Positions 1-64,000 of a stretch of DNA of 64,000 bases are shown piece by piece. The notes beneath the pieces are model-generated. The model was not told the origin of the DNA and searched no databases. It was given only the letters and a program-made list of their open reading frames with translations. This DNA comes from Paracoccus sp. PAMC 22219 (GTDB taxonomy: Bacteria > Pseudomonadota > Alphaproteobacteria > Rhodobacterales > Rhodobacteraceae). The first letter of the stretch is position 1. Every line of letters starts with the position of its first letter. The translations under genes and the position numbers were made by a program. The DNA lies in the NCBI RefSeq assembly GCF_000787695.1, contig NZ_BBPH01000022.1, positions 1-64,000 on the forward strand, in the 5' to 3' direction.

Positions 1-1155
<1,155 letters not shown>

Positions 1156-1168
1156 AGGCACATCCTCG

Positions 1169-1663
1169 ATGCCATATCGTTGGACAGAAACGGCCCCGGA
1201 CACGTCCGGGGCCTTTTTGCAAACCGTGATCCTGTGGCCGCACCGATCTCTGCCCAAGCGGGGCTTCGTGTGGTTCATCGGCATCACGGCCGTGCTGCTG
1301 CTGCTGCCGATCCTGGCGGTGCTTGGCACGCAGGTGCTGTGGGGGCTGCTGCCGTTCATGGCGCTGACGGTGGGGGGCGTCTGGATCGCCCTGCGCCAGA
1401 CCTATCGCACCGGCCAGACGCGCGAGGAGCTGGTCATGGACCGCACCCACCTGCAGATCCGGCGCAATGATCCGGGTCGCCCGGAACGCCTGTGGCAGAC
1501 CAACAGCTATTGGGTGCGCCCCGGCCTGCGCAACGGACCAGTCGAGGCCTATCTGACCCTGTCGGACGGCCAGCGCGAGATCGAGCTGGGCGCGTTCCTA
1601 ACCCCCGACGAACGCCGCACCCTGTGCGACGAGCTGATGCGGCGGCTGGCGCGCCTGCGCTAG
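1169..1663 (+). CDS. DUF2244 membrane protein
   Basis: A 164-residue protein of the DUF2244 family, which is usually found beside cytochrome oxidase genes in Rhodobacterales; its function is not known. Two hydrophobic segments at about residues 33-52 and 56-74 are followed by a soluble beta-rich domain containing the family's Trp/Pro-rich centre (WVRPGL). The start ATG 1169 is kept because MPY(R/E)W is the usual N-terminus of relatives and a GAAGG lies 10 bases upstream. The first codons contain a complete terminator hairpin. The stop TAG shares a CTAG with the convergent DUF3008 gene. Confidence 0.85.
   Translation: MPYRWTETAPDTSGAFLQTVILWPHRSLPKRGFVWFIGITAVLLLLPILAVLGTQVLWGLLPFMALTVGGVWIALRQTYRTGQTREELVMDRTHLQIRRNDPGRPERLWQTNSYWVRPGLRNGPVEAYLTLSDGQREIELGAFLTPDERRTLCDELMRRLARLR
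1192..1218 (+). terminator. Intrinsic terminator inside the start of the DUF2244 gene
   Basis: Two 10-base arms, 1192-1201 and 1204-1213, are exact inverted repeats of the form GGCCCCGGAC/GTCCGGGGCC, followed by five T (1214-1218). It has the form of a rho-independent terminator for ctaD. It lies within codons 8-17 of the next gene rather than between genes. Confidence 0.75.
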
Positions 1664-1848
1664 TCGTCGTCGGCGCGGTCGGGCAGGCCGTCGTGGTCGG
1701 TCGCGGCAAAGTCTTCCAGCTCGGCCTCGGTCATGCTGTGATACATGTCCTTGGACGCGCCCTGCAGGTCGCAGACCTTTGTTTCGCCGCGCTTGGCGGA
1801 CAGGGCGGCGCCGGCGGCGCGTTGCTGGGCTTTGGATCGTGCGGGCAT
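1660..1848 (-). CDS. DUF3008 small basic protein
   Basis: A 62-residue charged protein starting MPARSKAQQRAAGAAL, a pattern typical of DUF3008 proteins, which have no defined function. It is rich in Lys, Arg and Ala at the N-terminus and acidic at the C-terminus. I chose ATG at 1848 over a GTG seven codons upstream because AGGAGGTGA precedes it by 4-5 bases. The stop codon overlaps that of the convergent DUF2244 gene. Confidence 0.8.
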   Translation of the reverse strand: MPARSKAQQRAAGAALSAKRGETKVCDLQGASKDMYHSMTEAELEDFAATDHDGLPDRADDD

Positions 1849-1893
1849 GGGGTCACCTCCTGCCCGCACAACGCCTGATCCGCCGGGGCGGTT

Positions 1894-2355
1894 TCAGGCC
1901 AGCAGGCGCGCCTTGACCGCCGGACCCACGGCGCCAAAATCCATCTGTCCGGCATGGCGTTCCTTCAGCGCGGCCATCACGCGACCCATGTCGCGGATGC
2001 CCTCGGCGCCCAGATCGGCGATGGCGGCATCGATCGCGGCGGTCGTCTCGGTGGCGTCCATCGGGCGGGGCAGGAATTCCTGGATCACGCCGATCTCGTC
2101 CTCTTCCTTGGCGGCCAGTTCCAGACGGCCGCCCTCCTCATAGGCACTGGCCGATTCCTGGCGCTGCTTGACCATGCGCGACAGGATCAGGACCAGGTCG
2201 CCCTCGGTCAGGGTGCCGTCGGTGTCGCCGCCGCGCGCGGCGATCTCGCGGTCCTTGACGGCGGCGGCGATCAGGCGCAGCGTCGACAGCCGGGCGCTGT
2301 CGCGGGCCTTCATCGCCTCTTTCGTGGCGGCTTGCAGCTTGGCGCGCAGATCCAT
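1894..2355 (-). CDS. GatB/YqeY domain protein
   Basis: A 153-residue YqeY-type protein. The domain resembles the C-terminal tRNA-binding region of the GatB amidotransferase subunit; the role of the free-standing form is unproven. Seen: MDLRAKLQAATKEAMKAR at the start, the STLRLI segment, and the closing pattern MGRVMAALKERHAGQMDFG that marks the family. The start at 2355 gives the usual family length; an upstream in-frame extension has no family-like sequence. It diverges from carA, and the 154-base gap holds the carA promoter. Confidence 0.9.
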   Translation of the reverse strand: MDLRAKLQAATKEAMKARDSARLSTLRLIAAAVKDREIAARGGDTDGTLTEGDLVLILSRMVKQRQESASAYEEGGRLELAAKEEDEIGVIQEFLPRPMDATETTAAIDAAIADLGAEGIRDMGRVMAALKERHAGQMDFGAVGPAVKARLLA

Positions 2356-2451
2356 CTTCGTCTCCAACCCAAGGCGCGGGATGCGCCCGAAAGAACCGCA
2401 TCTAGCCCCCCGCGGTCCGTGTTTCAAGCGCGGCCCCCGGACCGCTGCGGG

Positions 2452-2480
2452 TTGACCTTGGGGCGCGCGCCCCCTATTCA
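2452..2480 (+). promoter_or_regulatory. Sigma-70 type promoter candidate for carA
   Basis: TTGACC at 2452-2457 and TATTCA at 2475-2480 are 17 bases apart, ending 29 bases before the carA ATG. The spacer contains a perfect 14-base G/C palindrome (2460-2473). Assigned from consensus likeness and spacing only. Confidence 0.5.
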
Positions 2481-2509
2481 CCGCCTGATTTCATTCCAGA
2501 GGTGCCGAC

Positions 2510-3658
2510 ATGGCTGCTAAACCGACCGCGTGCCTGGCGCTTGCCGACGGGACCGTCTTCTATGGCATGGGCTTCGGCGCCCCCGGCGAAGTCGTCGCCG
2601 AACTGGTCTTCAACACCGCGATGACCGGCTACCAGGAGATCATGACTGATCCCTCCTATGCCAGCCAGATCGTGACCTTCACCTTCCCCCATATCGGCAA
2701 CACCGGCGTCACCGAAGAGGATGACGAGGCACCCGACCCGGTCGCCAGCGGCATCGTCGTGCGGTGGGACCCGACAGAGCCGTCGAACTGGCGCAGCACG
2801 TCGGAACTGACCGACTGGATGGCGCGCCGCGGCCGCATCGGCATCGGCGGCGTCGACACCCGCCGCCTGACCCGCGCGATCCGCCAACAGGGCGCGCCGC
2901 ACGTCGTGCTGGCCCATGACCCCGACGGCAATTTCAACATCGAGGCCATGATCGCCCGCGCCCGCGACTGGCCGGGTCTGGTCGGGCTGGACCTGGCCCG
3001 CGGCGTCAGCTGCGCCCAAAGCTATCGTTGGGACCAGGGCGCATGGGAATGGGGCACGGGCTTTGGCACCGCGCCCGGCGACCGGCCGTTCAAGGTCGTG
3101 GCGCTGGACTACGGCGCGAAACGCAACATCCTGCGCTCGCTTGTGGCGTTCGGGGCCGATGTCACCGTCCTGCCGGCCACCGCCACCGCGGCCGAGGTGA
3201 TGGCGCATGAGCCCGAGGGCGTGTTCCTGTCCAACGGCCCCGGCGATCCGGCCGCGACCGGCGCCTATGCCGTGCCGATGATTCAGGACCTGCTGGGCCG
3301 TGACATGCCGATCTTTGGCATCTGCCTGGGTCACCAGATGCTGGCGCTGGCGCTTGGCGCCAAGACCGTCAAGATGAGCCACGGCCATCACGGCGCGAAC
3401 CATCCCGTGCGCGACGTGGAGACCGGCAAGGTCGAGATCACCTCGATGAACCACGGCTTTGCGGTCGATTCGCAAAGCCTGCCTGTCGGCGTGATCGAGA
3501 CTCATGTCAGCCTGTTCGACGGCAGCAACTGCGGCATCCGCATGCAGGACAAGCCGGTCTTCTCGGTCCAGCACCACCCCGAGGCGTCCCCCGGGCCGCA
3601 GGACAGTCTGTACCTGTTCAAGCGGTTCACCGATTCGATGCGCGCACGCCGCGCCTGA
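2510..3658 (+). CDS. carA: Carbamoyl-phosphate synthase small subunit
   Basis: The glutaminase subunit of carbamoyl-phosphate synthase: it hydrolyses glutamine and passes ammonia to CarB to make carbamoyl phosphate for arginine and pyrimidines. At 382 residues it has family length. The N-terminal CPSase domain contains ADGTVFYGMGFG near residue 12. The C-terminal class I amidotransferase domain has the GP(G)DP motif, the nucleophile Cys in GICLGHQ, and the catalytic His/Glu in HHPEASPGP near the end. carB is not in the window. The start ATG 2510 follows GAGGT at about 7 bases. An inverted repeat at 3671-3702 follows the stop. Confidence 0.97.
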   Translation: MAAKPTACLALADGTVFYGMGFGAPGEVVAELVFNTAMTGYQEIMTDPSYASQIVTFTFPHIGNTGVTEEDDEAPDPVASGIVVRWDPTEPSNWRSTSELTDWMARRGRIGIGGVDTRRLTRAIRQQGAPHVVLAHDPDGNFNIEAMIARARDWPGLVGLDLARGVSCAQSYRWDQGAWEWGTGFGTAPGDRPFKVVALDYGAKRNILRSLVAFGADVTVLPATATAAEVMAHEPEGVFLSNGPGDPAATGAYAVPMIQDLLGRDMPIFGICLGHQMLALALGAKTVKMSHGHHGANHPVRDVETGKVEITSMNHGFAVDSQSLPVGVIETHVSLFDGSNCGIRMQDKPVFSVQHHPEASPGPQDSLYLFKRFTDSMRARRA

Positions 3659-3670
3659 CGGTGAAATGCC

Positions 3671-3702
3671 CCCGTGCGACCAGTTTTTACCGGTCGCACG
3701 GG
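3671..3702 (+). terminator. Hairpin downstream of carA
   Basis: CCCGTGCGACC at 3671-3681 and its exact complement at 3692-3702 enclose a 10-base loop. An 11-bp GC-rich stem placed 13 bases after the carA stop suggests transcription termination, though only a weak T-rich stretch follows. Confidence 0.55.
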
Positions 3703-3707
3703 ATCGC

Positions 3708-3722
3708 TTAATCTTCTGTTAA
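3708..3722 (+). promoter_or_regulatory. CtrA binding box candidate (TTAA-N7-TTAA)
   Basis: TTAATCTTCTGTTAA is a perfect match to the TTAA-N7-TTAA consensus bound by the alphaproteobacterial cell-cycle regulator CtrA. It sits 43 bases upstream of the glycosyltransferase ATG and just after the carA hairpin, so it belongs to the downstream gene. Such AT-only tetrads are unusual in DNA this GC-rich. CtrA itself is not in the window. Confidence 0.5.
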
Positions 3723-3765
3723 CGCATGACGTTCCAAGACGGGTCGATCCTGATGGGAAACGACC

Positions 3766-5901
3766 ATGGCGCAGCCTGCCCCCCTGCCCCGGCCTGCCAA
3801 CCTGCCCGATCCGGCGACCGCCGGCAGTGCGGTCCTGTGCGGGCCGACGCTGGCCCCGCGCGACCGTCGGTCGCTTGGGCAGATCCTGCTGGAGGATGGG
3901 GCGGTCGATGCGGGCGACCTGCTCAAGGCGACGGTGATCCAGCAAAGGCTGCGCATTCGGCTGGACCAGGTTCTGCTGGCCCAAGGAATGGTCCAGCCGT
4001 CAGCCCTGGCCCGCGCGCTGTCGCGCCAATGGCGCACCACCGCGATCGACCCCGACGTGACGCCCGCCGATCCGCGGCTGATCGACGATGCGGGCGCCGG
4101 GTTCTGCCTGACGCACGGGCTGCTGCCCTGGCGGCGAATCGGCGGGGTGACCTGGATCGCAACCGCGCGGCCCGATGATTTTGCGGCCGTGCTGCCCCTG
4201 CTGCCGCGCCAGTTCGGCCAAGTCCGCATGCTGCTGTGCAGCGCCGACCAGGCCCAGGGCGGGGTGCTGAATTCGCGCCGCACCCGCCTGATCCGCGAGG
4301 CGGAGACCCGCGTCCCCGCCATCGAAAGCTGCCGCACTCAGAACCAGGCCCGCACCGCACGCCTGGCGATCGCGGCGCTGGCCCTGACCGGGGCGGGGCT
4401 GGTCCTGATTCCGACGGTGATCGTGGGACTGCTGACCTTTTGGGCGGTGCTGACCCTGGTGACGCAGAGCGGGCTGAAGCTGGCCTCGTTCCTGGCGGCG
4501 CGGCGTGCGGTGCGCGAACAGGACGAACATGCGCTGGCCGTTCGGCAGGGGCATTTGGTCCCCCCGCAAATGGAAACCGCGCTGCCGCTGATATCGGTCA
4601 TGGTGCCGCTGTTTCACGAAGACGACGTGGCGGGCAAGCTGGTCGCGCGGCTGGCCCGGTTGGACTATCCCCGAGAGCTGACCGACATCCTGCTGGTGAT
4701 CGAGGCCAGCGACGAGATCACCGAGGCCGCGCTGGACGGCGTGCGCCTGCCGCACTGGATCCGCGTCGTGCGGGTGCCGGACGGGCCGATCAAGACCAAA
4801 CCCCGGGCGCTGAACTATGCGCTGAATTTTTGCCGCGGGCAGATCGTGGGCATCTGGGACGCCGAGGATCGCCCCGACCCCGATCAGCTGCACAAGGTCG
4901 CGCGGCGGTTCCATTTCGCCCCGGCGGACGTCGCCTGCCTGCAGGGGGCGCTGGATTATTACAACCCGCGCACCAATTGGCTGGCACGGTGTTTCACCAT
5001 CGAATACGCAGGCTGGTTCCGCATTCTTTTGCCGGGGGTGGCGCGGCTTGGGCTGATCGTGCCCCTGGGCGGCACCACGTTGTTCTTTCGCCGCGATCTG
5101 CTGGAACAGGTCGGTGCCTGGGACGCGTGGAACGTGACCGAGGATGCCGATCTGGGCGTCCGTCTGGCGCGCCGCGGCTATCGGACAGAGATCATCGAGA
5201 CGACCACCGACGAGGAGGCCAACTGTCGCGCCCTGCCTTGGGTCAAGCAGCGGTCCCGCTGGCTCAAGGGTTACGCGATGACTTGGGCCGTGCACATGCG
5301 CGATCCGGCAGCGCTCTATCGCGATCTGGGGGCGTGGCGGTTCTGGGGCTTTCAGGTCCAGTTCCTGGGCGCGCTGTCGCAATACCTGCTGGCGCCGATC
5401 CTGTGGAGCTTCTGGCTGCTGACCTTTGGCCTGCCGCATCCCCTGCGCGCGCCGCTGGAGACCAGCGTCGGATCCTGGGCGATCGCCGGCCTGTTCGGTC
5501 TGTTCGTCGCCTCCGAGGCGCTGAGCATCTTTGTCGGCATGCGCGCGGTCAGCGGCGCGAAACATCGCCACCTGATGCCGTGGGTTCCGACGCTGCATTT
5601 CTATTACCCGCTTGGCTGCCTGGCGGGATGGAAGGCCATCTACGAAGTCGTGGCCAAGCCCTTTTACTGGGACAAGACCGCCCACGGCCTGTTCGTCGAG
5701 GCCGGTGACGCGCCCGAGATCCCGCTGGCGCCGGGCATGGTGTCGATCCCGGTCCTGGGCCAGATTGGCGGCCGGTCCCTGGCCGAGGTCGCGGCAGACC
5801 TGCAGGCCAGCGCGGGACACGCCCGCGTCGGGCAAATCGATGCCCCGACCGTCGAACCCGAATCCATGCGCTTTCCCCAGGATCGCGCCGCCAGCGGCTA
5901 G
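3766..5901 (+). CDS. MshEN-domain glycosyltransferase family 2 (membrane polysaccharide synthase)
   Basis: A 711-residue processive-type inner-membrane glycosyltransferase. Residues about 34-110 form a GspE/MshE N-terminal-like domain with two copies of the RLGxxLLxxG...LxxAxxxQ pattern, at residues 34 and 64; such MshEN domains bind c-di-GMP in known cases. Two membrane helices (about 200-245) precede a GT2 domain with the expected Asp sites (EASDE near 314, DAED near 365, TEDAD near 458) and QRSRW near 495, the QxxRW motif of cellulose/hyaluronan-type synthases. More helices follow. NfrB of E. coli combines the same domains in the opposite order. The sugar substrate is unknown. A CtrA box precedes the gene; the stop shares CTAG with glnE. 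Confidence 0.85.
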   Translation: MAQPAPLPRPANLPDPATAGSAVLCGPTLAPRDRRSLGQILLEDGAVDAGDLLKATVIQQRLRIRLDQVLLAQGMVQPSALARALSRQWRTTAIDPDVTPADPRLIDDAGAGFCLTHGLLPWRRIGGVTWIATARPDDFAAVLPLLPRQFGQVRMLLCSADQAQGGVLNSRRTRLIREAETRVPAIESCRTQNQARTARLAIAALALTGAGLVLIPTVIVGLLTFWAVLTLVTQSGLKLASFLAARRAVREQDEHALAVRQGHLVPPQMETALPLISVMVPLFHEDDVAGKLVARLARLDYPRELTDILLVIEASDEITEAALDGVRLPHWIRVVRVPDGPIKTKPRALNYALNFCRGQIVGIWDAEDRPDPDQLHKVARRFHFAPADVACLQGALDYYNPRTNWLARCFTIEYAGWFRILLPGVARLGLIVPLGGTTLFFRRDLLEQVGAWDAWNVTEDADLGVRLARRGYRTEIIETTTDEEANCRALPWVKQRSRWLKGYAMTWAVHMRDPAALYRDLGAWRFWGFQVQFLGALSQYLLAPILWSFWLLTFGLPHPLRAPLETSVGSWAIAGLFGLFVASEALSIFVGMRAVSGAKHRHLMPWVPTLHFYYPLGCLAGWKAIYEVVAKPFYWDKTAHGLFVEAGDAPEIPLAPGMVSIPVLGQIGGRSLAEVAADLQASAGHARVGQIDAPTVEPESMRFPQDRAASG

Positions 5902-8697
5902 CCGGGCGGGGTGTCGCCGGACAATCGTTCTTCGACGATGGCCTGCACCGTGTCGAAATCCCGAACCAGACGGTCGCGCAGGGCCTGCGGGCTGTCCGCC
6001 TCGACCTCGCGCAGCAGGAAGTCCTGGCCGCCGCGTCCGATCTCGTCCATGTCCAGCGGCCTGTCGGTCAGCAGGCGGGCGGCGGCATGCACGCGCCACA
6101 ACCCCCGCCAGATCGACGACAGACGGTCCGCCTGTTCCGCGGACAGCAGGCCTGCCCTGCGACCCGCGCGAAGCTGCGCCAGCGTCGACCGCGCCGGATC
6201 GCCCGCCCGCAGCGCACAGCTTTGCGCCAGCAGGTCGATGTCCTGCAGCCGCCCGGCCCCCTGACGCACGTCGAAGACCCCGCCCGGCGGCTTGGCCGCG
6301 AACAGGCGGTCGCGCATCTGGCCGGTGTCGGGCAGCACCCGGGGGTCGGTGCCGCGTTCGGTCAGGACCTGCAGACGCAGGGCCTCGATCTGCTGGCACA
6401 GCGTCTCCGCGTCGGGACCGATCTGCGCCACGCAGCGGGCACGGGTCAGGGCCAGATGCTCCCACGTCCAGGCCTCGGTCATCTGATAGGTGCCGAAACT
6501 GTCGATGGAGGTCGCCACCGGCCCCTGCCGCCCCGACGGGCGCAGCCGCATGTCGACCTCGTAGAGGCGGCCTTCGGCGGTGGGGGCGGACAGGGCGGTG
6601 ACCATCGCCTGTGTCAGGCGCGCGTAATAGGGGCGCGCGGCCAGCGGGCGCGGCCCATCGGATGCGTCGACCCCGTCCGCGTCATAGATCACGATCAGGT
6701 CCAGATCCGACCCCGCGTTCAGCACCCGCGCACCCAGAGAGCCCATGCCCACGACCACCGCGCCCCGCCCCGGCGGCGGGCCGTGGCGGCGGGCGAAATC
6801 GGCGGCCGTCACCGGCAGCAGCGCCGCCACGCAGCGCCGGCAAGGTCGGCGTATTGCACCGCGGCCTCGTCCGCGCCGATCAGGCCGCGCAGGTGATGGA
6901 CGCCGATGCGGAACTGCCATTCATGCGCCCACCGGCGCGCCGCATCCAGCGCGCGTTCATAACCGCCGCCGGGCTGGGTCAGCGCGCGCTGCAGGACCGC
7001 GTCCAGCTCCGCCACCAGACCCGCCTCGGCGGGCCATGGCGCGAAGAAGCTGCCCGCCAGCACGCCGTCCAGGACCGACGGGTGGCGCGCCAGGTAGGCG
7101 GCCAGCGCGGGCGCGGTGCCGCAGATGTCGACGATCAGGTCGATCAGCTGGGGATTGGCCTCGAACAGGGAAAACAGCTGGACCCCCGCAGGCAGCCCGG
7201 ACAGGACGCTGTCGAACCGGGCCAGCGCCTCGGCCGGGTGGCCGGCGCGGGCCATGCGCGACAGAAGCGGCGCCTCGATCCGGTGAAAGATCTGGCGCGC
7301 GCGGTCGGACCGCAGCGCCGGATAGGTCTGCCAGCCTGGATCACCGCCCGCGATTCGTCGGACAGGTCGGGAACGGTGTCGGTCGGCTCGGACGGGGCGA
7401 AGAAACGCTCGGTCAGCGCATGCACGCGTTCCAACCGCGATTTCAGTCGGGCGCACCACGCATCGGCATCGGGCTCGCCCATCAGGGCGGCGATGGTGGT
7501 CAGGCCCTGATCGTCCTTGGGCAGGCTGTGGGTCTGGGCGTCATTCACCATCTGGATACGGTGTTCGATGTCGCGATGTTCGCGGTAATGCGCCGTCAGT
7601 TCGTCGGCGACGTCCCGGGGGATCCAGTTCTTGGCCGCCAGCGCGGCCAGCCCGCCGACCGTGTCGCGGCATTGCAGGTCGCGGTCGCGCCCGCCCGCGA
7701 TCAGCTGACGGGTCTGGGTAAAGAACTCGATCTCGCGGATGCCGCCGCGGCCAAGCTTCAGGTTGTGGCCCGCCACCTCCAGCCGCCCGCCCAGACCCTT
7801 GTGGTCGCGGATGCGCAGCCGCATGTCATGGGCGTCCTGGATGGCCGCGAAATCCAGATGCTTGCGCCAGACAAAGGGACGCAATTCGCGCAGCAGGCGT
7901 TCGCCCGCGGCGATGTCGCCCGCCGCCGCGCGCGCCTTGATGAAGGCCGCGCGTTCCCAGGTCCGCCCCTCGGCCTCGTAATAGGCCAGCGCCGCGGCGG
8001 TCGAGATGCAGACCGGCGTCACTGCCGCATCGGGCCGCAGCCGCAGGTCGGTGCGAAAGACATAGCCGTGGTCGGTCACGTCAGACAGGGTCGCGGCCAT
8101 CCGCCGCGTGGCACGGATCAGGGCGGCGCGGGCCTCCATCTGGTCGGCCTCGGCGTAGGCGGTCTCGTCGAACAGCACGATCAGGTCTATGTCGGAACTG
8201 TAGTTCAGCTCTCGTGCGCCGCCCTTCCCCATCGCCAGCGCGAAGATGCCGCCCGCATCGGCGGTGGTGGCGGGCAGCTTGCCGCGCCGGATCTCGGTCG
8301 CGACATGAACGCGCAGGGCCAGGTCGACGGCGCGGTCGGCCAGGTCGGACAGCGCGCCCGTCACCTGCTCCAGTGACCAGACCCCGCCCAGATCGGCCAG
8401 CGCCGCCAGCAGCGCCACCCGCCGCTTGGCCCGGCGCAAGGCCACGCCAAGCGCGTCCGCGTCCAGCGATTGCAGGCCCTGCGTCTCGCGCGCGACGACA
8501 TCGTCGTGGTCCAGCGCATCGGGCAGCCAGTCGGCCTCGGACCGCAGCAGGCCTGCCAGATAGGGGCTGCTGCCCGCAGTACCCGCGATCAGGTCGCGCA
8601 TCCGGTCGGACAGGGTCGGGAACAGCGCCGCGACATCCGCCCCACGGGCGGCGTCGACGGGCAGCGGAAGGCGGGTGATGCGGGTCTGAAAGCTCAT
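5898..8697 (-). pseudogene. glnE: Glutamine synthetase adenylyltransferase/adenylyl-removase, two frameshifts as sequenced
   Basis: GlnE adenylylates and deadenylylates glutamine synthetase to tune nitrogen assimilation. Three abutting frames carry one protein: residues from 8697 (MSFQTRITRLPLP) to about 7335, then to about 6835, then to the stop at 5898. Both breaks are repaired by adding one base, giving about 933 residues, which is family length. The N-terminal nucleotidyltransferase site (GKGGARELNYSSDIDL) and the C-terminal one (GMGSLGARVLNAGSDLDL) are both present. Conserved sequence continues without loss across each break, so I favour sequencing deletions over real decay. Start 8697 is the ATG directly before conserved sequence. 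Its stop overlaps the glycosyltransferase stop. Confidence 0.85.
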
Positions 8698-8904
8698 GCG
8701 CGCCACCTTGCCGGGGCCGCCCCGGCCCGTCAACGCAACGCGCGGTAAACCATGTCGGACGGAACCGTCCGGCGCGCTGCTTTCCCCGCTTGGCCTGCCG
8801 GGAAATCGTTGCTAGGCTTTCGCGCATACCAACCCGCGATATGGAACCTTCCGCGCCCGCATGATCAGTCGCGACCTGACCAGATGCTGCAAGGGGCGCA
8901 CCTG

Positions 8905-9744
8905 ATGCGCCATACGTTGCCCCATGCGCCACAGTTCTATGTGACCGCGCCCCAGCCCTGCCCGTATCTGCACGGCCGCGCCGAACGAAAGCTGTTCACC
9001 GCACTGCAGGGGGACAACGCCGCCGAACTGAACAACGCGCTGTCGCGGCAGGGTTTCCGGCGGTCCCAGAACGTGCTGTACCGGCCCAGCTGCGAAAGCT
9101 GCGTGGCCTGCATGTCGGCGCGCATCCGGGTCGCGGATTTCCACCCCTCCAAGACGCAGCGCCGCATCACCACCCGCAACGGTGCCCTGCGCCGCCTGGC
9201 CACCAGTGCCTGGGCGACCGAGGATCAGTTCGAACTGTTCCGCCGTTATCTGGACAGCCGCCACGCGGATGGCGGTATGGCGGACATGGACATCTTCGAG
9301 TTCGCCGCGATGATAGAGGAGACGCCTGTCAAGACCCGCGTCATCGAATACCGCTGCAGCGACGATGCGATGCCGGTGCTGGCGCAGGGCGACGATCATC
9401 TGGCCGGGGTCTGCCTGACCGACGTGCTGGATGACGGGCTGAGCCTTGTCTACAGCTTCTATGACCCGCTGCTGCGGCCGGCCAGCATGGGCACCTATAT
9501 CATTCTGGACCATATCGAGATCGCGCGCGCCGCGGGCCTGCCCTATGTCTATCTGGGCTATTGGGTGCCCGGCAGCCGCAAGATGGACTACAAGGCCCGC
9601 TTCAGCGCGCTGGAGATCTACAAGGGCGGCGTGTGGCAGGATATCGGCAACCCCGAGGATCATTCGAACGAGGCGCACCCCCTGTCGGTCGATCCCATCG
9701 TCGAACAGGTCGCCCGCATCGCCCTGCCGCAATTCGACCGATAG
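8905..9744 (+). CDS. bpt: Bpt-type aminoacyl-tRNA-protein transferase (aspartate/glutamate leucyltransferase)
   Basis: A 279-residue member of the Bpt/ATE1 family, which moves an amino acid from its tRNA to the N-terminus of proteins ending in acidic residues, creating N-degrons for ClpS/ClpAP. Seen: the N-terminal Cys-containing ATE region with CPYLHGR and [12 protein letters not shown], then the C-terminal domain with YSFYDP and [18 protein letters not shown], which is very characteristic. I chose ATG 8905 ([16 protein letters not shown]); ATG 8884 is a possible earlier start. It is divergent from glnE across a 207-base gap in which I see no further gene. Confidence 0.92.
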
Positions 9745-9813
9745 CGTCGGCCAAACCGCGAAATAAAGTTTCAATTTACGCCGCCCCTGCGTCACTTTCT
9801 CCACCAAATGCCA

Positions 9814-9842
9814 TTGACCCTGTCGGAGCCTGACCCTAGGTT
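9814..9842 (+). promoter_or_regulatory. Sigma-70 type promoter candidate for ilvB
   Basis: TTGACC at 9814-9819 and TAGGTT at 9837-9842 with a 17-base spacer lie about 60 bases ahead of the ilvB start. No leader peptide or attenuator hairpin is evident. Assigned by consensus and position only. Confidence 0.4.
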
Positions 9843-9904
9843 GCGCCGACGCGGGGCTGCAAATGGTGCGCCTTGCAGGTGTTTTTGATGGATGGAGCAA
9901 GACG

Positions 9905-11658
9905 ATGTCCCGAACAATGACGGGTGCGAGAATGGTGGTCGAGGCGCTGCGCGATCAGGGCGTCGATACCGTATTCGGCTATCCGGGCGGGGCCGTGCTA
10001 CCCATCTATGACGAGATCTTTCAGCAGAACGACATCACCCATGTCCTGGTCCGCCACGAACAGGGCGCCGTCCACATGGCCGAGGGCTATGCCCGCGCCA
10101 CGGGCAAGCCGGGCGTCGTGCTGGTCACCTCGGGTCCGGGGGCCACGAACGCGGTGACCGGCCTGACCGATGCGCTGCTGGATTCGATCCCGCTGGTCGT
10201 GCTGTCGGGCCAGGTCCCGACCTTCATGATCGGCACCGACGGGTTCCAGGAGGCCGACACGGTCGGCATCACCCGCCCCTGCACCAAGCACAACTGGCTG
10301 GTCAAGGACACGGACAAGCTGGCCGCGACGATCCACAAGGGCTTTCACGTCGCCACCTCCGGTCGCCCCGGTCCGGTCCTGATCGACATTCCCAAGGATG
10401 TGCAGTTCGCGACCGGCACCTATGTCGGACCCAAGCAGGTCGACAATGGCCGCTACAACCCGACGAAAAAGGGCGATCTGGGCGCGATCACGCGTCTGGT
10501 CGAGCTGATGGAACAGGCCGAACGCCCGATCCTGTATACCGGTGGCGGTGTCATCAACTCCGGTCCCGGCGCCAGCCAGCTGCTGCGCGAACTGGCCGAG
10601 GCAACGGGATTCCCCGTGACCTCGACCCTGATGGGGTTGGGCTGCTATCCGGCGTCGGGCGACAAGTGGCTGGGCATGCTGGGCATGCACGGCACCTATG
10701 AGGCCAACCTGGCGATGCACGGCTGCGATCTGATGATCAACATCGGCGCGCGCTTTGACGACCGGATCACCGGGCGGATCGCGGATTTCAGCCCCGGCTC
10801 GGTCAAGGCGCATATCGATATCGACCCCTCCTCGATCAACAAGGTCGTGCGCGTCGACGTGCCGATCGTCGGCGACGTGGGCCATGTATTGGAGGATCTG
10901 CTGAAGGTCTGGAAGTCGCGCGGCCGCAAGACGAACAGCCCGGCGCTGAAGCAGTGGTGGGGCCAGATCGCCGAATGGCGCGCCAAGAAATGCCTGGCCT
11001 ATCGGGGCAGCGACACGATCATCAAGCCGCAGCACGCGCTGGAACGCCTTGAGGCGCTGACCAAGAACCACGACCGCTATATCACCACCGAGGTCGGCCA
11101 GCATCAGATGTGGGCCGCACAGTATCTGGGCTTCGAAGGACCGAACCGCTGGATGACATCGGGCGGTCTGGGCACGATGGGTTATGGCCTGCCGGCGTCG
11201 ATCGGCGTGCAGATGGCGCACCCCGAGGCGCTGGTCATCAACGTCGCGGGCGATGCCAGCTGGCTGATGAACATGCAGGAGATGGGCACCGCGGTGCAGT
11301 TCCGCCTGCCGGTCAAGCAGTTCATCCTGAACAACGAACGCTTGGCATGGTGCGCCAATGGCAGCAGCTGCTGCATGGCGAACGTTACAGCCAGTCCTGG
11401 TCTGACAGCTTGCCCGATTTCGTCAAGTTGGCCGAGGCATTCGGCTGCAAGGGCGCGCAGGTGCGCGACCCCAAGGATCTGGATGCCGCGATCCAGCAGA
11501 TGATCGACTATGACGGTCCCTTCATCCTGGACGTGCTGGTCGAGAAGCACGAGAACTGCTTCCCGATGATCCCTTCGGGCAAGCCGCATAACGAGATGCT
11601 GCTGGGCGAGGCCGAGACCCTGGGCGTGATCGAATCCGAAGGCGCGGTGCTGGTCTGA
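9905..11658 (+). pseudogene. ilvB: Acetolactate synthase large subunit, frameshifted as sequenced
   Basis: The ThDP- and FAD-dependent catalytic subunit that condenses pyruvate into acetolactate (or acetohydroxybutyrate) for valine, leucine and isoleucine. The start [10 protein letters not shown] at 9905 matches family N-termini; [16 protein letters not shown] and the catalytic Glu region [16 protein letters not shown] are intact, and the ThDP motif [12 protein letters not shown] is present. At 11341-11346 the frame breaks: NNERL is followed in one frame by AWCAN and in the next by the expected [16 protein letters not shown]. One missing G in the TTGG run restores 584 residues. Because ilvN follows intact 25 bases later, I read this as a probable sequencing deletion. 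Confidence 0.9.
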
Positions 11659-11683
11659 GACCGGCCTGAGAAAGAGCAGAACC

Positions 11684-12244
11684 ATGAACGCTTTGAACAT
11701 CCAGAAGGGCATGTCCAGCCATTCGGCCTATGACCTGCGCGACCCGCATTCGCCCATCGAGGAAAGCCACACCTTGGCTGTCCTGGTCGAGAACGAGCCC
11801 GGCGTGCTGGCGCGCGTGATCGGCCTGTTCGCGGGCCGCGGCTATAATATCGACAGCCTGACCGTGGCCGAGGTCGACCATACTGGCCACCGGTCGCGCA
11901 TCACGGTGGTGACGCGCGGCACGCCCGCGGTGATCGAACAGATCAAGGCGCAGCTGGGCCGAATCGTGGTCGTCCACGAGGTGCATGACCTGACCGTCGA
12001 GGGTCCGGTGGTGGAACGCGAGCTGGGCCTGTTCAAGGTGCGCGGCACGGGCGACAAGCGCGTCGAGGCCCTGCGAATCGCCGAGATCTTTCGCGCGAAC
12101 GTGGTCGATTCGACGCTGGAGAGCTTTGTCTTCGAACTGGTCGGCACGCCGTCCAAGCTGGAGGCATTCGCCGATCTGATGCGCCCGTTGGGCCTGACCG
12201 ATCTGGCGCGCACCGGGGTCGCCGCGCTGTCGCGCGGCGCCTGA
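11684..12244 (+). CDS. ilvN: Acetolactate synthase small (regulatory) subunit
   Basis: The 186-residue regulatory partner of IlvB, which stabilises the large subunit and confers valine feedback inhibition. An N-terminal ACT domain (HTLAVLVENEPGVLARVIGLFAGRGYNIDSL, about residues 28-58) is followed by the ALS C-terminal domain (RELGLFKVRGTGDKRVEALRIAEIFRA). It lies 25 bases after ilvB in the same orientation, so the two form an operon. The longer, ACT plus C-terminal-domain type is the IlvH-like form; ilvH is an equally used symbol. Confidence 0.95.
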   Translation: MNALNIQKGMSSHSAYDLRDPHSPIEESHTLAVLVENEPGVLARVIGLFAGRGYNIDSLTVAEVDHTGHRSRITVVTRGTPAVIEQIKAQLGRIVVVHEVHDLTVEGPVVERELGLFKVRGTGDKRVEALRIAEIFRANVVDSTLESFVFELVGTPSKLEAFADLMRPLGLTDLARTGVAALSRGA

Positions 12245-12250
12245 TCGCCC

Positions 12251-12622
12251 CTAGCGCGCGGCCCCGCTGCGGGGTCGCGCATAGGTCGTGGCCGGACGGC
12301 GGGTCGCCGACGGCACGGACCCGCCCGGAAACGTATCCTGATGCGCCACCACCCGCAGGGCCGGACGCGGAGCCTGCTGCGCATCGGCCAGGATTCGCGG
12401 CAGTTGCAGACAGGTCTTTTCCGACAGCATCGTCACATTCAGCGCATGGCGCAGATTGCCGACGGTCTGAGTTTCCAGTTCGACCAGATCGCCAGGCTGG
12501 GGCCATTCGCCGGGACCGGCGAAATTCGCGGTTCCCTGCAGATAGGCCAGCGTTGCTTGATCTTCGCACCAGATGATCGCCTTTTCACGCGACCCGCTGC
12601 TCCATACGACAACCCCGATCAT
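12251..12622 (-). CDS. Conserved hypothetical protein
   Basis: A 123-residue soluble protein I cannot assign to a named family. The N-terminal 75 residues look folded, with alternating beta-like segments and aromatic residues (VVVWSSGSREKAIIWCEDQ). The C-terminal 40 residues are Pro/Arg/Ser/Thr-rich and probably disordered. No signal peptide or helix crossing the membrane is seen. A short GC hairpin with T-run (12639-12656 on this strand) lies just ahead of the start, possibly the terminator of the upstream M48 gene. It is convergent with ilvN, with 6 bases between stops. Confidence 0.6.
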   Translation of the reverse strand: MIGVVVWSSGSREKAIIWCEDQATLAYLQGTANFAGPGEWPQPGDLVELETQTVGNLRHALNVTMLSEKTCLQLPRILADAQQAPRPALRVVAHQDTFPGGSVPSATRRPATTYARPRSGAAR

Positions 12623-12638
12623 GGGCGCCCCTTCATAG

Positions 12639-12656
12639 AAAAAGCGCCGAAGCGCC
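12639..12656 (-). terminator. Short hairpin with T-run ahead of 12622
   Basis: On the minus strand GCGC-TTCG-GCGC is followed by TTTTTC. The four-base stem capped by a stable TTCG loop is short, but the T-run is clear. It would end transcripts from the upstream M48 protease gene before the 12251-12622 gene. Confidence 0.35.
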
Positions 12657-12806
12657 GGATGGTATCAATTCAAGGATCTGTCTTGTGCGAACCTATGGCG
12701 ACTAAAGCAGAAAACCGCCGACATGCCAGCTTTTTCCTTTCATAGCCTGAATTTTGTTGCAGCCAGAGGTTGTCGCGTTGCGGCGCAGGCACAACCCGAT
12801 CCGCGC

Positions 12807-13577
12807 TCAGCGGATGCGCCCGGCCTGCACGTCGGCCACGGCGCGACGCACCTGCGCCAGCCGCTGCGCCCGCGCCGGGTGGGTGCCCAGAACGTGGTTT
12901 CCGGGGTCCGGGATGCGCTGGAACAGGCCTGACCCGCTGATCGGATCATAGCCGGCGTTCAGGGTAATGATCGCGCCCAGATAGTCGGCCTCCAGCTCCC
13001 ACTCCTTGGAGTAGTAGCGCGCGCCGACCGATGCGCCGATCTCCTGCGCGCGAGCGATGGCGCCGGTGTCGCCGCCATAGGCGGAGGCCAGGCTGCCCAG
13101 AACCACGGCCGCGGCGGTGGCCGCGCCCGACTTGCGGTCCAGGTGGTTCAGGATGTGGTGCGCGGCCTCGTGACCCACGACGAACGCGATTTCGTCGGGG
13201 TTCTGCGTCTGCGCGATCAGCGACAGGGTAAAGCCCACCACCGGGCGTCCGTTGCGGTCGACGGTCTGGAAGGCGTTCGGCTCCAACCCCGGCCGGTCGT
13301 CGACGACGAAGATGAAATCACAGCTGATCGGCGCGGTGCGGCGGTTCAGGCAGTCTTGGCGGACCGCGGGCTCCATCCGGCGCATGACCTGAACAAAGCT
13401 CCGCGCGGCCCCGTCGGGCGTCGCCGCATGTGGGGCCGAAGGGGCCGGCAGGGCCGGTCCCTGCTGGACGGGCGCCGGTGCGGTGCCGACGCCGGGGGCG
13501 GGCAACGGTGCACAGCCCGCGACGGCCAACGCCGCGATCAACCCTGCCAGCCAGCTGCGCGCGATCATCTGTCCCAT
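12807..13577 (-). CDS. M48 family metallopeptidase, predicted lipoprotein
   Basis: A 256-residue zinc protease of the M48 (Oma1/BepA-like) family, expected in the periplasm anchored by lipid. The N-terminus MGQMIARSWLAGLIAAL ends in the lipobox VAGC, so acylation at that Cys is likely. A Pro/Ala-rich linker precedes the catalytic domain, which has the zinc motif HEAAHH (VGHEAAHHILNHL) and the third-ligand Glu downstream in ELEADYLG. Relatives act on outer-membrane or envelope proteins; the target here is unknown. I chose ATG 13577 because AGGA lies about 7 bases upstream; ATG 13568 is an alternative. Confidence 0.9.
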   Translation of the reverse strand: MGQMIARSWLAGLIAALAVAGCAPLPAPGVGTAPAPVQQGPALPAPSAPHAATPDGAARSFVQVMRRMEPAVRQDCLNRRTAPISCDFIFVVDDRPGLEPNAFQTVDRNGRPVVGFTLSLIAQTQNPDEIAFVVGHEAAHHILNHLDRKSGAATAAAVVLGSLASAYGGDTGAIARAQEIGASVGARYYSKEWELEADYLGAIITLNAGYDPISGSGLFQRIPDPGNHVLGTHPARAQRLAQVRRAVADVQAGRIR

Positions 13578-13717
13578 CGTTCCTGCCCTGTTGCGACGCC
13601 CCGCGTCGGCGCGATCCTGAGGGCGCAGAATACCCCCTGCCCGTCCGGCGTAAACCCCGACCGCTTGCCGCAGGCCCCCTTTCACGCGATTGTCGGGCCT
13701 TTCCCAAGGAGATTCGG

Positions 13718-13963
13718 ATGTTCACCATCGAACACGACTTCGACGCGACCGTGATCACCCTGATCGACGAGGCCGAGGCCCAGACGCGCCCCCTGAACGA
13801 GGACGTCGTCATTCTGGGTTTTGACGACCGGGTGATTCTGGAACAGATGAGCGACGACGGCGAAGAGGTCGTCCGCATCACCCTGTCCATGCATCAGCTG
13901 ACCGAACTGCGTCTGGCGCTGAACCTGCCCGAAGGCAATTACCGGATCGAAAAGGAAGGCTGA
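13718..13963 (+). CDS. Conserved hypothetical protein, 81 residues
   Basis: A small acidic cytosolic protein (starts MFTIEHDFDATVITLIDEAEA, ends with NLPEGNYRIEKEG). It has alternating strands and helices but no motif I recognise and no signal or membrane segment. The start ATG 13718 follows AAGGAG by 7 bases. It stands alone between the divergent M48 gene and the nitroreductase gene. High third-position GC supports coding. Confidence 0.65.
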   Translation: MFTIEHDFDATVITLIDEAEAQTRPLNEDVVILGFDDRVILEQMSDDGEEVVRITLSMHQLTELRLALNLPEGNYRIEKEG

Positions 13964-14026
13964 CCGCGTGCTTGCGGGCCGCGACCGGTTCATGAGACAC
14001 CGCCCCCGACCCTACAGGAGATCCGC

Positions 14027-14599
14027 ATGGACCACCGCAACGACGCCGCCCTGCAGTTTCTGGCCACCCGCCGGTCACACCCGCCCAAGATGATGATCGG
14101 TCCGGGCCCGGACCGCGATCAGCTGGCCGAGCTGCTGACGCTGGCGGCCCGCGTTCCCGATCACGGCAAGCTGGAGCCGTGGCGTTTCATCGTGCTGGGC
14201 CGGCAGACGCTGGATGCGCTGGCCCCGACCCTGCGCGATGCGGTCTTGGCGGCGGGGCAGGATCAGGCGGCGGCGGACAAGGCGGCCTCGGCCATGGCGT
14301 CGCCGGTGATCGTGGCGGTGGTGTATTCGCCGGTCGACAGTGCCAAGGTGCCCGAATGGGAGCAGGTCCTGTCGACGGGCGCGCTGTGCCTGGGGTTGGT
14401 GAACGCAGCGCTGGCATCTGGCTGGGCTGCCGCGTGGCTGACCGGGTTCGCGGCGCTGAACCAGGATTTCGCGCAGGCGCATCTGGGCATCGCGGCGCAT
14501 GAACGCGTCGCAGGGCTGGTCCATATCGGCACGCGCGGCGCGCCGCCGCCCGAACGTCCCCGCCCCGATGTCATGGCCAAGACCCGGTGGCTGCCATGA
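14027..14599 (+). CDS. Nitroreductase family protein (YdjA-like)
   Basis: A 190-residue FMN-dependent nitroreductase-fold protein; the short YdjA-type form acts on NAD(P)H and unknown electrophiles. Seen: RRSHPP, the AARVPDHGKLEPWRF segment that forms the FMN phosphate and dimer region, and the GWAAAWLTGF region with the closing HIGTRGAPPPERPRP pattern. It overlaps the EI24 gene by ATGA at 14596-14599, so the two are probably translated together. Confidence 0.88.
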   Translation: MDHRNDAALQFLATRRSHPPKMMIGPGPDRDQLAELLTLAARVPDHGKLEPWRFIVLGRQTLDALAPTLRDAVLAAGQDQAAADKAASAMASPVIVAVVYSPVDSAKVPEWEQVLSTGALCLGLVNAALASGWAAAWLTGFAALNQDFAQAHLGIAAHERVAGLVHIGTRGAPPPERPRPDVMAKTRWLP

Positions 14600-15312
14600 T
14601 GCCCGTCCGCGCGCTGCTGCGGGGTTGGGCCGACCTGCTGCGCCCGTCGGTGCTGCGGCTGGTGCTGCTGGGCATCGGGCTGACGCTGGTGCTGTTCGTG
14701 GCGCTGCAGGCGGCGATCTTCTGGGCGCTGCGGCTGTGGCTGCCGGGCGGGGTCACCCTGCCTTGGCTGGGCCAGATCGAATTCGGGCAGGTGCTGTCCT
14801 GGGGGTCGCTGGCGCTGTTTCCGGTGATGGGGATCTTCCTGATGGCCCCGGTCGCCGCCGGCTTTGCGGGCCTGTTTGCGGAAACCGTCGCCGAAAAGGT
14901 CGAGGCGATCCACTACCCGAACCGTCGCGGCACGTCGCTGGATTTCTTCGACGGGCTGCTGGAATCGGTGGCGGTCGTGCTGGCCGTGCTGGGCGTTCTG
15001 GTGGTCAGCCTGATCCTGACGCCGTTCATCGGCCCCTTCGCGCCCCTGCTGTTCCTCGGCGCGAACGGTTGGCTGCTGGGGCGCGAGTTCTTTCAGATGG
15101 CCGCCCGCCGCCACCTGGACGAAGGCCCGGCCAGCGACCTGCGCCGCGCGCATTCGGCCCGCGTGACCGTGACGGGCGTGCTGGTCGCGATCGGTCTGGT
15201 CATCCCGGTGGTCAACATCGCGGTGCCGCTGCTGGCGGCCGCCGCCTTTACCCACCTGTTCCAGATGATCAGCGGATCCACTGATCCAGGTTCGAGATAT
15301 CCGCGCGCGTGA
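14596..15312 (+). CDS. EI24 domain (CysZ-like) membrane protein
   Basis: A 238-residue inner-membrane protein of the EI24/CysZ family, whose characterised member carries sulfate. At least four long hydrophobic segments are seen: about residues 21-45, 65-90, 130-160 and 190-215. The family signature lies around ETVAEKVEAIHYP and FLGANGWLLGREFFQMAARRH. The start ATG 14596 overlaps the nitroreductase stop. The last 15 residues overlap the convergent DUF1467 gene and do not look family-like, so the exact C-terminus is uncertain. Substrate unknown. Confidence 0.82.
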   Translation: MMPVRALLRGWADLLRPSVLRLVLLGIGLTLVLFVALQAAIFWALRLWLPGGVTLPWLGQIEFGQVLSWGSLALFPVMGIFLMAPVAAGFAGLFAETVAEKVEAIHYPNRRGTSLDFFDGLLESVAVVLAVLGVLVVSLILTPFIGPFAPLLFLGANGWLLGREFFQMAARRHLDEGPASDLRRAHSARVTVTGVLVAIGLVIPVVNIAVPLLAAAAFTHLFQMISGSTDPGSRYPRA

Positions 15313-15538
15313 TCACGCCGCCCAGGATGATCCAGGCCAGCACCGCCCACATCGCGCTGGTGATGGCCGTGGTCCAGATCAGCTTGCGCCGCCAGTTGAT
15401 GCCCGACGGCGCGCCCGCATGGGTGCCGGGGATGACCTCTCCGGCATCGGCCTGACTGCGCTGCCCGATCGGCATGACGCAGAACAGGGTCAGGAACCAC
15501 AGGGAAGCGAACAGAACGATACCGCCGGTCAGGTTCAT
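15269..15538 (-). CDS. DUF1467 family membrane protein
   Basis: An 89-residue inner-membrane protein with two hydrophobic helices (about residues 5-24 and 53-76). DUF1467 proteins are common in Alphaproteobacteria and commonly sit after methylmalonyl-CoA epimerase, as here; no function is established. The FCVMPIG turn after the first helix is typical. Its ATG overlaps the epimerase stop (ATGA at 15535-15540 region), so it is translationally coupled. Confidence 0.85.
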   Translation of the reverse strand: MNLTGGIVLFASLWFLTLFCVMPIGQRSQADAGEVIPGTHAGAPSGINWRRKLIWTTAITSAMWAVLAWIILGGVITRADISNLDQWIR

Positions 15539-15942
15539 CAGATTTGCTCCAGTTCGATCAGGCAGCCGTTGAAATCCTTGGGGTGCAGGAACAGCACGGG
15601 CTTGCCATGGGCGCCGATCTTCGGCTCTCCGGTGCCCAGCACGCGGGCGCCTTGTGTCTTCATGTGGTCGCGCGCGGCGATGATGTCATCCACCTCGAAG
15701 CACATGTGATGGATGCCGCCCGACGGGTTCTTGTCCAGGAAACCGCGGATCGGGCTGTCGTCGCCCAAGGGGTACAAAAGCTCGATCTTGGTGTTCGGCA
15801 GCTCGATGAAGACGACGGTGACGCCGTGGTCGGGTTCGTCCTGGGGCGGGCCCACGGTGGCCCCCAGGGTGGTCTGGTACTGTGCCGCCGCCGCCTGCAG
15901 GTCGGGGACGGCAATGGCGACATGGTTCAGGCGACCGATCAT
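15538..15942 (-). CDS. mce: Methylmalonyl-CoA epimerase
   Basis: A 134-residue glyoxalase/VOC-fold metalloenzyme that interconverts (S)- and (R)-methylmalonyl-CoA on the route from propionyl-CoA to succinyl-CoA. Seen: LNHVAIAVPDL at the start with the first metal His, FIELPNTKIELLYPLGDDSPI in the middle, GGIHHMCFEVDDI with a second metal His, and a C-terminal LIELEQ carrying the Glu ligand. I chose ATG 15942 because GGAGG lies 8 bases upstream; a GTG at 15948 is too close to it. Operon with DUF1467. Confidence 0.95.
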   Translation of the reverse strand: MIGRLNHVAIAVPDLQAAAAQYQTTLGATVGPPQDEPDHGVTVVFIELPNTKIELLYPLGDDSPIRGFLDKNPSGGIHHMCFEVDDIIAARDHMKTQGARVLGTGEPKIGAHGKPVLFLHPKDFNGCLIELEQI

Positions 15943-16009
15943 CGTCACATCCTCCGTTTTGTGGGGTTCTAAGGGTTTGCGCGTCGGCGGGAAAGGAAAA
16001 GCATCGCCG

Positions 16010-16050
16010 TTAACCGGTTCTTAGCGAATCGCGGCTTAACTGAGGGTGAA
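16010..16050 (+). promoter_or_regulatory. Two imperfect CtrA-like boxes
   Basis: TTAA-N7-TTAG at 16010-16024 and TTAA-N7-TGAA at 16036-16050 lie directly ahead of the response-regulator gene. Each differs from the TTAA-N7-TTAA consensus by one or two bases in the second half. Two near-matches in tandem in GC-rich DNA suggest CtrA control; this is an inference. Confidence 0.35.
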
Positions 16051-16053
16051 GAC

Positions 16054-16806
16054 GTGGATGGGGACACAGACATGCTGACGGATATCACGGCCGACACGCC
16101 CAAGCCCTTGCCGCAATGGCGTTTGTCGCTGCCCAACCGACCGCTGACCGGCCTGACCGTGCTGGTGATCGAGGATTCGCGCTTTGCCAGCGAGGCCGTG
16201 CGGCTGTTGTGTCTCAAGTCCGGTGCGCGGATTCGCCGCGCGGATTGCCTGCGGTCCGCGGCGCGCCATCTGCGCAGCTATCGCCCCGCGGTGGTGGTGA
16301 TCGACCTGGGCCTGCCGGATGGCGACGGGGTCGCGCTGATTGCCGAACTGCACGCGGCCGAGCTGCGGGTGCCGGTGATCCTGGCGATGTCCGGCGACCC
16401 CGACCGCGCGTCCGAGGCGCTGGCGGCGGGTGCGGACGGCTTCCTGCCCAAGCCGGTCGAGAGCCTGGCGGTGTTTCAGCAGGCCATCCTGCGGGTGCTG
16501 CCTGCCGATACCGGTGCCATGACGCTGCGCGCCCTGCCCGACGACGTGATCCAGCCCGACCCGTCTGGCCTGCGCGACGACCTGGCCCATGTGGCCGAGG
16601 TGCTGTCCAGCGCCCATGACACGACCGAGATCGACTATATCGCCCGCTTCCTGGCCGGGGTGGCGCGGTCCGCCCACGACCCCGCGCTGGAGGCTGCGGC
16701 CACGGCGCTGGCGCGCGACTACAACGCCGGGCACGCGCTGGCGACCGACCTGGCGCGCATCAGCGGCATGGTCCAGGACCGCCTGTCGCGCGTGGCCGAG
16801 ATGTAG
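16054..16806 (+). CDS. Single-receiver response regulator with helical C-terminal domain
   Basis: A 250-residue cytosolic signalling protein. A receiver domain covers about residues 33-150: the acidic pair E40-D41, the phospho-acceptor D84 in VVIDLGLPDGDG, the conserved Ser in AMSGD and the Lys in LPKPVE. The remaining 100 residues are Ala-rich and helical, with no DNA-binding or GGDEF motif; a Hpt-like or kinase-docking role is possible but not shown. No kinase is adjacent. The start is GTG 16054; ATG 16072 is a reasonable alternative. Two CtrA-like boxes precede it. Confidence 0.82.
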   Translation: MDGDTDMLTDITADTPKPLPQWRLSLPNRPLTGLTVLVIEDSRFASEAVRLLCLKSGARIRRADCLRSAARHLRSYRPAVVVIDLGLPDGDGVALIAELHAAELRVPVILAMSGDPDRASEALAAGADGFLPKPVESLAVFQQAILRVLPADTGAMTLRALPDDVIQPDPSGLRDDLAHVAEVLSSAHDTTEIDYIARFLAGVARSAHDPALEAAATALARDYNAGHALATDLARISGMVQDRLSRVAEM

Positions 16807-16807
16807 G

Positions 16808-17983
16808 TCAGGCGGTCATGCCCGGATCGGACCCCATGTCCAGTCCGGGAAAGACCGACCCCTCCAGCGTGGCGCGGGAAACGCCGAACTTGGCGTGCAT
16901 GGCCCAAGCCGCATAGGCGCGAATGTCGCGCAGGGGCATCAGGTCGCGCCCGTCATACAGATCGCCCTCGGCCAGACCTGGCCAATCGCCCATCGCGCGC
17001 CCGCCCCGCACCGCGCCACCCGCCACCAGCAGCGTGCCCCCGGTGCCGTGATCGGTCCCCGCCGATCCGTTCTCGCGCACGGTGCGCCCGAACTCGGTCA
17101 TCGCCATGACGGTCGTGCGGTCCCAGTTCGCGCCAAGATCGGCCTTCAGCGTCAGGATCGTGTCGGCCAGCCGCCCCAGCATCCGCGGCAGCGACCCCGC
17201 CTGCCCCGCATGCGTGTCCCACCCGCCGATGGAAAAGCTGGCGATCCGCGTCTGCCCGTTCAGGCGATCGGCGGCGAAACGCGCGATCTCAAGGTGGTCC
17301 TGTCCGGGCTTGCCGGTGGCAAGGTCCGGCGACAGGCTGGCCACGATCTCCATCGCCTGCGTGCTGGCGTCGCGGAACAGCGGATCGTCGTGATAGATGC
17401 GCGTCAGCAGCTGCTGCGCCTGCGGGCTGAGGTCCATCTCCGCCTTGGGGGTCCAGCTTTTGGCCGGGGCCTGCCCCTGCAGGATGCGCATCTGCGAGAC
17501 GCCCACCGAATAGGCGGTCTCCGACGCCTGCCCCGGCATCGCCTGCAGCAGCCGGTTCAGCCAGCCGTCCTGCTGGGCATCCAGGTCCAGGTCGGTGCCG
17601 GTGCCGGCCTCCAGCATGTTCTGGCCATCGAAATGGCTGCGCTTGTCGCGGTAGGGCGTCGAGACCGCGGGCGCGAACGTCAGCTGTCCCGCCTGCCACA
17701 GTGGCAGCAGCTCCGACAGGGCCGGATGCAGCGCAAAGAACCCGTCCAGATCGGTCGCCCCGTGATCCGGTCCAAGCGACAGGGTCCGGCGCAAGCCGCC
17801 AAGCGCGCGGTCGCCATAGGGCTGGAAGGCGTCCAGCCCGTCCATCGCGCCGCGCAGGATGATGACGACCAGGCGGTTGTCGCCCGGCGCCGCCGCGAAG
17901 GTCGCCGACGACAGCAGCGGATGCGCCGCCGCAGAACAGCCGATCAGCGCGGTGGATTTCAGGAACAGCCGCCGAGACAGCAT
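16808..17983 (-). CDS. DUF1501 domain protein, Tat-exported
   Basis: A 391-residue exported protein of the DUF1501 family, a sulfatase/alkaline-phosphatase-superfamily relative of unknown activity. The N-terminus MLSRRLFLKSTALIG is a textbook twin-arginine signal (SRRxFLK). Family sequence includes LVVIILRGAMDGLD and the C-terminal TEFGRTVRENGSAGTDHGTGG. It follows the DUF1800 gene; GGAGGTGA just upstream is its ribosome-binding site and also contains the repaired stop of that gene. The two families occur as pairs in many bacteria, which suggests one complex or pathway. Confidence 0.9.
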   Translation of the reverse strand: MLSRRLFLKSTALIGCSAAAHPLLSSATFAAAPGDNRLVVIILRGAMDGLDAFQPYGDRALGGLRRTLSLGPDHGATDLDGFFALHPALSELLPLWQAGQLTFAPAVSTPYRDKRSHFDGQNMLEAGTGTDLDLDAQQDGWLNRLLQAMPGQASETAYSVGVSQMRILQGQAPAKSWTPKAEMDLSPQAQQLLTRIYHDDPLFRDASTQAMEIVASLSPDLATGKPGQDHLEIARFAADRLNGQTRIASFSIGGWDTHAGQAGSLPRMLGRLADTILTLKADLGANWDRTTVMAMTEFGRTVRENGSAGTDHGTGGTLLVAGGAVRGGRAMGDWPGLAEGDLYDGRDLMPLRDIRAYAAWAMHAKFGVSRATLEGSVFPGLDMGSDPGMTA

Positions 17984-17987
17984 CGCG

Positions 17988-19354
17988 TCACCTCCGGTTG
18001 AAATCGGCCGAGGCCAGGATCAGGGCCACGCCCTCGGCCTGGCTTCCGCGCGCGGGACGGCCCAGGACAGCGCCTCGGACGCTGTGTCGCCCAGGGCAGT
18101 GCGCAGCAACGTGCGCGCATCGGGCAGCGGGTCGGCCAGCAGCGAAGGCGCGCTGAGCGCCCAGGTGATGCGCATCGCCAGACCCTGGGGGCTGGCCCAG
18201 GCGGCCTGTTCCTCCGGCCAGCCGTCGGGGCCAAGCGGGCTGCCCCAGGCCTGCCCCATCGCGGTCATCGGCTGCAGCAGCAGGCGTTGCACCTGCGGCG
18301 GCTTCATCGCGCGGACCCGGAGACCGTCGATGCCAAGGCTGCGCATCGCGGCCACCAGAAAATCAAAGGGCTGGCGCATCTTCTGGCGGAACTGCTGCTG
18401 CAGTTCAGGCGCCTGCGCCAGCGTCAGGTTCATCGCGCCCAGATCGCCGCCGGTATCGACGAACACCGCCGCCAGCCGGTCGACCAGCGGTTGCGGCGGA
18501 TCGTCGGCGACGAAATGCACCGCCATCTTGCGGGCGATATGCCGGGCTGTCGCCGGATGGCGCGCAAGATCGGCGATGACCCCGCGAATGTCGTCCAGGC
18601 TGGCCCTGCCGCCGCCATAGCTGGCGCCCAGAACCGTCTCGGCCCCCGGCTCGGCCTGGACGGGGCGAAAGATGCCGGTCTGGCGGGGGTGATAGGCCAA
18701 ACCGGTCAGCAATTCGGCCAGCTGTGTCACGTCCTGCTGGGAATAGTCGGCCCCGACGCCCAGGCTGTGCAGCTCGATCATCTCGCGCGCCAGGTTTTCG
18801 TTCAGGCCCAACGGCTTGTCGGGGTTCCTGCGCGCACGGGCCGAGTTCGGGCCGACCGACCGGTCCTGATCCAGATAGCGCACCATCGCCGGATGGGTTT
18901 CGGCCGCCAGCATCATGTCGGCAAAGCGCCCGTTCAGATGCGGCCGGATCGCGTCCTGGACAAAGGCGTCGGTCATCAGGTTCCAGTAGACCGTCCCGCC
19001 GGTGACCGTGAAATGATCGGCCCAGAACCAGACCAGCCGTTCCCCGAAGCCCGACGGGTCGTCGACCGCGCGGGCGAAACGGTTCTGGATCGTCGCGCGA
19101 TAGATGCCGCCCAGCCTGCGGCGATAGGCGACGTCACGCTCGCGGGCAGCAGGGTCGCCGGTGCGGCCCGCGGCCCCCAGGTCCAACCCCCGATCCTGCC
19201 ACGCGCGCACCCTGTCCAGGGTCACGGCCCCCTGCCCGATCCGGACGGACCCCGCGACCGATGCAGCCATCCCCGCCGGATCGGCGGGCGACGTCAGGCG
19301 CGGCGACAGGCCGAACCCAAGGCGGATCGCGGCGATTTCGGCATAGGACGGCAT
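17988..19354 (-). CDS. DUF1800 family protein, probable 3' frameshift
   Basis: A DUF1800 protein of unknown function, partner of the adjacent DUF1501 gene. As sequenced it stops at 18020 (444 residues, ending RPRAWP). Adding one base near 18040-18060 gives a tail QAEGVALILASADFNRR, which matches the usual LLLASPEFQRR ending of the family, with a stop at 17988-17990 only 4 bases from the DUF1501 start. I therefore draw the gene to 17988 (455 residues). Seen in the body: FWADHFTV, ENLAREMIELHSLGV and RHIARKMAVHFVAD, all typical of the family. The N-terminus lacks an obvious signal peptide. Confidence 0.85.
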
Positions 19355-19419
19355 CGGGCGAGGAGCTCCGGCTTGTGCTGCTGTGCAGCATCATGCCATG
19401 CCGGTCGCCCGGGGTCAGG

Positions 19420-21195
19420 TCACTCTTTCGGCAACGCGCGCAGGCGCAGGTCGCGCATCTGCTCGTTGGTGGGCTCGCTTGGCGCGCCCATCATCAGGTC
19501 CTCGGCACGCTGGTTCATCGGGAACATGATGACCTCGCGGATGTTCTGCTCATCGGCCAGCAGCATCACGATGCGGTCGATGCCGGCGGCACAGCCCCCG
19601 TGCGGCGGCGCGCCATAGCGGAACGCCTTGACCATGCCGCCGAACCGCTTTTCGACCTCGGATGCCGGATAGCCAGCCAGCTCGAACGCCTTGAACATGA
19701 TCTCGGGCTTGTGGTTCCGGATCGCGCCGCTGATCAGCTCATAGCCGTTGCAGGCCAGGTCATACTGGTATCCCAGCACCTCCAGCGGGTCGCCGTTCAG
19801 CGCCTCCATCCCGCCCTGCGGCATGGAGAAGGGGTTGTGGCTGAAGTCGATCTTGCCGTCGTCGGTCTTCTCGTACATCGGGAAATCGACGATCCAGGCG
19901 AACTTGAACTGGTTTTCGTCGATCAGGCCCAGCTCTCGGCCGATCTCGGTGCGGGCCCGGCCCGCGACGGTCTCGAACTGGTCGGGACGACCGCCCAGGA
20001 AGAAGGCCGCGTCACCCTCGGCCAGACCCAGCTGAGCGCGGATCGCCTCGGTCTTCTCGACGCCAAGCGCCTTGGCGATCGGGCCCGCGGCCTCGGTCGA
20101 TCCATCCTCGGCCTTGCGCCAGATGATGTATCCCATGCCGGGCAGGCCCTGCTGTTGGGCAAAGGCGTTCATGCGGTCTGCGAACTTGCGGCTGCCGCCG
20201 GTGGGCGCGGGAATGGCGCGAACTTGCGTCCCCTCCTGCTCCAGCAGCTTGGCAAAGATGCCAAAGCCCGACCCGCGGAAATGCTCGCTGACGACCTGCA
20301 TCTCGATCGGGTTGCGCAGGTCCGGCTTGTCGGTGCCGTATTTCAGCAGGCTGTCGGCATAGGGGATCAGCGGCCAGTCGGCATCCACCCGGCGACCATT
20401 GCCGAACTCCTCGAACAGGCCCTGGATGACCGGCTGGACGGTGGCGAACACGTCCTCCTGGCGGACAAAGGACATCTCCATGTCCAGCTGATAGAAATCG
20501 GTCGGGCTGCGGTCGGCGCGGGGGTCCTCGTCGCGGAAACAGGGCGCGATCTGGAAATACTTGTCGAAACCCGCGACCATGATCAGCTGCTTGAACTGCT
20601 GGGGGGCCTGCGGCAGGGCATAGAACTTGCCCGGATGCAGGCGCGACGGCACCAGGAAATCGCGCGCGCCCTCAGGGGACGACGCGGTGATGATCGGTGT
20701 CTGGAATTCGGTGAAATCCTGGTCCCACATGCGGTTGCGGATCGACCGCACCACCTTGGACCGCAGCATGATGTTGTTGTGCAGGCTCTCGCGGCGCAGG
20801 TCCAGAAAGCGATAGGCCAGCCGCGTTTCCTCGGGATAGTCCTGGTCGCCAAAGACCGGCAGGGGCAGCTCGTCCGCGGGGCCCAGCACCTCGATCTCGG
20901 TCGCATAGACCTCGATCTCTCCGGTGGGCAGCTTGGCGTTGACCAGCGAGGCGTCGCGCATCTTGACCCGGCCGTCGATGCGCACGACGGTCTCTGCGCG
21001 CAGCTTGTCCATCGCGGCAAAGGCCGGGCTGTCGCTGTCGGCCAGCACCTGCGTCATGCCGTAATGATCGCGCAGGTCGACGAACAGCACGCCCCCGTGG
21101 TCGCGGACCCGGTGGACCCAGCCCGACAGGCGGACGGTGGTCCCGGCATCGGCGGCCTTCAGGTCGCCGCAGGTATGGCTGCGATAGGCGTGCAT
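19420..21195 (-). CDS. aspS: Aspartyl-tRNA synthetase
   Basis: A 591-residue class IIb synthetase of the bacterial type. N-terminal OB-fold anticodon domain ([23 protein letters not shown], about 22-45), motif 1 region, motif 2 ([24 protein letters not shown]), the bacterial insertion domain, and motif 3 near the C-terminus ([14 protein letters not shown]). In Alphaproteobacteria the enzyme is usually non-discriminating and also charges tRNA-Asn for GatCAB amidation; the sequence alone does not settle this. It is a single gene between the DUF1800 and CPBP genes. Confidence 0.97.
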
Positions 21196-21270
21196 GAGCG
21201 TTTTCCCCAGTTTTTCAGCCCCCGCACAAAGCGCGGGACGGCGGGGAAGTCAACCTCTCAGAATGGGCGC

Positions 21271-21942
21271 TCAGAACGGGCGCACCACATTGCCGCTGTA
21301 GAAATAGACCCCCATGCCGACCGCGAACAGCACGTTCCCCGCCACCGCATGCAGCGCCCAGGCCGCCGGAAAGCCGTGGCGCAGATAGGCGCGGGCAAAG
21401 AACCAGCCGCCCACAAAGGTCATGATCGCCACGATCCAGGACCAGTACATCAGGTGCGCGAAGGAAAAGATCGCCGCGTTCAGCGCGATGGCGGCCCGCC
21501 CCTCGGGCAGGATGGCGCCATAGCGGTGAAAGAACAGCGGGCGAAAGATCAGCTCCTGCGGCAGGGCCGACAGGATGGGATAGAAGGTCCAGATGACCAG
21601 CAGGAATTCGGGCCGGTTCCGGGGGATCGAAAACAGCGCTTCGGGGCGGGCGATCGCCAGGATCACCCATCCCGCCGCCAGCGTGGCCAGCGCGATGCCC
21701 GCCAACTCCTGCCACGGCATCCGCCGCCAGCCCCGCACCAGCACGCGCCAGCGGAAACCGCCCGTGACCCACAGCAGCGCCATGCCCGCCAAGCTGAACA
21801 CCGCCAGCGCGGTGAACAGCTGATCCGGCGGCAGGAACAGCGCGATCGCCATCGGCGCGCCGACATACAGCGCCGCGAATTCGACCCGCAGCCAGCGCCG
21901 GGACGCTAGCGGACCAGACGTGCCTGCAACCATCGCGCCCAA
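21271..21942 (-). CDS. CPBP family intramembrane metalloprotease
   Basis: A 223-residue inner-membrane protein of the CPBP (CaaX protease/bacteriocin-processing) family with about seven hydrophobic segments. The active-site motifs are present in variant form: PQELIFRPLFF in place of EExxxR, FSFAHLMYW, and HAVAGN near the end. The Gln-Glu instead of Glu-Glu may matter for activity. The start overlaps the GH25 gene by about 30 bases; ATG 21942 or ATG 21933 are both possible. Substrate unknown. Confidence 0.85.
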   Translation of the reverse strand: MGAMVAGTSGPLASRRWLRVEFAALYVGAPMAIALFLPPDQLFTALAVFSLAGMALLWVTGGFRWRVLVRGWRRMPWQELAGIALATLAAGWVILAIARPEALFSIPRNRPEFLLVIWTFYPILSALPQELIFRPLFFHRYGAILPEGRAAIALNAAIFSFAHLMYWSWIVAIMTFVGGWFFARAYLRHGFPAAWALHAVAGNVLFAVGMGVYFYSGNVVRPF

Positions 21943-22712
21943 TCCGCAGCAGAGCCCGCAAAGGCGTTGATGTCCGTGTCACCCTGGATGCCCGGAACGA
22001 TGCCCGTGCCCGTGTACTGCCAGAAGGTCCAGCGCTGGCCCGGATAGGTGACGCTGGGATGGTCCGCGACCGAACGCAGCCAGAATTCGGCGTTCATGCG
22101 GCCCATCTGGTTTTCGCGATAGAAATCGACGGTGGTGTAGATGATCGGGCGCTGGCCATAGTGGCGGCCGACGATCTGCATGAACACCTCGGCCTCGCGC
22201 AGGACCTCGGCGGCCGGGGGCCGGCGGGGACAGTTGCGCGAGTTCGTCCATTCCATGTCCAGAACGGGGGGCAGCGATCCCGCCTCGCGCGGGACGTTGC
22301 GGATGTACCAATAGGCGTTCTCGGCGCCCGTCCGGCAGAAATAATAGAAATGGTACGCCCCCCGCGGGATGCGCGCCTGCGCGGCCTGTGCCCAGTAGCG
22401 GCGGAAGTTAGGGTCGGCATGATCGCCCCCCTCGGTCGCCTTGATGAAGGCAAAGCTGATGCCCGCGCCGCGAACGCGGTTCCAGTCGATATCCCCCTGC
22501 CAACGAGAGATGTCGATGCCATGGACCGCATGGCCATAGGGTGCGCCGTTGCGCCACTGGTGCGGCGCACGGTCGCCCAGCTGGGGATTCGCGCCGGGTC
22601 CCGGTGCCACCTGATACCCGGAAGGCGCACCGCCGCGCGGCGGCGTTCGTCCGCAGGACACGGCGAATGTCACCACCGCCAATCCCAGCAACAGCTTTGT
22701 CAGAAATTTCAT
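21906..22712 (-). CDS. GH25 lysozyme-family lipoprotein
   Basis: A 268-residue glycoside hydrolase family 25 (Chalaropsis-type lysozyme) protein that would cleave the glycan of peptidoglycan. The N-terminal MKFLTKLLLGLAVVTF leads to the lipobox-like AVSC, so it is probably a lipoprotein facing the periplasm. Catalytic features: HGIDISRWQGDIDW near residue 63, AFIKATEG, and the acidic pair in LDMEWTN (PPVLDMEW). It ends with WTFWQYTGTG and DINAF, as the family does. It overlaps the CPBP gene downstream. A role in cell-wall remodelling is an inference. Confidence 0.9.
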   Translation of the reverse strand: MKFLTKLLLGLAVVTFAVSCGRTPPRGGAPSGYQVAPGPGANPQLGDRAPHQWRNGAPYGHAVHGIDISRWQGDIDWNRVRGAGISFAFIKATEGGDHADPNFRRYWAQAAQARIPRGAYHFYYFCRTGAENAYWYIRNVPREAGSLPPVLDMEWTNSRNCPRRPPAAEVLREAEVFMQIVGRHYGQRPIIYTTVDFYRENQMGRMNAEFWLRSVADHPSVTYPGQRWTFWQYTGTGIVPGIQGDTDINAFAGSAADWARWLQARLVR

Positions 22713-22886
22713 GCCTGCCCCGTCCTTCCGTCCGAAGATACCGCCCGCAGCGCTTTGCGCGCCATTCTGTGGCCGTTATCTCAAAACCGTGAGGCAATGT
22801 CATGGGTCCAAGGCGGTCACGGTTGCGTCAGCAGAACGCCCGGACCTTTTCGGGTCCGCGCGGGTATCGCGGTCAATGGTGGTGGA

Positions 22887-23195
22887 TCAGTTCGCGGGCG
22901 CCGGGGTGGCTTCGCCTGCGGGCCGATCGGCCGTGCCGGTGGGGCCGGTGGTCGCGTCGGCTGGGGTTTCCGCACCCGGCGTGATGGGCTCTGCGACATC
23001 TTCGCCCAGACCCTCGGCATCGCTGATCGGGGTGTCGCCCGGCGGGGCGGTGGTGGCGATGCCGTCTTCCTGTTCGTTCACGCCGGGCGTGAAGACAAAG
23101 AACACCAAGGCGGCCACAACCAGCGCGGCGATGATGGCGATGATGGCGGGCTTGTGGTTGCGCGCGGCTTTTTCCGGCTCGTGGTTGTGGGACAT
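22887..23195 (-). CDS. Small single-pass membrane protein with Thr/Pro/Ala-rich tail
   Basis: A 102-residue protein with a short charged N-terminus (MSHNHEPEKAARNHKP), one membrane helix at about residues 17-36 (AIIAIIAALVVAALVFFVF) and a 65-residue acidic, Ala/Thr/Pro/Gly-rich tail that should be disordered and periplasmic. No family recognised. The start ATG 23195 is preceded by CAGGAAAGTGA, a fair ribosome-binding site. It stands alone in the opposite orientation to the glycosyltransferase at 23323. Confidence 0.6.
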   Translation of the reverse strand: MSHNHEPEKAARNHKPAIIAIIAALVVAALVFFVFTPGVNEQEDGIATTAPPGDTPISDAEGLGEDVAEPITPGAETPADATTGPTGTADRPAGEATPAPAN

Positions 23196-23322
23196 GGGGT
23201 CACTTTCCTGTTGGGGTCGCAAGCCAACGTGGCCGAAGGGGGGCGGTTCCGCATCAGCTTGGCAAACCCCGCACCCGTCTGCCATGAAGGCCGGACACCC
23301 GCACCGATCAGGACCCCCGCCG

Positions 23323-24171
23323 ATGACCGACCCCACGCTTCCCACCGGCCTTGTCGCAGACGGCCCCGCGACCGCGCGCCGGGCCTTTGTCACGCTGGTC
23401 AGCAACGCGGCCTATCTGCCCGGCGCCGAGGCGCTGCTGCGGTCGCTGCGACTTACGGGAACGCAGGCCGATCTGGCGGTGATGCATCGCGGCCTGGATG
23501 CCGACGCGCAGGCCCGCCTGTCGGCGCATGGCGCCCGGCTGATCCGGGCGGACCTGCTGCCGACGTCGGATGCCTTCGATCAGGCCCATGCCCGCGACGC
23601 GCTGCATGCGCGGGCCGCGTTCCTGAAGGGCGGCAAGCCCGACTTCCACACGCCACTGGACAATTTCATCAAGCTCCGGCTGTGGCAGCTGGACTATGAC
23701 GCCTGCGTGTTCATCGACGCCGACGCGATCGTGCTGCGCCCGGTCGACAAGCTGTTCGATTTTCCCGAATTCTGCGCCGCGCCGAACGTCTATGACGGGC
23801 TGGACGGGTTCGGGCGCATGAATTCGGGCGTGTTCACCGCGCGCCCCGACCCCGCGACCTTCGCGGCGATGATGGCGCATCTGGACCGGCCGGGCGTCTT
23901 CTGGCGGCGCACCGACCAGACCTTCCTGCAGGATTTCTTTCCCGACTGGCAGGGCCTGTCGATCCATCACAACCTGCTGCAATACGTCTGGACGCACATG
24001 CCGCAGCTGTGGGACTGGACCCAGATCCGCATCCTGCATTTCCAGTATGAAAAACCGTGGCAGGACCACGACAAGGCCGATGGCCTGCGCCCGCTGATCG
24101 ACCTGTGGCGGCAGGTGGCGGCGGGCGGACCTGTGCCCGACCTGTCGGCCCTGCCCGGCCCGCCCGCCTGA
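23323..24171 (+). CDS. Glycosyltransferase, family 8-like (GT-A fold)
   Basis: A 282-residue cytosolic protein resembling galactinol synthase/glycogenin-type GT8 enzymes. Seen: RRAFVTLVSNAAYLPGAEALLRSLRLTG at the start, KLRLWQLDYDACVFIDADAIVL with the DxD metal motif near residue 133, NSGVFTARPD, and the conserved HFQYEKPW ending. Donor and acceptor are unknown. I chose ATG 23323; an in-frame ATG at 23284 is possible. The stop TGA overlaps the ATG of the SDR gene at 24171, so the pair is translationally coupled and may act in the same sugar pathway. Confidence 0.82.
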   Translation: MTDPTLPTGLVADGPATARRAFVTLVSNAAYLPGAEALLRSLRLTGTQADLAVMHRGLDADAQARLSAHGARLIRADLLPTSDAFDQAHARDALHARAAFLKGGKPDFHTPLDNFIKLRLWQLDYDACVFIDADAIVLRPVDKLFDFPEFCAAPNVYDGLDGFGRMNSGVFTARPDPATFAAMMAHLDRPGVFWRRTDQTFLQDFFPDWQGLSIHHNLLQYVWTHMPQLWDWTQIRILHFQYEKPWQDHDKADGLRPLIDLWRQVAAGGPVPDLSALPGPPA

Positions 24172-24983
24172 TGCGCGTGGCCCTGACCGGCGCGTCCGGG
24201 ATCATCGGCCGCTATGCCGCGCGCGCCCTGTGCCGGGCGGGCCACGACGTCACGCCCCTGGACCGCGCCCACGGCTGGACCCTGGGGCAGCCCGCGCCGC
24301 TGCAGGGTCACGACGCCCTGATCCATTGCGCCTTCGCCCATGCCCCGGGCCGCTATCGCGGCGGAGAGGGCGACGATCCGGCGGCGTTCGTCGCCGCGAA
24401 CCTGGACGGCACGCGCGCCCTGTTCGACCAAGCGGTGCAGGATGGCGTGCGGCGGGTGCTGTTCCTGTCATCGCGCGCGGTCCATGACGGCCACCCGCCG
24501 GGGATGCGCCTGCCGGACGACCTGCCCGCAGCGCCCACCACCCTCTATGGCCAGGTCAAGGCCGGGGCCGAGGCGCATCTGGCGACGCTGCCCCTGACCG
24601 GCTGCGCGATCCGCGCCACCGGGGTCTATGGCCTTGGCCCGGCCCACAAATGGCACGCCCTGTTCGCCGATTACCTGTCCGGCCGCCCCATCCCCCCGCG
24701 CATCGCGACCGAGGTTCACGCCGCCGACCTGGCCCGTGCGCTGGTCCTGTTACTCTCGACGCTCACGCCCCCGCCGACGGTCAACTGCAGCGATCTGGTC
24801 CTGGACCATCACGACCTGCTGGCGATCGTCCGCGATGCCACCCGCAGCCGCCATCCGCTGCCCCCGCGTGCCGACGCGTCGCGCCTGCGCATCCCGGACT
24901 GCACGGCACTGATCGCCGCCGGATGGCGACCCGGCGGCCAGCCCCTTCTGCGCCGCATGGTCCGGCAGTTGCTGCTGGGATAG
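24171..24983 (+). CDS. NAD(P)-dependent epimerase/dehydratase (extended SDR)
   Basis: A 270-residue Rossmann-fold protein of the extended short-chain dehydrogenase family. Seen: the nucleotide motif [12 protein letters not shown] at residues 7-18, [10 protein letters not shown] with the active-site Ser, and the YGQVK catalytic Tyr-Lys near residue 124. It begins on the stop codon of the family 8-like glycosyltransferase, which suggests nucleotide-sugar conversion, but substrate cannot be read from the sequence. The C-terminus is convergent with cobT, with the GC hairpin repeat at 25004-25048 between them. Confidence 0.85.
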
Positions 24984-25003
24984 CTGTCGGATCAAAGATG
25001 CCT

Positions 25004-25048
25004 TCGGGGGGTCCGGGGGGCAGCGCCCCCCGGCGTCGCGGGACGCAA
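25004..25048. repeat. GC-rich hairpin repeat, copy A
   Basis: Forty-five bases that recur at 62320-62365 with few changes: both begin TCGGGGGG, carry a C/G hairpin, and end with GTCGCGGGACGCAA. In this copy the hairpin is CCGGGGGGC (25013-25021), loop AGC, GCCCCCCGG (25025-25033). It sits between the convergent SDR and cobT genes and can serve as a bidirectional terminator. It lies just outside the repaired cobT stop at 25049. Confidence 0.6.
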
Positions 25049-26916
25049 TCAGCCCCGCCGAATCGACGCCATGCCCAACACCCGCGCCGCTTGCGCGGGT
25101 CGCTGTCAAACAGTGCCGCCAGCTGTTCGGTGATCGCCCCGGCCAACTGCTCGGCATCGGTGATGGTCACCGCCCGCTGATAGTATCGGGTCACGTCATG
25201 GCCGATGCCGATGGCCAGCAGTTCGACCGCGCGGCGCTTTTCGACCATGGCGATCACGTCGCGCAGGTGGCGTTCCAGGAAATTTGCCGGGTTGACCGAC
25301 AGCGTGCTGTCGTCGACCGGCGCGCCGTCGGAAATCACCATCAGGATCTTGCGCGCTTCGGGGCGGCGGGTCAGGCGCTTGTGCGCCCATTCCAGCGCCT
25401 CGCCGTCGATATTCTCCTTCAGCAGCCCCTCCTTCATCATCAGCCCCAGATTGGGACGGACGCGGCGCCAGGGCGCATCGGCGGACTTGTAGATGATATG
25501 GCGCAGGTCGTTCAGGCGACCGGGCTGGGCGGGACGGCCCGCGGCCAGCCACGCCTCGCGCGATTGCCCACCCTTCCAGGCGCGGGTGGTAAAGCCCAGG
25601 ATCTCGACCTTGACGTTGCACCGCTCCAGCGTGCGCGCCAGAACATCGGCGCAGATCGCGGCGATGCTGATCGGACGCCCGCGCATCGACCCGGAATTGT
25701 CGATCAGCAGCGTCACCACGGTGTCGCGGAACTCTGTGTCCTTCTCGATCTTGAAGGACAGCGGCATAGTCGGGTTCGCCACCACGCGGGCCAGGCGGCC
25801 GGCGTCCAGAACGCCCTCCTCCTTGTCGAACTCCCAGCTGCGGTTCTGTTGCGCCTGAAGGCGGCGTTGCAACTTGTTCGCAAGGCGGCTGACCGCCCCG
25901 CGCAGGGGCTCCAGCTGCTTGTCCAGATAGGCGCGCAGACGCTCCAGCTCGGCGATGTCTGCCAAGTCCTCGGCGCGGATCTCCTCGTCCCAGGTCTGGG
26001 CAAAGACGCGGTAATCGGGGCTGGCCTCGCTGACCGGGGGCGGCAGGTCGGGCGGGCTGTCCTGATCGGGCATCTCCGCCTCGTCGGCCATCTCATCGTC
26101 GGCACTGTCGTCCATGCCGACCTGAGCCTGGCGTTCGTCCTGGGTCTGCTCCTGGCTGCGCTCGGGGCTGGCATCGCTCTCCTCGCTGTCGTCCTGATCC
26201 TGCGATTCGCTGTCACCGGACTCCTCGTCCTGCTCGGCGTTCTCGTCGCTGTCGTCGTCCTGCGGCTGGTCGGGGTCCTCGCCCAGCTGGTCGCCATAGC
26301 CGAGGTCGGTGATGATCCGCCGCGACAGGCGCGAGAACGCGGCCTGATCGGCCAGCGCATCGTTCACATCCGCCAGCGCACCCGCCGCCTGGCTTTCGAC
26401 GAACGGACGCCACAGATCGGCCACGTGCTGCGCCCCGGACGGCAACGCGCGCCCGGTCGCCGCCTGGCGCAGGATGTATCCCGCCGCCACCGACAGCGGC
26501 GCATCGGCCGGGGCCTTGATCTGGGCATAGCCCTTCTTGTCGGCCTCGGCGCCGATCTTGGCGTCGATGTTGGACAGCGCGCCCGGCATGTCGCGGGCAC
26601 CCAAAGCCTCGCACCGCGCGGTCTCCAGCGCCTCGTACAGCTCCTTGGCCATAGGGCCCGCGGGGGAATAGCGCGCATGCGTGCCGGCGTCGTGGTGGCG
26701 CATCCGCATCGCCAGCGCGTCGGCGGTACCGCGCGCCAGCAGCACCTCGTCGCGGCCCATGCGGCGGCTGACCTGCGGCAGGCGCATCGTGTCGCCCGCA
26801 ACCCCGGCCGGGTCCGCGCTGAAGGTCACGTTGAGCTCGTGTTCACCCGCCAGCGCCCGCGTCGCCTCGGTCAGGGCCTTCTTGAACGGGTCGGCGGGGT
26901 TGTCGGATTTCTTCAT
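25049..26916 (-). CDS. cobT: Cobaltochelatase subunit CobT, probable 3' frameshift
   Basis: CobT with CobN and CobS inserts cobalt into hydrogenobyrinic acid a,c-diamide in aerobic cobalamin synthesis. Seen: start [20 protein letters not shown], an acidic low-complexity middle (roughly residues 205-300, rich in Asp, Glu, Ser and Gln), and a C-terminal von Willebrand A domain with the MIDAS motif [10 protein letters not shown] near residue 405. As sequenced the frame runs on past the conserved end (FDSDPRKRR) for about 90 arginine-rich residues, antisense to the SDR gene, to 24781. One extra base in the hairpin at 25081-25099 gives a stop at 25049 and 622 residues, which is family length. I draw that version. 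cobS lies just upstream. Confidence 0.9.
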
Positions 26917-26946
26917 CTGCGGATGGCCCCCTTGGCCGCGCGGGCC

Positions 26947-27918
26947 TCAGCCCGCCTTGGCGGCTGCGCTTTCCGGCAATTCCTCGTCGAACAGGCGCTG
27001 ATAGAACTCGGCCACGGTCTGGCGCTCCAGCTCGTCGCACTTGTTCAGGAAGGTCAGGCGGAACGCGTAACCCACGTTGTCAAAGATGCGCGCGTTCTGC
27101 GCCCAGGAAATCACCGTGCGCGGGCTCATGACGGTGGACAGGTCGCCCTGCATGAAGGCGGTGCGCGTCAGGTCGGCCAGCGTCACCATCTGCCCGATGA
27201 TCTTGCGGCCCTTCTCGGTGTTGTAATGCGGCACCTTGGCCAGCACGATCGCCGCCTCGGCGTCGTGGCGCAGATAGTTCAGCGTGGCGACCAGCGACCA
27301 GCGGTCCATCTGGCCCTGGTTGATCTGCTGGGTGCCGTGATAAAGACCCGTCGTGTCGCCCAGGCCCACGGTGTTCGCGGTCGCGAACAGGCGGAAGAAA
27401 GGGTTCGGCGTGATGACCTCGTTCTGGTCCAGCAGGGTCAGCTTGCCGTCGGCCTCCAGCACGCGCTGGATCACGAACATCACGTCCGCGCGGCCGGCAT
27501 CGTATTCGTCGAACACGATCGCGGTCGGGTTGCGCAGCGCCCAGGGCAGGATGCCCTCGTGGAACACGGTGACCTGCTTGCCGTCGACCAGCTTGATCGC
27601 GTCCTTGCCGATCAGGTCGATCCGGCTGACATGGCTGTCCAGGTTCACGCGCACGCAGGGCCAGTTCAGGCGCGCCGCGATCTGTTCGATATGCGTGGAC
27701 TTGCCCGTCCCGTGATAGCCCTGGACCATGACCCGGCGGTTGTAGGCAAAGCCCGCCAGGATCGCCATCGTGGTGTCGGGGTCGAACTTGTAGGTGCTGT
27801 CGATCTCGGGGACGCGCTCCGTGCGGTCGGCAAAGCCCTTGACCTTCATGTCGCTGTCCAGACCGAACACCTCGCGCAGGTCGATCTCTTCGGTGGGTTT
27901 CGCGTTCATGTCCAGCAT
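26947..27918 (-). CDS. cobS: Cobaltochelatase subunit CobS
   Basis: A 323-residue AAA+ ATPase of the MoxR-like group that forms the motor of CobNST cobaltochelatase with CobT. The Walker A motif GYHGTGKST lies near residue 67, Walker B in [10 protein letters not shown] near residue 130, and sensor 1 as LFATANT. The N-terminal segment [20 protein letters not shown] is typical of CobS. It is 30 bases upstream of cobT, same strand, so one operon. cobN is not in the window. Divergent from the ECF sigma gene. Start could be the ATG at 27909 (MNAKPTEE) instead of 27918. Confidence 0.95.
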
Positions 27919-28014
27919 CGGCCCTAGCCCTTTCCATCACATCGGCGCATTGATCGCGCATTCGGGCAACGGGTGCAAGGCACGGCAAGGGTCTGCCGCG
28001 GCCCCGTGCGCGCG

Positions 28015-28043
28015 TTGACGCGGGGGGGTGTGCTTCATAAGGT
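28015..28043 (+). promoter_or_regulatory. Sigma-70 type promoter candidate for the ECF sigma gene
   Basis: TTGACG at 28015-28020 and TAAGGT at 28038-28043 with a 17-base spacer. It supports the TTG start at 28073, since the GTG at 28028 would lie inside the promoter. Confidence 0.45.
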
Positions 28044-28072
28044 GCCACAACCCTTGGAAGGATGCCCCGGTT

Positions 28073-28627
28073 TTGACAGACGCACGCCGTTCCGAACTGG
28101 AAACCCTGATCGCCCGTACCGCCATGGGCGATCGCGACGCTTTCGACCGCCTGTACGACGCGACCTCGGCCAAGCTGCACGCCGTGTGCCTGTCCGTCCT
28201 CAAGGACCGCCCCGAGGCCGAGGAGACCCTGCAGGAGGTGTATATCCGCGTGTGGCAAAGCGCCGCCCGCTATGCCTCGAACGGGCTGTCGCCGATGACC
28301 TGGCTGATCACCATCGCCCGCAACCGGTCCATCGACAAGCTGCGCGCCCGCGGATCGCGCCCCGTCACCGCCCCCGAGGATGCCGCGGCCTTTGTCGCCT
28401 GCAGCGCGCCGGGCCCCGAATCGGCGACGATCATGGCCCAGGAACGCCGCATGCTGGACGACTGCCTGGCCAGGCTGGCCGAGGCGCAGGCCGGCGCCGT
28501 GCGCGCGGTGTACCTTGAGGGCGTCAGCTATGCCGACTTGGCCGCACGCGAAGGTCTGCCCATCAACACCGTGCGCAGCTGGCTGCGCCGCAGCCTGTTG
28601 CGACTGAAGGATTGCGTAAGCCAATGA
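28073..28627 (+). CDS. ECF-type RNA polymerase sigma factor
   Basis: A 184-residue extracytoplasmic-function sigma factor. Region 2 runs through DRLYDATSAKLHAV and EETLQEVYIRVWQSA to WLITIARNRSIDKLR (the -10 binding part); region 4 is LEGVSYADLAAREGLPINTVRSWLRRSLLRLKDC, a helix-turn-helix for the -35 box. I chose the TTG at 28073 because GGAAGGA lies about 11 bases upstream, relatives start with TDARRSE, and a promoter covers the earlier GTG. The stop overlaps the anti-sigma ATG (ATGA), so both are co-translated. Confidence 0.92.
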   Translation: MTDARRSELETLIARTAMGDRDAFDRLYDATSAKLHAVCLSVLKDRPEAEETLQEVYIRVWQSAARYASNGLSPMTWLITIARNRSIDKLRARGSRPVTAPEDAAAFVACSAPGPESATIMAQERRMLDDCLARLAEAQAGAVRAVYLEGVSYADLAAREGLPINTVRSWLRRSLLRLKDCVSQ

Positions 28628-29328
28628 CCGACGACGCCCCGCTGACCCCGTCCCAGGAAGACCAGGCGCTGGCGGCCGAGCTGGCGCTTGGCCTCTTGGA
28701 CGGACCCGAGGCCGCCGCCGCCACGGCCCGCATGTCCACCGACGCGGATTTCGCCCGCATCGTGCATGACTGGTACGAACGCATGGCCGGCATGGCCGAG
28801 GCGCTGACCCCGGTCATGGCCCCGGCGCGCGCGCGCCAGGCGATCCGCGAACGGCTTGGCCATATCAACGCGCCGCTGGCCAACGATCCGACCGAACGCC
28901 GCGCCTGGTGGCGTGGGCCGTTGGTCGCGCTGACCGGCGTGCTGGCCGTTGCCGCGACCGCCGCGTTCCTGTGGCTGCCCGGACTGCAGCAGCCCGCCGC
29001 CCCCGGCTATCAGGCCCAGCTGTCGACCCAGGATCAGGCCCTGCGCGTCGCCGCCCGCATCGACGGCCGCGACATGGAGATCGCGCTGGAAAGCGGCGCC
29101 GCCCCCGAAGGCCGCGACTGGGAGATCTGGTGGGTCGAACCCGACGGATCGGCGCCGGTCTCGATCGGGCTGGTCCCGCGCGACGGCAGCCTGCGCATGA
29201 CCCTGCCCGATGGGTTGGACCCGTCGGCCGACATCCAGATCGCGTTGTCGGACGAACCGGCGGGCGGATCGCCCACCGGTCAGGCGACCGGCCCGGTCGT
29301 GGCCATCGCGCCGCTCACGTCTTTGTGA
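28624..29328 (+). CDS. Anti-sigma factor (RskA-like)
   Basis: A 234-residue single-pass membrane anti-sigma factor that should hold the preceding ECF sigma factor. The N-terminal cytosolic part (about residues 1-95) has an anti-sigma domain with the start ALAAELALGLLDGPEA; one helix at about 97-118 (PLVALTGVLAVAATAAFLWLP) is followed by a periplasmic RskA domain with DWEIWWVEPDGSAPVSIGLVP. The starting ATG overlaps the sigma stop. The fasciclin gene 100 bases downstream is the most likely target or partner. Confidence 0.9.
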   Translation: MTDDAPLTPSQEDQALAAELALGLLDGPEAAAATARMSTDADFARIVHDWYERMAGMAEALTPVMAPARARQAIRERLGHINAPLANDPTERRAWWRGPLVALTGVLAVAATAAFLWLPGLQQPAAPGYQAQLSTQDQALRVAARIDGRDMEIALESGAAPEGRDWEIWWVEPDGSAPVSIGLVPRDGSLRMTLPDGLDPSADIQIALSDEPAGGSPTGQATGPVVAIAPLTSL

Positions 29329-29430
29329 ACACGGATTGACCGGGGGCTGGCGCAACTAACCCGCCCCTGCCGCGTGTTTGGTCCTGTCGGGCGCAGAAAT
29401 GCAGCCCAGAACCAAACCCGGAGGAAGTCC

Positions 29431-29997
29431 ATGACCACCCGCTTCACCAAAGTCGGCGCTTCGATCATTGCTGCCACCATCGCGCTTGGCGCACCCGCAT
29501 TCGCCCAGAACACCATGGTCGGCGGCGCCGAGATGCTGCCGTCGCGCAACATCGTCGAAAACGCCGTGAACTCGGCAGACCACACCACGCTGGTCGCCGC
29601 CGTTCAGGCCGCGGGCCTGGCCGAGACGCTGTCGGGCCCCGGCCCGTTCACCGTCTTCGCCCCCACCAACGCGGCCTTTGAAAAGCTGCCCGACGGCACC
29701 GTCGAGGGCCTGCTGGAGCCGGAAAGCCTGGAAGCCCTGCAGACCATCCTGACCTGCCACGTCGTGCCGACCGAGGCGATGTCCTCGGCCGTGGGTCGCA
29801 TGATCCAGCAGGGCGGCGGTTCGGCCGCGCTGGAGACCGTGGGCGGCTGCACGCTGACCGCGACCATCCGCGCCAGCGACAACGCACTGCAGATCACCGA
29901 CGAGAACGGCAACGTCGCCACCGTGCTGATCCCCGACGTGGACCAGTCGAACGGCGTGATCCACTCGATCGACACCGTGCTGCTGCCGGCGTCCTAA
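29431..29997 (+). CDS. Fasciclin (FAS1) domain protein, exported
   Basis: A 188-residue secreted or periplasmic protein with a cleavable signal peptide (about 25 residues, ending GAPAFA) and a single FAS1 adhesion-type domain. FAS1 landmarks are NIVENAVNSADHTTLVAAVQAAGL, FTVFAPTNAAFEKLP (H1 box) and the final VIHSIDTVLLP (H2 box). GGAGG precedes ATG 29431. ECF sigma, anti-sigma and FAS1 genes occur together in several alphaproteobacteria, where the FAS1 protein belongs to the stress regulon. A strong terminator follows at 30040-30071. Confidence 0.9.
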   Translation: MTTRFTKVGASIIAATIALGAPAFAQNTMVGGAEMLPSRNIVENAVNSADHTTLVAAVQAAGLAETLSGPGPFTVFAPTNAAFEKLPDGTVEGLLEPESLEALQTILTCHVVPTEAMSSAVGRMIQQGGGSAALETVGGCTLTATIRASDNALQITDENGNVATVLIPDVDQSNGVIHSIDTVLLPAS

Positions 29998-30039
29998 GAC
30001 GCCCCGCAGGACCTGCCCGTCCCCCGACAGGCAGGTCAT

Positions 30040-30071
30040 GGCCCGCGCAGTCCCCTCTGCGCGGGCCTTTT
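30040..30071 (+). terminator. Intrinsic terminator after the fasciclin gene
   Basis: An 11-bp perfect stem, GGCCCGCGCAG at 30040-30050 and its complement at 30057-30067, with a 6-base loop, followed by TTTT at 30068-30071. It closes the sigma/anti-sigma/fasciclin unit. Confidence 0.8.
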
Positions 30072-30181
30072 CTATGCGGATCGGCATGGGGCGGTGAAAC
30101 CGCTTGCGCTGGCGCGCGTTGCCGGGTGCTGATGGCCTGCGGCACGGCGCCGCACTGGGCCAATTTCCGAAGGGACACTGC

Positions 30182-31237
30182 ATGAGCGGGTTGATCGCGC
30201 TTCTGGACGACGTTGCGGCAATTTCAAAGGTCGCGGCGGCGTCCATCGACGACGTGGCGGGTCAGGCGGCCAAGGCCGGGGCCAAGGCCGCGGGCGCGGT
30301 CATCGACGACGCGGCGGTGACGCCGAAATACGTCCACGGTTTCGACGCCAGCCGCGAACTGCCGATCGTGTGGAAGATCGCGCGCGGATCGCTGTTCAAC
30401 AAGATGGTCATCCTGCTGCCGGTGGCGCTGCTGCTGTCCGCCTTTGCGCCCTGGGCCATTCCGCCGCTGCTGATGCTGGGCGGCGCCTATCTGTGCTATG
30501 AGGGCGCGCACAAGGTCGCGCACCTGTTCCACAAGACCGACACCCACGACAGCGAAAAGCATACCCATCCCGACACCGATGGTGCCGCGCTGGAGGAGGC
30601 CCGCGTCGCCGGCGCCATCAAGACCGACTTCATCCTGTCGGCCGAGATCATGACAATCGCCCTGTCCACCATCCCGACCGAAGACAGCCTGGTGATGAAG
30701 GCCGTCATCCTGGCGCTGGTCGCCGTGGCGATCACCGTGGCGGTGTACGGCTTCGTGGCGCTGGTGGTGAAGGCGGACGACGTGGGCGTGCACCTGGCGC
30801 AGCGTCGCAGCGGCGCGGTCGCGGCATTGGGTCGGGGCATCGTCAAGGTCATGCCGGGCTTCATGACCACGCTGACGGTCGTCGGCACCGCCGCGATGAT
30901 CTGGGTCGGCGGGCAGATCATCGTGCACGGTCTGGACCAGATGGGTTGGGGCGCGCCCTATCACCTGATCCATGACTGGGCCGAGGCCGCAGCCGCCGCC
31001 GTTCCCGCAGCCCCCGGGGTCGTCGCGTGGATCGTCACCGCCTTTTGCGACGGCGTCATCGGCCTGATCCTGGGGCTGGCCCTGCTGCCGGTCGTGACCA
31101 AGGTCATCAACCCGGTGATCGGGGCCGTCATGGGGTCATTCGCGCAACTTCGGAAAAACCGAACGCCAACGAAACCCGTTGACCCAAACCTCCCGACGTC
31201 ACAAGACTGTCATATGAGCGTTGCGATGCTGTCGTGA
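30182..31237 (+). CDS. DUF808 family membrane protein (YedI-like)
   Basis: A 351-residue inner-membrane protein of the DUF808 family, whose function is unknown. The opening is diagnostic (MSGLIALLDDVAAISKVAAASIDDVAGQAAKAGAKAAG, with VIDDAAVTP following). About five hydrophobic segments are seen, and the sequence GGAYLCYEGAHKVAHLF is typical. The last 25 residues after GSFAQLRKN look less conserved. It stands alone after the terminator at 30040-30071 and is followed by the importer operon. Confidence 0.88.
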   Translation: MSGLIALLDDVAAISKVAAASIDDVAGQAAKAGAKAAGAVIDDAAVTPKYVHGFDASRELPIVWKIARGSLFNKMVILLPVALLLSAFAPWAIPPLLMLGGAYLCYEGAHKVAHLFHKTDTHDSEKHTHPDTDGAALEEARVAGAIKTDFILSAEIMTIALSTIPTEDSLVMKAVILALVAVAITVAVYGFVALVVKADDVGVHLAQRRSGAVAALGRGIVKVMPGFMTTLTVVGTAAMIWVGGQIIVHGLDQMGWGAPYHLIHDWAEAAAAAVPAAPGVVAWIVTAFCDGVIGLILGLALLPVVTKVINPVIGAVMGSFAQLRKNRTPTKPVDPNLPTSQDCHMSVAMLS

Positions 31238-31289
31238 ACTGCCGATAGGCGGGGTCAGTATCGCAACTCTGTTAGGGAGGGAAGACAAC

Positions 31290-32603
31290 ATGATCCGATA
31301 CGGAACCGCATCCGCGGTGGCGCTGGTCGCGTCGCTGACTGCAGCGCAGGCACAAACGAACATCGAGTGGTGGCACGCCATGGGTGGCGAGCTGGGCGCG
31401 AAACTGGAAGAGATCGCCCAGGGCTTCAACGACAGCCAGGACGAATACACCGTCACCCCCGCCTACAAGGGCACCTATCCCGAGACGATGACCGCCGCGA
31501 TCGCCGCCTTCCGCGCGAACCAGCAGCCCGCGATCGTCCAGGTCTTCGAGGTCGGCACCGGCACCATGATGGCGGCCCAGGGCGCCATCGTCCCGGTCCA
31601 CGAACTGATGGAACAGCACGGCCAGGCCTTTGATCAGGCGGCATTCCTGCCGTCCGTGGTCGGGTACTACACCGATGCCGACGGCAACATGCTGTCGATG
31701 CCGTTCAACAGCTCGACCCCGATCCTGTATTACAACAAGACCGTGTTCGAGGCCGCGGGCCTCGACCCCGAGACGCCCCCAAAGACCTGGGCCGAACTGG
31801 AACAGTTCAGCAAGCAGATCATGGAATCGGAAGCCGCCAGCTGCGGCTTTACCACCCAGTGGATCAGCTGGGCCCAGACCGAAAACCTGTCGGCCTGGCA
31901 CAACCAGCCCATCGGCACGCTGGAGAACGGCTTTGGCGGTCTGGACGCGCGCCTGTCGCTGAACGGTCCCGTGCAGGTCAAGCACTGGGAGAACCTGAAG
32001 CGCTGGTCCGACGAGGGCGTGTTCAAGTACGGCGGCCCGGTGGGCGCCGACAACGCGGCCCCGATGCTGTATTCGCAGGAATGCGCGATGATGATGGGCA
32101 GCTCGGCCAGCCGTGCGGGCGTCGTCGCCAACTCGACCGCGTACGAGGTCGGATACGGCATGCTGCCCTATTACGACGACGTCGAGGGCGCGCCGCAGAA
32201 CTCGATCATCGGGGGCGCCTCGCTGTGGGTGCTGTCGGGCAAGTCGGACGAGGAATACGCGGCCACCGCGGCCTTCTTCGAATACCTGACCCAGCCCGAG
32301 GTGCAGGCCGATTGGGCGTCCTTCACCGGATACCTGCCGATCACCGCGGCCGCGCGTGAACAGATGGCCGACTACTATGCCGAGAACCCCGGCGCCGACA
32401 CCGGCATCAACCAGATCACCCTGAACGAGCCGACCGAGAACTCCAAGGGTCTGCGGTTCGGAAGCTACGTCCAGATCCGCGGCGTCATCGACGAGGAGTT
32501 CGAGCAGCTGCTATCGGGCGACAAGGACGCACAGGGCGCGCTGGACGCGGTCGTCAGCCGCGGCGACGCGCTGCTGGAAGAGTTCCAGGCGCAGAACCAG
32601 TAA
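31290..32603 (+). CDS. ugpB: ABC transporter substrate-binding protein, UgpB-like
   Basis: A 437-residue periplasmic binding protein with a signal peptide ending in AQAQ (about residue 20). It is close to UgpB, the sn-glycerol-3-phosphate/glycerophosphodiester binder: [13 protein letters not shown] at the mature start, [42 protein letters not shown] and WVLSGKS are all UgpB-type. GGGAGGGAA lies 8 bases before ATG 31290. First gene of ugpB-ugpA-ugpE-ugpC order. A hairpin with T-run at 32623-32657 separates it from the permeases and likely keeps binding protein in excess. Substrate is inferred. Confidence 0.9.
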
Positions 32604-32622
32604 CGTCCCCACCCTCCTTCGG

Positions 32623-32657
32623 CCGGGGCCGCGCATCAGGCGCGGCCCCGGTCTTTT
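32623..32657 (+). terminator. Hairpin with T-run between ugpB and ugpA (partial terminator)
   Basis: A perfect 12-bp stem, CCGGGGCCGCGC at 32623-32634 and its complement at 32640-32651, with a 5-base loop, followed by TC and TTTT (32654-32657). Sites of this kind after binding-protein genes attenuate transcription into permease genes and protect the upstream mRNA 3' end. Confidence 0.7.
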
Positions 32658-32682
32658 CCCGTTTACGCCCCAAGGTCCCGCG

Positions 32683-33561
32683 ATGAAGCGCACCATTTTT
32701 CGAAACCAGCTGCTGCCCTGGCTGCTGCTGGCACCCCAGCTGATCATCACCTTCATCTTTTTCCTGTGGCCTGCCGGTCAGGCCATCCGTCAAAGCTTTC
32801 TGCGCGAGGATGCCTTTGGCACCCGGACGACCTTTGTCGGGCTGGAAAACTTTGCCCGCCTGTGGGGCAGCCCCGAATACCTGAACAGTCTGCAGGTGAC
32901 GGCGGTCTTCGCCATTTCGGTCACGGTGCTGTCGATGGGGCTGTCGCTGCTGCTGGCGATCGCGGTGGACCGGATGATCCGCAGCACGCGGGTCTATACG
33001 ACGCTGCTGGTCTGGCCCTATGCGGTCGCGCCTGCGGTCGCGGGCATCCTGTGGTGGTTCATCTTCAACCCCACGATCGGGATCATGCCCTATCTGCTGG
33101 GGGGCCTGGGCTATGACTGGAACCACATCCAGGACAAGGACGACGCCATGACCCTGGTGGTCATCGCCAGCGCGTGGAAACAGATCAGCTACAACTTCCT
33201 GTTCTTCCTGGCGGGCCTGCAGGCGATCCCGGCCTCCCTGCGCGAGGCTGCGGCCATCGACGGGGCGGGCCCGGTGCGGCGGTTCTTCGACATCACGTTT
33301 CCGCTGCTGTCGCCGACCACGTTCTTCCTGCTGGTCGTCAACATCGTCTATGCGATGTTCGACACCTTCGGCGTCATCGACGCCACGACCGAGGGCGGCC
33401 CGGCACAGGCCACCAACATCATGGTCTACAAGGTCTATTTCGACGGCTTCGTGGGCCAGAACCTGGGGTCGTCCGCCGCGCAGTCGGTGGTGCTGATGGC
33501 GCTGGTCCTGGTGCTGACGGTGATCCAGTTCCGGTTCGTTGAAAAGAAGGTGGCCTACTGA
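32683..33561 (+). CDS. ugpA: ABC transporter permease UgpA-like
   Basis: A 292-residue inner-membrane permease with six predicted helices. The cytosolic EAA loop that contacts the ATPase reads [24 protein letters not shown] near residue 187. Pairs with the following permease; the stop TGA overlaps the ugpE ATG (TGATG at 33559-33563). Belongs to the CUT1-type family of sugar and glycerol-phosphate importers. Confidence 0.92.
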
Positions 33562-34409
33562 TGATCGAGAACCGTCCCTTCCTGAACCTGGCCGCCCACC
33601 TGACGCTGATCCTGGGGGTCTGCGTCGTGGCGCTGCCGGTCTGGGTGGCCTTCGTGGCCTCCACCCACAGCGCGACCGCCTTCATGTCGGGCACCATCCC
33701 GATGTGGCCGGGCGACCAGATGATCCAGAACTACAGCCAGATGCTGGGCGCGGGCGTGTCCACCAGCGGCACCCCCCCGGTCGGCGTGATGATGTTCAAC
33801 AGCTTGATCATGGCGCTGGCGATCGCCATCGGAAAGATCGTGATCTCGGTCCTGTCGGCCTTTGCGGTGGTCTATTTCCGCTTTCCGTTCCGCGGTCTGG
33901 CCTTCTGGTGCATCTTCATCACGCTGATGCTGCCGGTCGAGGTGCGCATCGTGCCGACCTTCCAGGTGGTGGCCGATCTGGGCATGCTGAACAGCTATGC
34001 CGGCCTGTCCATCCCGCTGATCGCGTCGGCCACGGCCACCTTCCTGTTCCGCCAGGTCTTCCTGACCATCCCGGACGAGCTGACCGAGGCCGCCCGGATC
34101 GACGGCGCCGGACCCATGAAGTTCTTTCGTGACATCCTGCTGCCGCTGTCGCGCACCAACATCGCAGCGCTGTTCGTGATCCTGTTCATCTATGGCTGGA
34201 ACCAGTACCTCTGGCCCCTGCTGATCACGACCAGTTCGGACTATTACACCATCGTTGCGGGGATCAAGCGCATGGCGGATGCCGTGGACGGTCTGCCGCA
34301 ATGGCACCTGGTCATGGCGACCGCGATGCTGGCGATGATCCCACCCGTGATCGTGGTGGTCGCCATGCAGCGCCTGTTCGTCAAAGGTCTTGTCGAGACG
34401 GAGAAATAA
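33561..34409 (+). CDS. ugpE: ABC transporter permease UgpE-like
   Basis: A 282-residue second permease subunit with six predicted helices and an EAA loop ([25 protein letters not shown]) near residue 178. The N-terminal region and [12 protein letters not shown] are typical of UgpE/MalG-type proteins. It is translationally coupled to ugpA and ends 2 bases before the ATPase gene. Confidence 0.92.
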
Positions 34410-34410
34410 G

Positions 34411-35417
34411 ATGGCTTCCATCACCCTGAACAATGTCGGCAAGATCTATGCCGGTGGAGCCCGCGCCGTGGGCGGCGTCAACATCGACATCGCGGATGGC
34501 GAATTCCTGGTCCTGGTCGGGCCGTCTGGCTGCGGGAAATCCACCCTGCTGCGCATGGTCGCGGGCTTGGAAAGCATCAGTGAGGGCGAGGTCCGCATCG
34601 GCGACCGCGTCGTCAACGAGGTCGAGCCCGCGGACCGCGACATCGCGATGGTGTTCCAGAACTATGCCCTGTACCCGCACATGTCGGTGCGCCAGAACCT
34701 GGCCTACGGCCTGAAGAACCGCGGCACCCCCAAGGCCGAGATCGAGCGCCGCGTGGGCATCGCCTCGGACATCCTGCAGATCGGTCCGTTCCTGGACCGC
34801 AAGCCCCGCGCCTGTCGGGCGGCCAGCGTCAGCGCGTCGCCATGGGCCGCGCCATCGTGCGCGAACCCGCGGCGTTCCTGTTCGACGAACCGCTGTCGAA
34901 CCTGGACGCGAAACTGCGCGTCGCCATGCGGCTGGAGATCAAGGAACTGCAGAAACGTCTGCGCACGACCTCGATCTATGTCACCCACGACCAGCTGGAG
35001 GCGATGACCTTGGCCGACCGGCTGGTGGTGCTGAACGGCGGGCAGATCGAACAGATCGGCACGCCCTTGGAGGTCTATCGCCGCCCGGCCTCGGCCTTTG
35101 TCGCCAGCTTTATCGGCAGCCCCGCCATGAACCTGATCGAGGCCAGCGCCGTCCCGCATCTGCCCGGCACCGCGCATGCCGGCCACGTCGGCATCCGCCC
35201 CGAAGACCTCAGTGTCACCGCCGACGGCCCGATCGAAATGTCGGTGCTGGCGGTCGAGGAACTGGGCGCGCAGCGTCTGGTCCACGGCAAGACGGGCGAT
35301 GCGCGCATCACCATCACCCTGCCGTCCGACGCGCCGCTGGCGGATCAGATGCGCCTGTCCTATCGCCCGGGCGCGCTGCACCTGTTCGACAAGGATAGCG
35401 GCAAGCGCATGGACTGA
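34411..35417 (+). pseudogene. ugpC: ABC transporter ATP-binding protein UgpC-like, frameshifted as sequenced
   Basis: The ATPase of the importer, MalK/UgpC type. ATG 34411 directly follows ugpE. Walker [10 protein letters not shown] lies near residue 37 and the Q-loop is in [12 protein letters not shown]. At 34810-34813 the frame breaks just where the signature is expected: one missing C changes [18 protein letters not shown] into RACRAAS. With one base added the gene encodes 335 residues, with Walker [16 protein letters not shown], the H-loop in THDQ and a C-terminal TOBE-like regulatory domain (GIRPEDLSV). The other operon genes are intact, so a sequencing deletion is more likely than loss. 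Confidence 0.9.
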
Positions 35418-35501
35418 CGTGAATGAAACGTGAACATCCGGCCCTTGCGGGTCGGGCGTTCCGTGCTACCTTGGGGCGATCCAACGCGGAAAGGTCGCCC
35501 C

Positions 35502-36572
35502 ATGTGCCTGTCGTTCGGCTGTTCCCACCACAATCCCATCGCCTGCATCGTGCCGCCCTACATGCTGCGGGTGCTGGCGCTGCGCGGCGATCCCGCAACC
35601 GCCGACATGGCCCGCACGCTGCTGCGCCATGACGAACAGCTGCGGGTGGAACGCGCGGCATGGGCCAGCCCGCCCCCCGGCCCGCAGGGAATCGCGCCCG
35701 ATCCCGACCTGTGCTGTCCCGACCGCCGCATCCATGACGGCGAATTCCGCGCCGCCCTGCCCGGACGCCTCGTCCGGGCCGAGGGCGACGCCCCGTCGGG
35801 CATCCCCGATGCCGACATGGCCTATGACAGCGCCGGTCAGGTGTTTGCGATGTTCGCCGAGGAATACGGGCGCAACTCGCTGGACGGGCGCGGGATGCCG
35901 CTGGTGGCGACGGTCCAGCACCGCCGCAACTACAACAACGCCTTCTGGGACGGGCAGCAGATGGCCTATGGCACGGGCGACGGAAAGATTTTTCGGACCT
36001 TCCTGCAGCTCTCCGTCATCGCGCATGAAATGGCGCATGGCGTCATCCAGCATTCCGGCGGGCTGATCTATGAGAACCAGTCCGGCGCCCTGAACGAACA
36101 TGTGGCCGACGTCTTTGGCGCGTTGGCCGAACAGCGGGTGCTGGGCCAGACCGCGCATCAGGCCGACTGGCTGATCGGGCGCGGCATCCTTGGTCCGGGC
36201 ATCAACGGCGTGGCGCTGCGCAGCATGAAGGCGCCCGGCACCGCCTATGCCGACGATCTGCTGGGCACCGACCCCCAGCCCTGGCACATGGATCAGTTCA
36301 ACACCACGACCGACGACAATGGCGGCGTCCACATCAATTCGGGCATCCCGAACCACGCCTTTTACCTGTTCTGCAGCTATCTGGGCGGCAACGCGTGGGA
36401 GTTGCCGGGCCGGATCTGGTACCGGACGCTGCAGGATCTGAACAACCCGATGGCCAGCTTTTCCGATTTCGCCGACCAGACCCTGCGCAGTGCGGCGGCA
36501 CTGGCCGGGGCGGGCAGCCAACAGGCGCTGCTGCTGCGGCGCGCATGGAAACTTGTGGGAATCGCGGTCTGA
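35502..36572 (+). CDS. M4 (thermolysin-like) metallopeptidase, protealysin-like
   Basis: A 356-residue zinc protease of family M4. Zinc and catalytic residues are HEMAHG near residue 177 and the third-ligand Glu in NEHVADVFG. There is no signal peptide; the N-terminus has the short propeptide signature HNPIACIVPPYMLR of protealysin-like proteases, which need not use classical export. C-terminal H in HINSGIPNHAFY is the substrate-stabilising region. An emfourin-type inhibitor gene begins 29 bases downstream in the same direction. ATG 35502 is chosen because it directly precedes the PPYML region. Target and location unknown. Confidence 0.92.
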   Translation: MCLSFGCSHHNPIACIVPPYMLRVLALRGDPATADMARTLLRHDEQLRVERAAWASPPPGPQGIAPDPDLCCPDRRIHDGEFRAALPGRLVRAEGDAPSGIPDADMAYDSAGQVFAMFAEEYGRNSLDGRGMPLVATVQHRRNYNNAFWDGQQMAYGTGDGKIFRTFLQLSVIAHEMAHGVIQHSGGLIYENQSGALNEHVADVFGALAEQRVLGQTAHQADWLIGRGILGPGINGVALRSMKAPGTAYADDLLGTDPQPWHMDQFNTTTDDNGGVHINSGIPNHAFYLFCSYLGGNAWELPGRIWYRTLQDLNNPMASFSDFADQTLRSAAALAGAGSQQALLLRRAWKLVGIAV

Positions 36573-36600
36573 TCCTATGATCCGCGGACCGGAGGACCGC

Positions 36601-36879
36601 ATGATCATAGAGATCCGCAGCCATGGCGGCTTTGGCGGCATCACCGCCGCCACGTCGCGCCGCATCGACACCGACGCACAGCCCGAACCCCGGGCGCAGG
36701 AACTGTGCGCGGCCTTCCACCCAAAGGCGCTGGCGGACATGGCGGCCACCCCCTGCCCCGGCTGCCCGGACCGGATGCGCTATGCGATCACCGTCACGGA
36801 CGCGACCGGCCCGCACGCCATCACCCTGTCCGAAGGCCAGATGCCGCCCGAAATGCTGGACCTGCTGGACGACCTCTAG
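36601..36879 (+). CDS. Emfourin-like protealysin inhibitor
   Basis: A 92-residue protein resembling emfourin, the proteinaceous inhibitor encoded next to protealysin-like M4 proteases. Seen: an N-terminal MIIEIRSHGGFGGI, a Cys pair (CPGC) in the middle and the closing strand/helix TLSEGQMPPEMLDLLDDL. The ATG 36601 has GGAGG 5 bases upstream. Position directly after the M4 gene, same strand, is the main argument. It should keep the protease inactive in the cytosol. Its stop shares CTAG with the convergent corA. Confidence 0.8.
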   Translation: MIIEIRSHGGFGGITAATSRRIDTDAQPEPRAQELCAAFHPKALADMAATPCPGCPDRMRYAITVTDATGPHAITLSEGQMPPEMLDLLDDL

Positions 36880-37838
36880 ATCCAGCCCTTCCAGCGCAGG
36901 AACAGCCATGTCCCAAGGGTCGTGCCGCCCATCAGCACCAACGCGAACGCATAACCCCAAGGCTGGTCCAGTTCCGGCATGTTGGTGAAGTTCATCCCAT
37001 AGATGCTGGCGATCAGGGTCGGCGGCAGGAACAGCGCGGCCACGACCGACAGGATGCGGACGGTGTTGTTCTGTTGCAGGTTGATCAGGCCAAGCGTCGT
37101 GTCGACCGCCAGGCTGACCCGCCCGCCCAGGAAATCGGCATGAACCTCCAACGCTTGGACATCGCGCATCTGGGCGCGGGTGGCGGCGCGCAGGCGGCCT
37201 TCCTCGGGGCGGTCCTCCAGCGTGGCGGTATAGAAGGCCAGCATCCGTTCCACGGTCAGCAGGGCCAGGCGCACGCGGGCCATCGTCTCGGCCTCGCGGC
37301 CCACGTCCTGCAGCGCGGCCTGCAACCGGTCGGACGCGGCGGCCACCGCGCGGCGTTCGAAGACCGAGGCGGTGGTCTGGTCCAGCGTGCGGCCCGCCCC
37401 CTCCAGGATGTCGGCCAGCCGGGCGATGATCTCCTCGATCAGGCCCAGAAACAGGCGGTCGGGCGTGCCGCAGCCCAAGGTGGATCGCTCGGCGCGGTCG
37501 GGATAGGTCAGGAAGGGTCGCGGCGAATGGTGGCGCACCGTCACCAGACGGTCCGCCGACAGGATGAACGTCACCGGCATCGATGTCCGGTCGCCCCCCA
37601 CCCGCTCTCCCGGCAGCATCACGGTCATGTAGTCCATCCCATCCTCGCGATAGAGGCGGTTGGACAGCTCGATCTCCTCCATTTCGGCAAGGCTGGGCAC
37701 GGGCACGCCCAGATCGCGCAGGCGCGCCATCTCGGCGTCGCCGGGCTGGATCAGGTCGATCCATGCCGCGTCGGCCAGATCGCGGTCGGCGTCGTTGCGG
37801 ACCAAGCGGCCACCCTGAAGGGAATAGGCGTAATGCAT
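36876..37838 (-). CDS. corA: CorA family divalent cation transporter
   Basis: A 320-residue inner-membrane transporter of the CorA family, which moves Mg2+ or Co2+ (some members export Zn2+ or Ni2+). The cytosolic N-terminal domain is followed by two C-terminal helices. The signature GMN is present as YGMNFTNMPELDQPWGYAF near residue 280. Metal preference cannot be read from the sequence. It is a single gene, convergent with the emfourin gene by CTAG overlap. Confidence 0.93.
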   Translation of the reverse strand: MHYAYSLQGGRLVRNDADRDLADAAWIDLIQPGDAEMARLRDLGVPVPSLAEMEEIELSNRLYREDGMDYMTVMLPGERVGGDRTSMPVTFILSADRLVTVRHHSPRPFLTYPDRAERSTLGCGTPDRLFLGLIEEIIARLADILEGAGRTLDQTTASVFERRAVAAASDRLQAALQDVGREAETMARVRLALLTVERMLAFYTATLEDRPEEGRLRAATRAQMRDVQALEVHADFLGGRVSLAVDTTLGLINLQQNNTVRILSVVAALFLPPTLIASIYGMNFTNMPELDQPWGYAFALVLMGGTTLGTWLFLRWKGWI

Positions 37839-37952
37839 GCGACGCTCCGGTCGGTTCGACCCTTGGTGCCCTACCGCGACAGGGCGATCAAGCGGATGCG
37901 GAAAGGGGCGCCCCGGATGGGACGCCCCTGATCGGCTTTCGCCGGAAGACGA

Positions 37953-38150
37953 TCACTTGTCGTGATAGTAATCGTCGATTTCCTTGTCGGCCTGATCCTT
38001 GGTCCAGCCGTACTTTTCCTGCAGCTTGCCGGCAAGCTTGTCCTTGTTGCCGTCGATCTGATCCAACTCGTCGTCGGTCAACTCGCCCCATTTGACCTTG
38101 GTCGCGCCCTTTAGCTGCTTCCACTTGCCTTGGATAATATCCCAGTTCAT
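37953..38150 (-). CDS. CsbD family stress protein
   Basis: A 65-residue hydrophilic protein of the CsbD family, seen as stress-induced (sigma-B controlled in Bacillus) but of unknown mechanism. It starts MNWDIIQGKWKQLKG, the clear family signature, and ends in DYYHDK. GGAGA lies 7 bases ahead of ATG 38150. Stands between corA and a dehydrogenase gene, all in the same direction but spaced. Confidence 0.92.
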   Translation of the reverse strand: MNWDIIQGKWKQLKGATKVKWGELTDDELDQIDGNKDKLAGKLQEKYGWTKDQADKEIDDYYHDK

Positions 38151-38209
38151 GTCCGTCTCCTTTTCAGACATTCGCATGCAGGAATAACGTCCAAGGCCGC
38201 GACGGGTTC

Positions 38210-39157
38210 CTAGCCGACCGGGTCGGGCAAGGCGGCGCCGTCGATATGCGCCTGCAGGTTCGCCAGCGCGCGCAGGCCCATGCGGGTGCGCGTGTCGTCG
38301 GTGGCCGTCCCCAGATGCGGCAGCAGCGTGGCGTTGGGCGCGTCCAGCAACGCCTGCGGCACATGCGGTTCGCGCGCATAGACGTCCAGACCCGCGCCCG
38401 CGATGCGACCCGCCACCAGCGCGTCGATCAGCGCATCCTCGTCCACCACGTCACCGCGGGCGATGTTGACCAGCACACCGTCGGCACCCAACGCATCCAG
38501 CTCTGCCGCGCCGATCAGGCCGCGCGTCGCAGCACCCCCCGGCACCGCGATCACGGCAACGTTGCAGGCCGCCAGCATGGCGCGCAGGTCGGCGATCTGG
38601 CGCGCCGGAAAGTCCAGCCCCGTCACGGTCGACCGGTTGAAGAACACCACGTCCATCCCGAAACCCAGATGCGCGCGCCGGGCGATGGCCTGCCCGATCC
38701 GGCCCATGCCGACGATGCCCACGGTGCGGCCCGACATCTCCGATCCCAGCAGCTGCGTGGGGTTCCAGCCGGTCCATCCGCCCGCGCGCAGCAGGCGTTC
38801 GCCCTCGGACGCGCGGCGCAGCGTCATCAGCATCAGCGTCAGCGCGATATCGGCGGTGGCGTCAGTCACCACGTCGGGCGTGTTGGTGACCGCCACCCCG
38901 GCGGCGCGGGCGGCGGCGATGTCGATATGGTTGAACCCTGCACCGAAATTGGCCAGCAACCTGCAGCGCAGATCGCCCCGGAACGCATCGGCCCCGAAGG
39001 CATCGCCCAATGTCGGGATGATCGCGTCATAATCGCGCATCGCCTGCCCCGCCTGATCGACGGTGAGCGGCGTGTTGTCGTGGAATGTCGCGTCGCAGGC
39101 CGCGCGGATGGCGGCTGTGGCGCGGTCGGTCATCGGGCGGGTGACAAGGACTTTCAA
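38210..39157 (-). CDS. D-isomer-specific 2-hydroxyacid dehydrogenase (glyoxylate reductase-like)
   Basis: A 315-residue NAD(P)-dependent dehydrogenase that reduces 2-oxo acids such as glyoxylate or hydroxypyruvate. NADP-binding motif [13 protein letters not shown] near residue 151; catalytic Arg in [14 protein letters not shown], Glu in the following loop and His in LLPHLGTAT. The substrate loop [11 protein letters not shown] differs from the usual CPGGP pattern. The start is a TTG at 39157 whose last bases form the stop of the tRNA-binding protein gene, so it is coupled to it. Fourth gene of the 40794-38210 operon. Confidence 0.9.
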
Positions 39158-39483
39158 TACAGGCGGCCTCCGTTGGGGACGGGCAGGTCGGGGCGGATCA
39201 GCACCACATGGTCATCGGGGTCGGGCACGCCCAGGACCAGAACCTCGGACATGACGGGGCCGATCTGGCGCGGCGGAAAGTTCACGACGCACAGCACCTG
39301 CGTGCCGATCAGCGTTTCGGGGTCGTAATGCCGGGTGATCTGGGCCGACGATTTGCGCTCGCCCATCTCGCCCAGGTCCAGCCACAGTTTGATTGCAGGC
39401 TTGCGCGCTTCGGGAAAAGGTTCGGCGCGGGTGATGGTGGCGACGCGGATATCGACCTTGAGGAAATCGTCAAAGGTGATCAT
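39154..39483 (-). CDS. tRNA-binding domain protein (CsaA-like)
   Basis: A 109-residue OB-fold protein with the EMAP/CsaA-type tRNA-binding domain: [16 protein letters not shown] at the start, KLWLDLG, and [21 protein letters not shown]. CsaA proteins bind tRNA or act as chaperones for export; which role applies here is not known. The ATG at 39483 overlaps the proC stop, and its stop overlaps the TTG of the dehydrogenase gene, giving a tightly packed operon. Confidence 0.9.
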
Positions 39484-40289
39484 GCCCGCCCCAGTTCCCG
39501 CCCGCGTTCGGTGGCCGCGGCCACGGTGCGGACCATCAGGGGCGTCAGGCCCGTGTCGTCGTCCATCAGCACCGCCAGCCCCGCGGCGGTCGTGCCGTTG
39601 GGCGATGTCACGTTGCGGCGCAGCACGGCCGGATCCTCGTCCGCATGGACGGCCAGCGCGCCGGCCCCGGCCACGGTCATGCGCGCCAGCTCCAGCGACA
39701 GCGCGGGCGACAGGCCCTGCGCCTCTCCGGCGGCGGCCATCGCCTCGATCAGGTGGAACACATAGGCTGGGCCACTGCCCGACAGGCCGGTGACGGCGTC
39801 CATCTGGTCCTCGGCCTCCAGCCGGACCACGCGGCCCACGGCGCGCATCAGCGCCTCGGCCAGGTCCAGATGGGCGGGGGTCGCGGCACCGTTGCCGATC
39901 ATTGCGGAAATGCCCTGCCCGATGGCTGCAGGCGTGTTGGGCATCACGCGGATGACGGGCGCGCCGGGAAAGGCGGCCTCGAACGTGGCGATGGTCGTGC
40001 CCGCCGCGACAGAGATCACCAGGCTGCCCGACAGGTCCGGCATGGCAGACAGCGCGCCGCCCATCATCTGCGGCTTGACCGCCAGCACCACCACCGCCGG
40101 ATCGGCGGGCAGCCCCGCGTTCACGCGCAACCCGCGGTCCTGCCATTCCGGTGCCAGGTTCGGGTCGACGACCGTCACCGCCCCCGCATCCAGCCCGCGC
40201 GCCAGCCACCCCTGCAGCATCGCGCCGCCCATGCGGCCGCATCCCACCAGGACCAGTCCGCGCGCGTTGATATCGTCGAAATCGTTCAT
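39480..40289 (-). CDS. proC: Pyrroline-5-carboxylate reductase
   Basis: A 269-residue enzyme that reduces pyrroline-5-carboxylate to proline with NAD(P)H, the last step of proline synthesis. Seen: the Rossmann motif [15 protein letters not shown] near residue 12, [17 protein letters not shown] and the dimer domain with [12 protein letters not shown], all diagnostic. ATG 40289 is chosen; it lies 1 base after the stop of the YbjN gene. Length matches the family. Confidence 0.95.
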
Positions 40290-40290
40290 G

Positions 40291-40794
40291 TCAGGCCCGT
40301 CCGTAGGTTTCGCCCAAGGCAATCTCCAACGCCGCCGCAGGCGAGGTACCGCCCCACCCGGCCAGCTGGAACGAGGGATAGAACCGCTCGCACGCGGCCA
40401 GCGCGGCGCCGATCATCCGGTCGACCTGTTCGGGCAGCGCGATCGCCTCGCCCGCCAGAACCAGCCCGTACCGCCAGACCATCTGCCGCTGTGGCGCGAC
40501 ATAAGTGAAGGCGCCGTCCCAGACCCGGTCATTGGTTAGGTTGATCGTCTGATAGATCGCGGGCATGCGTTCGGCGGGCGGATCCATGTCAAAGCTGCAG
40601 ATCAGCCGCAGCACCGCGTCGCGCGGCGACCATGCCAGCGTCAGCGCATAACGGCGCCACTGGCCGTCCACGTCCATGACGATCTGATCTTCGGCCAGGC
40701 GGTCGAAATCCCAGGCGTGATGGGTGGCGACGGCCTCGACGATGTCGATCGGGTGGATGTCGTCGATGCGCATGGAGGAATCGATCTGCGTCAT
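40291..40794 (-). CDS. YbjN domain protein
   Basis: A 167-residue cytosolic protein of the YbjN family, a fold shared with secretion chaperones. E. coli YbjN affects motility and surface structures when overexpressed, but the activity is not known. Seen: HPIDIVEAVATHHAWDFDRLAEDQI, AWSPRDAVLRLICSFDMD and the typical YGLVLAG strand. First gene of the YbjN-proC-tRNA-binding-dehydrogenase operon. Divergent from cobC across 178 bases. Confidence 0.9.
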   Translation of the reverse strand: MTQIDSSMRIDDIHPIDIVEAVATHHAWDFDRLAEDQIVMDVDGQWRRYALTLAWSPRDAVLRLICSFDMDPPAERMPAIYQTINLTNDRVWDGAFTYVAPQRQMVWRYGLVLAGEAIALPEQVDRMIGAALAACERFYPSFQLAGWGGTSPAAALEIALGETYGRA

Positions 40795-40869
40795 GGCCTG
40801 CCTGTGGCTGCGGTCTTGCGCCGCGGTTGTCCTTGGGTGGCCACACAACACCGGGGGTCGGTGGCCATG

Positions 40870-40965
40870 GCGCTTACAACATATCGTGGTCGGCTTTGCC
40901 ACTGGTGTAAAGTCCGAATTGCCCCCGCAGCGGTGGTGCCCTAGCAGGGACGGACAGGACCAAGG
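40870..40965 (+). promoter_or_regulatory. Possible cobalamin riboswitch core ahead of cobC
   Basis: The bases at 40901-40935 align with the conserved core of cobalamin riboswitches: a GGTG, AA, TCCG run, then TGCCCCCGC and AGCGGT. The 178-base space ahead of a cobalamin gene fits such an element. Missing or weak: the upstream AGGGAA segment and a clear B12 box downstream (only GGACAGGACC is seen). It is therefore either a degenerate or short form, or a chance match. Confidence 0.3.
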
Positions 40966-40972
40966 GGGCGGT

Positions 40973-41935
40973 ATGGCACGCGATCACGGCGGCAATCTGG
41001 ATGCGGCGCAGGCGCGTTTCGGGACGGGCGACTGGATTGACCTGTCCACCGGCATCAACCGCAGGCCATGGCCGGTCCCGCCGCTGTCGGACACGGCCTT
41101 TCGGGCGCTGCCGATGGCCGCGGCGGAACGGGCTCTGGTGCGGGTGGCGGCGGACTGGTTCGGCTGTGCGGACGATCATGTTCTGCCGATGGCCGGGGCC
41201 ACGGCGGCGATCCAGCTGGTGCCGCGCCTGCGGCCCGCGGGCCATGCGGCGGTGCTGACGCCCAGCTATAACGAACACGCGGCCAGCCTGACCGCCGCTG
41301 GATGGCGCGCCACCCCCGCCCCCGACCTGAACGCGATGGAGGTGGCCGACCTGGCCGTCGTCGTGAACCCGAACAATCCCGACGGGCGCGAATGGTCGCC
41401 CATGGCGCTGTCGGCGCTGGCGCGGCGGGTCGGCCTGCTGATCGTCGACGAAAGTTTCGCGGATGCCCGCCCCGACCTGTCGCTGGCCCCGGCCCTGCCA
41501 GCCAACGCGGTGGTGCTGCGCAGCTTTGGCAAGTTCTGGGGTCTGGCCGGGCTGCGGCTTGGCTTTGCGCTGGCCGACCCTGCCCTGCTGGCGCCGCTGC
41601 GCGAGGCCGCGGGCCCGTGGTCCGTCAGCGGCCCCGCGCTGGAGATCGCGACCGCCGCCATGGCCGACCGGGCCTGGGCCGACGACACCGTGACCTATCA
41701 CGCGGAGGCCGCGCTGAACCTGGACCGGCTGGCCGCGCGCGCGGGCTGGCAGCCCTTGGGCGGCACGCATCTGTTCCGCCTGTACGACACGCCCGACGCG
41801 CGGGCAGCCCAGGACGCCCTGGCCCGCGCCCATGTCTGGACGCGGCGCTTTCCCTATTCCGATCGCTGGCTGCGGCTTGGCATTCCCGGCAGCCGGGACG
41901 AATTCGCCCGCGTCAGGGACGCCCTGAACCCCTAG
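40973..41935 (+). CDS. cobC: Threonine-phosphate decarboxylase (cobalamin pathway)
   Basis: A 320-residue PLP-dependent class I/II aminotransferase-fold enzyme. Relatives (CobC/CobD) decarboxylate L-threonine O-3-phosphate to (R)-1-amino-2-propanol phosphate, which joins the corrin ring to the nucleotide loop. Seen: GGNLDAAQARFG and WIDLSTGIN at the start, NPNNPDG, IVDESFAD and the PLP Lys in SFGKFWGLAG near residue 185. It stands alone; other cob genes here are cobS and cobT at 25-28 kb. The stop shares CTAG with the PhnA-like gene. Confidence 0.88.
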   Translation: MARDHGGNLDAAQARFGTGDWIDLSTGINRRPWPVPPLSDTAFRALPMAAAERALVRVAADWFGCADDHVLPMAGATAAIQLVPRLRPAGHAAVLTPSYNEHAASLTAAGWRATPAPDLNAMEVADLAVVVNPNNPDGREWSPMALSALARRVGLLIVDESFADARPDLSLAPALPANAVVLRSFGKFWGLAGLRLGFALADPALLAPLREAAGPWSVSGPALEIATAAMADRAWADDTVTYHAEAALNLDRLAARAGWQPLGGTHLFRLYDTPDARAAQDALARAHVWTRRFPYSDRWLRLGIPGSRDEFARVRDALNP

Positions 41936-42228
41936 CGCTTGCGCAGGAATTCGGCGCGCAGCACCAGGCCCTTGATGCTGTCGTGGCGACAGTCGACCTC
42001 GGCCGGGTCGTCGGTCAGGCGGATGCTGCGGATCACGGTGCCCTGCTTGATCACGGTGCTGCTGCCCTTGACCTTCAGGTCCTTGATGACGACCACCTGG
42101 TCGCCGTCGGCCAGCGGGCTGCCCGCGCTGTCGCGCACGATGCCCCCGGAGGCGGCTTCGGCCGCGACATCGGCGGCGGGACGCCATTCGCCAGTGGCCT
42201 CGTCATAGACATAATCGTCGTCGGCCAT
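41932..42228 (-). CDS. PhnA-like (YjdM) protein
   Basis: A 98-residue protein with the PhnA C-terminal domain: PLADGDQVVVIKDLKVKGSSTVIKQGT, IRLTDDPAEVDC and GLVLRAEFLRK. The family was named from the phosphonate region but is not phosphonoacetate hydrolase; the function is unknown. The N-terminus (DDDYVYDEATGEWRPA) lacks the zinc-ribbon Cys residues found in longer relatives. ATG 42228 chosen for domain fit. Convergent overlap with cobC. Confidence 0.85.
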   Translation of the reverse strand: MADDDYVYDEATGEWRPAADVAAEAASGGIVRDSAGSPLADGDQVVVIKDLKVKGSSTVIKQGTVIRSIRLTDDPAEVDCRHDSIKGLVLRAEFLRKR

Positions 42229-42357
42229 GGTCTGCCCTTTCGCGGCTGGCGGCGCAGGGTGCCGCCCATCCGGCTTAGGGCGCGCGGGCGTGCCGCGCAA
42301 CCTCTGGCGCAGGGCGCGGGGTTTGGCCATGATGGGGACGCGAAAAGGATGCCCCCG

Positions 42358-42821
42358 ATGATGCGACTTGCCCTGTTCCTGACGATGCTGGCCACCCCCG
42401 CGCCTTGGCCGACGCGCCGCTGGTGGTGCTGGACCGCACGCAGCTGCCGTTCGACCTGGGGCCGGGGAACCCCGCCAACAGCCCGGCGCGGGCGGGCAAC
42501 GCGCCCCATGCGGCGTGGAATTCCGCCGGCAACACTGCCAACGCGCCGACCGCACCGGGCAACCGCCCCACTGATCGCGTGAACGAGGGGCGGGTGATCT
42601 TCACCTCCGACGGGTCGGTGGTGGGCTATTACGCGCCGAACGCAGTGGGGGTGCTGAACCTGTTCGACACCCAGGGCCGGCGCATCGCCTATCGCCCGGC
42701 GCGGGGCACGAAAAGCCTGTTCACCGTTCAGGGCGCCTGGTGCGGCACGGTCGACGGGCTGCGCGACGGCGGCTTGGTGCTGGCCGTCACGGCGGATTGC
42801 GCGCGCCAGTTCATGCGCTGA
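42358..42821 (+). CDS. Exported Asn/Pro/Ala-rich protein, probable frameshift in signal peptide
   Basis: A secreted or periplasmic protein I do not recognise. ATG 42358/42361 begins a signal-peptide core (MMRLALFLTMLATPA), but the frame breaks near 42400-42406; one added base joins it to ALADAPLVVLDRTQLPFDLG, a sensible cleavage site and mature start. The mature chain has a low-complexity stretch of GNxxNxP-like units (NPANSP, AGNAPHA, AGNTANAP, GNRP), then a compact domain with two Cys (WCGTV, DCARQ). About 153 residues after repair. As sequenced, only 42405-42821 (138 residues) is open. Confidence 0.65.
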
Positions 42822-42875
42822 CACGGCATCGTCACAATCCCGCCCTAGACCGCAGCAAAGCCATCGGAGACGCAG

Positions 42876-43778
42876 ATGAACGACTACAAGGACTGGCTGC
42901 AGGCAGAGCTGCAGGAGACCCTGGACGAGGATATCGAGCTGGAGATGGAGGACGCCGCCCTGTCGGCCGAGATCCGGCGCATCTATCGCAGCCACCATCC
43001 CGACCAGATGGACCGCAAGCGCTATTTCCAGGAACTGCTCCGCCTGCAATCCGAACTGATCCGCCTGCAGGACTGGGTCAGCCACAACAACGAACGCGTC
43101 GTCGTGCTGTTCGAGGGCCGCGACAGTGCCGGCAAGGGCGGCGCCATCAAGCGTATCACGCAGCGGCTGAACCCGCGCGTGGCCCGTGTCGTGGCCCTGC
43201 CCGCTCCGTCCGACCGGGAAAAGACGCAATGGTATTTCCAGCGCTATGTCCCGCACCTGCCCGCGGGCGGAGAGATCGTGCTGTTCGACCGCAGCTGGTA
43301 CAACCGCGCAGGCGTGGAACGCGTGATGGGTTTCGCGACCGAGGATCAGGTCGAGCAGTTCTTTCAGGACGTGCCGGAGTTCGAACGCATGCTGGTGCGG
43401 TCGGGCATCCGGCTGGTGAAATACTGGTTCTCGATCACCGACGAAGAACAGCAGATGCGGTTCCAGATGCGCATCCACGACCCGCTGAAGCAGTGGAAGC
43501 TGTCGCCCATGGACCTGCAGTCCCGCATCCGGTGGGAGGCCTATACCAAGGCCAAGGAGGACATGTTCGAGCGCACCAACATCCCCGAGGCGCCGTGGTA
43601 CATCGTGCCCGGCAACGACAAGAAGCGCGCCCGCCTGAACTGCATCGACCACCTTCTGGGGCTGATCCCCTATGGCGACGTGGACCACGAACAGATCACG
43701 TTGCCCGACCGGGTCTTCAACCCCGATTATGAACGCGACGCCGTCCCGCGAGAGCTGTATGTTCCGCAGAAATACTGA
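42876..43778 (+). CDS. ppk2: Polyphosphate kinase 2
   Basis: A 300-residue P-loop kinase of the PPK2 family, which transfers phosphate between polyphosphate and nucleoside di- or monophosphates. Walker A GRDSAGKGGAIKRI lies near residue 81, Walker B FDRSWYNRAGVERVMGF near residue 144; IPEAPWYIVPGNDKKRARLN is the typical C-terminal lid. Length and motifs fit class I, which in Rhizobiales makes ADP/ATP or GDP/GTP. First gene of a probable unit with PhzF, DUF1330 and TerB. ATG 42876 preceded by CGGAGACG. Confidence 0.95.
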   Translation: MNDYKDWLQAELQETLDEDIELEMEDAALSAEIRRIYRSHHPDQMDRKRYFQELLRLQSELIRLQDWVSHNNERVVVLFEGRDSAGKGGAIKRITQRLNPRVARVVALPAPSDREKTQWYFQRYVPHLPAGGEIVLFDRSWYNRAGVERVMGFATEDQVEQFFQDVPEFERMLVRSGIRLVKYWFSITDEEQQMRFQMRIHDPLKQWKLSPMDLQSRIRWEAYTKAKEDMFERTNIPEAPWYIVPGNDKKRARLNCIDHLLGLIPYGDVDHEQITLPDRVFNPDYERDAVPRELYVPQKY

Positions 43779-43795
43779 TGCCTCCGGGGGCCTTG

Positions 43796-44653
43796 ATGCT
43801 GGAATACCATGTCTATGACGTCTTCACCGATCGGCCGTTCTCGGGCAATCCGCTGGCCGTGGTGATGGGGGCGGACGCGTTGAGCACGCGGCAGATGCAG
43901 ACCATCGCCCGCCAGTTCAACCTGTCCGAGACAATCTTCGTCATGGCCCCGCGGGACCCCGCCCATCGCGCGCGTGTCCGCATCTTCCTGCCCTTGGCAG
44001 AGATCCCCTTTGCGGGTCACCCGACCATCGGCTGCGCGCTGCACCTGTCGGCGGGCGACGGCGATCTGGTGCTGGAGGAGGAGGCGGGGCTGGTCCCGGT
44101 GACCATTCGCGACGGCTTGGCGGAATTCGCGGCCCCGGTGCTGCCGCAGTTGGGCGACGCGGTCGCGGTCGATCTGGCCGCAGCCGGGCTGGGCCTGCGC
44201 GCGGATCAGATCGGCTTTGGCGATCATCGCCCGGTCGTGGCCCATGCGGGGCCCGCGTTCATCTTTGTCCCGCTGCGCGACACGCAGGCGCTGGCCGATG
44301 CCCGCCCGACCGGCGCGGGGTTCGAGGCGCTGACCGCCGATATCGGCAAGGTCTATGCCTATGCCCCCGATGGCGCGGGGTTCCGCGCGCGCATGTTCGC
44401 ACCCGCAAACGGCGTCCCCGAAGACCCCGCCACCGGATCGGCGACCGCCACCCTTGCCGCTCCCCTGCTGACCGCGGGCGTTCTGCCCGACGGAGAGACC
44501 CGCCTGTGCCTGCGCCAGGGGGTCGAGATGGGGCGCCCGTCGGACCTGGGCCTGCGCATCACCGTGCGGGATGGCGCGCTGGCGCAGGTCTGCGTGTCGG
44601 GCCGCGCCGTTCCCGTGGCCCAGGGCCGCATCCGCATTCCGGAGGAGACATGA
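43796..44653 (+). CDS. PhzF family isomerase-like protein
   Basis: A 285-residue protein of the PhzF/DapF-fold family (isomerase/epimerase type; PhzF itself acts in phenazine synthesis). Seen: YHVYDVFTDRPFSGNPLAVV at the start, ARQFNLSETIFV with the catalytic Glu, RIFLPLAEIPFAGHPTIG, and GVPEDPATGSATATLA. No phenazine genes accompany it, so the substrate is unknown. ATG 43796 is chosen; ATG 43778 overlapping the ppk2 stop would add six residues. The stop overlaps the DUF1330 ATG. Confidence 0.9.
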   Translation: MLEYHVYDVFTDRPFSGNPLAVVMGADALSTRQMQTIARQFNLSETIFVMAPRDPAHRARVRIFLPLAEIPFAGHPTIGCALHLSAGDGDLVLEEEAGLVPVTIRDGLAEFAAPVLPQLGDAVAVDLAAAGLGLRADQIGFGDHRPVVAHAGPAFIFVPLRDTQALADARPTGAGFEALTADIGKVYAYAPDGAGFRARMFAPANGVPEDPATGSATATLAAPLLTAGVLPDGETRLCLRQGVEMGRPSDLGLRITVRDGALAQVCVSGRAVPVAQGRIRIPEET

Positions 44654-44943
44654 CCAAGGCCTATTGGATCGCCCATGTGACCATCGACGACGCCGACGCC
44701 TATGACGCCTATCGCCGGGCCAATGCCGCGCCCTTTGCCGAATTCGGGGCGCGGTTCCTGGTCCGCGGCGGCGCGCAGCAGGTGGTCGAGGGGCAGGCCC
44801 GCCCCCGCAGCGTGGTGATCGAGTTTCCGTCGCTGGAGGCCGCGCAGGCCTGCTACGACAGTCCCGGCTATCAGGCGGCCAAGGCGCTGCGCGAGCCGGT
44901 CTCTGCCGCAGATGTGATCATCGTCGAGGGCTGGCCCGGCTAG
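44650..44943 (+). CDS. DUF1330 domain protein
   Basis: A 97-residue protein of the DUF1330 family, a dimeric ferredoxin-like (DABB-type) fold of unknown activity. Seen: AYWIAHVTIDDADAYDAYRRA and the diagnostic FLVRGG, VVIEFPSLEAAQACYDSPGYQAAKALR. Its ATG overlaps the PhzF stop as ATGA, so translation is coupled. Confidence 0.92.
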   Translation: MTKAYWIAHVTIDDADAYDAYRRANAAPFAEFGARFLVRGGAQQVVEGQARPRSVVIEFPSLEAAQACYDSPGYQAAKALREPVSAADVIIVEGWPG

Positions 44944-44975
44944 ACCCCTGCGCCGCGGGCGGGCATCCTGAGCGG

Positions 44976-45425
44976 ATGTTCATGGACCTTCTGACACGCC
45001 TGATGGGCGACACCGCCGGCCCGATCGACAGCGGCGACGCCGAACTGGCGATCGCCGCCCTTCTGGTGCGCGTCGCGCGCGCCGACGATCATTACGATCA
45101 GGCCGAACGCGACCGGATCGAACAGGTCCTGTCCCGCCGCGGCCTGACCGCGCCCGAAGCCGCCGCCCGTCGCGCGCAGGCCGAGGCGCTGGAGGCCGAG
45201 GCCAGCGACACGGTGCGCTTTACCCGCCAGATCAAGGACCGCATCGCGCTGGAGGATCGCCGCGCCGTGCTGGCCGGCCTGTGGGAAGTGGCCTTGGCCG
45301 ACCACAACCGCGGCGCGGACGAGGACAGCCTGATCCGCCTGGTCTCCAGCCTGCTGGGCATGACCGACCGCGAATCGGCCCAGATCCGTCAGCAGGTGCT
45401 GGCCCGGATGGGTCTAGAACCCTAG
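44976..45425 (+). CDS. TerB family protein
   Basis: A 149-residue all-helical protein with a TerB-like domain, named from tellurite resistance but mostly uncharacterised. An acidic metal-binding pattern (ADDHYDQAERDRIEQVL) is followed by repeats of helices with LEDRRAVLAGLWEVALADH. It runs in the same direction as ppk2-PhzF-DUF1330, 32 bases further. The 3' end overlaps the convergent oxidoreductase gene by 12 bases. A TerC gene lies far away at 62.7 kb. Confidence 0.85.
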   Translation: MFMDLLTRLMGDTAGPIDSGDAELAIAALLVRVARADDHYDQAERDRIEQVLSRRGLTAPEAAARRAQAEALEAEASDTVRFTRQIKDRIALEDRRAVLAGLWEVALADHNRGADEDSLIRLVSSLLGMTDRESAQIRQQVLARMGLEP

Positions 45426-46709
45426 ACGGTCGCGCAGCCCGAACCACGCCATCCCCGCCACCAGCAGTGGCTTGCGCAAGCCCGCGCCGCCCGGAAATGG
45501 CCGCGTGGGCACGGCGGCCATCGCGTCGAACCGGTCGGCCTGGCCCGCGACGGCCTCGGCCATCAGCCGCCCCGCCAGCGTGGCCATCGCCACGCCGTGC
45601 CCCGAATAGCCGCTGGCCGATAGGCAGTTCGGCGCAGGTCGGGCGAAACACGGCATGCGGTTCATCGTGATCGCTAGCGTCCCGCCCCAGGCATGGGTCA
45701 GGGGCACGTCGCGCAGCTGCGGATAGACCGACAGCAGATGCGGCCGCACCACCGCCGCGATGTCGCGCGGAAAGCGATAGGTCACCGTTTCCCCACCGCC
45801 AAAGACCAGCCGCCGTTCATCGTCCAGCCGCCAATAGTTCACCACGAACTTGGTGTCCGCCGCCGCGATGCGGTCCGGCAGGATCGTGGGGTGGTCGTCC
45901 AGCGGCGGGGTCGCGACGATGTAGTTGTTGATGGGCATCACCCGCGCGGCGACCCCCCGGTCCAGATCGCCCAGATAGCCGTTGCAGGCCAGGATGACGT
46001 GATCGGCCCGCAGCACGCCCTGATCGGTGCGGATCGTGCTGGGCGCGCCGTGGGTCAGGCCGGTGACCTGGCTGCGTTCATGGATCACCGCGCCAGCATC
46101 CCGCGCCAGCCGCGCCATGCCAAGCGTCAGCGCCAGCGGCTGCACATGCCCCGCCCCCCGGTCCAGATCGCCGCCGACATAGGCCGCACTGCCAAGCGCC
46201 GCAGCCAGCCCGTCACGGTCCAGCGCGGTGACCTGCGCGTAATCGTAATGCCGCGCCAGATGGTCGGCGATGTGGCGGGCATGATCGACCTCTGACGCCG
46301 TGCGGCAGGCATGGGCGATGCCGTCCCGCACCGGCACGCCCGCCTCCGCCGCGATGGCGCGGACGACGGCCTTGGCCTCCTCGGCCAGATCCCACAGGCG
46401 GCGAGCCACGTCGGGACCGAGGTTCGCCTCCAGCCAGTCGACCTCCTGCCGCTGGCCGGACCCGATCTGGCCGCCGTTGCGGCCCGACGCGCCGAAACCC
46501 ACGCGCTGCGCCTCCAGCACCGTCACCGACAGACCCCGCCGCGCCAGATGCAGCGCCGCCGACAGGCCGGTATAGCCCGCCCCGATAACCGCGACATCCG
46601 CCCGCGCCTCGCCCTGCATGGGCGGCAGGTCGGGCTGCGGCCCGCACTGGTCGGCATAAAGGCTGGGCGGATAGACGCCGGGCCGGTCGTTCAGATGCAG
46701 CAGGTTCAT
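45414..46709 (-). CDS. FAD-dependent amine oxidase (PuuB-like)
   Basis: A 431-residue flavoprotein of the D-amino-acid oxidase fold. FAD motif VAVIGAGYTGLSAALHLARRG lies near residue 38; GFGASGRNGGQIGSGQR is typical of gamma-glutamylputrescine oxidases (PuuB/YcjA-type). C-terminal GGGETVTYRFP and GYSGHGVAMA are also family features. It begins on the stop of the glutamine synthetase-like gene (ATGA), so it should oxidise the gamma-glutamylated amine made by that enzyme. Substrate (putrescine or another amine) is an inference. Confidence 0.88.
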   Translation of the reverse strand: MNLLHLNDRPGVYPPSLYADQCGPQPDLPPMQGEARADVAVIGAGYTGLSAALHLARRGLSVTVLEAQRVGFGASGRNGGQIGSGQRQEVDWLEANLGPDVARRLWDLAEEAKAVVRAIAAEAGVPVRDGIAHACRTASEVDHARHIADHLARHYDYAQVTALDRDGLAAALGSAAYVGGDLDRGAGHVQPLALTLGMARLARDAGAVIHERSQVTGLTHGAPSTIRTDQGVLRADHVILACNGYLGDLDRGVAARVMPINNYIVATPPLDDHPTILPDRIAAADTKFVVNYWRLDDERRLVFGGGETVTYRFPRDIAAVVRPHLLSVYPQLRDVPLTHAWGGTLAITMNRMPCFARPAPNCLSASGYSGHGVAMATLAGRLMAEAVAGQADRFDAMAAVPTRPFPGGAGLRKPLLVAGMAWFGLRDRLGF

Positions 46710-48061
46710 ACGTTCAGCAGCAGATGTTCGCGTTCCCACGGGCTGATCACCTGCAGGAACTCCTTGTATTCATTGCGCTTGACGGATTCATAGACGGCGG
46801 TGAACTCCTCTCCCAGAACGCCGCGCATCGCCTCGTTCTCCATCATCAGGTCCAGCGCGTCGCCCAGGTTATAGGGCAGCTCGTCCTGCGACATGTAGGC
46901 GTCGCCCAGGCATTCGGCGCGCGGGTTTTCCGCCTCCAGCAGGCCCAGATAGCCACAGGCCAGCGACGCGGCGATGCCCAGATAGGGGTTGCAGTCCATC
47001 CCCGCCAGCCGGTTCTCCAGCCGCCGCGCCTCGGGGCCCGAGATCGGCACGCGCAGGCCCGTGGTGCGGTTGTCGCGCCCCCATTCCAGGTTGATGGGTG
47101 CCGCAAAATCCGGGACATAGCGGCGATAGCTGTTCACATAGGGCGCCAGAAGGGCGATGGCCGCGGGCAGGTGCTTTTGCATCCCGGCGATGAAATGCAG
47201 GAAGGCCGGTGTCTCTCGGCCCTTTTCGTCGGAAAAGATGTTCTGGCCGGTCTCGATATCGGTGATCGAGTGGTGGATGTGCATCGCGCTGCCCGGCTCG
47301 CCCTCGATGGGCTTGGCCATGAAGGTCGCGAAACAGTCGTGGCGCAGGGCGGCCTCGCGGATCAGCCGCTTGAAATAGAAGATCTCATCGGCCAGGGCCA
47401 CCGGATCGCCGTGGTTCAGGTTGATCTCGACCTGGCCCGCGCCGCCTTCCTGCAGGATGCCGTCGATCTCGAACCCCTGCGCCTCGGCGAAATCATAGAT
47501 GTCGTCGATGACCTTGCCGTATTCGTCGACCGCCGACATCGAATAGGCCTGTTTCGCCGCCGCCCGCCTGCCGGTCCGGCCCATGGGCGGGATGATCGGC
47601 TGGTTGGGGTCGATGTTGCGGGCGACCAGAAAGAACTCCATCTCGGGCGCCACGACCGGGTTCCAGCCCTTGTCGCGGTACAGCTGCACCACGCGTTTCA
47701 GAACGTTGCGCGGCGCGATGGGCATCGGGTTGCCCTGCTGATCGGTCGCGTCATGGATGACCTGGATGGTCCAGTCCGCCGTCCAGGGCGCGGCGGTGGC
47801 GGTGGAATAGTCGGGGACCATCACCATGTCGGGTTCGGTGAAGGCACCCGACGGGTTGTCGGCCCATTCCCCGGTGATCGTCTGCAGGAAGATCGAGTTG
47901 GGCAGATAGAACTGGTTCTGCCGCGCGAATTTCGACGCTGGCATCGCCTTGCCGCGGGCCACGCCCGCGATGTCGGCCACGATGCATTCGACCTCGTCCA
48001 GGCGGCGCCCGGCCATGAAGTCGCGCGCGGCCTGGGGCAGCTTTTCGGTCCAGTCGCTCAT
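46706..48061 (-). CDS. Glutamine synthetase family protein (gamma-glutamylpolyamine synthetase-like)
   Basis: A 451-residue glutamine synthetase-fold ligase, type PuuA: ATP-dependent joining of glutamate to an amine. Seen: VECIVADIAGVARGKAMPASKF at the N-terminus, the metal site VAPEMEFFLVAR, QVEINLNHGDP, the GSAMHIHHSI metal/ATP motif and ENRLAGMDCNPYLGIAASLACG. It lacks the adenylylation-type C-terminus of GlnA. Located between an amidotransferase and a PuuB-like oxidase with 4-base overlaps on both sides, it fits the gamma-glutamyl-amine route. Confidence 0.9.
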   Translation of the reverse strand: MSDWTEKLPQAARDFMAGRRLDEVECIVADIAGVARGKAMPASKFARQNQFYLPNSIFLQTITGEWADNPSGAFTEPDMVMVPDYSTATAAPWTADWTIQVIHDATDQQGNPMPIAPRNVLKRVVQLYRDKGWNPVVAPEMEFFLVARNIDPNQPIIPPMGRTGRRAAAKQAYSMSAVDEYGKVIDDIYDFAEAQGFEIDGILQEGGAGQVEINLNHGDPVALADEIFYFKRLIREAALRHDCFATFMAKPIEGEPGSAMHIHHSITDIETGQNIFSDEKGRETPAFLHFIAGMQKHLPAAIALLAPYVNSYRRYVPDFAAPINLEWGRDNRTTGLRVPISGPEARRLENRLAGMDCNPYLGIAASLACGYLGLLEAENPRAECLGDAYMSQDELPYNLGDALDLMMENEAMRGVLGEEFTAVYESVKRNEYKEFLQVISPWEREHLLLNV

Positions 48062-48765
48062 GCGGCACCTTTGTCCGGTCGCGCCAAGGCGCGGGGTTGC
48101 TTGAAGAAGGCCTCGATCTGGTCGGCGAGCAGAGAGGCGCCATCGGCCTGACCCATGCGGGCGGCGGCCGCCGCCAGCAGGTCGTCGGGCACGACCCCCT
48201 TGGCGCGGGTGTCCATCAGGCCTTGGATGAAGGAGTCGCCGAATTCCGGATGCGCCTGCACGGTGAACGCCCGGTCGCCATAGATCAGCGCGGCATTCTC
48301 GCAGAAGGCGTTGCGGCCCGCGACCTGCGCGCCGGGCGGTAGGGCCACGACCTGGTCCTGGTGCCAGGCGTTCAGCGTGACGGGCTGGCCGCCGAAATCA
48401 TAGTCCTGTGCGCCCACGGCCCATCCGCCGGGGTGCTTTACCACCGTGCCGCCCAGGGCCTGGGCGATGATCTGATGGCCGAAACAGATGCCGACTATCG
48501 GCACACCCGCGTCATGGACGCGGCGAATGAAATCCTCCAGCGGCGGGATGAAGGCGTGATCCTCGTACGCGCCGTGGCGCGATCCTGTCAGCAGCCAGCC
48601 GTCGGCATCATGGATGTCGTCGGGAAACGCCATCTCCTCGACATGCCAGGTGGTGAAATCGAAACCGCGACCGTCCAGCAGGCGCACGAACATGTCGGGA
48701 TAGTCGCCCAAATCCCGCTTCAGCTGCGCCGGCGACTGGCCGCATTGAAGGATGCCGATCCGCAT
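48058..48765 (-). CDS. Type 1 glutamine amidotransferase (GATase)
   Basis: A 235-residue class I amidotransferase-fold protein. Seen: nucleophile Cys in GICFGHQIIAQALGG near residue 95, catalytic His/Glu in VQAHPEFGDSF near residue 176 and the MRIGILQCGQSP start. In Puu-like operons such proteins may hydrolyse the gamma-glutamyl product as PuuD does, although PuuD belongs to a different branch; the true substrate is open. First gene of the operon, with ATGA overlap into the glutamine synthetase-like gene. Divergent from the aminotransferase over 138 bases. Confidence 0.88.
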   Translation of the reverse strand: MRIGILQCGQSPAQLKRDLGDYPDMFVRLLDGRGFDFTTWHVEEMAFPDDIHDADGWLLTGSRHGAYEDHAFIPPLEDFIRRVHDAGVPIVGICFGHQIIAQALGGTVVKHPGGWAVGAQDYDFGGQPVTLNAWHQDQVVALPPGAQVAGRNAFCENAALIYGDRAFTVQAHPEFGDSFIQGLMDTRAKGVVPDDLLAAAAARMGQADGASLLADQIEAFFKQPRALARPDKGAA

Positions 48766-48903
48766 GAATAACCTTGATGTTGCTTGTGTCCAAAGCCTAG
48801 TCGCCCCGCAGGGGGGGCCGCAAGGGGGGCGTTTGCGCCTTTTGGCGGTCTGGCCGCGCGGGTGCACAGGCGCTAGGCTGCGCGCAACGGAAAGGATGTT
48901 CCC

Positions 48904-50043
48904 ATGCCCCATCAGCGCCCCGAAATCGATCCGGACGGATTGGACGAATTCTCGGTCGTGTTCACGGACCGGTCCCTGAACCACATGTCGAAACGCTTTC
49001 AGCAGGTCATGCGCGACCTGTCGGCGGGCCTGTGCGACGTCTATGGCGCGGCGCAGGTGGCGATCGTGCCGGGCGGCGGCAGCTATGCGATGGAATCGGT
49101 CGCGCGCCAGTTCGGCCGCGACGCGCATGCGCTGATTGTGCGGAACGGCTGGTTCAGCTATCGCTGGAGCCAGATCTTCGACGCGGGCGCCTTCGCGCGC
49201 GAGGTGACCGTGGTCAAGGCGCGCCCGCAGGGGAACGAACCCCAGCCCGCCTATGCGCCGCCCCCCATCGACGAGGTCGTGGCCCGCATCCGCGAGGCGC
49301 GCCCCGACGCCGTGTTCGCGCCGCATGTGGAAACCTCGGCCGGGCTGATCCTGCCCGACGATTATATCACCGCCCTTGCCGATGCCGCGCACGAGGTCGG
49401 CGCCCTGATGGTGCTGGACTGCATCGCGTCGGGTGCGATCTGGGTCGACATGAAGGCCACGGGCGTGGACGTCCTGATCTCGGCCCCGCAAAAAGGCTGG
49501 TCGGCCTCGCCAGCCGCGGGGCTGGTGATGCTGTCGGATCGGGCCGCCGAACGGCTGGCCACCACCGACAGCGACAGCTTTGCGCTGGACCTGAAGAAAT
49601 GGCGCGCGATCATGCAGGCCTATCTGGACGGCGGCCACGCCTATCACGCCACCATGCCGACCGACGCCCTGCTGGGCCTGCGCGACGCGATGGAGGAGAC
49701 CCGCGCGATGGGATTCGCCGCCGCCCGCGACGCGCAATGGCGCCTTGGCCGCGCGGTCCGCGACGATCTGGCGGCGCGCGGCATCCGGTCGGTTGCGGCC
49801 GAGGGGTTCCAGGCACCCGGCGTCGTGGTCAGCTATACCGACGACCCCGACGTCAAGTCGGGCCGCGCCTTTGCCGCCCTTGGCACCCAGATCGCGGCGG
49901 GCGTGCCGCTGGCCATCGACGAGGGGGCCGATTTCTCGACCTTCCGCATCGGGCTGTTCGGTCTGGACAAGCTGCGCGACGTGGACGGCACGATGGCCCG
50001 GCTGGTGCCGGTGCTGGATCAGGCGACGGCGCCGCGCGGCTAA
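48904..50043 (+). CDS. Class V aminotransferase (alanine-glyoxylate type)
   Basis: A 379-residue PLP enzyme of the class V fold. Seen: VAIVPGGGSYAMESVARQFG for phosphate binding, IVRNGWFSYRW, HVETSAGLILP, and the PLP Lys in SAPQKGWSASPAAG near residue 198. Relatives transfer amino groups from alanine, serine or aspartate to glyoxylate. It diverges from the Puu-like operon, so it might consume the amino donor or product, but this is only proximity. ATG 48904 with AAAGGA 7 bases before it. Confidence 0.87.
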   Translation: MPHQRPEIDPDGLDEFSVVFTDRSLNHMSKRFQQVMRDLSAGLCDVYGAAQVAIVPGGGSYAMESVARQFGRDAHALIVRNGWFSYRWSQIFDAGAFAREVTVVKARPQGNEPQPAYAPPPIDEVVARIREARPDAVFAPHVETSAGLILPDDYITALADAAHEVGALMVLDCIASGAIWVDMKATGVDVLISAPQKGWSASPAAGLVMLSDRAAERLATTDSDSFALDLKKWRAIMQAYLDGGHAYHATMPTDALLGLRDAMEETRAMGFAAARDAQWRLGRAVRDDLAARGIRSVAAEGFQAPGVVVSYTDDPDVKSGRAFAALGTQIAAGVPLAIDEGADFSTFRIGLFGLDKLRDVDGTMARLVPVLDQATAPRG

Positions 50044-50110
50044 GCCTTTGACGCGCGCGTCAAGGCGGGGTACTGCCCCGCCGGTGACCATGTGGCGACA
50101 GGACCCGAAC

Positions 50111-50572
50111 ATGACGCTGACGATCGATCTGGAAAGCCCGCTTGGGCCCGACCTGGACCTGCTGTTTGAACGCCACACCGCCGAGATGCATGCCGACACC
50201 CCGCCCGGCTCGATCCACATGATGCCCAAGGACGCGCTGGCCGACCCCGCCATCGCGTTCTTCGTGGTGCGCGACGATGGCCGGCCGGTCGCGATGGGCG
50301 CGGTCAAGAACCTCGGCGCGTCCGAGGGAGAGCTGAAATCGATGCATGTGCTGTCCGAACAGCGCGGGCGGGGCGTGTCGCGGATGCTGCTGCGGCATAT
50401 GCTGGGCCATGCGCGGGACGCGGGCTATGCCAAGCTGTCGCTTGAAACCGGCGTGCAGCCCGGATTTGTGCCGGCCCGCGGCCTCTATGCGCGCGAAGGG
50501 TTCACGGAATGCCCGCCCTTCGGCAGCTATCGCGCCGACCCGCATTCGGTCTTCATGACGCTGATGCTGTAA
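50111..50572 (+). CDS. GNAT family N-acetyltransferase
   Basis: A 153-residue GCN5-related acetyltransferase. The acetyl-CoA motif is seen in KSMHVLSEQRGRGVSRMLLRHMLGHARDAG (the R/QxxGxG/A pyrophosphate loop near residue 86) and LYAREGFTECPPFGSY at the end is typical of the family. Acceptor unknown. ATG 50111 is used; ATG 50090 would add seven residues. A stable hairpin at 50578-50605 follows. Confidence 0.9.
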   Translation: MTLTIDLESPLGPDLDLLFERHTAEMHADTPPGSIHMMPKDALADPAIAFFVVRDDGRPVAMGAVKNLGASEGELKSMHVLSEQRGRGVSRMLLRHMLGHARDAGYAKLSLETGVQPGFVPARGLYAREGFTECPPFGSYRADPHSVFMTLML

Positions 50573-50577
50573 CGCAA

Positions 50578-50605
50578 ACGGCGCGCATCCTGCGATGCGC
50601 GCCGT
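50578..50605. terminator. Bidirectional hairpin between GNAT and PRC-barrel genes
   Basis: An 11-bp perfect stem, ACGGCGCGCAT at 50578-50588 and its complement at 50595-50605, with a 6-base loop. It lies between two convergent genes and can end both transcripts. T-runs are weak on either side. Confidence 0.55.
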
Positions 50606-50622
50606 TGCAAGCTGTGGGTCGA

Positions 50623-50919
50623 TCAGTGCTCGTGCGTGGGCAGAGCCTTCAGATCATCCTTGGTCCAGTGGGTATGGGCGTGAACCGTGCCGGACTCGTC
50701 GCGCATGAAGTCCAGATCGGTCGCCGAAACCAGGACCGGCTTGGCGCCGATGCCCAGAAAGCCGCCGACATCCAGTACGACCTGCGCGGATGCGCCCATG
50801 CCGTGGGTGTGCGACACTGTGCCGACCGTCTCGTCGCCGGGGCCATAGACGGTGGCACCGTCCAGAACGGCCTCGGTCAGTTCGTCGTGGGTCAATCGCG
50901 TGTGATTTGCGTGGTCCAT
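50623..50919 (-). CDS. PRC-barrel domain protein
   Basis: A 98-residue hydrophilic protein with a PRC-barrel-like beta domain: TVYGPGDETVGTVSHTH, QVVLDVGGFLGIGAKPVLV and FMRDESGTVHAHT. Small proteins of this kind are common stress-associated proteins in Alphaproteobacteria; function unknown. The start ATG 50919 has AAGGAGGTCGAC just upstream. His-rich ends (MDHANHTRLTH and PTHEH) may bind metal but this is speculative. Confidence 0.85.
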   Translation of the reverse strand: MDHANHTRLTHDELTEAVLDGATVYGPGDETVGTVSHTHGMGASAQVVLDVGGFLGIGAKPVLVSATDLDFMRDESGTVHAHTHWTKDDLKALPTHEH

Positions 50920-51089
50920 GTCGACCTCCTTCAGGTGGTGTGACAGGACAACCCGGCACGGCCGGCGACGTTCCATGAACATATGATGGCGGCACGCACA
51001 AGTTCGTGCGCGGCGATGCGATTAGCGGCTGGATTGCCGATGCACCTGCCGCTAAGAAAGGCCAGACCGCCAAGACAGGCAAGCCTGCG

Positions 51090-51166
51090 GGCCCCGTAGC
51101 TCAACTGGATAGAGCAATTGACTTCTAATCAATAGGTTGCAGGTTCGAATCCTGCCGGGGTCACCA
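51090..51166 (+). tRNA. tRNA-Arg (anticodon TCT)
   Basis: Folds as a complete cloverleaf of 77 bases including encoded CCA. The 7-bp acceptor (GGCCCCG with CGGGGTC, one G-U pair), D stem GCTC/GAGC, anticodon stem ATTGA/TCAAT with loop CTTCTAA, and T stem GCAGG/CCTGC around TTCGAAT are all visible. Anticodon TCT reads AGA/AGG arginine codons. CCA at 51164-51166 is followed by TTTT. Confidence 0.95.
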
Positions 51167-51267
51167 TTTTCTATGTCCGATCAGCGCCTTACCGGCCCTG
51201 TTGCCGAACGGCACCCTGTCCATAAGGACAGGATGACGCCGCCCCCGACATCAGACAAAAGAGGCTT

Positions 51268-51320
51268 ATCGGCCGGGCGTCCTTGGTGGTTGGTTTAACG
51301 AGTTCAGACGCCCGGCCGAT
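51268..51320. repeat. 14-bp inverted repeat between tRNA-Arg and the M20 gene
   Basis: The 14-base arms at 51268-51281 and 51307-51320 (ATCGGCCGGGCGTC and its exact complement) enclose a 25-base AT-richer loop. It follows the stop of the M20 peptidase gene on the minus strand by about 15 bases, so it can be its terminator; the large loop is unusual. The rest of 51167-51267 holds only a small hairpin around 51221-51238. Confidence 0.55.
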
Positions 51321-51335
51321 CTGTCCCCCCTGCGG

Positions 51336-52727
51336 TCAATTGCCCTGCGCGGGCGTCCCGATATCCCACCACAGCCCCGCCATGATCGCCAGTGCCTGCC
51401 GCGACAGGGTTTGCAACGCATGTTCGTCGGGCGCGTGCTGGCAGCAGCCGCGATAGGAATGCGGCACCCAGATCGACGGCAGACCCAGGATTTCAGCAAA
51501 GCACTCGTTGGGCAGCGACCCGGCCAGGTTCGGCAGCAGATGCGGCGCCTGCCCGGTGGTCCGGCGCACCGATTCCGCGACCCTGCGCACCCAGTCATGG
51601 TCGGGCATCAGCCGCGTGGCATGCGCGGGGTCGCCGTCGCGGGGCAAAATGCGGACCGCGTGATGGCCGTGGCGGTCCAGATGGCGGCGCAGCGCGGGCA
51701 GGATGTCGTCGGGATCGGTCCCCACGACATAGCGCAGCTGGCAGGTCGCCCGTGCGCGGCCCGCAATGGCGTTCACCGGCGCGTCGGGCACCCCCGCGGT
51801 CATCGCCAGCACCGCAAAACTGTTCCAGCCAAAGGCGCGTTCGGTGGGTGTCAGTCCGACCTCTCCCCAATCGGGGTCGACATCGGGGCCGCCCGCCTCG
51901 ATCACAGGCAGGTCGCGCAGGGCGTCGCGCAGCGCGGGCGTCAGGCTGTCGGGGCGCCATTCCGGGACCTGGATCTGACCGCGCCGGTCGCAGATCGTGG
52001 CCAGCGCATGCGCCAGGATCATCGCCGGATCGGCCAGCAGGCCGCCCCAGTTGCCCGAATGATGCGCCCCCGACCGCAGCTCCAGCACCAAATCAAAGGA
52101 CAGCGCCGCGCGCGATCCCATGAACAGCGTCGGCACGTCGGCCTGCAGGCGCGGGCCGTCCGACGCGATCAGCACGTCGGCCGACAGCGCATCCGCATGG
52201 TCGCGACAGACCTGCGCCAAGCCCGGCGACCCGGTCTCCTCGGACATCTCGAAGATGATCCGCATGTTGAAGCCCAGATGTCCGCGCGTGTCGATGACCG
52301 CCTGCAGCGCGGCCAGGTTGATCAGGTGCTGTCCCTTGTTGTCGGCCGCGCCGCGCCCGTACAGGCGGTCGCCCTCGGCCGTCAGGACAAAGGGGGTCAG
52401 CCCATCGCGCCACTGGTCAGTCTGGGCGCGGACCACGTCGCCGTGGCCATAGGTCAGGACCGTGGTCAGGGACGGATCCTCGATCCGTTCCGCGATCAGC
52501 AGCGGGCCGCCGCGCGGGTCGGGATTGTCCAGGATGCGGCTGGCAAAGCCCAAGGTCGACAGCCGCGGCACCATCGCCTCGGTCAGATAGCGCCCCAGAT
52601 GGGGCCGCTGCGCGGGGTCCTGGCTTTCGGTCGGATGGGCCACCAGGGCCGCCAGATCGGTCTGGAAGCCGCCTTGGTCGAAATAGGCTTCGGCCCGGTC
52701 CACCGCGGCCTGTCGCGCATCGGTCAT
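51336..52727 (-). CDS. M20 family metallopeptidase (dipeptidase-like)
   Basis: A 463-residue zinc dipeptidase/aminoacylase-type enzyme. Seen: the first metal motif TYGHGDVV (HxD-type) near residue 92, GRGAADNKGQHL carrying the bridging Asp, and FEMSEETGSPG with the catalytic Glu pair near residue 157, plus GSRAALSFDLVLEL for dimerisation. It overlaps the last ABC ATPase gene by ATGA, so it is the last gene of the peptide-uptake operon and should hydrolyse the imported peptides in the cytosol. Confidence 0.92.
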   Translation of the reverse strand: MTDARQAAVDRAEAYFDQGGFQTDLAALVAHPTESQDPAQRPHLGRYLTEAMVPRLSTLGFASRILDNPDPRGGPLLIAERIEDPSLTTVLTYGHGDVVRAQTDQWRDGLTPFVLTAEGDRLYGRGAADNKGQHLINLAALQAVIDTRGHLGFNMRIIFEMSEETGSPGLAQVCRDHADALSADVLIASDGPRLQADVPTLFMGSRAALSFDLVLELRSGAHHSGNWGGLLADPAMILAHALATICDRRGQIQVPEWRPDSLTPALRDALRDLPVIEAGGPDVDPDWGEVGLTPTERAFGWNSFAVLAMTAGVPDAPVNAIAGRARATCQLRYVVGTDPDDILPALRRHLDRHGHHAVRILPRDGDPAHATRLMPDHDWVRRVAESVRRTTGQAPHLLPNLAGSLPNECFAEILGLPSIWVPHSYRGCCQHAPDEHALQTLSRQALAIMAGLWWDIGTPAQGN

Positions 52728-53485
52728 GGGCGGGCCTCCGGGCGGTATCCGGCGGATGCCTCGATCAGGTGGGTGGTATAGGGCTGGGCCCCCTGCCCCG
52801 CCCGCAGGTTGGCCGCCGGCAGGATCTCGACGATGCGCCCGCGCTGCATGACGGCCAGCCGGTCGCACATATGGGCAATCACCGACAGGTCGTGGCTGAC
52901 CATCAGATAGGTCAGCCCGTGTTCGTCGCGCAGATCGGCCAGCAGGTTCAGGATCTCGGCCTGGACGCTGACGTCCAGCGCGCTGGTCGGCTCGTCCAGC
53001 AGCAGCAGGCGCGGTTCGGCGGCCAGCGCGCGGGCGATGGCCACACGCTGACGCTGTCCCCCCGACAGCTGATGCGGATAGCGGAACCGGAACCCGCGGC
53101 CCAGGCCCACGTCGTCAAGCAGCTTGACGATGCGCTGATCGATCCGGTCCATGCCCTGCAGGCGCAGGGTCTCCGCCAGAACCGCATCGACGGAATGGCG
53201 CGGGTGCAGGCTGGCATAGGGGTCCTGGAACACCATCTGGACGGTGCGAAAGAACGCCCGGTCGCGGCGGTCGGCCCGCTGGTCGCGGCCATCGACCGTG
53301 ATGCGCCCCGACCAGCCGGGGATCAGCCCGGCGATGGCGCGCAGGATGGTGGACTTGCCTGACCCGCTTTCGCCCACCAGCCCAAAGCTTTCGCCCTGCG
53401 CCAAGTCGAAGGTCGCGCCGTGGACGGCGGTGACGCGGTCGGGCTCCTGCCCGAACCAGACGGTCAGATCGGCGACGCTCAGCAT
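52724..53485 (-). CDS. dppF: Peptide ABC transporter ATP-binding protein DppF-like
   Basis: A 253-residue ABC ATPase of the oligo/dipeptide family. Walker A GESGSGKSTI near residue 37, signature [15 protein letters not shown] near residue 141, Walker B LLLLDEPTSALD, H-loop VSHDLSVI. Short C-terminal OppC-like segment ends YRPEARP. Preceded by the DppD-like gene with one base between, and overlapped by the M20 gene. Pairs with it as a heterodimer. Confidence 0.92.
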   Translation of the reverse strand: MLSVADLTVWFGQEPDRVTAVHGATFDLAQGESFGLVGESGSGKSTILRAIAGLIPGWSGRITVDGRDQRADRRDRAFFRTVQMVFQDPYASLHPRHSVDAVLAETLRLQGMDRIDQRIVKLLDDVGLGRGFRFRYPHQLSGGQRQRVAIARALAAEPRLLLLDEPTSALDVSVQAEILNLLADLRDEHGLTYLMVSHDLSVIAHMCDRLAVMQRGRIVEILPAANLRAGQGAQPYTTHLIEASAGYRPEARP

Positions 53486-53486
53486 C

Positions 53487-54326
53487 TCAGTTTTCCTTCC
53501 AGCTGTCCTGGCGTTCCAGCACCGGCAGGCGCGCCACGGGCGCGTCCAGCCGCGGCAGGCTGTTCAGCAGCCCGCGGGTATAGGGGTGCTGCGCCCGGTG
53601 CAGGTCGCGCGCGGGCAGCGTTTCGACCACGCGACCCGCATACATGATCAGCACCCGGTCGCAGAACTGCGCCACAAGGTTCAGGTCGTGGCTGATGAAG
53701 ATCAGCCCCATGCCGCGATCGCGGACCAGCCGGTCCATGATGTGCAGCACCTCGGTCCGGACCGACACGTCCAGCGCGCTGGTCGGTTCGTCCGCGATCA
53801 GGATCTGCGGGTCGGGGGCCAGCATCATGGCGATCATGATGCGCTGACCCATGCCGCCCGACACCTGATGGGGATAGCTGTCCATGACGCGTTCGGGGTC
53901 GCGGATCTGCACCGCCTCCAGCATCTGCAGTGCCTTGTCGCGGGCGGCGGCACGGGGCGCGCGGGCGTGCAGGCGATAGGCCTCGATGATCTGCTGGCCC
54001 ACGGTCATCACCGGGTTCAGGCTGAATTTCGGGTCCTGCATGACCATGCTGATGCGCCCGCCGCGGATGGCGCGCATCTGGCGGTCGGGCAGGTTCAGGA
54101 TCGACTGACCCTCCAGCTCCATCCGGGCGGCCTCGACCCGGCCGGGCGGGCGGACAAGGCCCAGGATCGCGCGGCCGGTCATGGACTTGCCCGACCCGCT
54201 TTCGCCCACCACGCCAAGGCGTTCGCGGCCCAGGTCGAAATCGATGCCGCGTACGGCCTGGAATTCGCCCTGCCGGGTCGGAAAGGTGACGCGCAGGTCG
54301 CGCACGGACAGAAGGGGTTCGGTCAC
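53487..54326 (-). CDS. dppD: Peptide ABC transporter ATP-binding protein DppD-like
   Basis: A 279-residue ABC ATPase, second of the pair. Walker A GESGSGKSMTGRAIL near residue 37, signature VSGGMGQRIMIAMML near residue 157 and Walker B LIADEPTSALDV. Its ATG (54326) overlaps the stop of the DppC-like permease gene. The C-terminal HPYTRGLLNSLPRLD is typical of DppD/OppD. Confidence 0.92.
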   Translation of the reverse strand: MTEPLLSVRDLRVTFPTRQGEFQAVRGIDFDLGRERLGVVGESGSGKSMTGRAILGLVRPPGRVEAARMELEGQSILNLPDRQMRAIRGGRISMVMQDPKFSLNPVMTVGQQIIEAYRLHARAPRAAARDKALQMLEAVQIRDPERVMDSYPHQVSGGMGQRIMIAMMLAPDPQILIADEPTSALDVSVRTEVLHIMDRLVRDRGMGLIFISHDLNLVAQFCDRVLIMYAGRVVETLPARDLHRAQHPYTRGLLNSLPRLDAPVARLPVLERQDSWKEN

Positions 54327-55246
54327 GACTTGTCTCCCTTGGGGTCCAGCACGTCGCGCAGCCCGTCACCCAGCAGGTTGAAGGCCATCGACACCAGAAA
54401 GATCGCGATGCCCGGCATGGCGGCGACCCACCAGAAATCCAGGATATAGCCCCGCCCGTCCGAGATCATCGCGCCCCATTCGGGCAGCGGCGGCTGTGCG
54501 CCCAGACCCAGAAAGCCCAGGCCCGCCGCCGACAGGATGATCCCCGCCATGTCCAGCGCCACCCGCACGATCAGCGACGACAGGCACAGGGGCCAGATGT
54601 GACGGATCAGCAGCCGGAACCGCCCCGCCCCCTGCAGGCGCGCGGCGGCGATGAAATCGGCGTTGCGGATGGTCAGCGTCTCGGCCCGCGCCAGACGGGC
54701 ATAGGGCGGCCATGCGGTCAGCGCCAAGGCCAGCACGGCATTGCCGATGCTGGGCCCCAACGCCGCGACGAAGGCCAGCGCCAGGATCAGTTTAGGAAAC
54801 GCCAGAAAGATGTCGGTCACCCGCATCAGCACCTGGTCCACCCACCCCCCGGCGAACCCCGCGACCGTGCCGATCAGCAAGCCGATGATCGGTGCGATCA
54901 GCGCGACCGTGCCCACGATGAACAGCGTGATGCGCGACCCGTGGATCAGCCGGGACAGGATATCGCGTCCCAAGGCGTCGGTGCCCAGCCAATGCGCGGC
55001 CGAGGGCGGCTGCAGCCGGTCGGCCAGGTTCTGGGCATAGGGGCTTTGCGGCGAAATCCACGGCGCCAGGATCGCCATGCCGATCAACAGCACCAGAACG
55101 ATCAGCCCGACCATCGCCAGCTTGTTGGCGCGGAATGTCAGCCAGCCCTGATAGATCGCGCCCAGACGCGCCTGTCGGCGGGTCTGCGGCGCATCCGACA
55201 GCAGCCAGTCACGCCGGCTCTCCGGGGGGCGGGAAACGGCGCTCAT
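54323..55246 (-). CDS. dppC: Peptide ABC transporter permease DppC-like
   Basis: A 307-residue inner-membrane permease with six helices. The OppC N-terminal domain is seen in the first 70 residues (LGAIYQGWLTFRANKLAMVGLIVLVLL), then GTDALGRDILSRLIHGSR. The EAA-type loop (AARLQGAGRFRLLIRHIWP) is near residue 204. Overlaps dppD and dppB genes by 4 bases each. Confidence 0.92.
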   Translation of the reverse strand: MSAVSRPPESRRDWLLSDAPQTRRQARLGAIYQGWLTFRANKLAMVGLIVLVLLIGMAILAPWISPQSPYAQNLADRLQPPSAAHWLGTDALGRDILSRLIHGSRITLFIVGTVALIAPIIGLLIGTVAGFAGGWVDQVLMRVTDIFLAFPKLILALAFVAALGPSIGNAVLALALTAWPPYARLARAETLTIRNADFIAAARLQGAGRFRLLIRHIWPLCLSSLIVRVALDMAGIILSAAGLGFLGLGAQPPLPEWGAMISDGRGYILDFWWVAAMPGIAIFLVSMAFNLLGDGLRDVLDPKGDKS

Positions 55247-56313
55247 GTCGACCTCGGATCAAGGAAACGGTACAGGATGTCGCTGAAGAGGTTCAGCAGC
55301 ACAAAGCAGACGCCGACGACGACCGTGCCGCCCAGCACCGCGTTCATGTCGCCCGACAGCAGCCCGCGGGTGATGTAGCTGCCCAGGCCCGGCCAGCTGA
55401 AGATGATCTCGGTCAGGACCGACCCTTCCAGCAGCGACCCGAAGGACAGCGCGATGACGGTGACCAGCGGGATCGCGATGTTGCGGAAGGCATGGCCCCA
55501 GATGACCGCCCGTTCGGACAGGCCCTTGACGCGGGCAGTGGTGACGTATTCCGCCGACAGCTGTTCAAGCATGAAGCTGCGCGTCATGCGGCTGATATAG
55601 GCCAGCGAGTAATAGCCCAGCAGGCTGGCCGGCAGGATGATGTGCGAAAACGCGTCGCGGAACGCGCCCCAATCCCCGGCGATCAGGCTGTCGACCAGCA
55701 CCATGCCGGTGACGGTCGGCACCATCCCGTCATACAGGATCCCCTGTCGACCCGGTCCGCCGACCCAGCCCAGCATCCCGTAAAAGATCAGCAGCCCCAT
55801 CAGGCCCAGCCAGAAGATCGGCATCGAATAGCCGACCAGCGCCACGACCCGCGCGACCTGGTCGATGATGCCGCCGCGCCGCGCCGCCGCGATCACGCCC
55901 AAGGGCACGCCGATCACGACGCCGATGAAGGTGCCCAAGGCCGCCAGCTCGAACGTTGCGGGAAAGACGCGGGCGATGTCCTGGGCCACCGGCTGCCCGG
56001 TCGAGATGGATCGCCCGAAATCGCCGCGCAGCACGTCGCCCACATAGGACAGGAACTGCATGATCAGCGGCTGGTCCAGCCCCATCGCGATATAGGCGGC
56101 GTCGTATTGCGCCTGGGTGGCGCGGTCGCCCACGACCTTCAGCACCGGGTCGATCGGCATGACCCGCCCGATGATGAAGGTGACCAGCAGCAGGCCCAGC
56201 AGCGTCAGCGCCAGCGACAGGACGGTCCCCGCCACGCTGCGCACGCGCCTGCGGGTCAGGGCGCGGCGCCGCGACGGTTGGGTCGCGGCGCCGGTCGGAT
56301 CGGTCAGGGCCAT
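55243..56313 (-). CDS. dppB: Peptide ABC transporter permease DppB-like
   Basis: A 356-residue inner-membrane permease with six predicted helices. Seen: DPVLKVVGDRATQAQYDAAYIAMGLDQPL (the OppB-type periplasmic stretch) and the EAA loop ARVKGLSERAVIWGHAFRNIAIPLVT near residue 262. The first 40 residues are Arg-rich. Immediately follows the binding protein gene. Confidence 0.92.
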   Translation of the reverse strand: MALTDPTGAATQPSRRRALTRRRVRSVAGTVLSLALTLLGLLLVTFIIGRVMPIDPVLKVVGDRATQAQYDAAYIAMGLDQPLIMQFLSYVGDVLRGDFGRSISTGQPVAQDIARVFPATFELAALGTFIGVVIGVPLGVIAAARRGGIIDQVARVVALVGYSMPIFWLGLMGLLIFYGMLGWVGGPGRQGILYDGMVPTVTGMVLVDSLIAGDWGAFRDAFSHIILPASLLGYYSLAYISRMTRSFMLEQLSAEYVTTARVKGLSERAVIWGHAFRNIAIPLVTVIALSFGSLLEGSVLTEIIFSWPGLGSYITRGLLSGDMNAVLGGTVVVGVCFVLLNLFSDILYRFLDPRST

Positions 56314-57912
56314 TTATTCGCCCTTCGTCACCTGACGATACATGACCGATGAAATGGCGCCGCCGCTCCACCAGTTCTGGACGCCGTCGCGCATGCCGAC
56401 CTGTTCGATGCGCTGGAACAGCGGCACGATGGGGGCCTCGGCCTGATACTGGCGCTGGATGTCCTGATACATCGCGGCACGGGCGTCGGCGTCCTGTTCC
56501 AGAGTGGCGGCGACGGTGGCCTCGTTCATCTCGGCCGGGACCTCATAGGCGTTGCGCCAAGCCAGCAGGCCCACAGCCGCGGCCTCGTCGCTGTTGTCGG
56601 GATTGAAGGCAAAGGTCGCGGCATTGGTGTTCGGATCGGAATAATCCGGCCCCCATTCGCCCAGGAAGATCGGCACCTCGCGCGCGCGATAGGCGTCCAG
56701 CACCTGTGCGCCGGTCATCTGCTCGATCTCCAGCGTCAGGCCGACCTGGGCCATCGACGCCTGCAGGGTCTGGGCGACGTCCACGTATTCGCGCAGATCG
56801 CGCACGCGGGTGGTGATGGTGCCGCCCTCGATCCCCGCATCGGTCAGGATCTGGCGGGCCTTTTCGACGTCATAGGTCCAGGGCTGCTCCTCCAGCACGC
56901 CCAGATAACCCAAGGGCAGGAAGGTCTGGTGCGTGACGAACTGGCCCTTCAGAAAGCTGCCGGTGATGCCTTCGTAATCGACCAGATGCTTCATCGCCTC
57001 GATCACGGCGGGGTTGGACAGCAGCTCATCCTTCTGGTTCAGGCCCATGTACAGGATGCGGCCGCGGGGTTCGTCCAGGATGGTGACCCCGTCCACGGCG
57101 GCGATGGATTCCACATCCGTCGGCGTCAGGTTGCGGGCCACGTCGATGTCGCCCTGTTCCAGCAACAGCCGCTGCGCGCTGGATTCGGCCACGTTGCGCA
57201 CGATCACGCGCTTCATCTCAGGGGCGCCCTGCCAATATTCCTCATAGGACGTCAGCTGCACGGCCTCGTTCGGACGCCAGGCGGAAAGCACATAGGCGCC
57301 CGACCCGGCCTCGTTCGTGTTCAGCCAGCCGTTGCCCAGGTCGCCGTCGACCTCGTTGGCCATCACGGTCTCCATGTCGACGACGCTGGCGATGTTGGCC
57401 GTCAGGCAGTTCAGCACGAAGCTGGGCGCATAGGGCTTGTCCATGGTCAGCGTCAGCGTGTTGCCGTCCGCGGTGATCATCTGGTCCACGTTGTCGGCGG
57501 TAAAGCCGAACTGCGTCAGGATGAAGGCCGGGGTCTTGTCCAGCTTGACCGCGCGCTGCAGCGACCAGGCGGCGTCCGCGGCGCGCACCGGGTTGCCGGA
57601 ATGGAAGGTCGCATCCTCGCGCAGGGTGAAGGTGATGGACAGGCCATCCTCGGACACCGCCCATTCGGTCGCAAGACTGGGCTGGAAACCGGCGTCGGGG
57701 TCCAGCGGGTCGAAATCGACCAGACGGTCATAGGTGTTGTTGTTGACGTCATTGCCCGCGAATTCGAAACTCTGCGCCGGGTCCAGGCTGATGATGTCGT
57801 CGATCGTGTGCGCCACGACCAAGGTGTCGGCTGGCGTTTCCGCCCAGGCGGCAGGGGCAAGCGCCAGCGCCGAGGCCAGAAGCATGGCGCGCGTGGTCAG
57901 GTGATATGTCAT
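56314..57912 (-). CDS. dppA: Peptide ABC transporter substrate-binding protein DppA-like
   Basis: A 532-residue periplasmic binding protein of family 5 (SBP_bac_5). Signal peptide at the N-terminus (MTYHLTTRAMLLASALALAP, cleavage near AWA-E), then TLVVAHTIDDIISLDPAQSFEF, FTLREDATFHSGNPV and NTNEAGSGAYVLSAW. DNRNPD-like ligand region reads WGPDYSDPNTNAATF. ATG 57912 is chosen because the signal peptide begins there. Head of the dppABCDF-M20 operon. Short peptides are the likely ligand, but nickel or other ligands are possible. Confidence 0.92.
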   Translation of the reverse strand: MTYHLTTRAMLLASALALAPAAWAETPADTLVVAHTIDDIISLDPAQSFEFAGNDVNNNTYDRLVDFDPLDPDAGFQPSLATEWAVSEDGLSITFTLREDATFHSGNPVRAADAAWSLQRAVKLDKTPAFILTQFGFTADNVDQMITADGNTLTLTMDKPYAPSFVLNCLTANIASVVDMETVMANEVDGDLGNGWLNTNEAGSGAYVLSAWRPNEAVQLTSYEEYWQGAPEMKRVIVRNVAESSAQRLLLEQGDIDVARNLTPTDVESIAAVDGVTILDEPRGRILYMGLNQKDELLSNPAVIEAMKHLVDYEGITGSFLKGQFVTHQTFLPLGYLGVLEEQPWTYDVEKARQILTDAGIEGGTITTRVRDLREYVDVAQTLQASMAQVGLTLEIEQMTGAQVLDAYRAREVPIFLGEWGPDYSDPNTNAATFAFNPDNSDEAAAVGLLAWRNAYEVPAEMNEATVAATLEQDADARAAMYQDIQRQYQAEAPIVPLFQRIEQVGMRDGVQNWWSGGAISSVMYRQVTKGE

Positions 57913-58029
57913 GTGGGGGTTCCTGTCGGTGAACGGCCCCCGCTGTCTCGCGGGGTTGCATGTCGTGCAGCCTGCCGCAGGCCCGTCCAGCATTCAATGC
58001 CAATCTGCCCGACGGCCCGAATGGACCAC

Positions 58030-59010
58030 CTAGCCCGCCCTGGCATCCCCGACAGAAGGCGCGTCGACCACACCATCCATGCGCAGCGGGTGGTCGACCG
58101 CCATCACCTGCCCGCTGACCCGGTTCCGCCCGGCCAGCTTGCTGCGATACAGCATCCTGTCGGCCCCGGTCAGCCAGAAGGCGTTGTCGCTGCCCATGTC
58201 GCAGCGCCCCGACGCCACGCCAATGCTGATCGTCACCACCTGCCCCACCTGCGACGCGCGGTGCGGGATGGCCAGCGCCTCGACCCCGGCGCGCATCGTC
58301 TCGGCCAGGTGCAGGGCGCCGTCCAGGTCGGTGCCGGGCAGGATGCAGGCGAATTCCTCGCCGCCGTAGCGGGCGCACAGGTCGCCCGACCGGCGGATCG
58401 CCTGCGCCAGCGCCTGTGACACGGCCTTCAGGCAGATGTCCCCCTCGGGGTGGCCATAGCTGTCGTTGAAGCCCTTGAAATGGTCGATGTCCAGCATCAG
58501 CACCGCGATCAGCCCGCCGTCGCGCGCCTGCCGGTGCAGTTCCGCCTGCAGGCGGCGTTCCAGCATGCGCCGATTGGCCAGCCCGGTCAGCGGATCGCGT
58601 AGCGCCTGTTCGGTCAGCTGATCGCGCATCCGTTTCATTTGGACATGGTTGCGCACCCGCCGCTGCAATGCCGCCGGACGGATCGGCTTGGTGACATAGT
58701 CGATGGCACCGACCGCCAGCCCGCGCAGTTCGGCCTCGTCATCGCCCAGGGCGGTGGCAAAGATCACCGGAATGTCGCTCAGCATCGGGTCGGCCTTGAA
58801 GATGCGGCACAGCTGATAGCCGTCCATGCCGGGCATCACCACGTCCAGCAGGATCAGGTCCGGCCGGCTTTCGCGTGCCACCTGCACGGCCTGTTCGCCG
58901 GACAGGGCAAAGCAGATCTCGTATTCATCCTCCAGCACGGCGGTGACGATCTCGATGTTGGCGGGTTCGTCGTCGATCACAAGGATGACGGGGCGGTTGT
59001 CCATTTTCAT
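58030..59010 (-). CDS. Diguanylate cyclase response regulator (REC-GGDEF, PleD-like)
   Basis: A 326-residue cytosolic protein. Receiver domain residues about 8-125 with acidic DDE pair, phospho-acceptor Asp in LILLDVVMPGMDG near residue 56 and Lys in VTKPIR. GGDEF domain about 130-305 with the active-site GGEEF in CARYGGEEFACILPG near residue 215; an upstream RxxD inhibitory site reads RSGD. It makes c-di-GMP when phosphorylated. It overlaps or abuts the Hpt gene (59007) and is the last gene of the kinase operon. ATG 59004 is an alternative start. Confidence 0.92.
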   Translation of the reverse strand: MKMDNRPVILVIDDEPANIEIVTAVLEDEYEICFALSGEQAVQVARESRPDLILLDVVMPGMDGYQLCRIFKADPMLSDIPVIFATALGDDEAELRGLAVGAIDYVTKPIRPAALQRRVRNHVQMKRMRDQLTEQALRDPLTGLANRRMLERRLQAELHRQARDGGLIAVLMLDIDHFKGFNDSYGHPEGDICLKAVSQALAQAIRRSGDLCARYGGEEFACILPGTDLDGALHLAETMRAGVEALAIPHRASQVGQVVTISIGVASGRCDMGSDNAFWLTGADRMLYRSKLAGRNRVSGQVMAVDHPLRMDGVVDAPSVGDARAG

Positions 59011-59566
59011 ATCCCTGGTTGACCGGTTTCGGGTTGAGCGCCGTCCAGCAGCGCGTCTGCCGCCGCATAGTCTAGCCGCAGCAGCGCACGCCGCACGGGG
59101 TGGTCGTCCATCGCCACGCGGTCCAGCTGCAGCGCTTCGGCCAGCGCGTCGAAACTGGCGCGGGCGGCCATGCTGCGGCGGCGGACCTGGTCGCGCAGGT
59201 GGCCACGCAGTTGCGCGATCAGCGCGCTGTCGCCCGTGGGGGCCGGGGCTGTCGGCCGCGGGGCCACGGCGGCGGTGGCCAGGCTGTCGGCGGCGGCGAT
59301 CGCCGCGTCCAGCGGACCGGCCAGTTCCGCCAGCAGCCCATCGATGCCTGCCCCGTCGCCATCCTGCAGCCGACCCTCGATCCGCCCCGCCAAGGCCGCG
59401 ATCCGTGGCAGCTCCAGCGAGGCCGCGACCCCCTTCAGGGTATGCGCGGCGCGGTGGGCGTCCTGGGTCCGCCCGTCGGCGATCAGCTGCGCCATCTGCG
59501 CAACCGCATCACGGTTGCCCTCGGCAAAGGACAGGATCAGCCGGCGCAGCAACGTCCGCTTGCCAT

Positions 59567-59570
<4 letters not shown>
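59007..59570 (-). CDS. Hpt domain segment (phosphotransfer), likely C-terminus of the kinase
   Basis: A 187-residue histidine phosphotransfer domain if read from the GTG at 59570, whose bases overlap the kinase stop. The phospho-His is in AHTLKGVAASLELPRIAAL near residue 42. Its N-terminal sequence RVNGKRTLLRRLILSF is what normally continues a hybrid kinase after a PAAL-type linker. One extra base at the junction fuses both into one about 938-residue protein, so I think it is the kinase's C-terminal domain separated by a missing base. A true separate, coupled gene remains possible. Confidence 0.7.
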
Positions 59571-61818
<2,248 letters not shown>

Positions 61819-61822
<4 letters not shown>

Positions 61823-62190
61823 CGCGCACCCTCCACAGCCGACGCCACGCAGCCCAGGGATCCCGGCGCCGGCAGCACCAGCCACGCCCCCCGCTGGCGC
61901 ACGCGGTCCGCAAAGCCGTCGTCGCCCGACAACGCGACGGACAATCCGGGCAGCGCCGCAAAGGCGATCACCCCGCCCCCCGCGGCATGGACCAGGTCCA
62001 GAACCTCGGCCCGGTGCAGGCCGGGACGGGTCAGGACCAGGAACTGCCCCGGCGTACCCGGACGGGTCAGCGCATGACCCGCCAGCGCCACCAGTCCCGC
62101 CAGTGCCAGCGCCAGAGCGGGCAACAGCGCGCCGATGCCCGTCCCCTCGGAGGCGGGTGCAACCATTTCGGTGCCGGTTCCTGATGCCAC
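61819..62190 (-). CDS. Small single-pass membrane protein ahead of the kinase
   Basis: A 123-residue protein with one membrane helix (about residues 20-41, LLPALALALAGLVALAGHAL) followed by a compact, Gly/Ala/Val-rich domain (HRAEVLDLVHAAGGGVIAFAALPG). No family recognised. The start is GTG 62190 with AGGAG 8 bases upstream; ATG 62166 is an alternative. Its stop overlaps the kinase ATG (ATGA), so it is co-translated and might be an accessory or input subunit of that kinase. This role is an inference. Confidence 0.6.
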
Positions 62191-62319
62191 GATGCGCTCC
62201 TGTCCTGTCTTCAGACCGCACGATACCCCGCAGCGCGCCGCCCGTCCGCAGACCGGTCGAATGCAAGAATGTCCAAACGATGCGGTTCACCGGGAACCAG
62301 CCAGCCCAACTGCGCGCCA

Positions 62320-62365
62320 TCGGGGGGACCGGGGGCACGCAGCCCCCGGCCGTCGCGGGACGCAA
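62320..62365. repeat. GC-rich hairpin repeat, copy B
   Basis: Second copy of the element at 25004-25048. Begins TCGGGGGGACC, has hairpin CCGGGGGC (62329-62336), loop ACGCA, GCCCCCGG (62342-62349), and ends with the shared 14 bases GTCGCGGGACGCAA. The stem is one pair shorter and the loop differs while pairing is kept, which points to selection on the structure. Confidence 0.6.
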
Positions 62366-62679
62366 GCCGGGTGCGACCGAAAACGGGCATCAGCCGACAG
62401 CGACAAGCGCGCACCCTGAAAGGATCAAATCGGAAGGCAGGCAACAATCGCCCTACTGTTCCAAGGCAATCGGACGTTCAGTCGGCGCTACGACGGCATC
62501 TGTCCGATGACAGCCTATTCGACCGCGTGACTTCAGCACGTGTCATTGGGATCAGAGCGGACGGGCTTGGCCAGCTCAATCAACAGTTCGAAATGACCCG
62601 GAGTAGCAAGCCGGTATTGTGGCGCGCTCATTCCGGGTATGGGTCAACCTCCTAGCCAACCGTGCGGCAAAATGAACTA

Positions 62680-62705
62680 CGCCGGCGGCCTTTCGGGCGC
62701 CGGCG
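62680..62705 (-). terminator. Hairpin downstream of terC
   Basis: Eight-base self-complementary arms CGCCGGCG at 62680-62687 and 62698-62705 enclose a short segment that adds two further pairs. It lies 28 bases after the terC stop on the minus strand. No T-run, so termination is a modest guess. Confidence 0.4.
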
Positions 62706-62732
62706 CAGGGTCGTGCGGTCAGATCGCGTGGA

Positions 62733-63734
62733 TCAGTGCCGGTTCTCGCCGAACGGCAGCGGTTCGGGGGACTGGCCGCGGGTCTTGGCCAGCGACACCA
62801 CCACGCCCACCGTCAGGATGAAGAACGTGATGCCCAGCGACCAGGACGGCGGGAACTTCTCCCAGCCCATCAGGTCCGCGATGAAGATCTTGGAGCCGAT
62901 GAAGATCAGCAGGATCGACAGCGCGTATTTCAGATAGGCAAAGCGGTGCAGGATCGCGGCCAGCGCGAAATACAACGCCCGCAGGCCGAGGATCGCGAAG
63001 ATGTTCGAGGTGTAGACCAGGTACGGGTCCGTGGTGATGGTGAACACGGCAGGCACCGAGTCGACTGCGAACACCAGGTCGGCGACCTCGATCACGATCA
63101 GCGCCAGCAGCAGCGGCGTGGCCCAGCGAACCAGCTTGCCGGTCTTGGGGTCGGGGATCTTGACCGTGAAGGCATGGCCGTGCAGCTCGTCGGTGACGCG
63201 CATGCGGCGGCGCAGCCAGTTCAGCATCTTGTTGTCGGCCATGTCGGTGTGATCGTCACTGGCGAACAGCATCTTGATGCCGGTGAAGATCAGGAAGGCC
63301 GCGAACAGGTACAGCACCCAGTGATAGTTCTCGACGATGGTTGCGCCCAGGCCGATCATGATGCCGCGCAGCAGGATCACGCCTAGGATGCCCCAGAACA
63401 GCACCCGGTGCTGGTATTCCCGCGGAATCGCGAAGAAGCTGAAGATCAGCGCGATGACGAAGATGTTGTCCATCGCCAATGTCTTCTCGACGATGAAGGC
63501 GGTCAGATACTGCGCCGTGGCCTCTCCGCCCATCGTCCAGTAGATGAACCCCGAAAAGGCGATGCCCAAGGTGATGTACATGGCCGACAGCTTAAGGCTT
63601 TCGGCGATGCCGATCTCGTGGTCGTCCTTGTTCAGGACGCCCAGGTCGAAGACCAGCAGGGCGACGACCAGCCCCAGGAACAGCAGCCACATCCAGATGG
63701 GCTTGCCCAAAAATTCGCTTAGAAGAAGTTCCAC
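62733..63734 (-). CDS. TerC family membrane protein
   Basis: A 333-residue inner-membrane protein of the TerC/Alx family, thought to export Mn2+ or other metals, possibly with secretory-protein metallation. About nine helices; acidic metal residues in VEKTLAMDNIFVIALIFSFF and VIEVADLVFAVDSVPAVF are the family core. I chose the GTG at 63734 (VELLLSEFLGKPIWMWL) because GAGGG precedes it by 4-5 bases and upstream codons look non-coding. Upstream 63735-63934 has no clear yybP-ykoY element. Confidence 0.92.
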   Translation of the reverse strand: MELLLSEFLGKPIWMWLLFLGLVVALLVFDLGVLNKDDHEIGIAESLKLSAMYITLGIAFSGFIYWTMGGEATAQYLTAFIVEKTLAMDNIFVIALIFSFFAIPREYQHRVLFWGILGVILLRGIMIGLGATIVENYHWVLYLFAAFLIFTGIKMLFASDDHTDMADNKMLNWLRRRMRVTDELHGHAFTVKIPDPKTGKLVRWATPLLLALIVIEVADLVFAVDSVPAVFTITTDPYLVYTSNIFAILGLRALYFALAAILHRFAYLKYALSILLIFIGSKIFIADLMGWEKFPPSWSLGITFFILTVGVVVSLAKTRGQSPEPLPFGENRH

Positions 63735-63888
63735 GATGCCCTCGCAAGAATGAAATAGTGCAGGGCAAGGGACGACAAAGGGGCCACCGATGCACCGAGC
63801 ACGCTCGATGCGGTCCGACATCGCAGCCGATCGTCACGATCATGCTGCCAGAGGGGCCCGGTCCGCGAGGCAGACATTATCACGAATC

Positions 63889-63924
63889 GGCCGTCCGCAC
63901 AAGCATGCGCTTGTGCGGACGGCC
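63889..63924. terminator. 36-base perfect hairpin upstream of terC
   Basis: Arms of 16 bases at 63889-63904 and 63909-63924 are exact complements with a 4-base ATGC loop. It begins 10 bases after the stop of the truncated minus-strand gene at the window end, so it is probably that gene's terminator. No T-run follows. Confidence 0.5.
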
Positions 63925-63934
63925 TCGCCATGCC

Positions 63935-64000
63935 CTAAAATTCCAGCATCTGCCCGCGCCCTGCCGGAGCCGCGACCCGGATCGGCCGCGCCTCGACCGC
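63935..64000 (-). CDS. C-terminal end of an unidentified protein (truncated by window)
   Basis: The last 66 bases read on the minus strand as 21 codons plus TAG at 63935, ending GRGQMLEF. Almost every third position is G or C apart from the last codons, which fits real coding, and the large hairpin follows the stop. Too short to name a family. Confidence 0.5.
   Translation of the reverse strand, partial: AVEARPIRVAAPAGRGQMLEF

Follow-up and report, generated by a model that had tools for sequence, protein, structure and literature searches.

How is a polysaccharide synthase regulated when its gene stands behind a CtrA-type site and its protein begins with the domain through which MshE holds c-di-GMP? 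The question is raised by an open reading frame in a 64-kb stretch of Paracoccus sp. PAMC 22219 (hereafter the window), for which an initial annotation had proposed a surface polysaccharide synthase gated both by c-di-GMP and by CtrA. Based on the analysis below we propose, with a probability of about 0.7, that the synthase is a vertically inherited, stand-alone enzyme of the Rhodobacteraceae and a member of the CtrA regulon, and that its gating by c-di-GMP is probably ancestral and, in this strain, doubtful.

Results

A predicted membrane synthase with an N-terminal MshEN domain

The coordinates of the locus are collected in Table 1. Pfam models match MshEN at residues 93-162 (PF05157, 28.4 bits, above the cut-off of 23.1) and GT2 at residues 276-501, and these matches, the intact frame and the fold comparisons bear out the reading of the protein as an N-terminal MshEN domain joined to a GT2 synthase. 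The residues of the DxD-type, TED and QxxRW motifs are invariant among 17 aligned sequences. In VIA-align the model is matched best by the mannosyltransferase PcManGT (Z 27.4), followed by BcsA (up to Z 24.8) and hyaluronan synthase (up to Z 23.0); the latter two matches span about 350-396 residues, membrane helices included, and by this comparison the model has both a GT core and a membrane channel fold. We have little doubt that the protein is a GT2 synthase as modelled, probably a membrane enzyme building a surface sugar polymer, and the predicted surface polysaccharide synthase of the initial annotation is thus supported by fold and catalytic motifs.

Table 1. Features of the synthase locus (positions in the window).
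Feature	Position	Strand	Details
GC-rich hairpin between carA and the CtrA box	3671..3702	+	11-bp stem plus 2 inner pairs; RNA fold -26.7 kcal/mol, z -5.06
CtrA-type full site TTAA-N7-TTAA, TTAATCTTCTGTTAA	3708..3722	+	sole such site in the window; conserved at homologous loci
Putative -10 position	3735..3740	+	columns +27 to +32 from box start; suggested by analogy with 60 aligned promoters
ORF, MshEN-TM-GT2 polysaccharide synthase (predicted)	3766..5901	+	open frame, ATG start, 711 aa; AlphaFold2 mean pLDDT 87.9, pTM 0.86
MshEN domain, both subdomains, residues 34-171	3865..4278	+	VIA-align to 5htl_B (MshE with c-di-GMP): Z 17.2, rmsd 2.4, 137 aligned
MshEN motif I, residues 36-59	3871..3942	+	Ser36 replaces Arg9 and Thr56 replaces Leu29 of MshE (numbering of PMC5013675)
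MshEN motif II, residues 65-88	3958..4029	+	Asp67 replaces Gly40 of MshE
Predicted membrane helices, residues ~194-260, between sensor and GT domain	4345..4545	+	model helices 194-214 and 216-260; Kyte-Doolittle windows >1.5 at 197-237
GT2 catalytic domain, residues 276-501	4591..5268	+	Pfam; DAED 365-368, TED 458-460, QRSRW 495-499

The model makes it almost certain that residues 34-171 adopt the MshEN fold, and the domain modelled alone aligns to 5htl_B with Z 17.1 and rmsd 2.0 over 131 residues. Two tandem motifs had been placed within residues 34-110; both are present, each of 24 residues and separated by a 5-residue linker, the same spacing as in MshE, but the fold spans about 34-171. When the domain alone is ranked, c-di-GMP-bound forms come out best (Z 17.1 and 15.8), with lower matches to X. 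citri PilB (13.5-13.6), two crystal forms of XpsE (13.2 and 8.6) and PilF GSPII-A (11.2). The top 50 matches listed by Foldseek for the full model are all of GT type; the MshEN match was obtained with VIA-align and with the domain modelled separately.

A CtrA-type site conserved upstream of the gene

The perfect TTAA-N7-TTAA that had been noted 43 bp before the ATG is indeed there; it is the only one in the window, and none arose in 100 dinucleotide shuffles. The pattern occurs at 16 places in the 4.01-Mb genome versus 10 for a reversed control pattern, so that an isolated box says little in this genome and the weight comes from conservation. Other boxes of this genome precede a GH108 endolysin-type gene and a Mg-chelatase/ChlI gene (+56, compared with +58 at the synthase), which we take to be of the ComM type, and several of the boxes read in this genome have no clear gene downstream. 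CtrA itself is encoded in the genome, where two matches exceed the cut-off with 405 and 369 bits.

A consensus scan of 3550-3800 found no sigma-70-type promoter. In sixty promoters aligned on the box, AA is preferred at +27/+28 and T at +31/+32, and the window has the AA one base later; the CtrA promoters of R. sphaeroides fla2 carry an invariant A at -11 (PMC6180460). The hairpin upstream of the box, which overlaps a terminator-like match at 3691-3706, probably ends the carA transcript; it is not fixed across relatives, a stem run of at least 8 being found in 29 of 73 loci.

Homologues of the synthase are present in 177 of the 198 genomes of the family (Rhodobacteraceae by named matches). Of 70 loci in one set, 62 have a perfect box upstream of the gene, as do 73 of 80 in a second set that overlaps the first in part; the two share some genomes, and their counts are not independent. 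The box lies at most 150 bp before the start in 60/68 and 71/80 loci. The density of sites within these 150 bp is 6.6-6.8 per kb, compared with 0.0027-0.0028 elsewhere in the same loci, where they are about 2,300-2,500-fold rarer. The logo from 60 loci reads TTAAC-N6-TTAACC, and the box usually precedes the start codon by about 60 bp (55-66 bp counted from its first T in 40 of the 60). Where a box was found the start codon was taken as the first one after it, which favours short distances; the region scans, by contrast, took the protein alignment as their anchor. A perfect box is missing from eight of the 70 loci, two of which have TTAACCAT, and from seven of the 80, one of them cut at a contig edge. 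Given the shuffles, the conservation across loci and the density contrast, we reject a chance origin of the box.

Left out of these comparisons were L002 (a distant GT) and L020 and L054 (short frames), while L022 and L067 had no usable start codon, and 68 of 70 proteins were kept; in the second set two of the 80 named loci had too short a frame, giving a protein set of 78/80. The structure alignments A2 and A3 hold 57 of 71 listed homologues and 43 of 72, respectively, each with the window protein.

Outside the family, no perfect full site was found in 25 non-family loci (L176-L200, of 40 non-family matches), 13 of which have a recognisable MshEN domain (at least 8 of 14 contact positions). 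In three of them, L181, L184 and L186 of one other family (code f10), the start is preceded at 57-63 bp by ATGGTTAA, which is TTAACCAT reversed, and CtrA wiring may therefore reach beyond the family.

The gene and ctrA occur together in 173 of the 198 genomes, the gene alone in 4 (2 with a partial ctrA), ctrA alone in 8 and neither in 13. Of the 17 genomes that lack a full ctrA match, 13 thus also lack the gene, a count that ignores relatedness; the 13 double negatives may be one clade. For ctrA, 13 candidates were scored per genome, and the four genomes with the gene but no ctrA match were then scored completely; in the table of gene, ctrA and flagellin co-occurrence, 1 and 20 genomes were named by elimination from the match lists. 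One genome (G184, locus L060) has the gene and the box, with no CtrA above the family cut-off. A strict link to the flagellum is unsupported, a flagellin match missing in 27 gene-positive genomes. Box conservation and the co-absence of gene and ctrA strongly support the putative CtrA control that had been suggested, and on these sequence grounds we consider it highly probable that the synthase gene is a CtrA target.

In the window the gene lies between carA upstream and glnE downstream on the opposite strand. A carA homologue is upstream in 76 of 80 loci, as expected for a vertically inherited gene, and glnE is downstream in 11 of 80; in six other loci sampled, the facing downstream gene encodes a GntR/FCD regulator (five) or a transketolase (one). 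With such neighbours, membership of the gene in an EPS operon was not seen. Nor did we see support for equating the synthase gene with rcc01081-01086 of R. capsulatus, capsule genes that serve the gene transfer agent (GTA) and, by description only, form a gene cluster that is absent from one strain (PMC10218006).

Altered c-di-GMP contacts in the MshEN domain

The window protein keeps 11 of the 14 contact positions, including Gln59, Gln88 and five of the six Leu positions. Set against MshE, the MshEN fold predicted by the initial annotation held (Z 17.2, 137 residues), but the contact residues at 36, 56 and 67 are changed to Ser, Thr and Asp. The relaxed motif pattern of Wang et al. (2016) fails at contact positions in both halves, giving no match to the regular expression; it is a strict expression, under which motif I of L042, a protein with all 14 contact positions intact, fails too because of one core residue. 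The NCBIfam c-di-GMP motif model NF053729 matches residues 37-88 with 33.6 bits, below its cut-off of 38. The nearest relative (L091, P. marcusii) has letters identical to those of the window protein at all 14 positions.

Across 68 homologous proteins the contact score runs from 14/14 down to 3/14 while the MshEN domain itself persists in most, and the relaxed tandem motif is matched by 10 of 68 members of one set and 16 of 78 of the second. The glycine pair accounts for 12 parsimony changes over the 68 proteins, and motif erosion recurs on the tree while the CtrA box stays. No coupling of the box with the glycine pair is visible on the tree, which holds just four supported independent pairs. 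Vanished c-di-GMP signalling as the cause of motif decay is unsupported, as GGDEF genes are present in all 70 genomes tested; the genome of Paracoccus sp. PAMC 22219 has four GGDEF matches.

In MshE, c-di-GMP did not stabilise the G11L and G40I variants (PMC5013675). Replacing the equivalent glycine in motif II of PilF GSPII-A by Ala lowered binding 10-30-fold, and complete loss needed further changes in the same motif, namely Ser at position one and two Ile for Leu (PMC12002112). In the window protein Ser at position one sits in motif I and the Gly replacement in motif II, whereas in PilF GSPII-A both fall in one motif. The first motif position of PilF GSPII-B tolerates K or L (PMC11731258). 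Since imperfect MshEN motifs are still able to bind c-di-GMP (PMC5013675), some binding by the window protein may persist.

Judged from these residues, it is fairly likely that c-di-GMP is bound somewhere in the homologue family, tight binding by the window protein is unlikely, and the c-di-GMP sensor looks worn out in this strain. The proposed gating is accordingly plausible for the family, whose fold matches c-di-GMP-bound MshE, but in this protein three contacts are changed and the relaxed pattern is broken in both halves.

Discussion

The synthase resembles several known systems. As in E. coli NfrB, a synthase activated by c-di-GMP (PMC8669469), a GT2 domain with DxD/TED/QxxRW is joined to MshEN via membrane helices, and residues 29-252 here align to 475-699 of the NfrB model; however, the order is permuted, MshEN being C-terminal there and N-terminal here, the NfrB equivalog model NF008411 gives 45.7 bits against a cut-off of 1170, the neighbours are nfrA/ybcH there and carA and glnE here, and a CtrA-type site stands before the window gene. 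With the N-terminal domain of V. cholerae MshE (5HTL) the protein shares the fold and the tandem motifs with their linker, but it has the equivalents of R9S, L29T and G40D and carries a glycosyltransferase in place of an ATPase. BcsA resembles it in the processive GT2 core and the membrane fold (Z 17.9-24.8 for the listed BcsA entries minus a polyalanine one), yet no PilZ is among the Pfam matches here, no cellulose genes are adjacent, and identity is 16-18% in the top matches. The mixed-linkage beta-glucan synthase BgsA of Rhizobiales is likewise an alphaproteobacterial GT2 synthase, activated by c-di-GMP with no predictable PilZ-type domain (PMC5567048), whereas the window protein has a recognisable N-terminal MshEN.

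The site is the same TTAA-N7-TTAA as in the CtrA regulon of Rhodobacterales, and boxes here also precede the presumed ComM-type gene and the GH108 gene. That regulon covers flagella, c-di-GMP turnover, GTA and competence (PMC12363192 section 11, PMC4046655, PMC7232146), and no glycosyltransferase of this kind is named in the main-text passages searched of papers on the CtrA regulon. The suggestion of an undescribed arrangement survives in part: fusions of MshEN to glycosyltransferases are already in print (PMC5013675), as is the C-terminal MshEN of NfrB (PMC8669469), but the N-terminal order and the CtrA link were not found in the portions of the literature searched.

We propose that phosphorylated CtrA would bind the box at the -35 region and activate transcription, as the site, its position and its conservation suggest; that CtrA activates rather than represses the gene is probable. 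The membrane-embedded, processive GT2 would polymerise a nucleotide-sugar on the cytosolic side and extrude the glycan through its own channel, a mode of action suggested by fold and catalytic motifs. The cytosolic MshEN domain would be the regulatory part: ancestrally, and with intact contacts, c-di-GMP docked between the motifs would switch the synthase, so that CtrA would set the amount of enzyme and c-di-GMP whether it runs. As three contact residues are lost in this Paracoccus lineage, its MshEN is more likely a constitutive or protein-contact module, with control exerted mainly by CtrA.

The MshEN domain allows two other readings. The window protein could itself be gated by c-di-GMP, with both controls active in this strain as the initial annotation had it, and the fold, the motif spacing, the 11 retained contacts, the four GGDEF matches, the tolerance at the first position in PilF GSPII-B (PMC11731258) and the strictness of the regular expression, which rejects even L042, all fit. 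We nevertheless think this unlikely: Asp67 replaces the glycine whose backbone amide holds the guanine, MshE G40I was without ligand stabilisation (PMC5013675), Gly to Ala in PilF GSPII-A carried its 10-30-fold cost (PMC12002112), the relaxed motif fails at contact positions of both halves, and the 14 positions read alike in P. marcusii. Alternatively, MshEN could serve throughout the family as a docking module for another protein, like the PilB N-terminal domain for PilZ in Xanthomonas citri. Fold alone is not function, but the best matches are c-di-GMP-bound, the relaxed tandem motif is matched by some members of both sets and L042 scores 14/14, and a family-wide docking role is to us improbable, even with the wide range of contact scores, the recurrent glycine-pair changes in a domain that mostly persists and X. 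citri PilB-PilZ among the fold matches.

Doubts of another kind concern the box and the enzyme. It is conceivable, though not what we expect, that CtrA represses the gene through this box, or that the box is no more than a cell-cycle timing mark, and that the synthase makes a housekeeping envelope glycan, its link to motility or biofilm being incidental; the gene is kept in the 27 genomes without a flagellin match and follows carA, with no EPS operon seen. However, a box some 58-60 bp ahead of the start, followed after about 12 bp by a possible -10, is placed as expected for an activator site at -35; in Caulobacter, half-sites that act in repression overlap the -10 (PMC6180460). A non-processive glycosyltransferase adding a sugar to a lipid or a protein is quite improbable, since the three catalytic motifs are all present and invariant and BcsA and hyaluronan synthase match through the membrane helices, although the top fold match is a mannosyltransferase and no export partner gene was seen next to the synthase in the locus neighbourhoods inspected. 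We therefore retain the CtrA-controlled stand-alone synthase as our preferred reading.

Whether the locus points to something larger is a tentative thought, to which we give somewhat less than even odds: a near-universal, overlooked surface glycan of the Rhodobacteraceae, whose synthase would be an unrecognised CtrA output, ancestrally under two-key control by CtrA and c-di-GMP, with c-di-GMP sensing lost repeatedly and the CtrA key kept. If this is true, the glycan output may serve swim-or-stick switching or the recipient cells of gene transfer agents. A family-wide CtrA site on the synthase would add a surface-glycan output to the CtrA regulon, and the homologue family, which ranges naturally from intact to broken MshEN motifs, could show on which residues c-di-GMP control depends and what role the domain plays after binding is lost.

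The synthase gene and its locus

The initial annotation had reported a reading frame joining an MshEN domain to a GT2 synthase, preceded by a perfect CtrA-type box (TTAA-N7-TTAA), and both are confirmed (see table). Among named homologues, that of Paracoccus marcusii is the closest, at 94% over the best segment. Homologous loci of the Rhodobacteraceae were compared in two partly overlapping sets, one of 70 loci (68 proteins usable) and one of 80 named loci (78 proteins usable). In 76/80 loci the synthase gene is preceded by a carA homologue read in the same direction, one of the four exceptions having no upstream sequence; glnE follows in only 11/80, mostly Paracoccus. Six further loci sampled each have, downstream, a gene that points towards the synthase: it encodes a GntR/FCD regulator in five and transketolase in one. 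Pyrimidine 5'-nucleotidase and UbiH-type genes lie beyond this facing gene in the loci checked. Since no polysaccharide partner gene was seen beside the synthase in the neighbourhoods checked, and given this carA/facing-gene setting, the synthase probably forms a unit of one gene at a conserved site that has been inherited vertically. The breaks in glnE and the acetolactate synthase gene are frameshifts for which assembly or sequencing errors are more likely than pseudogenes; the genome comprises 4.01 Mb in 265 contigs.

Features of the window
Feature	Position	Strand	Remarks
carA	2510-3658		upstream of synthase; TIGR01368 score 439 bits (cut-off 307)
Strong hairpin	3671-3702		between carA and box
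Box TTAATCTTCTGTTAA	3708-3722		sole such site within the 64-kb window
Synthase ORF	3766-5901	+	open frame, 711 aa
glnE	5898-8733	-	downstream of synthase; three overlapping frames aligning to consecutive stretches of a single model (47-469, 518-676, 679-980)
Acetolactate synthase gene	9863-11658	+	two frames, covering model 5-488 and 485-595
Receiver-GGDEF protein	58120-58986	-	492-aa frame; presumably PleD-like
Frame with receiver-type matches	59687-60484		940 aa; after the receiver-GGDEF protein

Conservation and position of the CtrA-type box

The full-site pattern occurs at 16 places in the organism's own genome against 10 for a reversed control pattern, and therefore a lone box there would prove little. 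Across the family, a perfect box was found in the upstream region of 62/70 loci and, in the overlapping named set, 73/80 (one of the seven without it lacks upstream sequence), a footprint that strengthens the proposed CtrA control well beyond the single site from which it was suggested. The box falls within 150 bp before the chosen start in 60/68 and 71/80 loci, and its density in that interval is 6.6 and 6.8 sites/kb, compared with 0.0028 and 0.0027 over the rest of these loci. The consensus of the aligned boxes is TTAAC-N6-TTAACC, AA is favoured at +27/+28, and in 40/60 loci the first T of the box precedes the start codon by 55-66 bp. Taken with the invariant A at -11 and the 12-33 bp leaders of R. 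sphaeroides CtrA promoters described in the excerpted text of PMC6180460, this layout makes an activating site at -35 likely. A sigma-70 consensus scan of the window's synthase promoter found nothing.

Among the other boxes of the genome, one precedes at +56 an Mg-chelatase/ChlI gene, which we take to be ComM-type, another precedes a GH108 endolysin-type gene, a third is found 96 bp upstream of the gene for a 373-aa Hint_2-domain protein (L079, contig C139), and several have no clear gene downstream. According to excerpts of PMC10218006, comM is among the genes required for GTA recipient capability.

Co-occurrence with ctrA

Synthase homologues (E <= 1e-30) are present in 177/198 family genomes, including 161/174 of high quality, as one match in 167 and two in 10. 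Synthase and ctrA occur together in 173 genomes, synthase only in 4, ctrA only in 8 and neither in 13 (Fisher p 5e-12, a statistic that ignores relatedness). Rescoring of the four gene-only genomes revealed partial ctrA in two, and one two-contig genome (G184, locus L060) carries the gene and a perfect box without CtrA above the family cut-off. The 13 double-negative genomes (e.g. G014, G059, G102, G167) hold few candidate regulators on an initial inspection, even where one genome reaches 5.6 Mb, and may be one lineage. The association with flagellin is looser than that with ctrA (both 150, synthase only 27, flagellin only 8, neither 13). Two response regulators of the own genome exceed the CtrA cut-off, at 405 and 369 bits (G000:C182:25532-26203 and G000:C114:6549-7220). 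Either this genome has a second CtrA or one of the contigs is a contaminant; the other genomes listed with a CtrA match have one each at the same threshold.

Domain architecture and c-di-GMP contacts

Pfam places GT2 models at residues 276-501 and MshEN at 93-162, the latter covering the C-terminal half of the domain only, and the NCBIfam c-di-GMP motif model matches below threshold at 37-88. Residues 29-252 align with positions 475-699, at the C-terminus of NfrB; the N-terminal domain order of the synthase is therefore permuted relative to NfrB, whose MshEN is C-terminal. In a confident AlphaFold2 model built with 57 homologues (mean pLDDT 87.9, pTM 0.86), comparison with MshE indicates that the predicted fold is present: residues 34-171 match the whole c-di-GMP-bound domain (Z 17.2, rmsd 2.4, 137 aligned); what remains of the protein resembles GT2 synthases (PcManGT Z 27.4, BcsA <=24.8, hyaluronan synthase <=23.0). 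Folded alone, the domain gives Z 17.1 with MshE, 15.8 with c-di-GMP-bound PilF GSPII-B, 13.5-13.6 with X. citri PilB, 13.2 and 8.6 with two crystal forms of XpsE and 11.2 with PilF GSPII-A. Such modelled likeness to ligand-bound structures is no proof of ligand binding. The catalytic motifs DAED, TED and QRSRW show no variation among 17 aligned sequences.

Scored against the MshE motif (PMC5013675, in part), the synthase keeps 11/14 contact positions, the changes being Ser36 for Arg9, Thr56 for Leu29 and Asp67 for Gly40. Neither half matches the published relaxed motif, a strict expression that motif I of homologue L042 also fails despite 14/14 contacts; tandem matches occur in 10/68 and 16/78 family members. 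In the excerpts available, MshE G11L and G40I show no ligand stabilisation (PMC5013675), and in PilF GSPII-A alanine at the matching motif II glycine lowers affinity 10-30-fold, binding being wholly lost when Ser at the first position of motif II and two Ile for Leu are added (PMC12002112). The first motif position is tolerant, K and L binding well in PilF GSPII-B (PMC11731258, in part), and Wang et al. report in the same excerpts that imperfect motifs can bind c-di-GMP (PMC5013675). The changed contacts and published mutants, weighed against this tolerance of imperfect motifs, make tight binding by the window's synthase appear unlikely, and we rate the proposed c-di-GMP control lower for this synthase but retain it at the level of the family.

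Contact scores over the 68 family proteins range from 14 (L042) to 3. Both key glycines are retained in 36/68, with 12 parsimony changes on the GT-domain tree; the genes for 31 of these 36 carry the box, as do those for 29/32 of the remainder. As GGDEF matches were found in 70/70 genomes tested, c-di-GMP is probably available. L042 combines intact contacts with a perfect box, and judged by its residues is the best candidate intact-contact member for c-di-GMP binding.

Novelty and distribution beyond the family

The arrangement had been thought possibly undescribed. Wang et al. 2016 had already noted MshEN-glycosyltransferase fusions as such (PMC5013675, in part), and NfrB with C-terminal MshEN, including occasional alphaproteobacterial homologues, is described in the consulted part of PMC8669469; the N-terminal order under CtrA control was not found in literature searches. 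The term 'glycosyl' is absent from the main text of seven CtrA regulon papers (PMC4046655, PMC7232146, PMC6473078, PMC2877005, PMC12363192, PMC8116508, PMC4158056), whose supplements may list the gene.

Of 385 genomes in a class-wide draw, 45 contain a hit to the family profile (E <= 1e-60), and five of these belong to the family. Close homologues L099 and L147 come from records titled Sphingomonadales and Flavobacteriia MAGs, which are probably misnamed Rhodobacteraceae bins. At L181, L184 and L186, loci of another alphaproteobacterial family (f10), the reverse of TTAACCAT lies 57-63 bp before the start of MshEN-GT genes, and a CtrA link is possible there. Twenty-five of the 40 non-family loci were read; 13 of them have a recognisable N-terminal MshEN and none a perfect full CtrA site; the domain order is thus more widespread than the full site, and the CtrA wiring may have originated either within the family or earlier.
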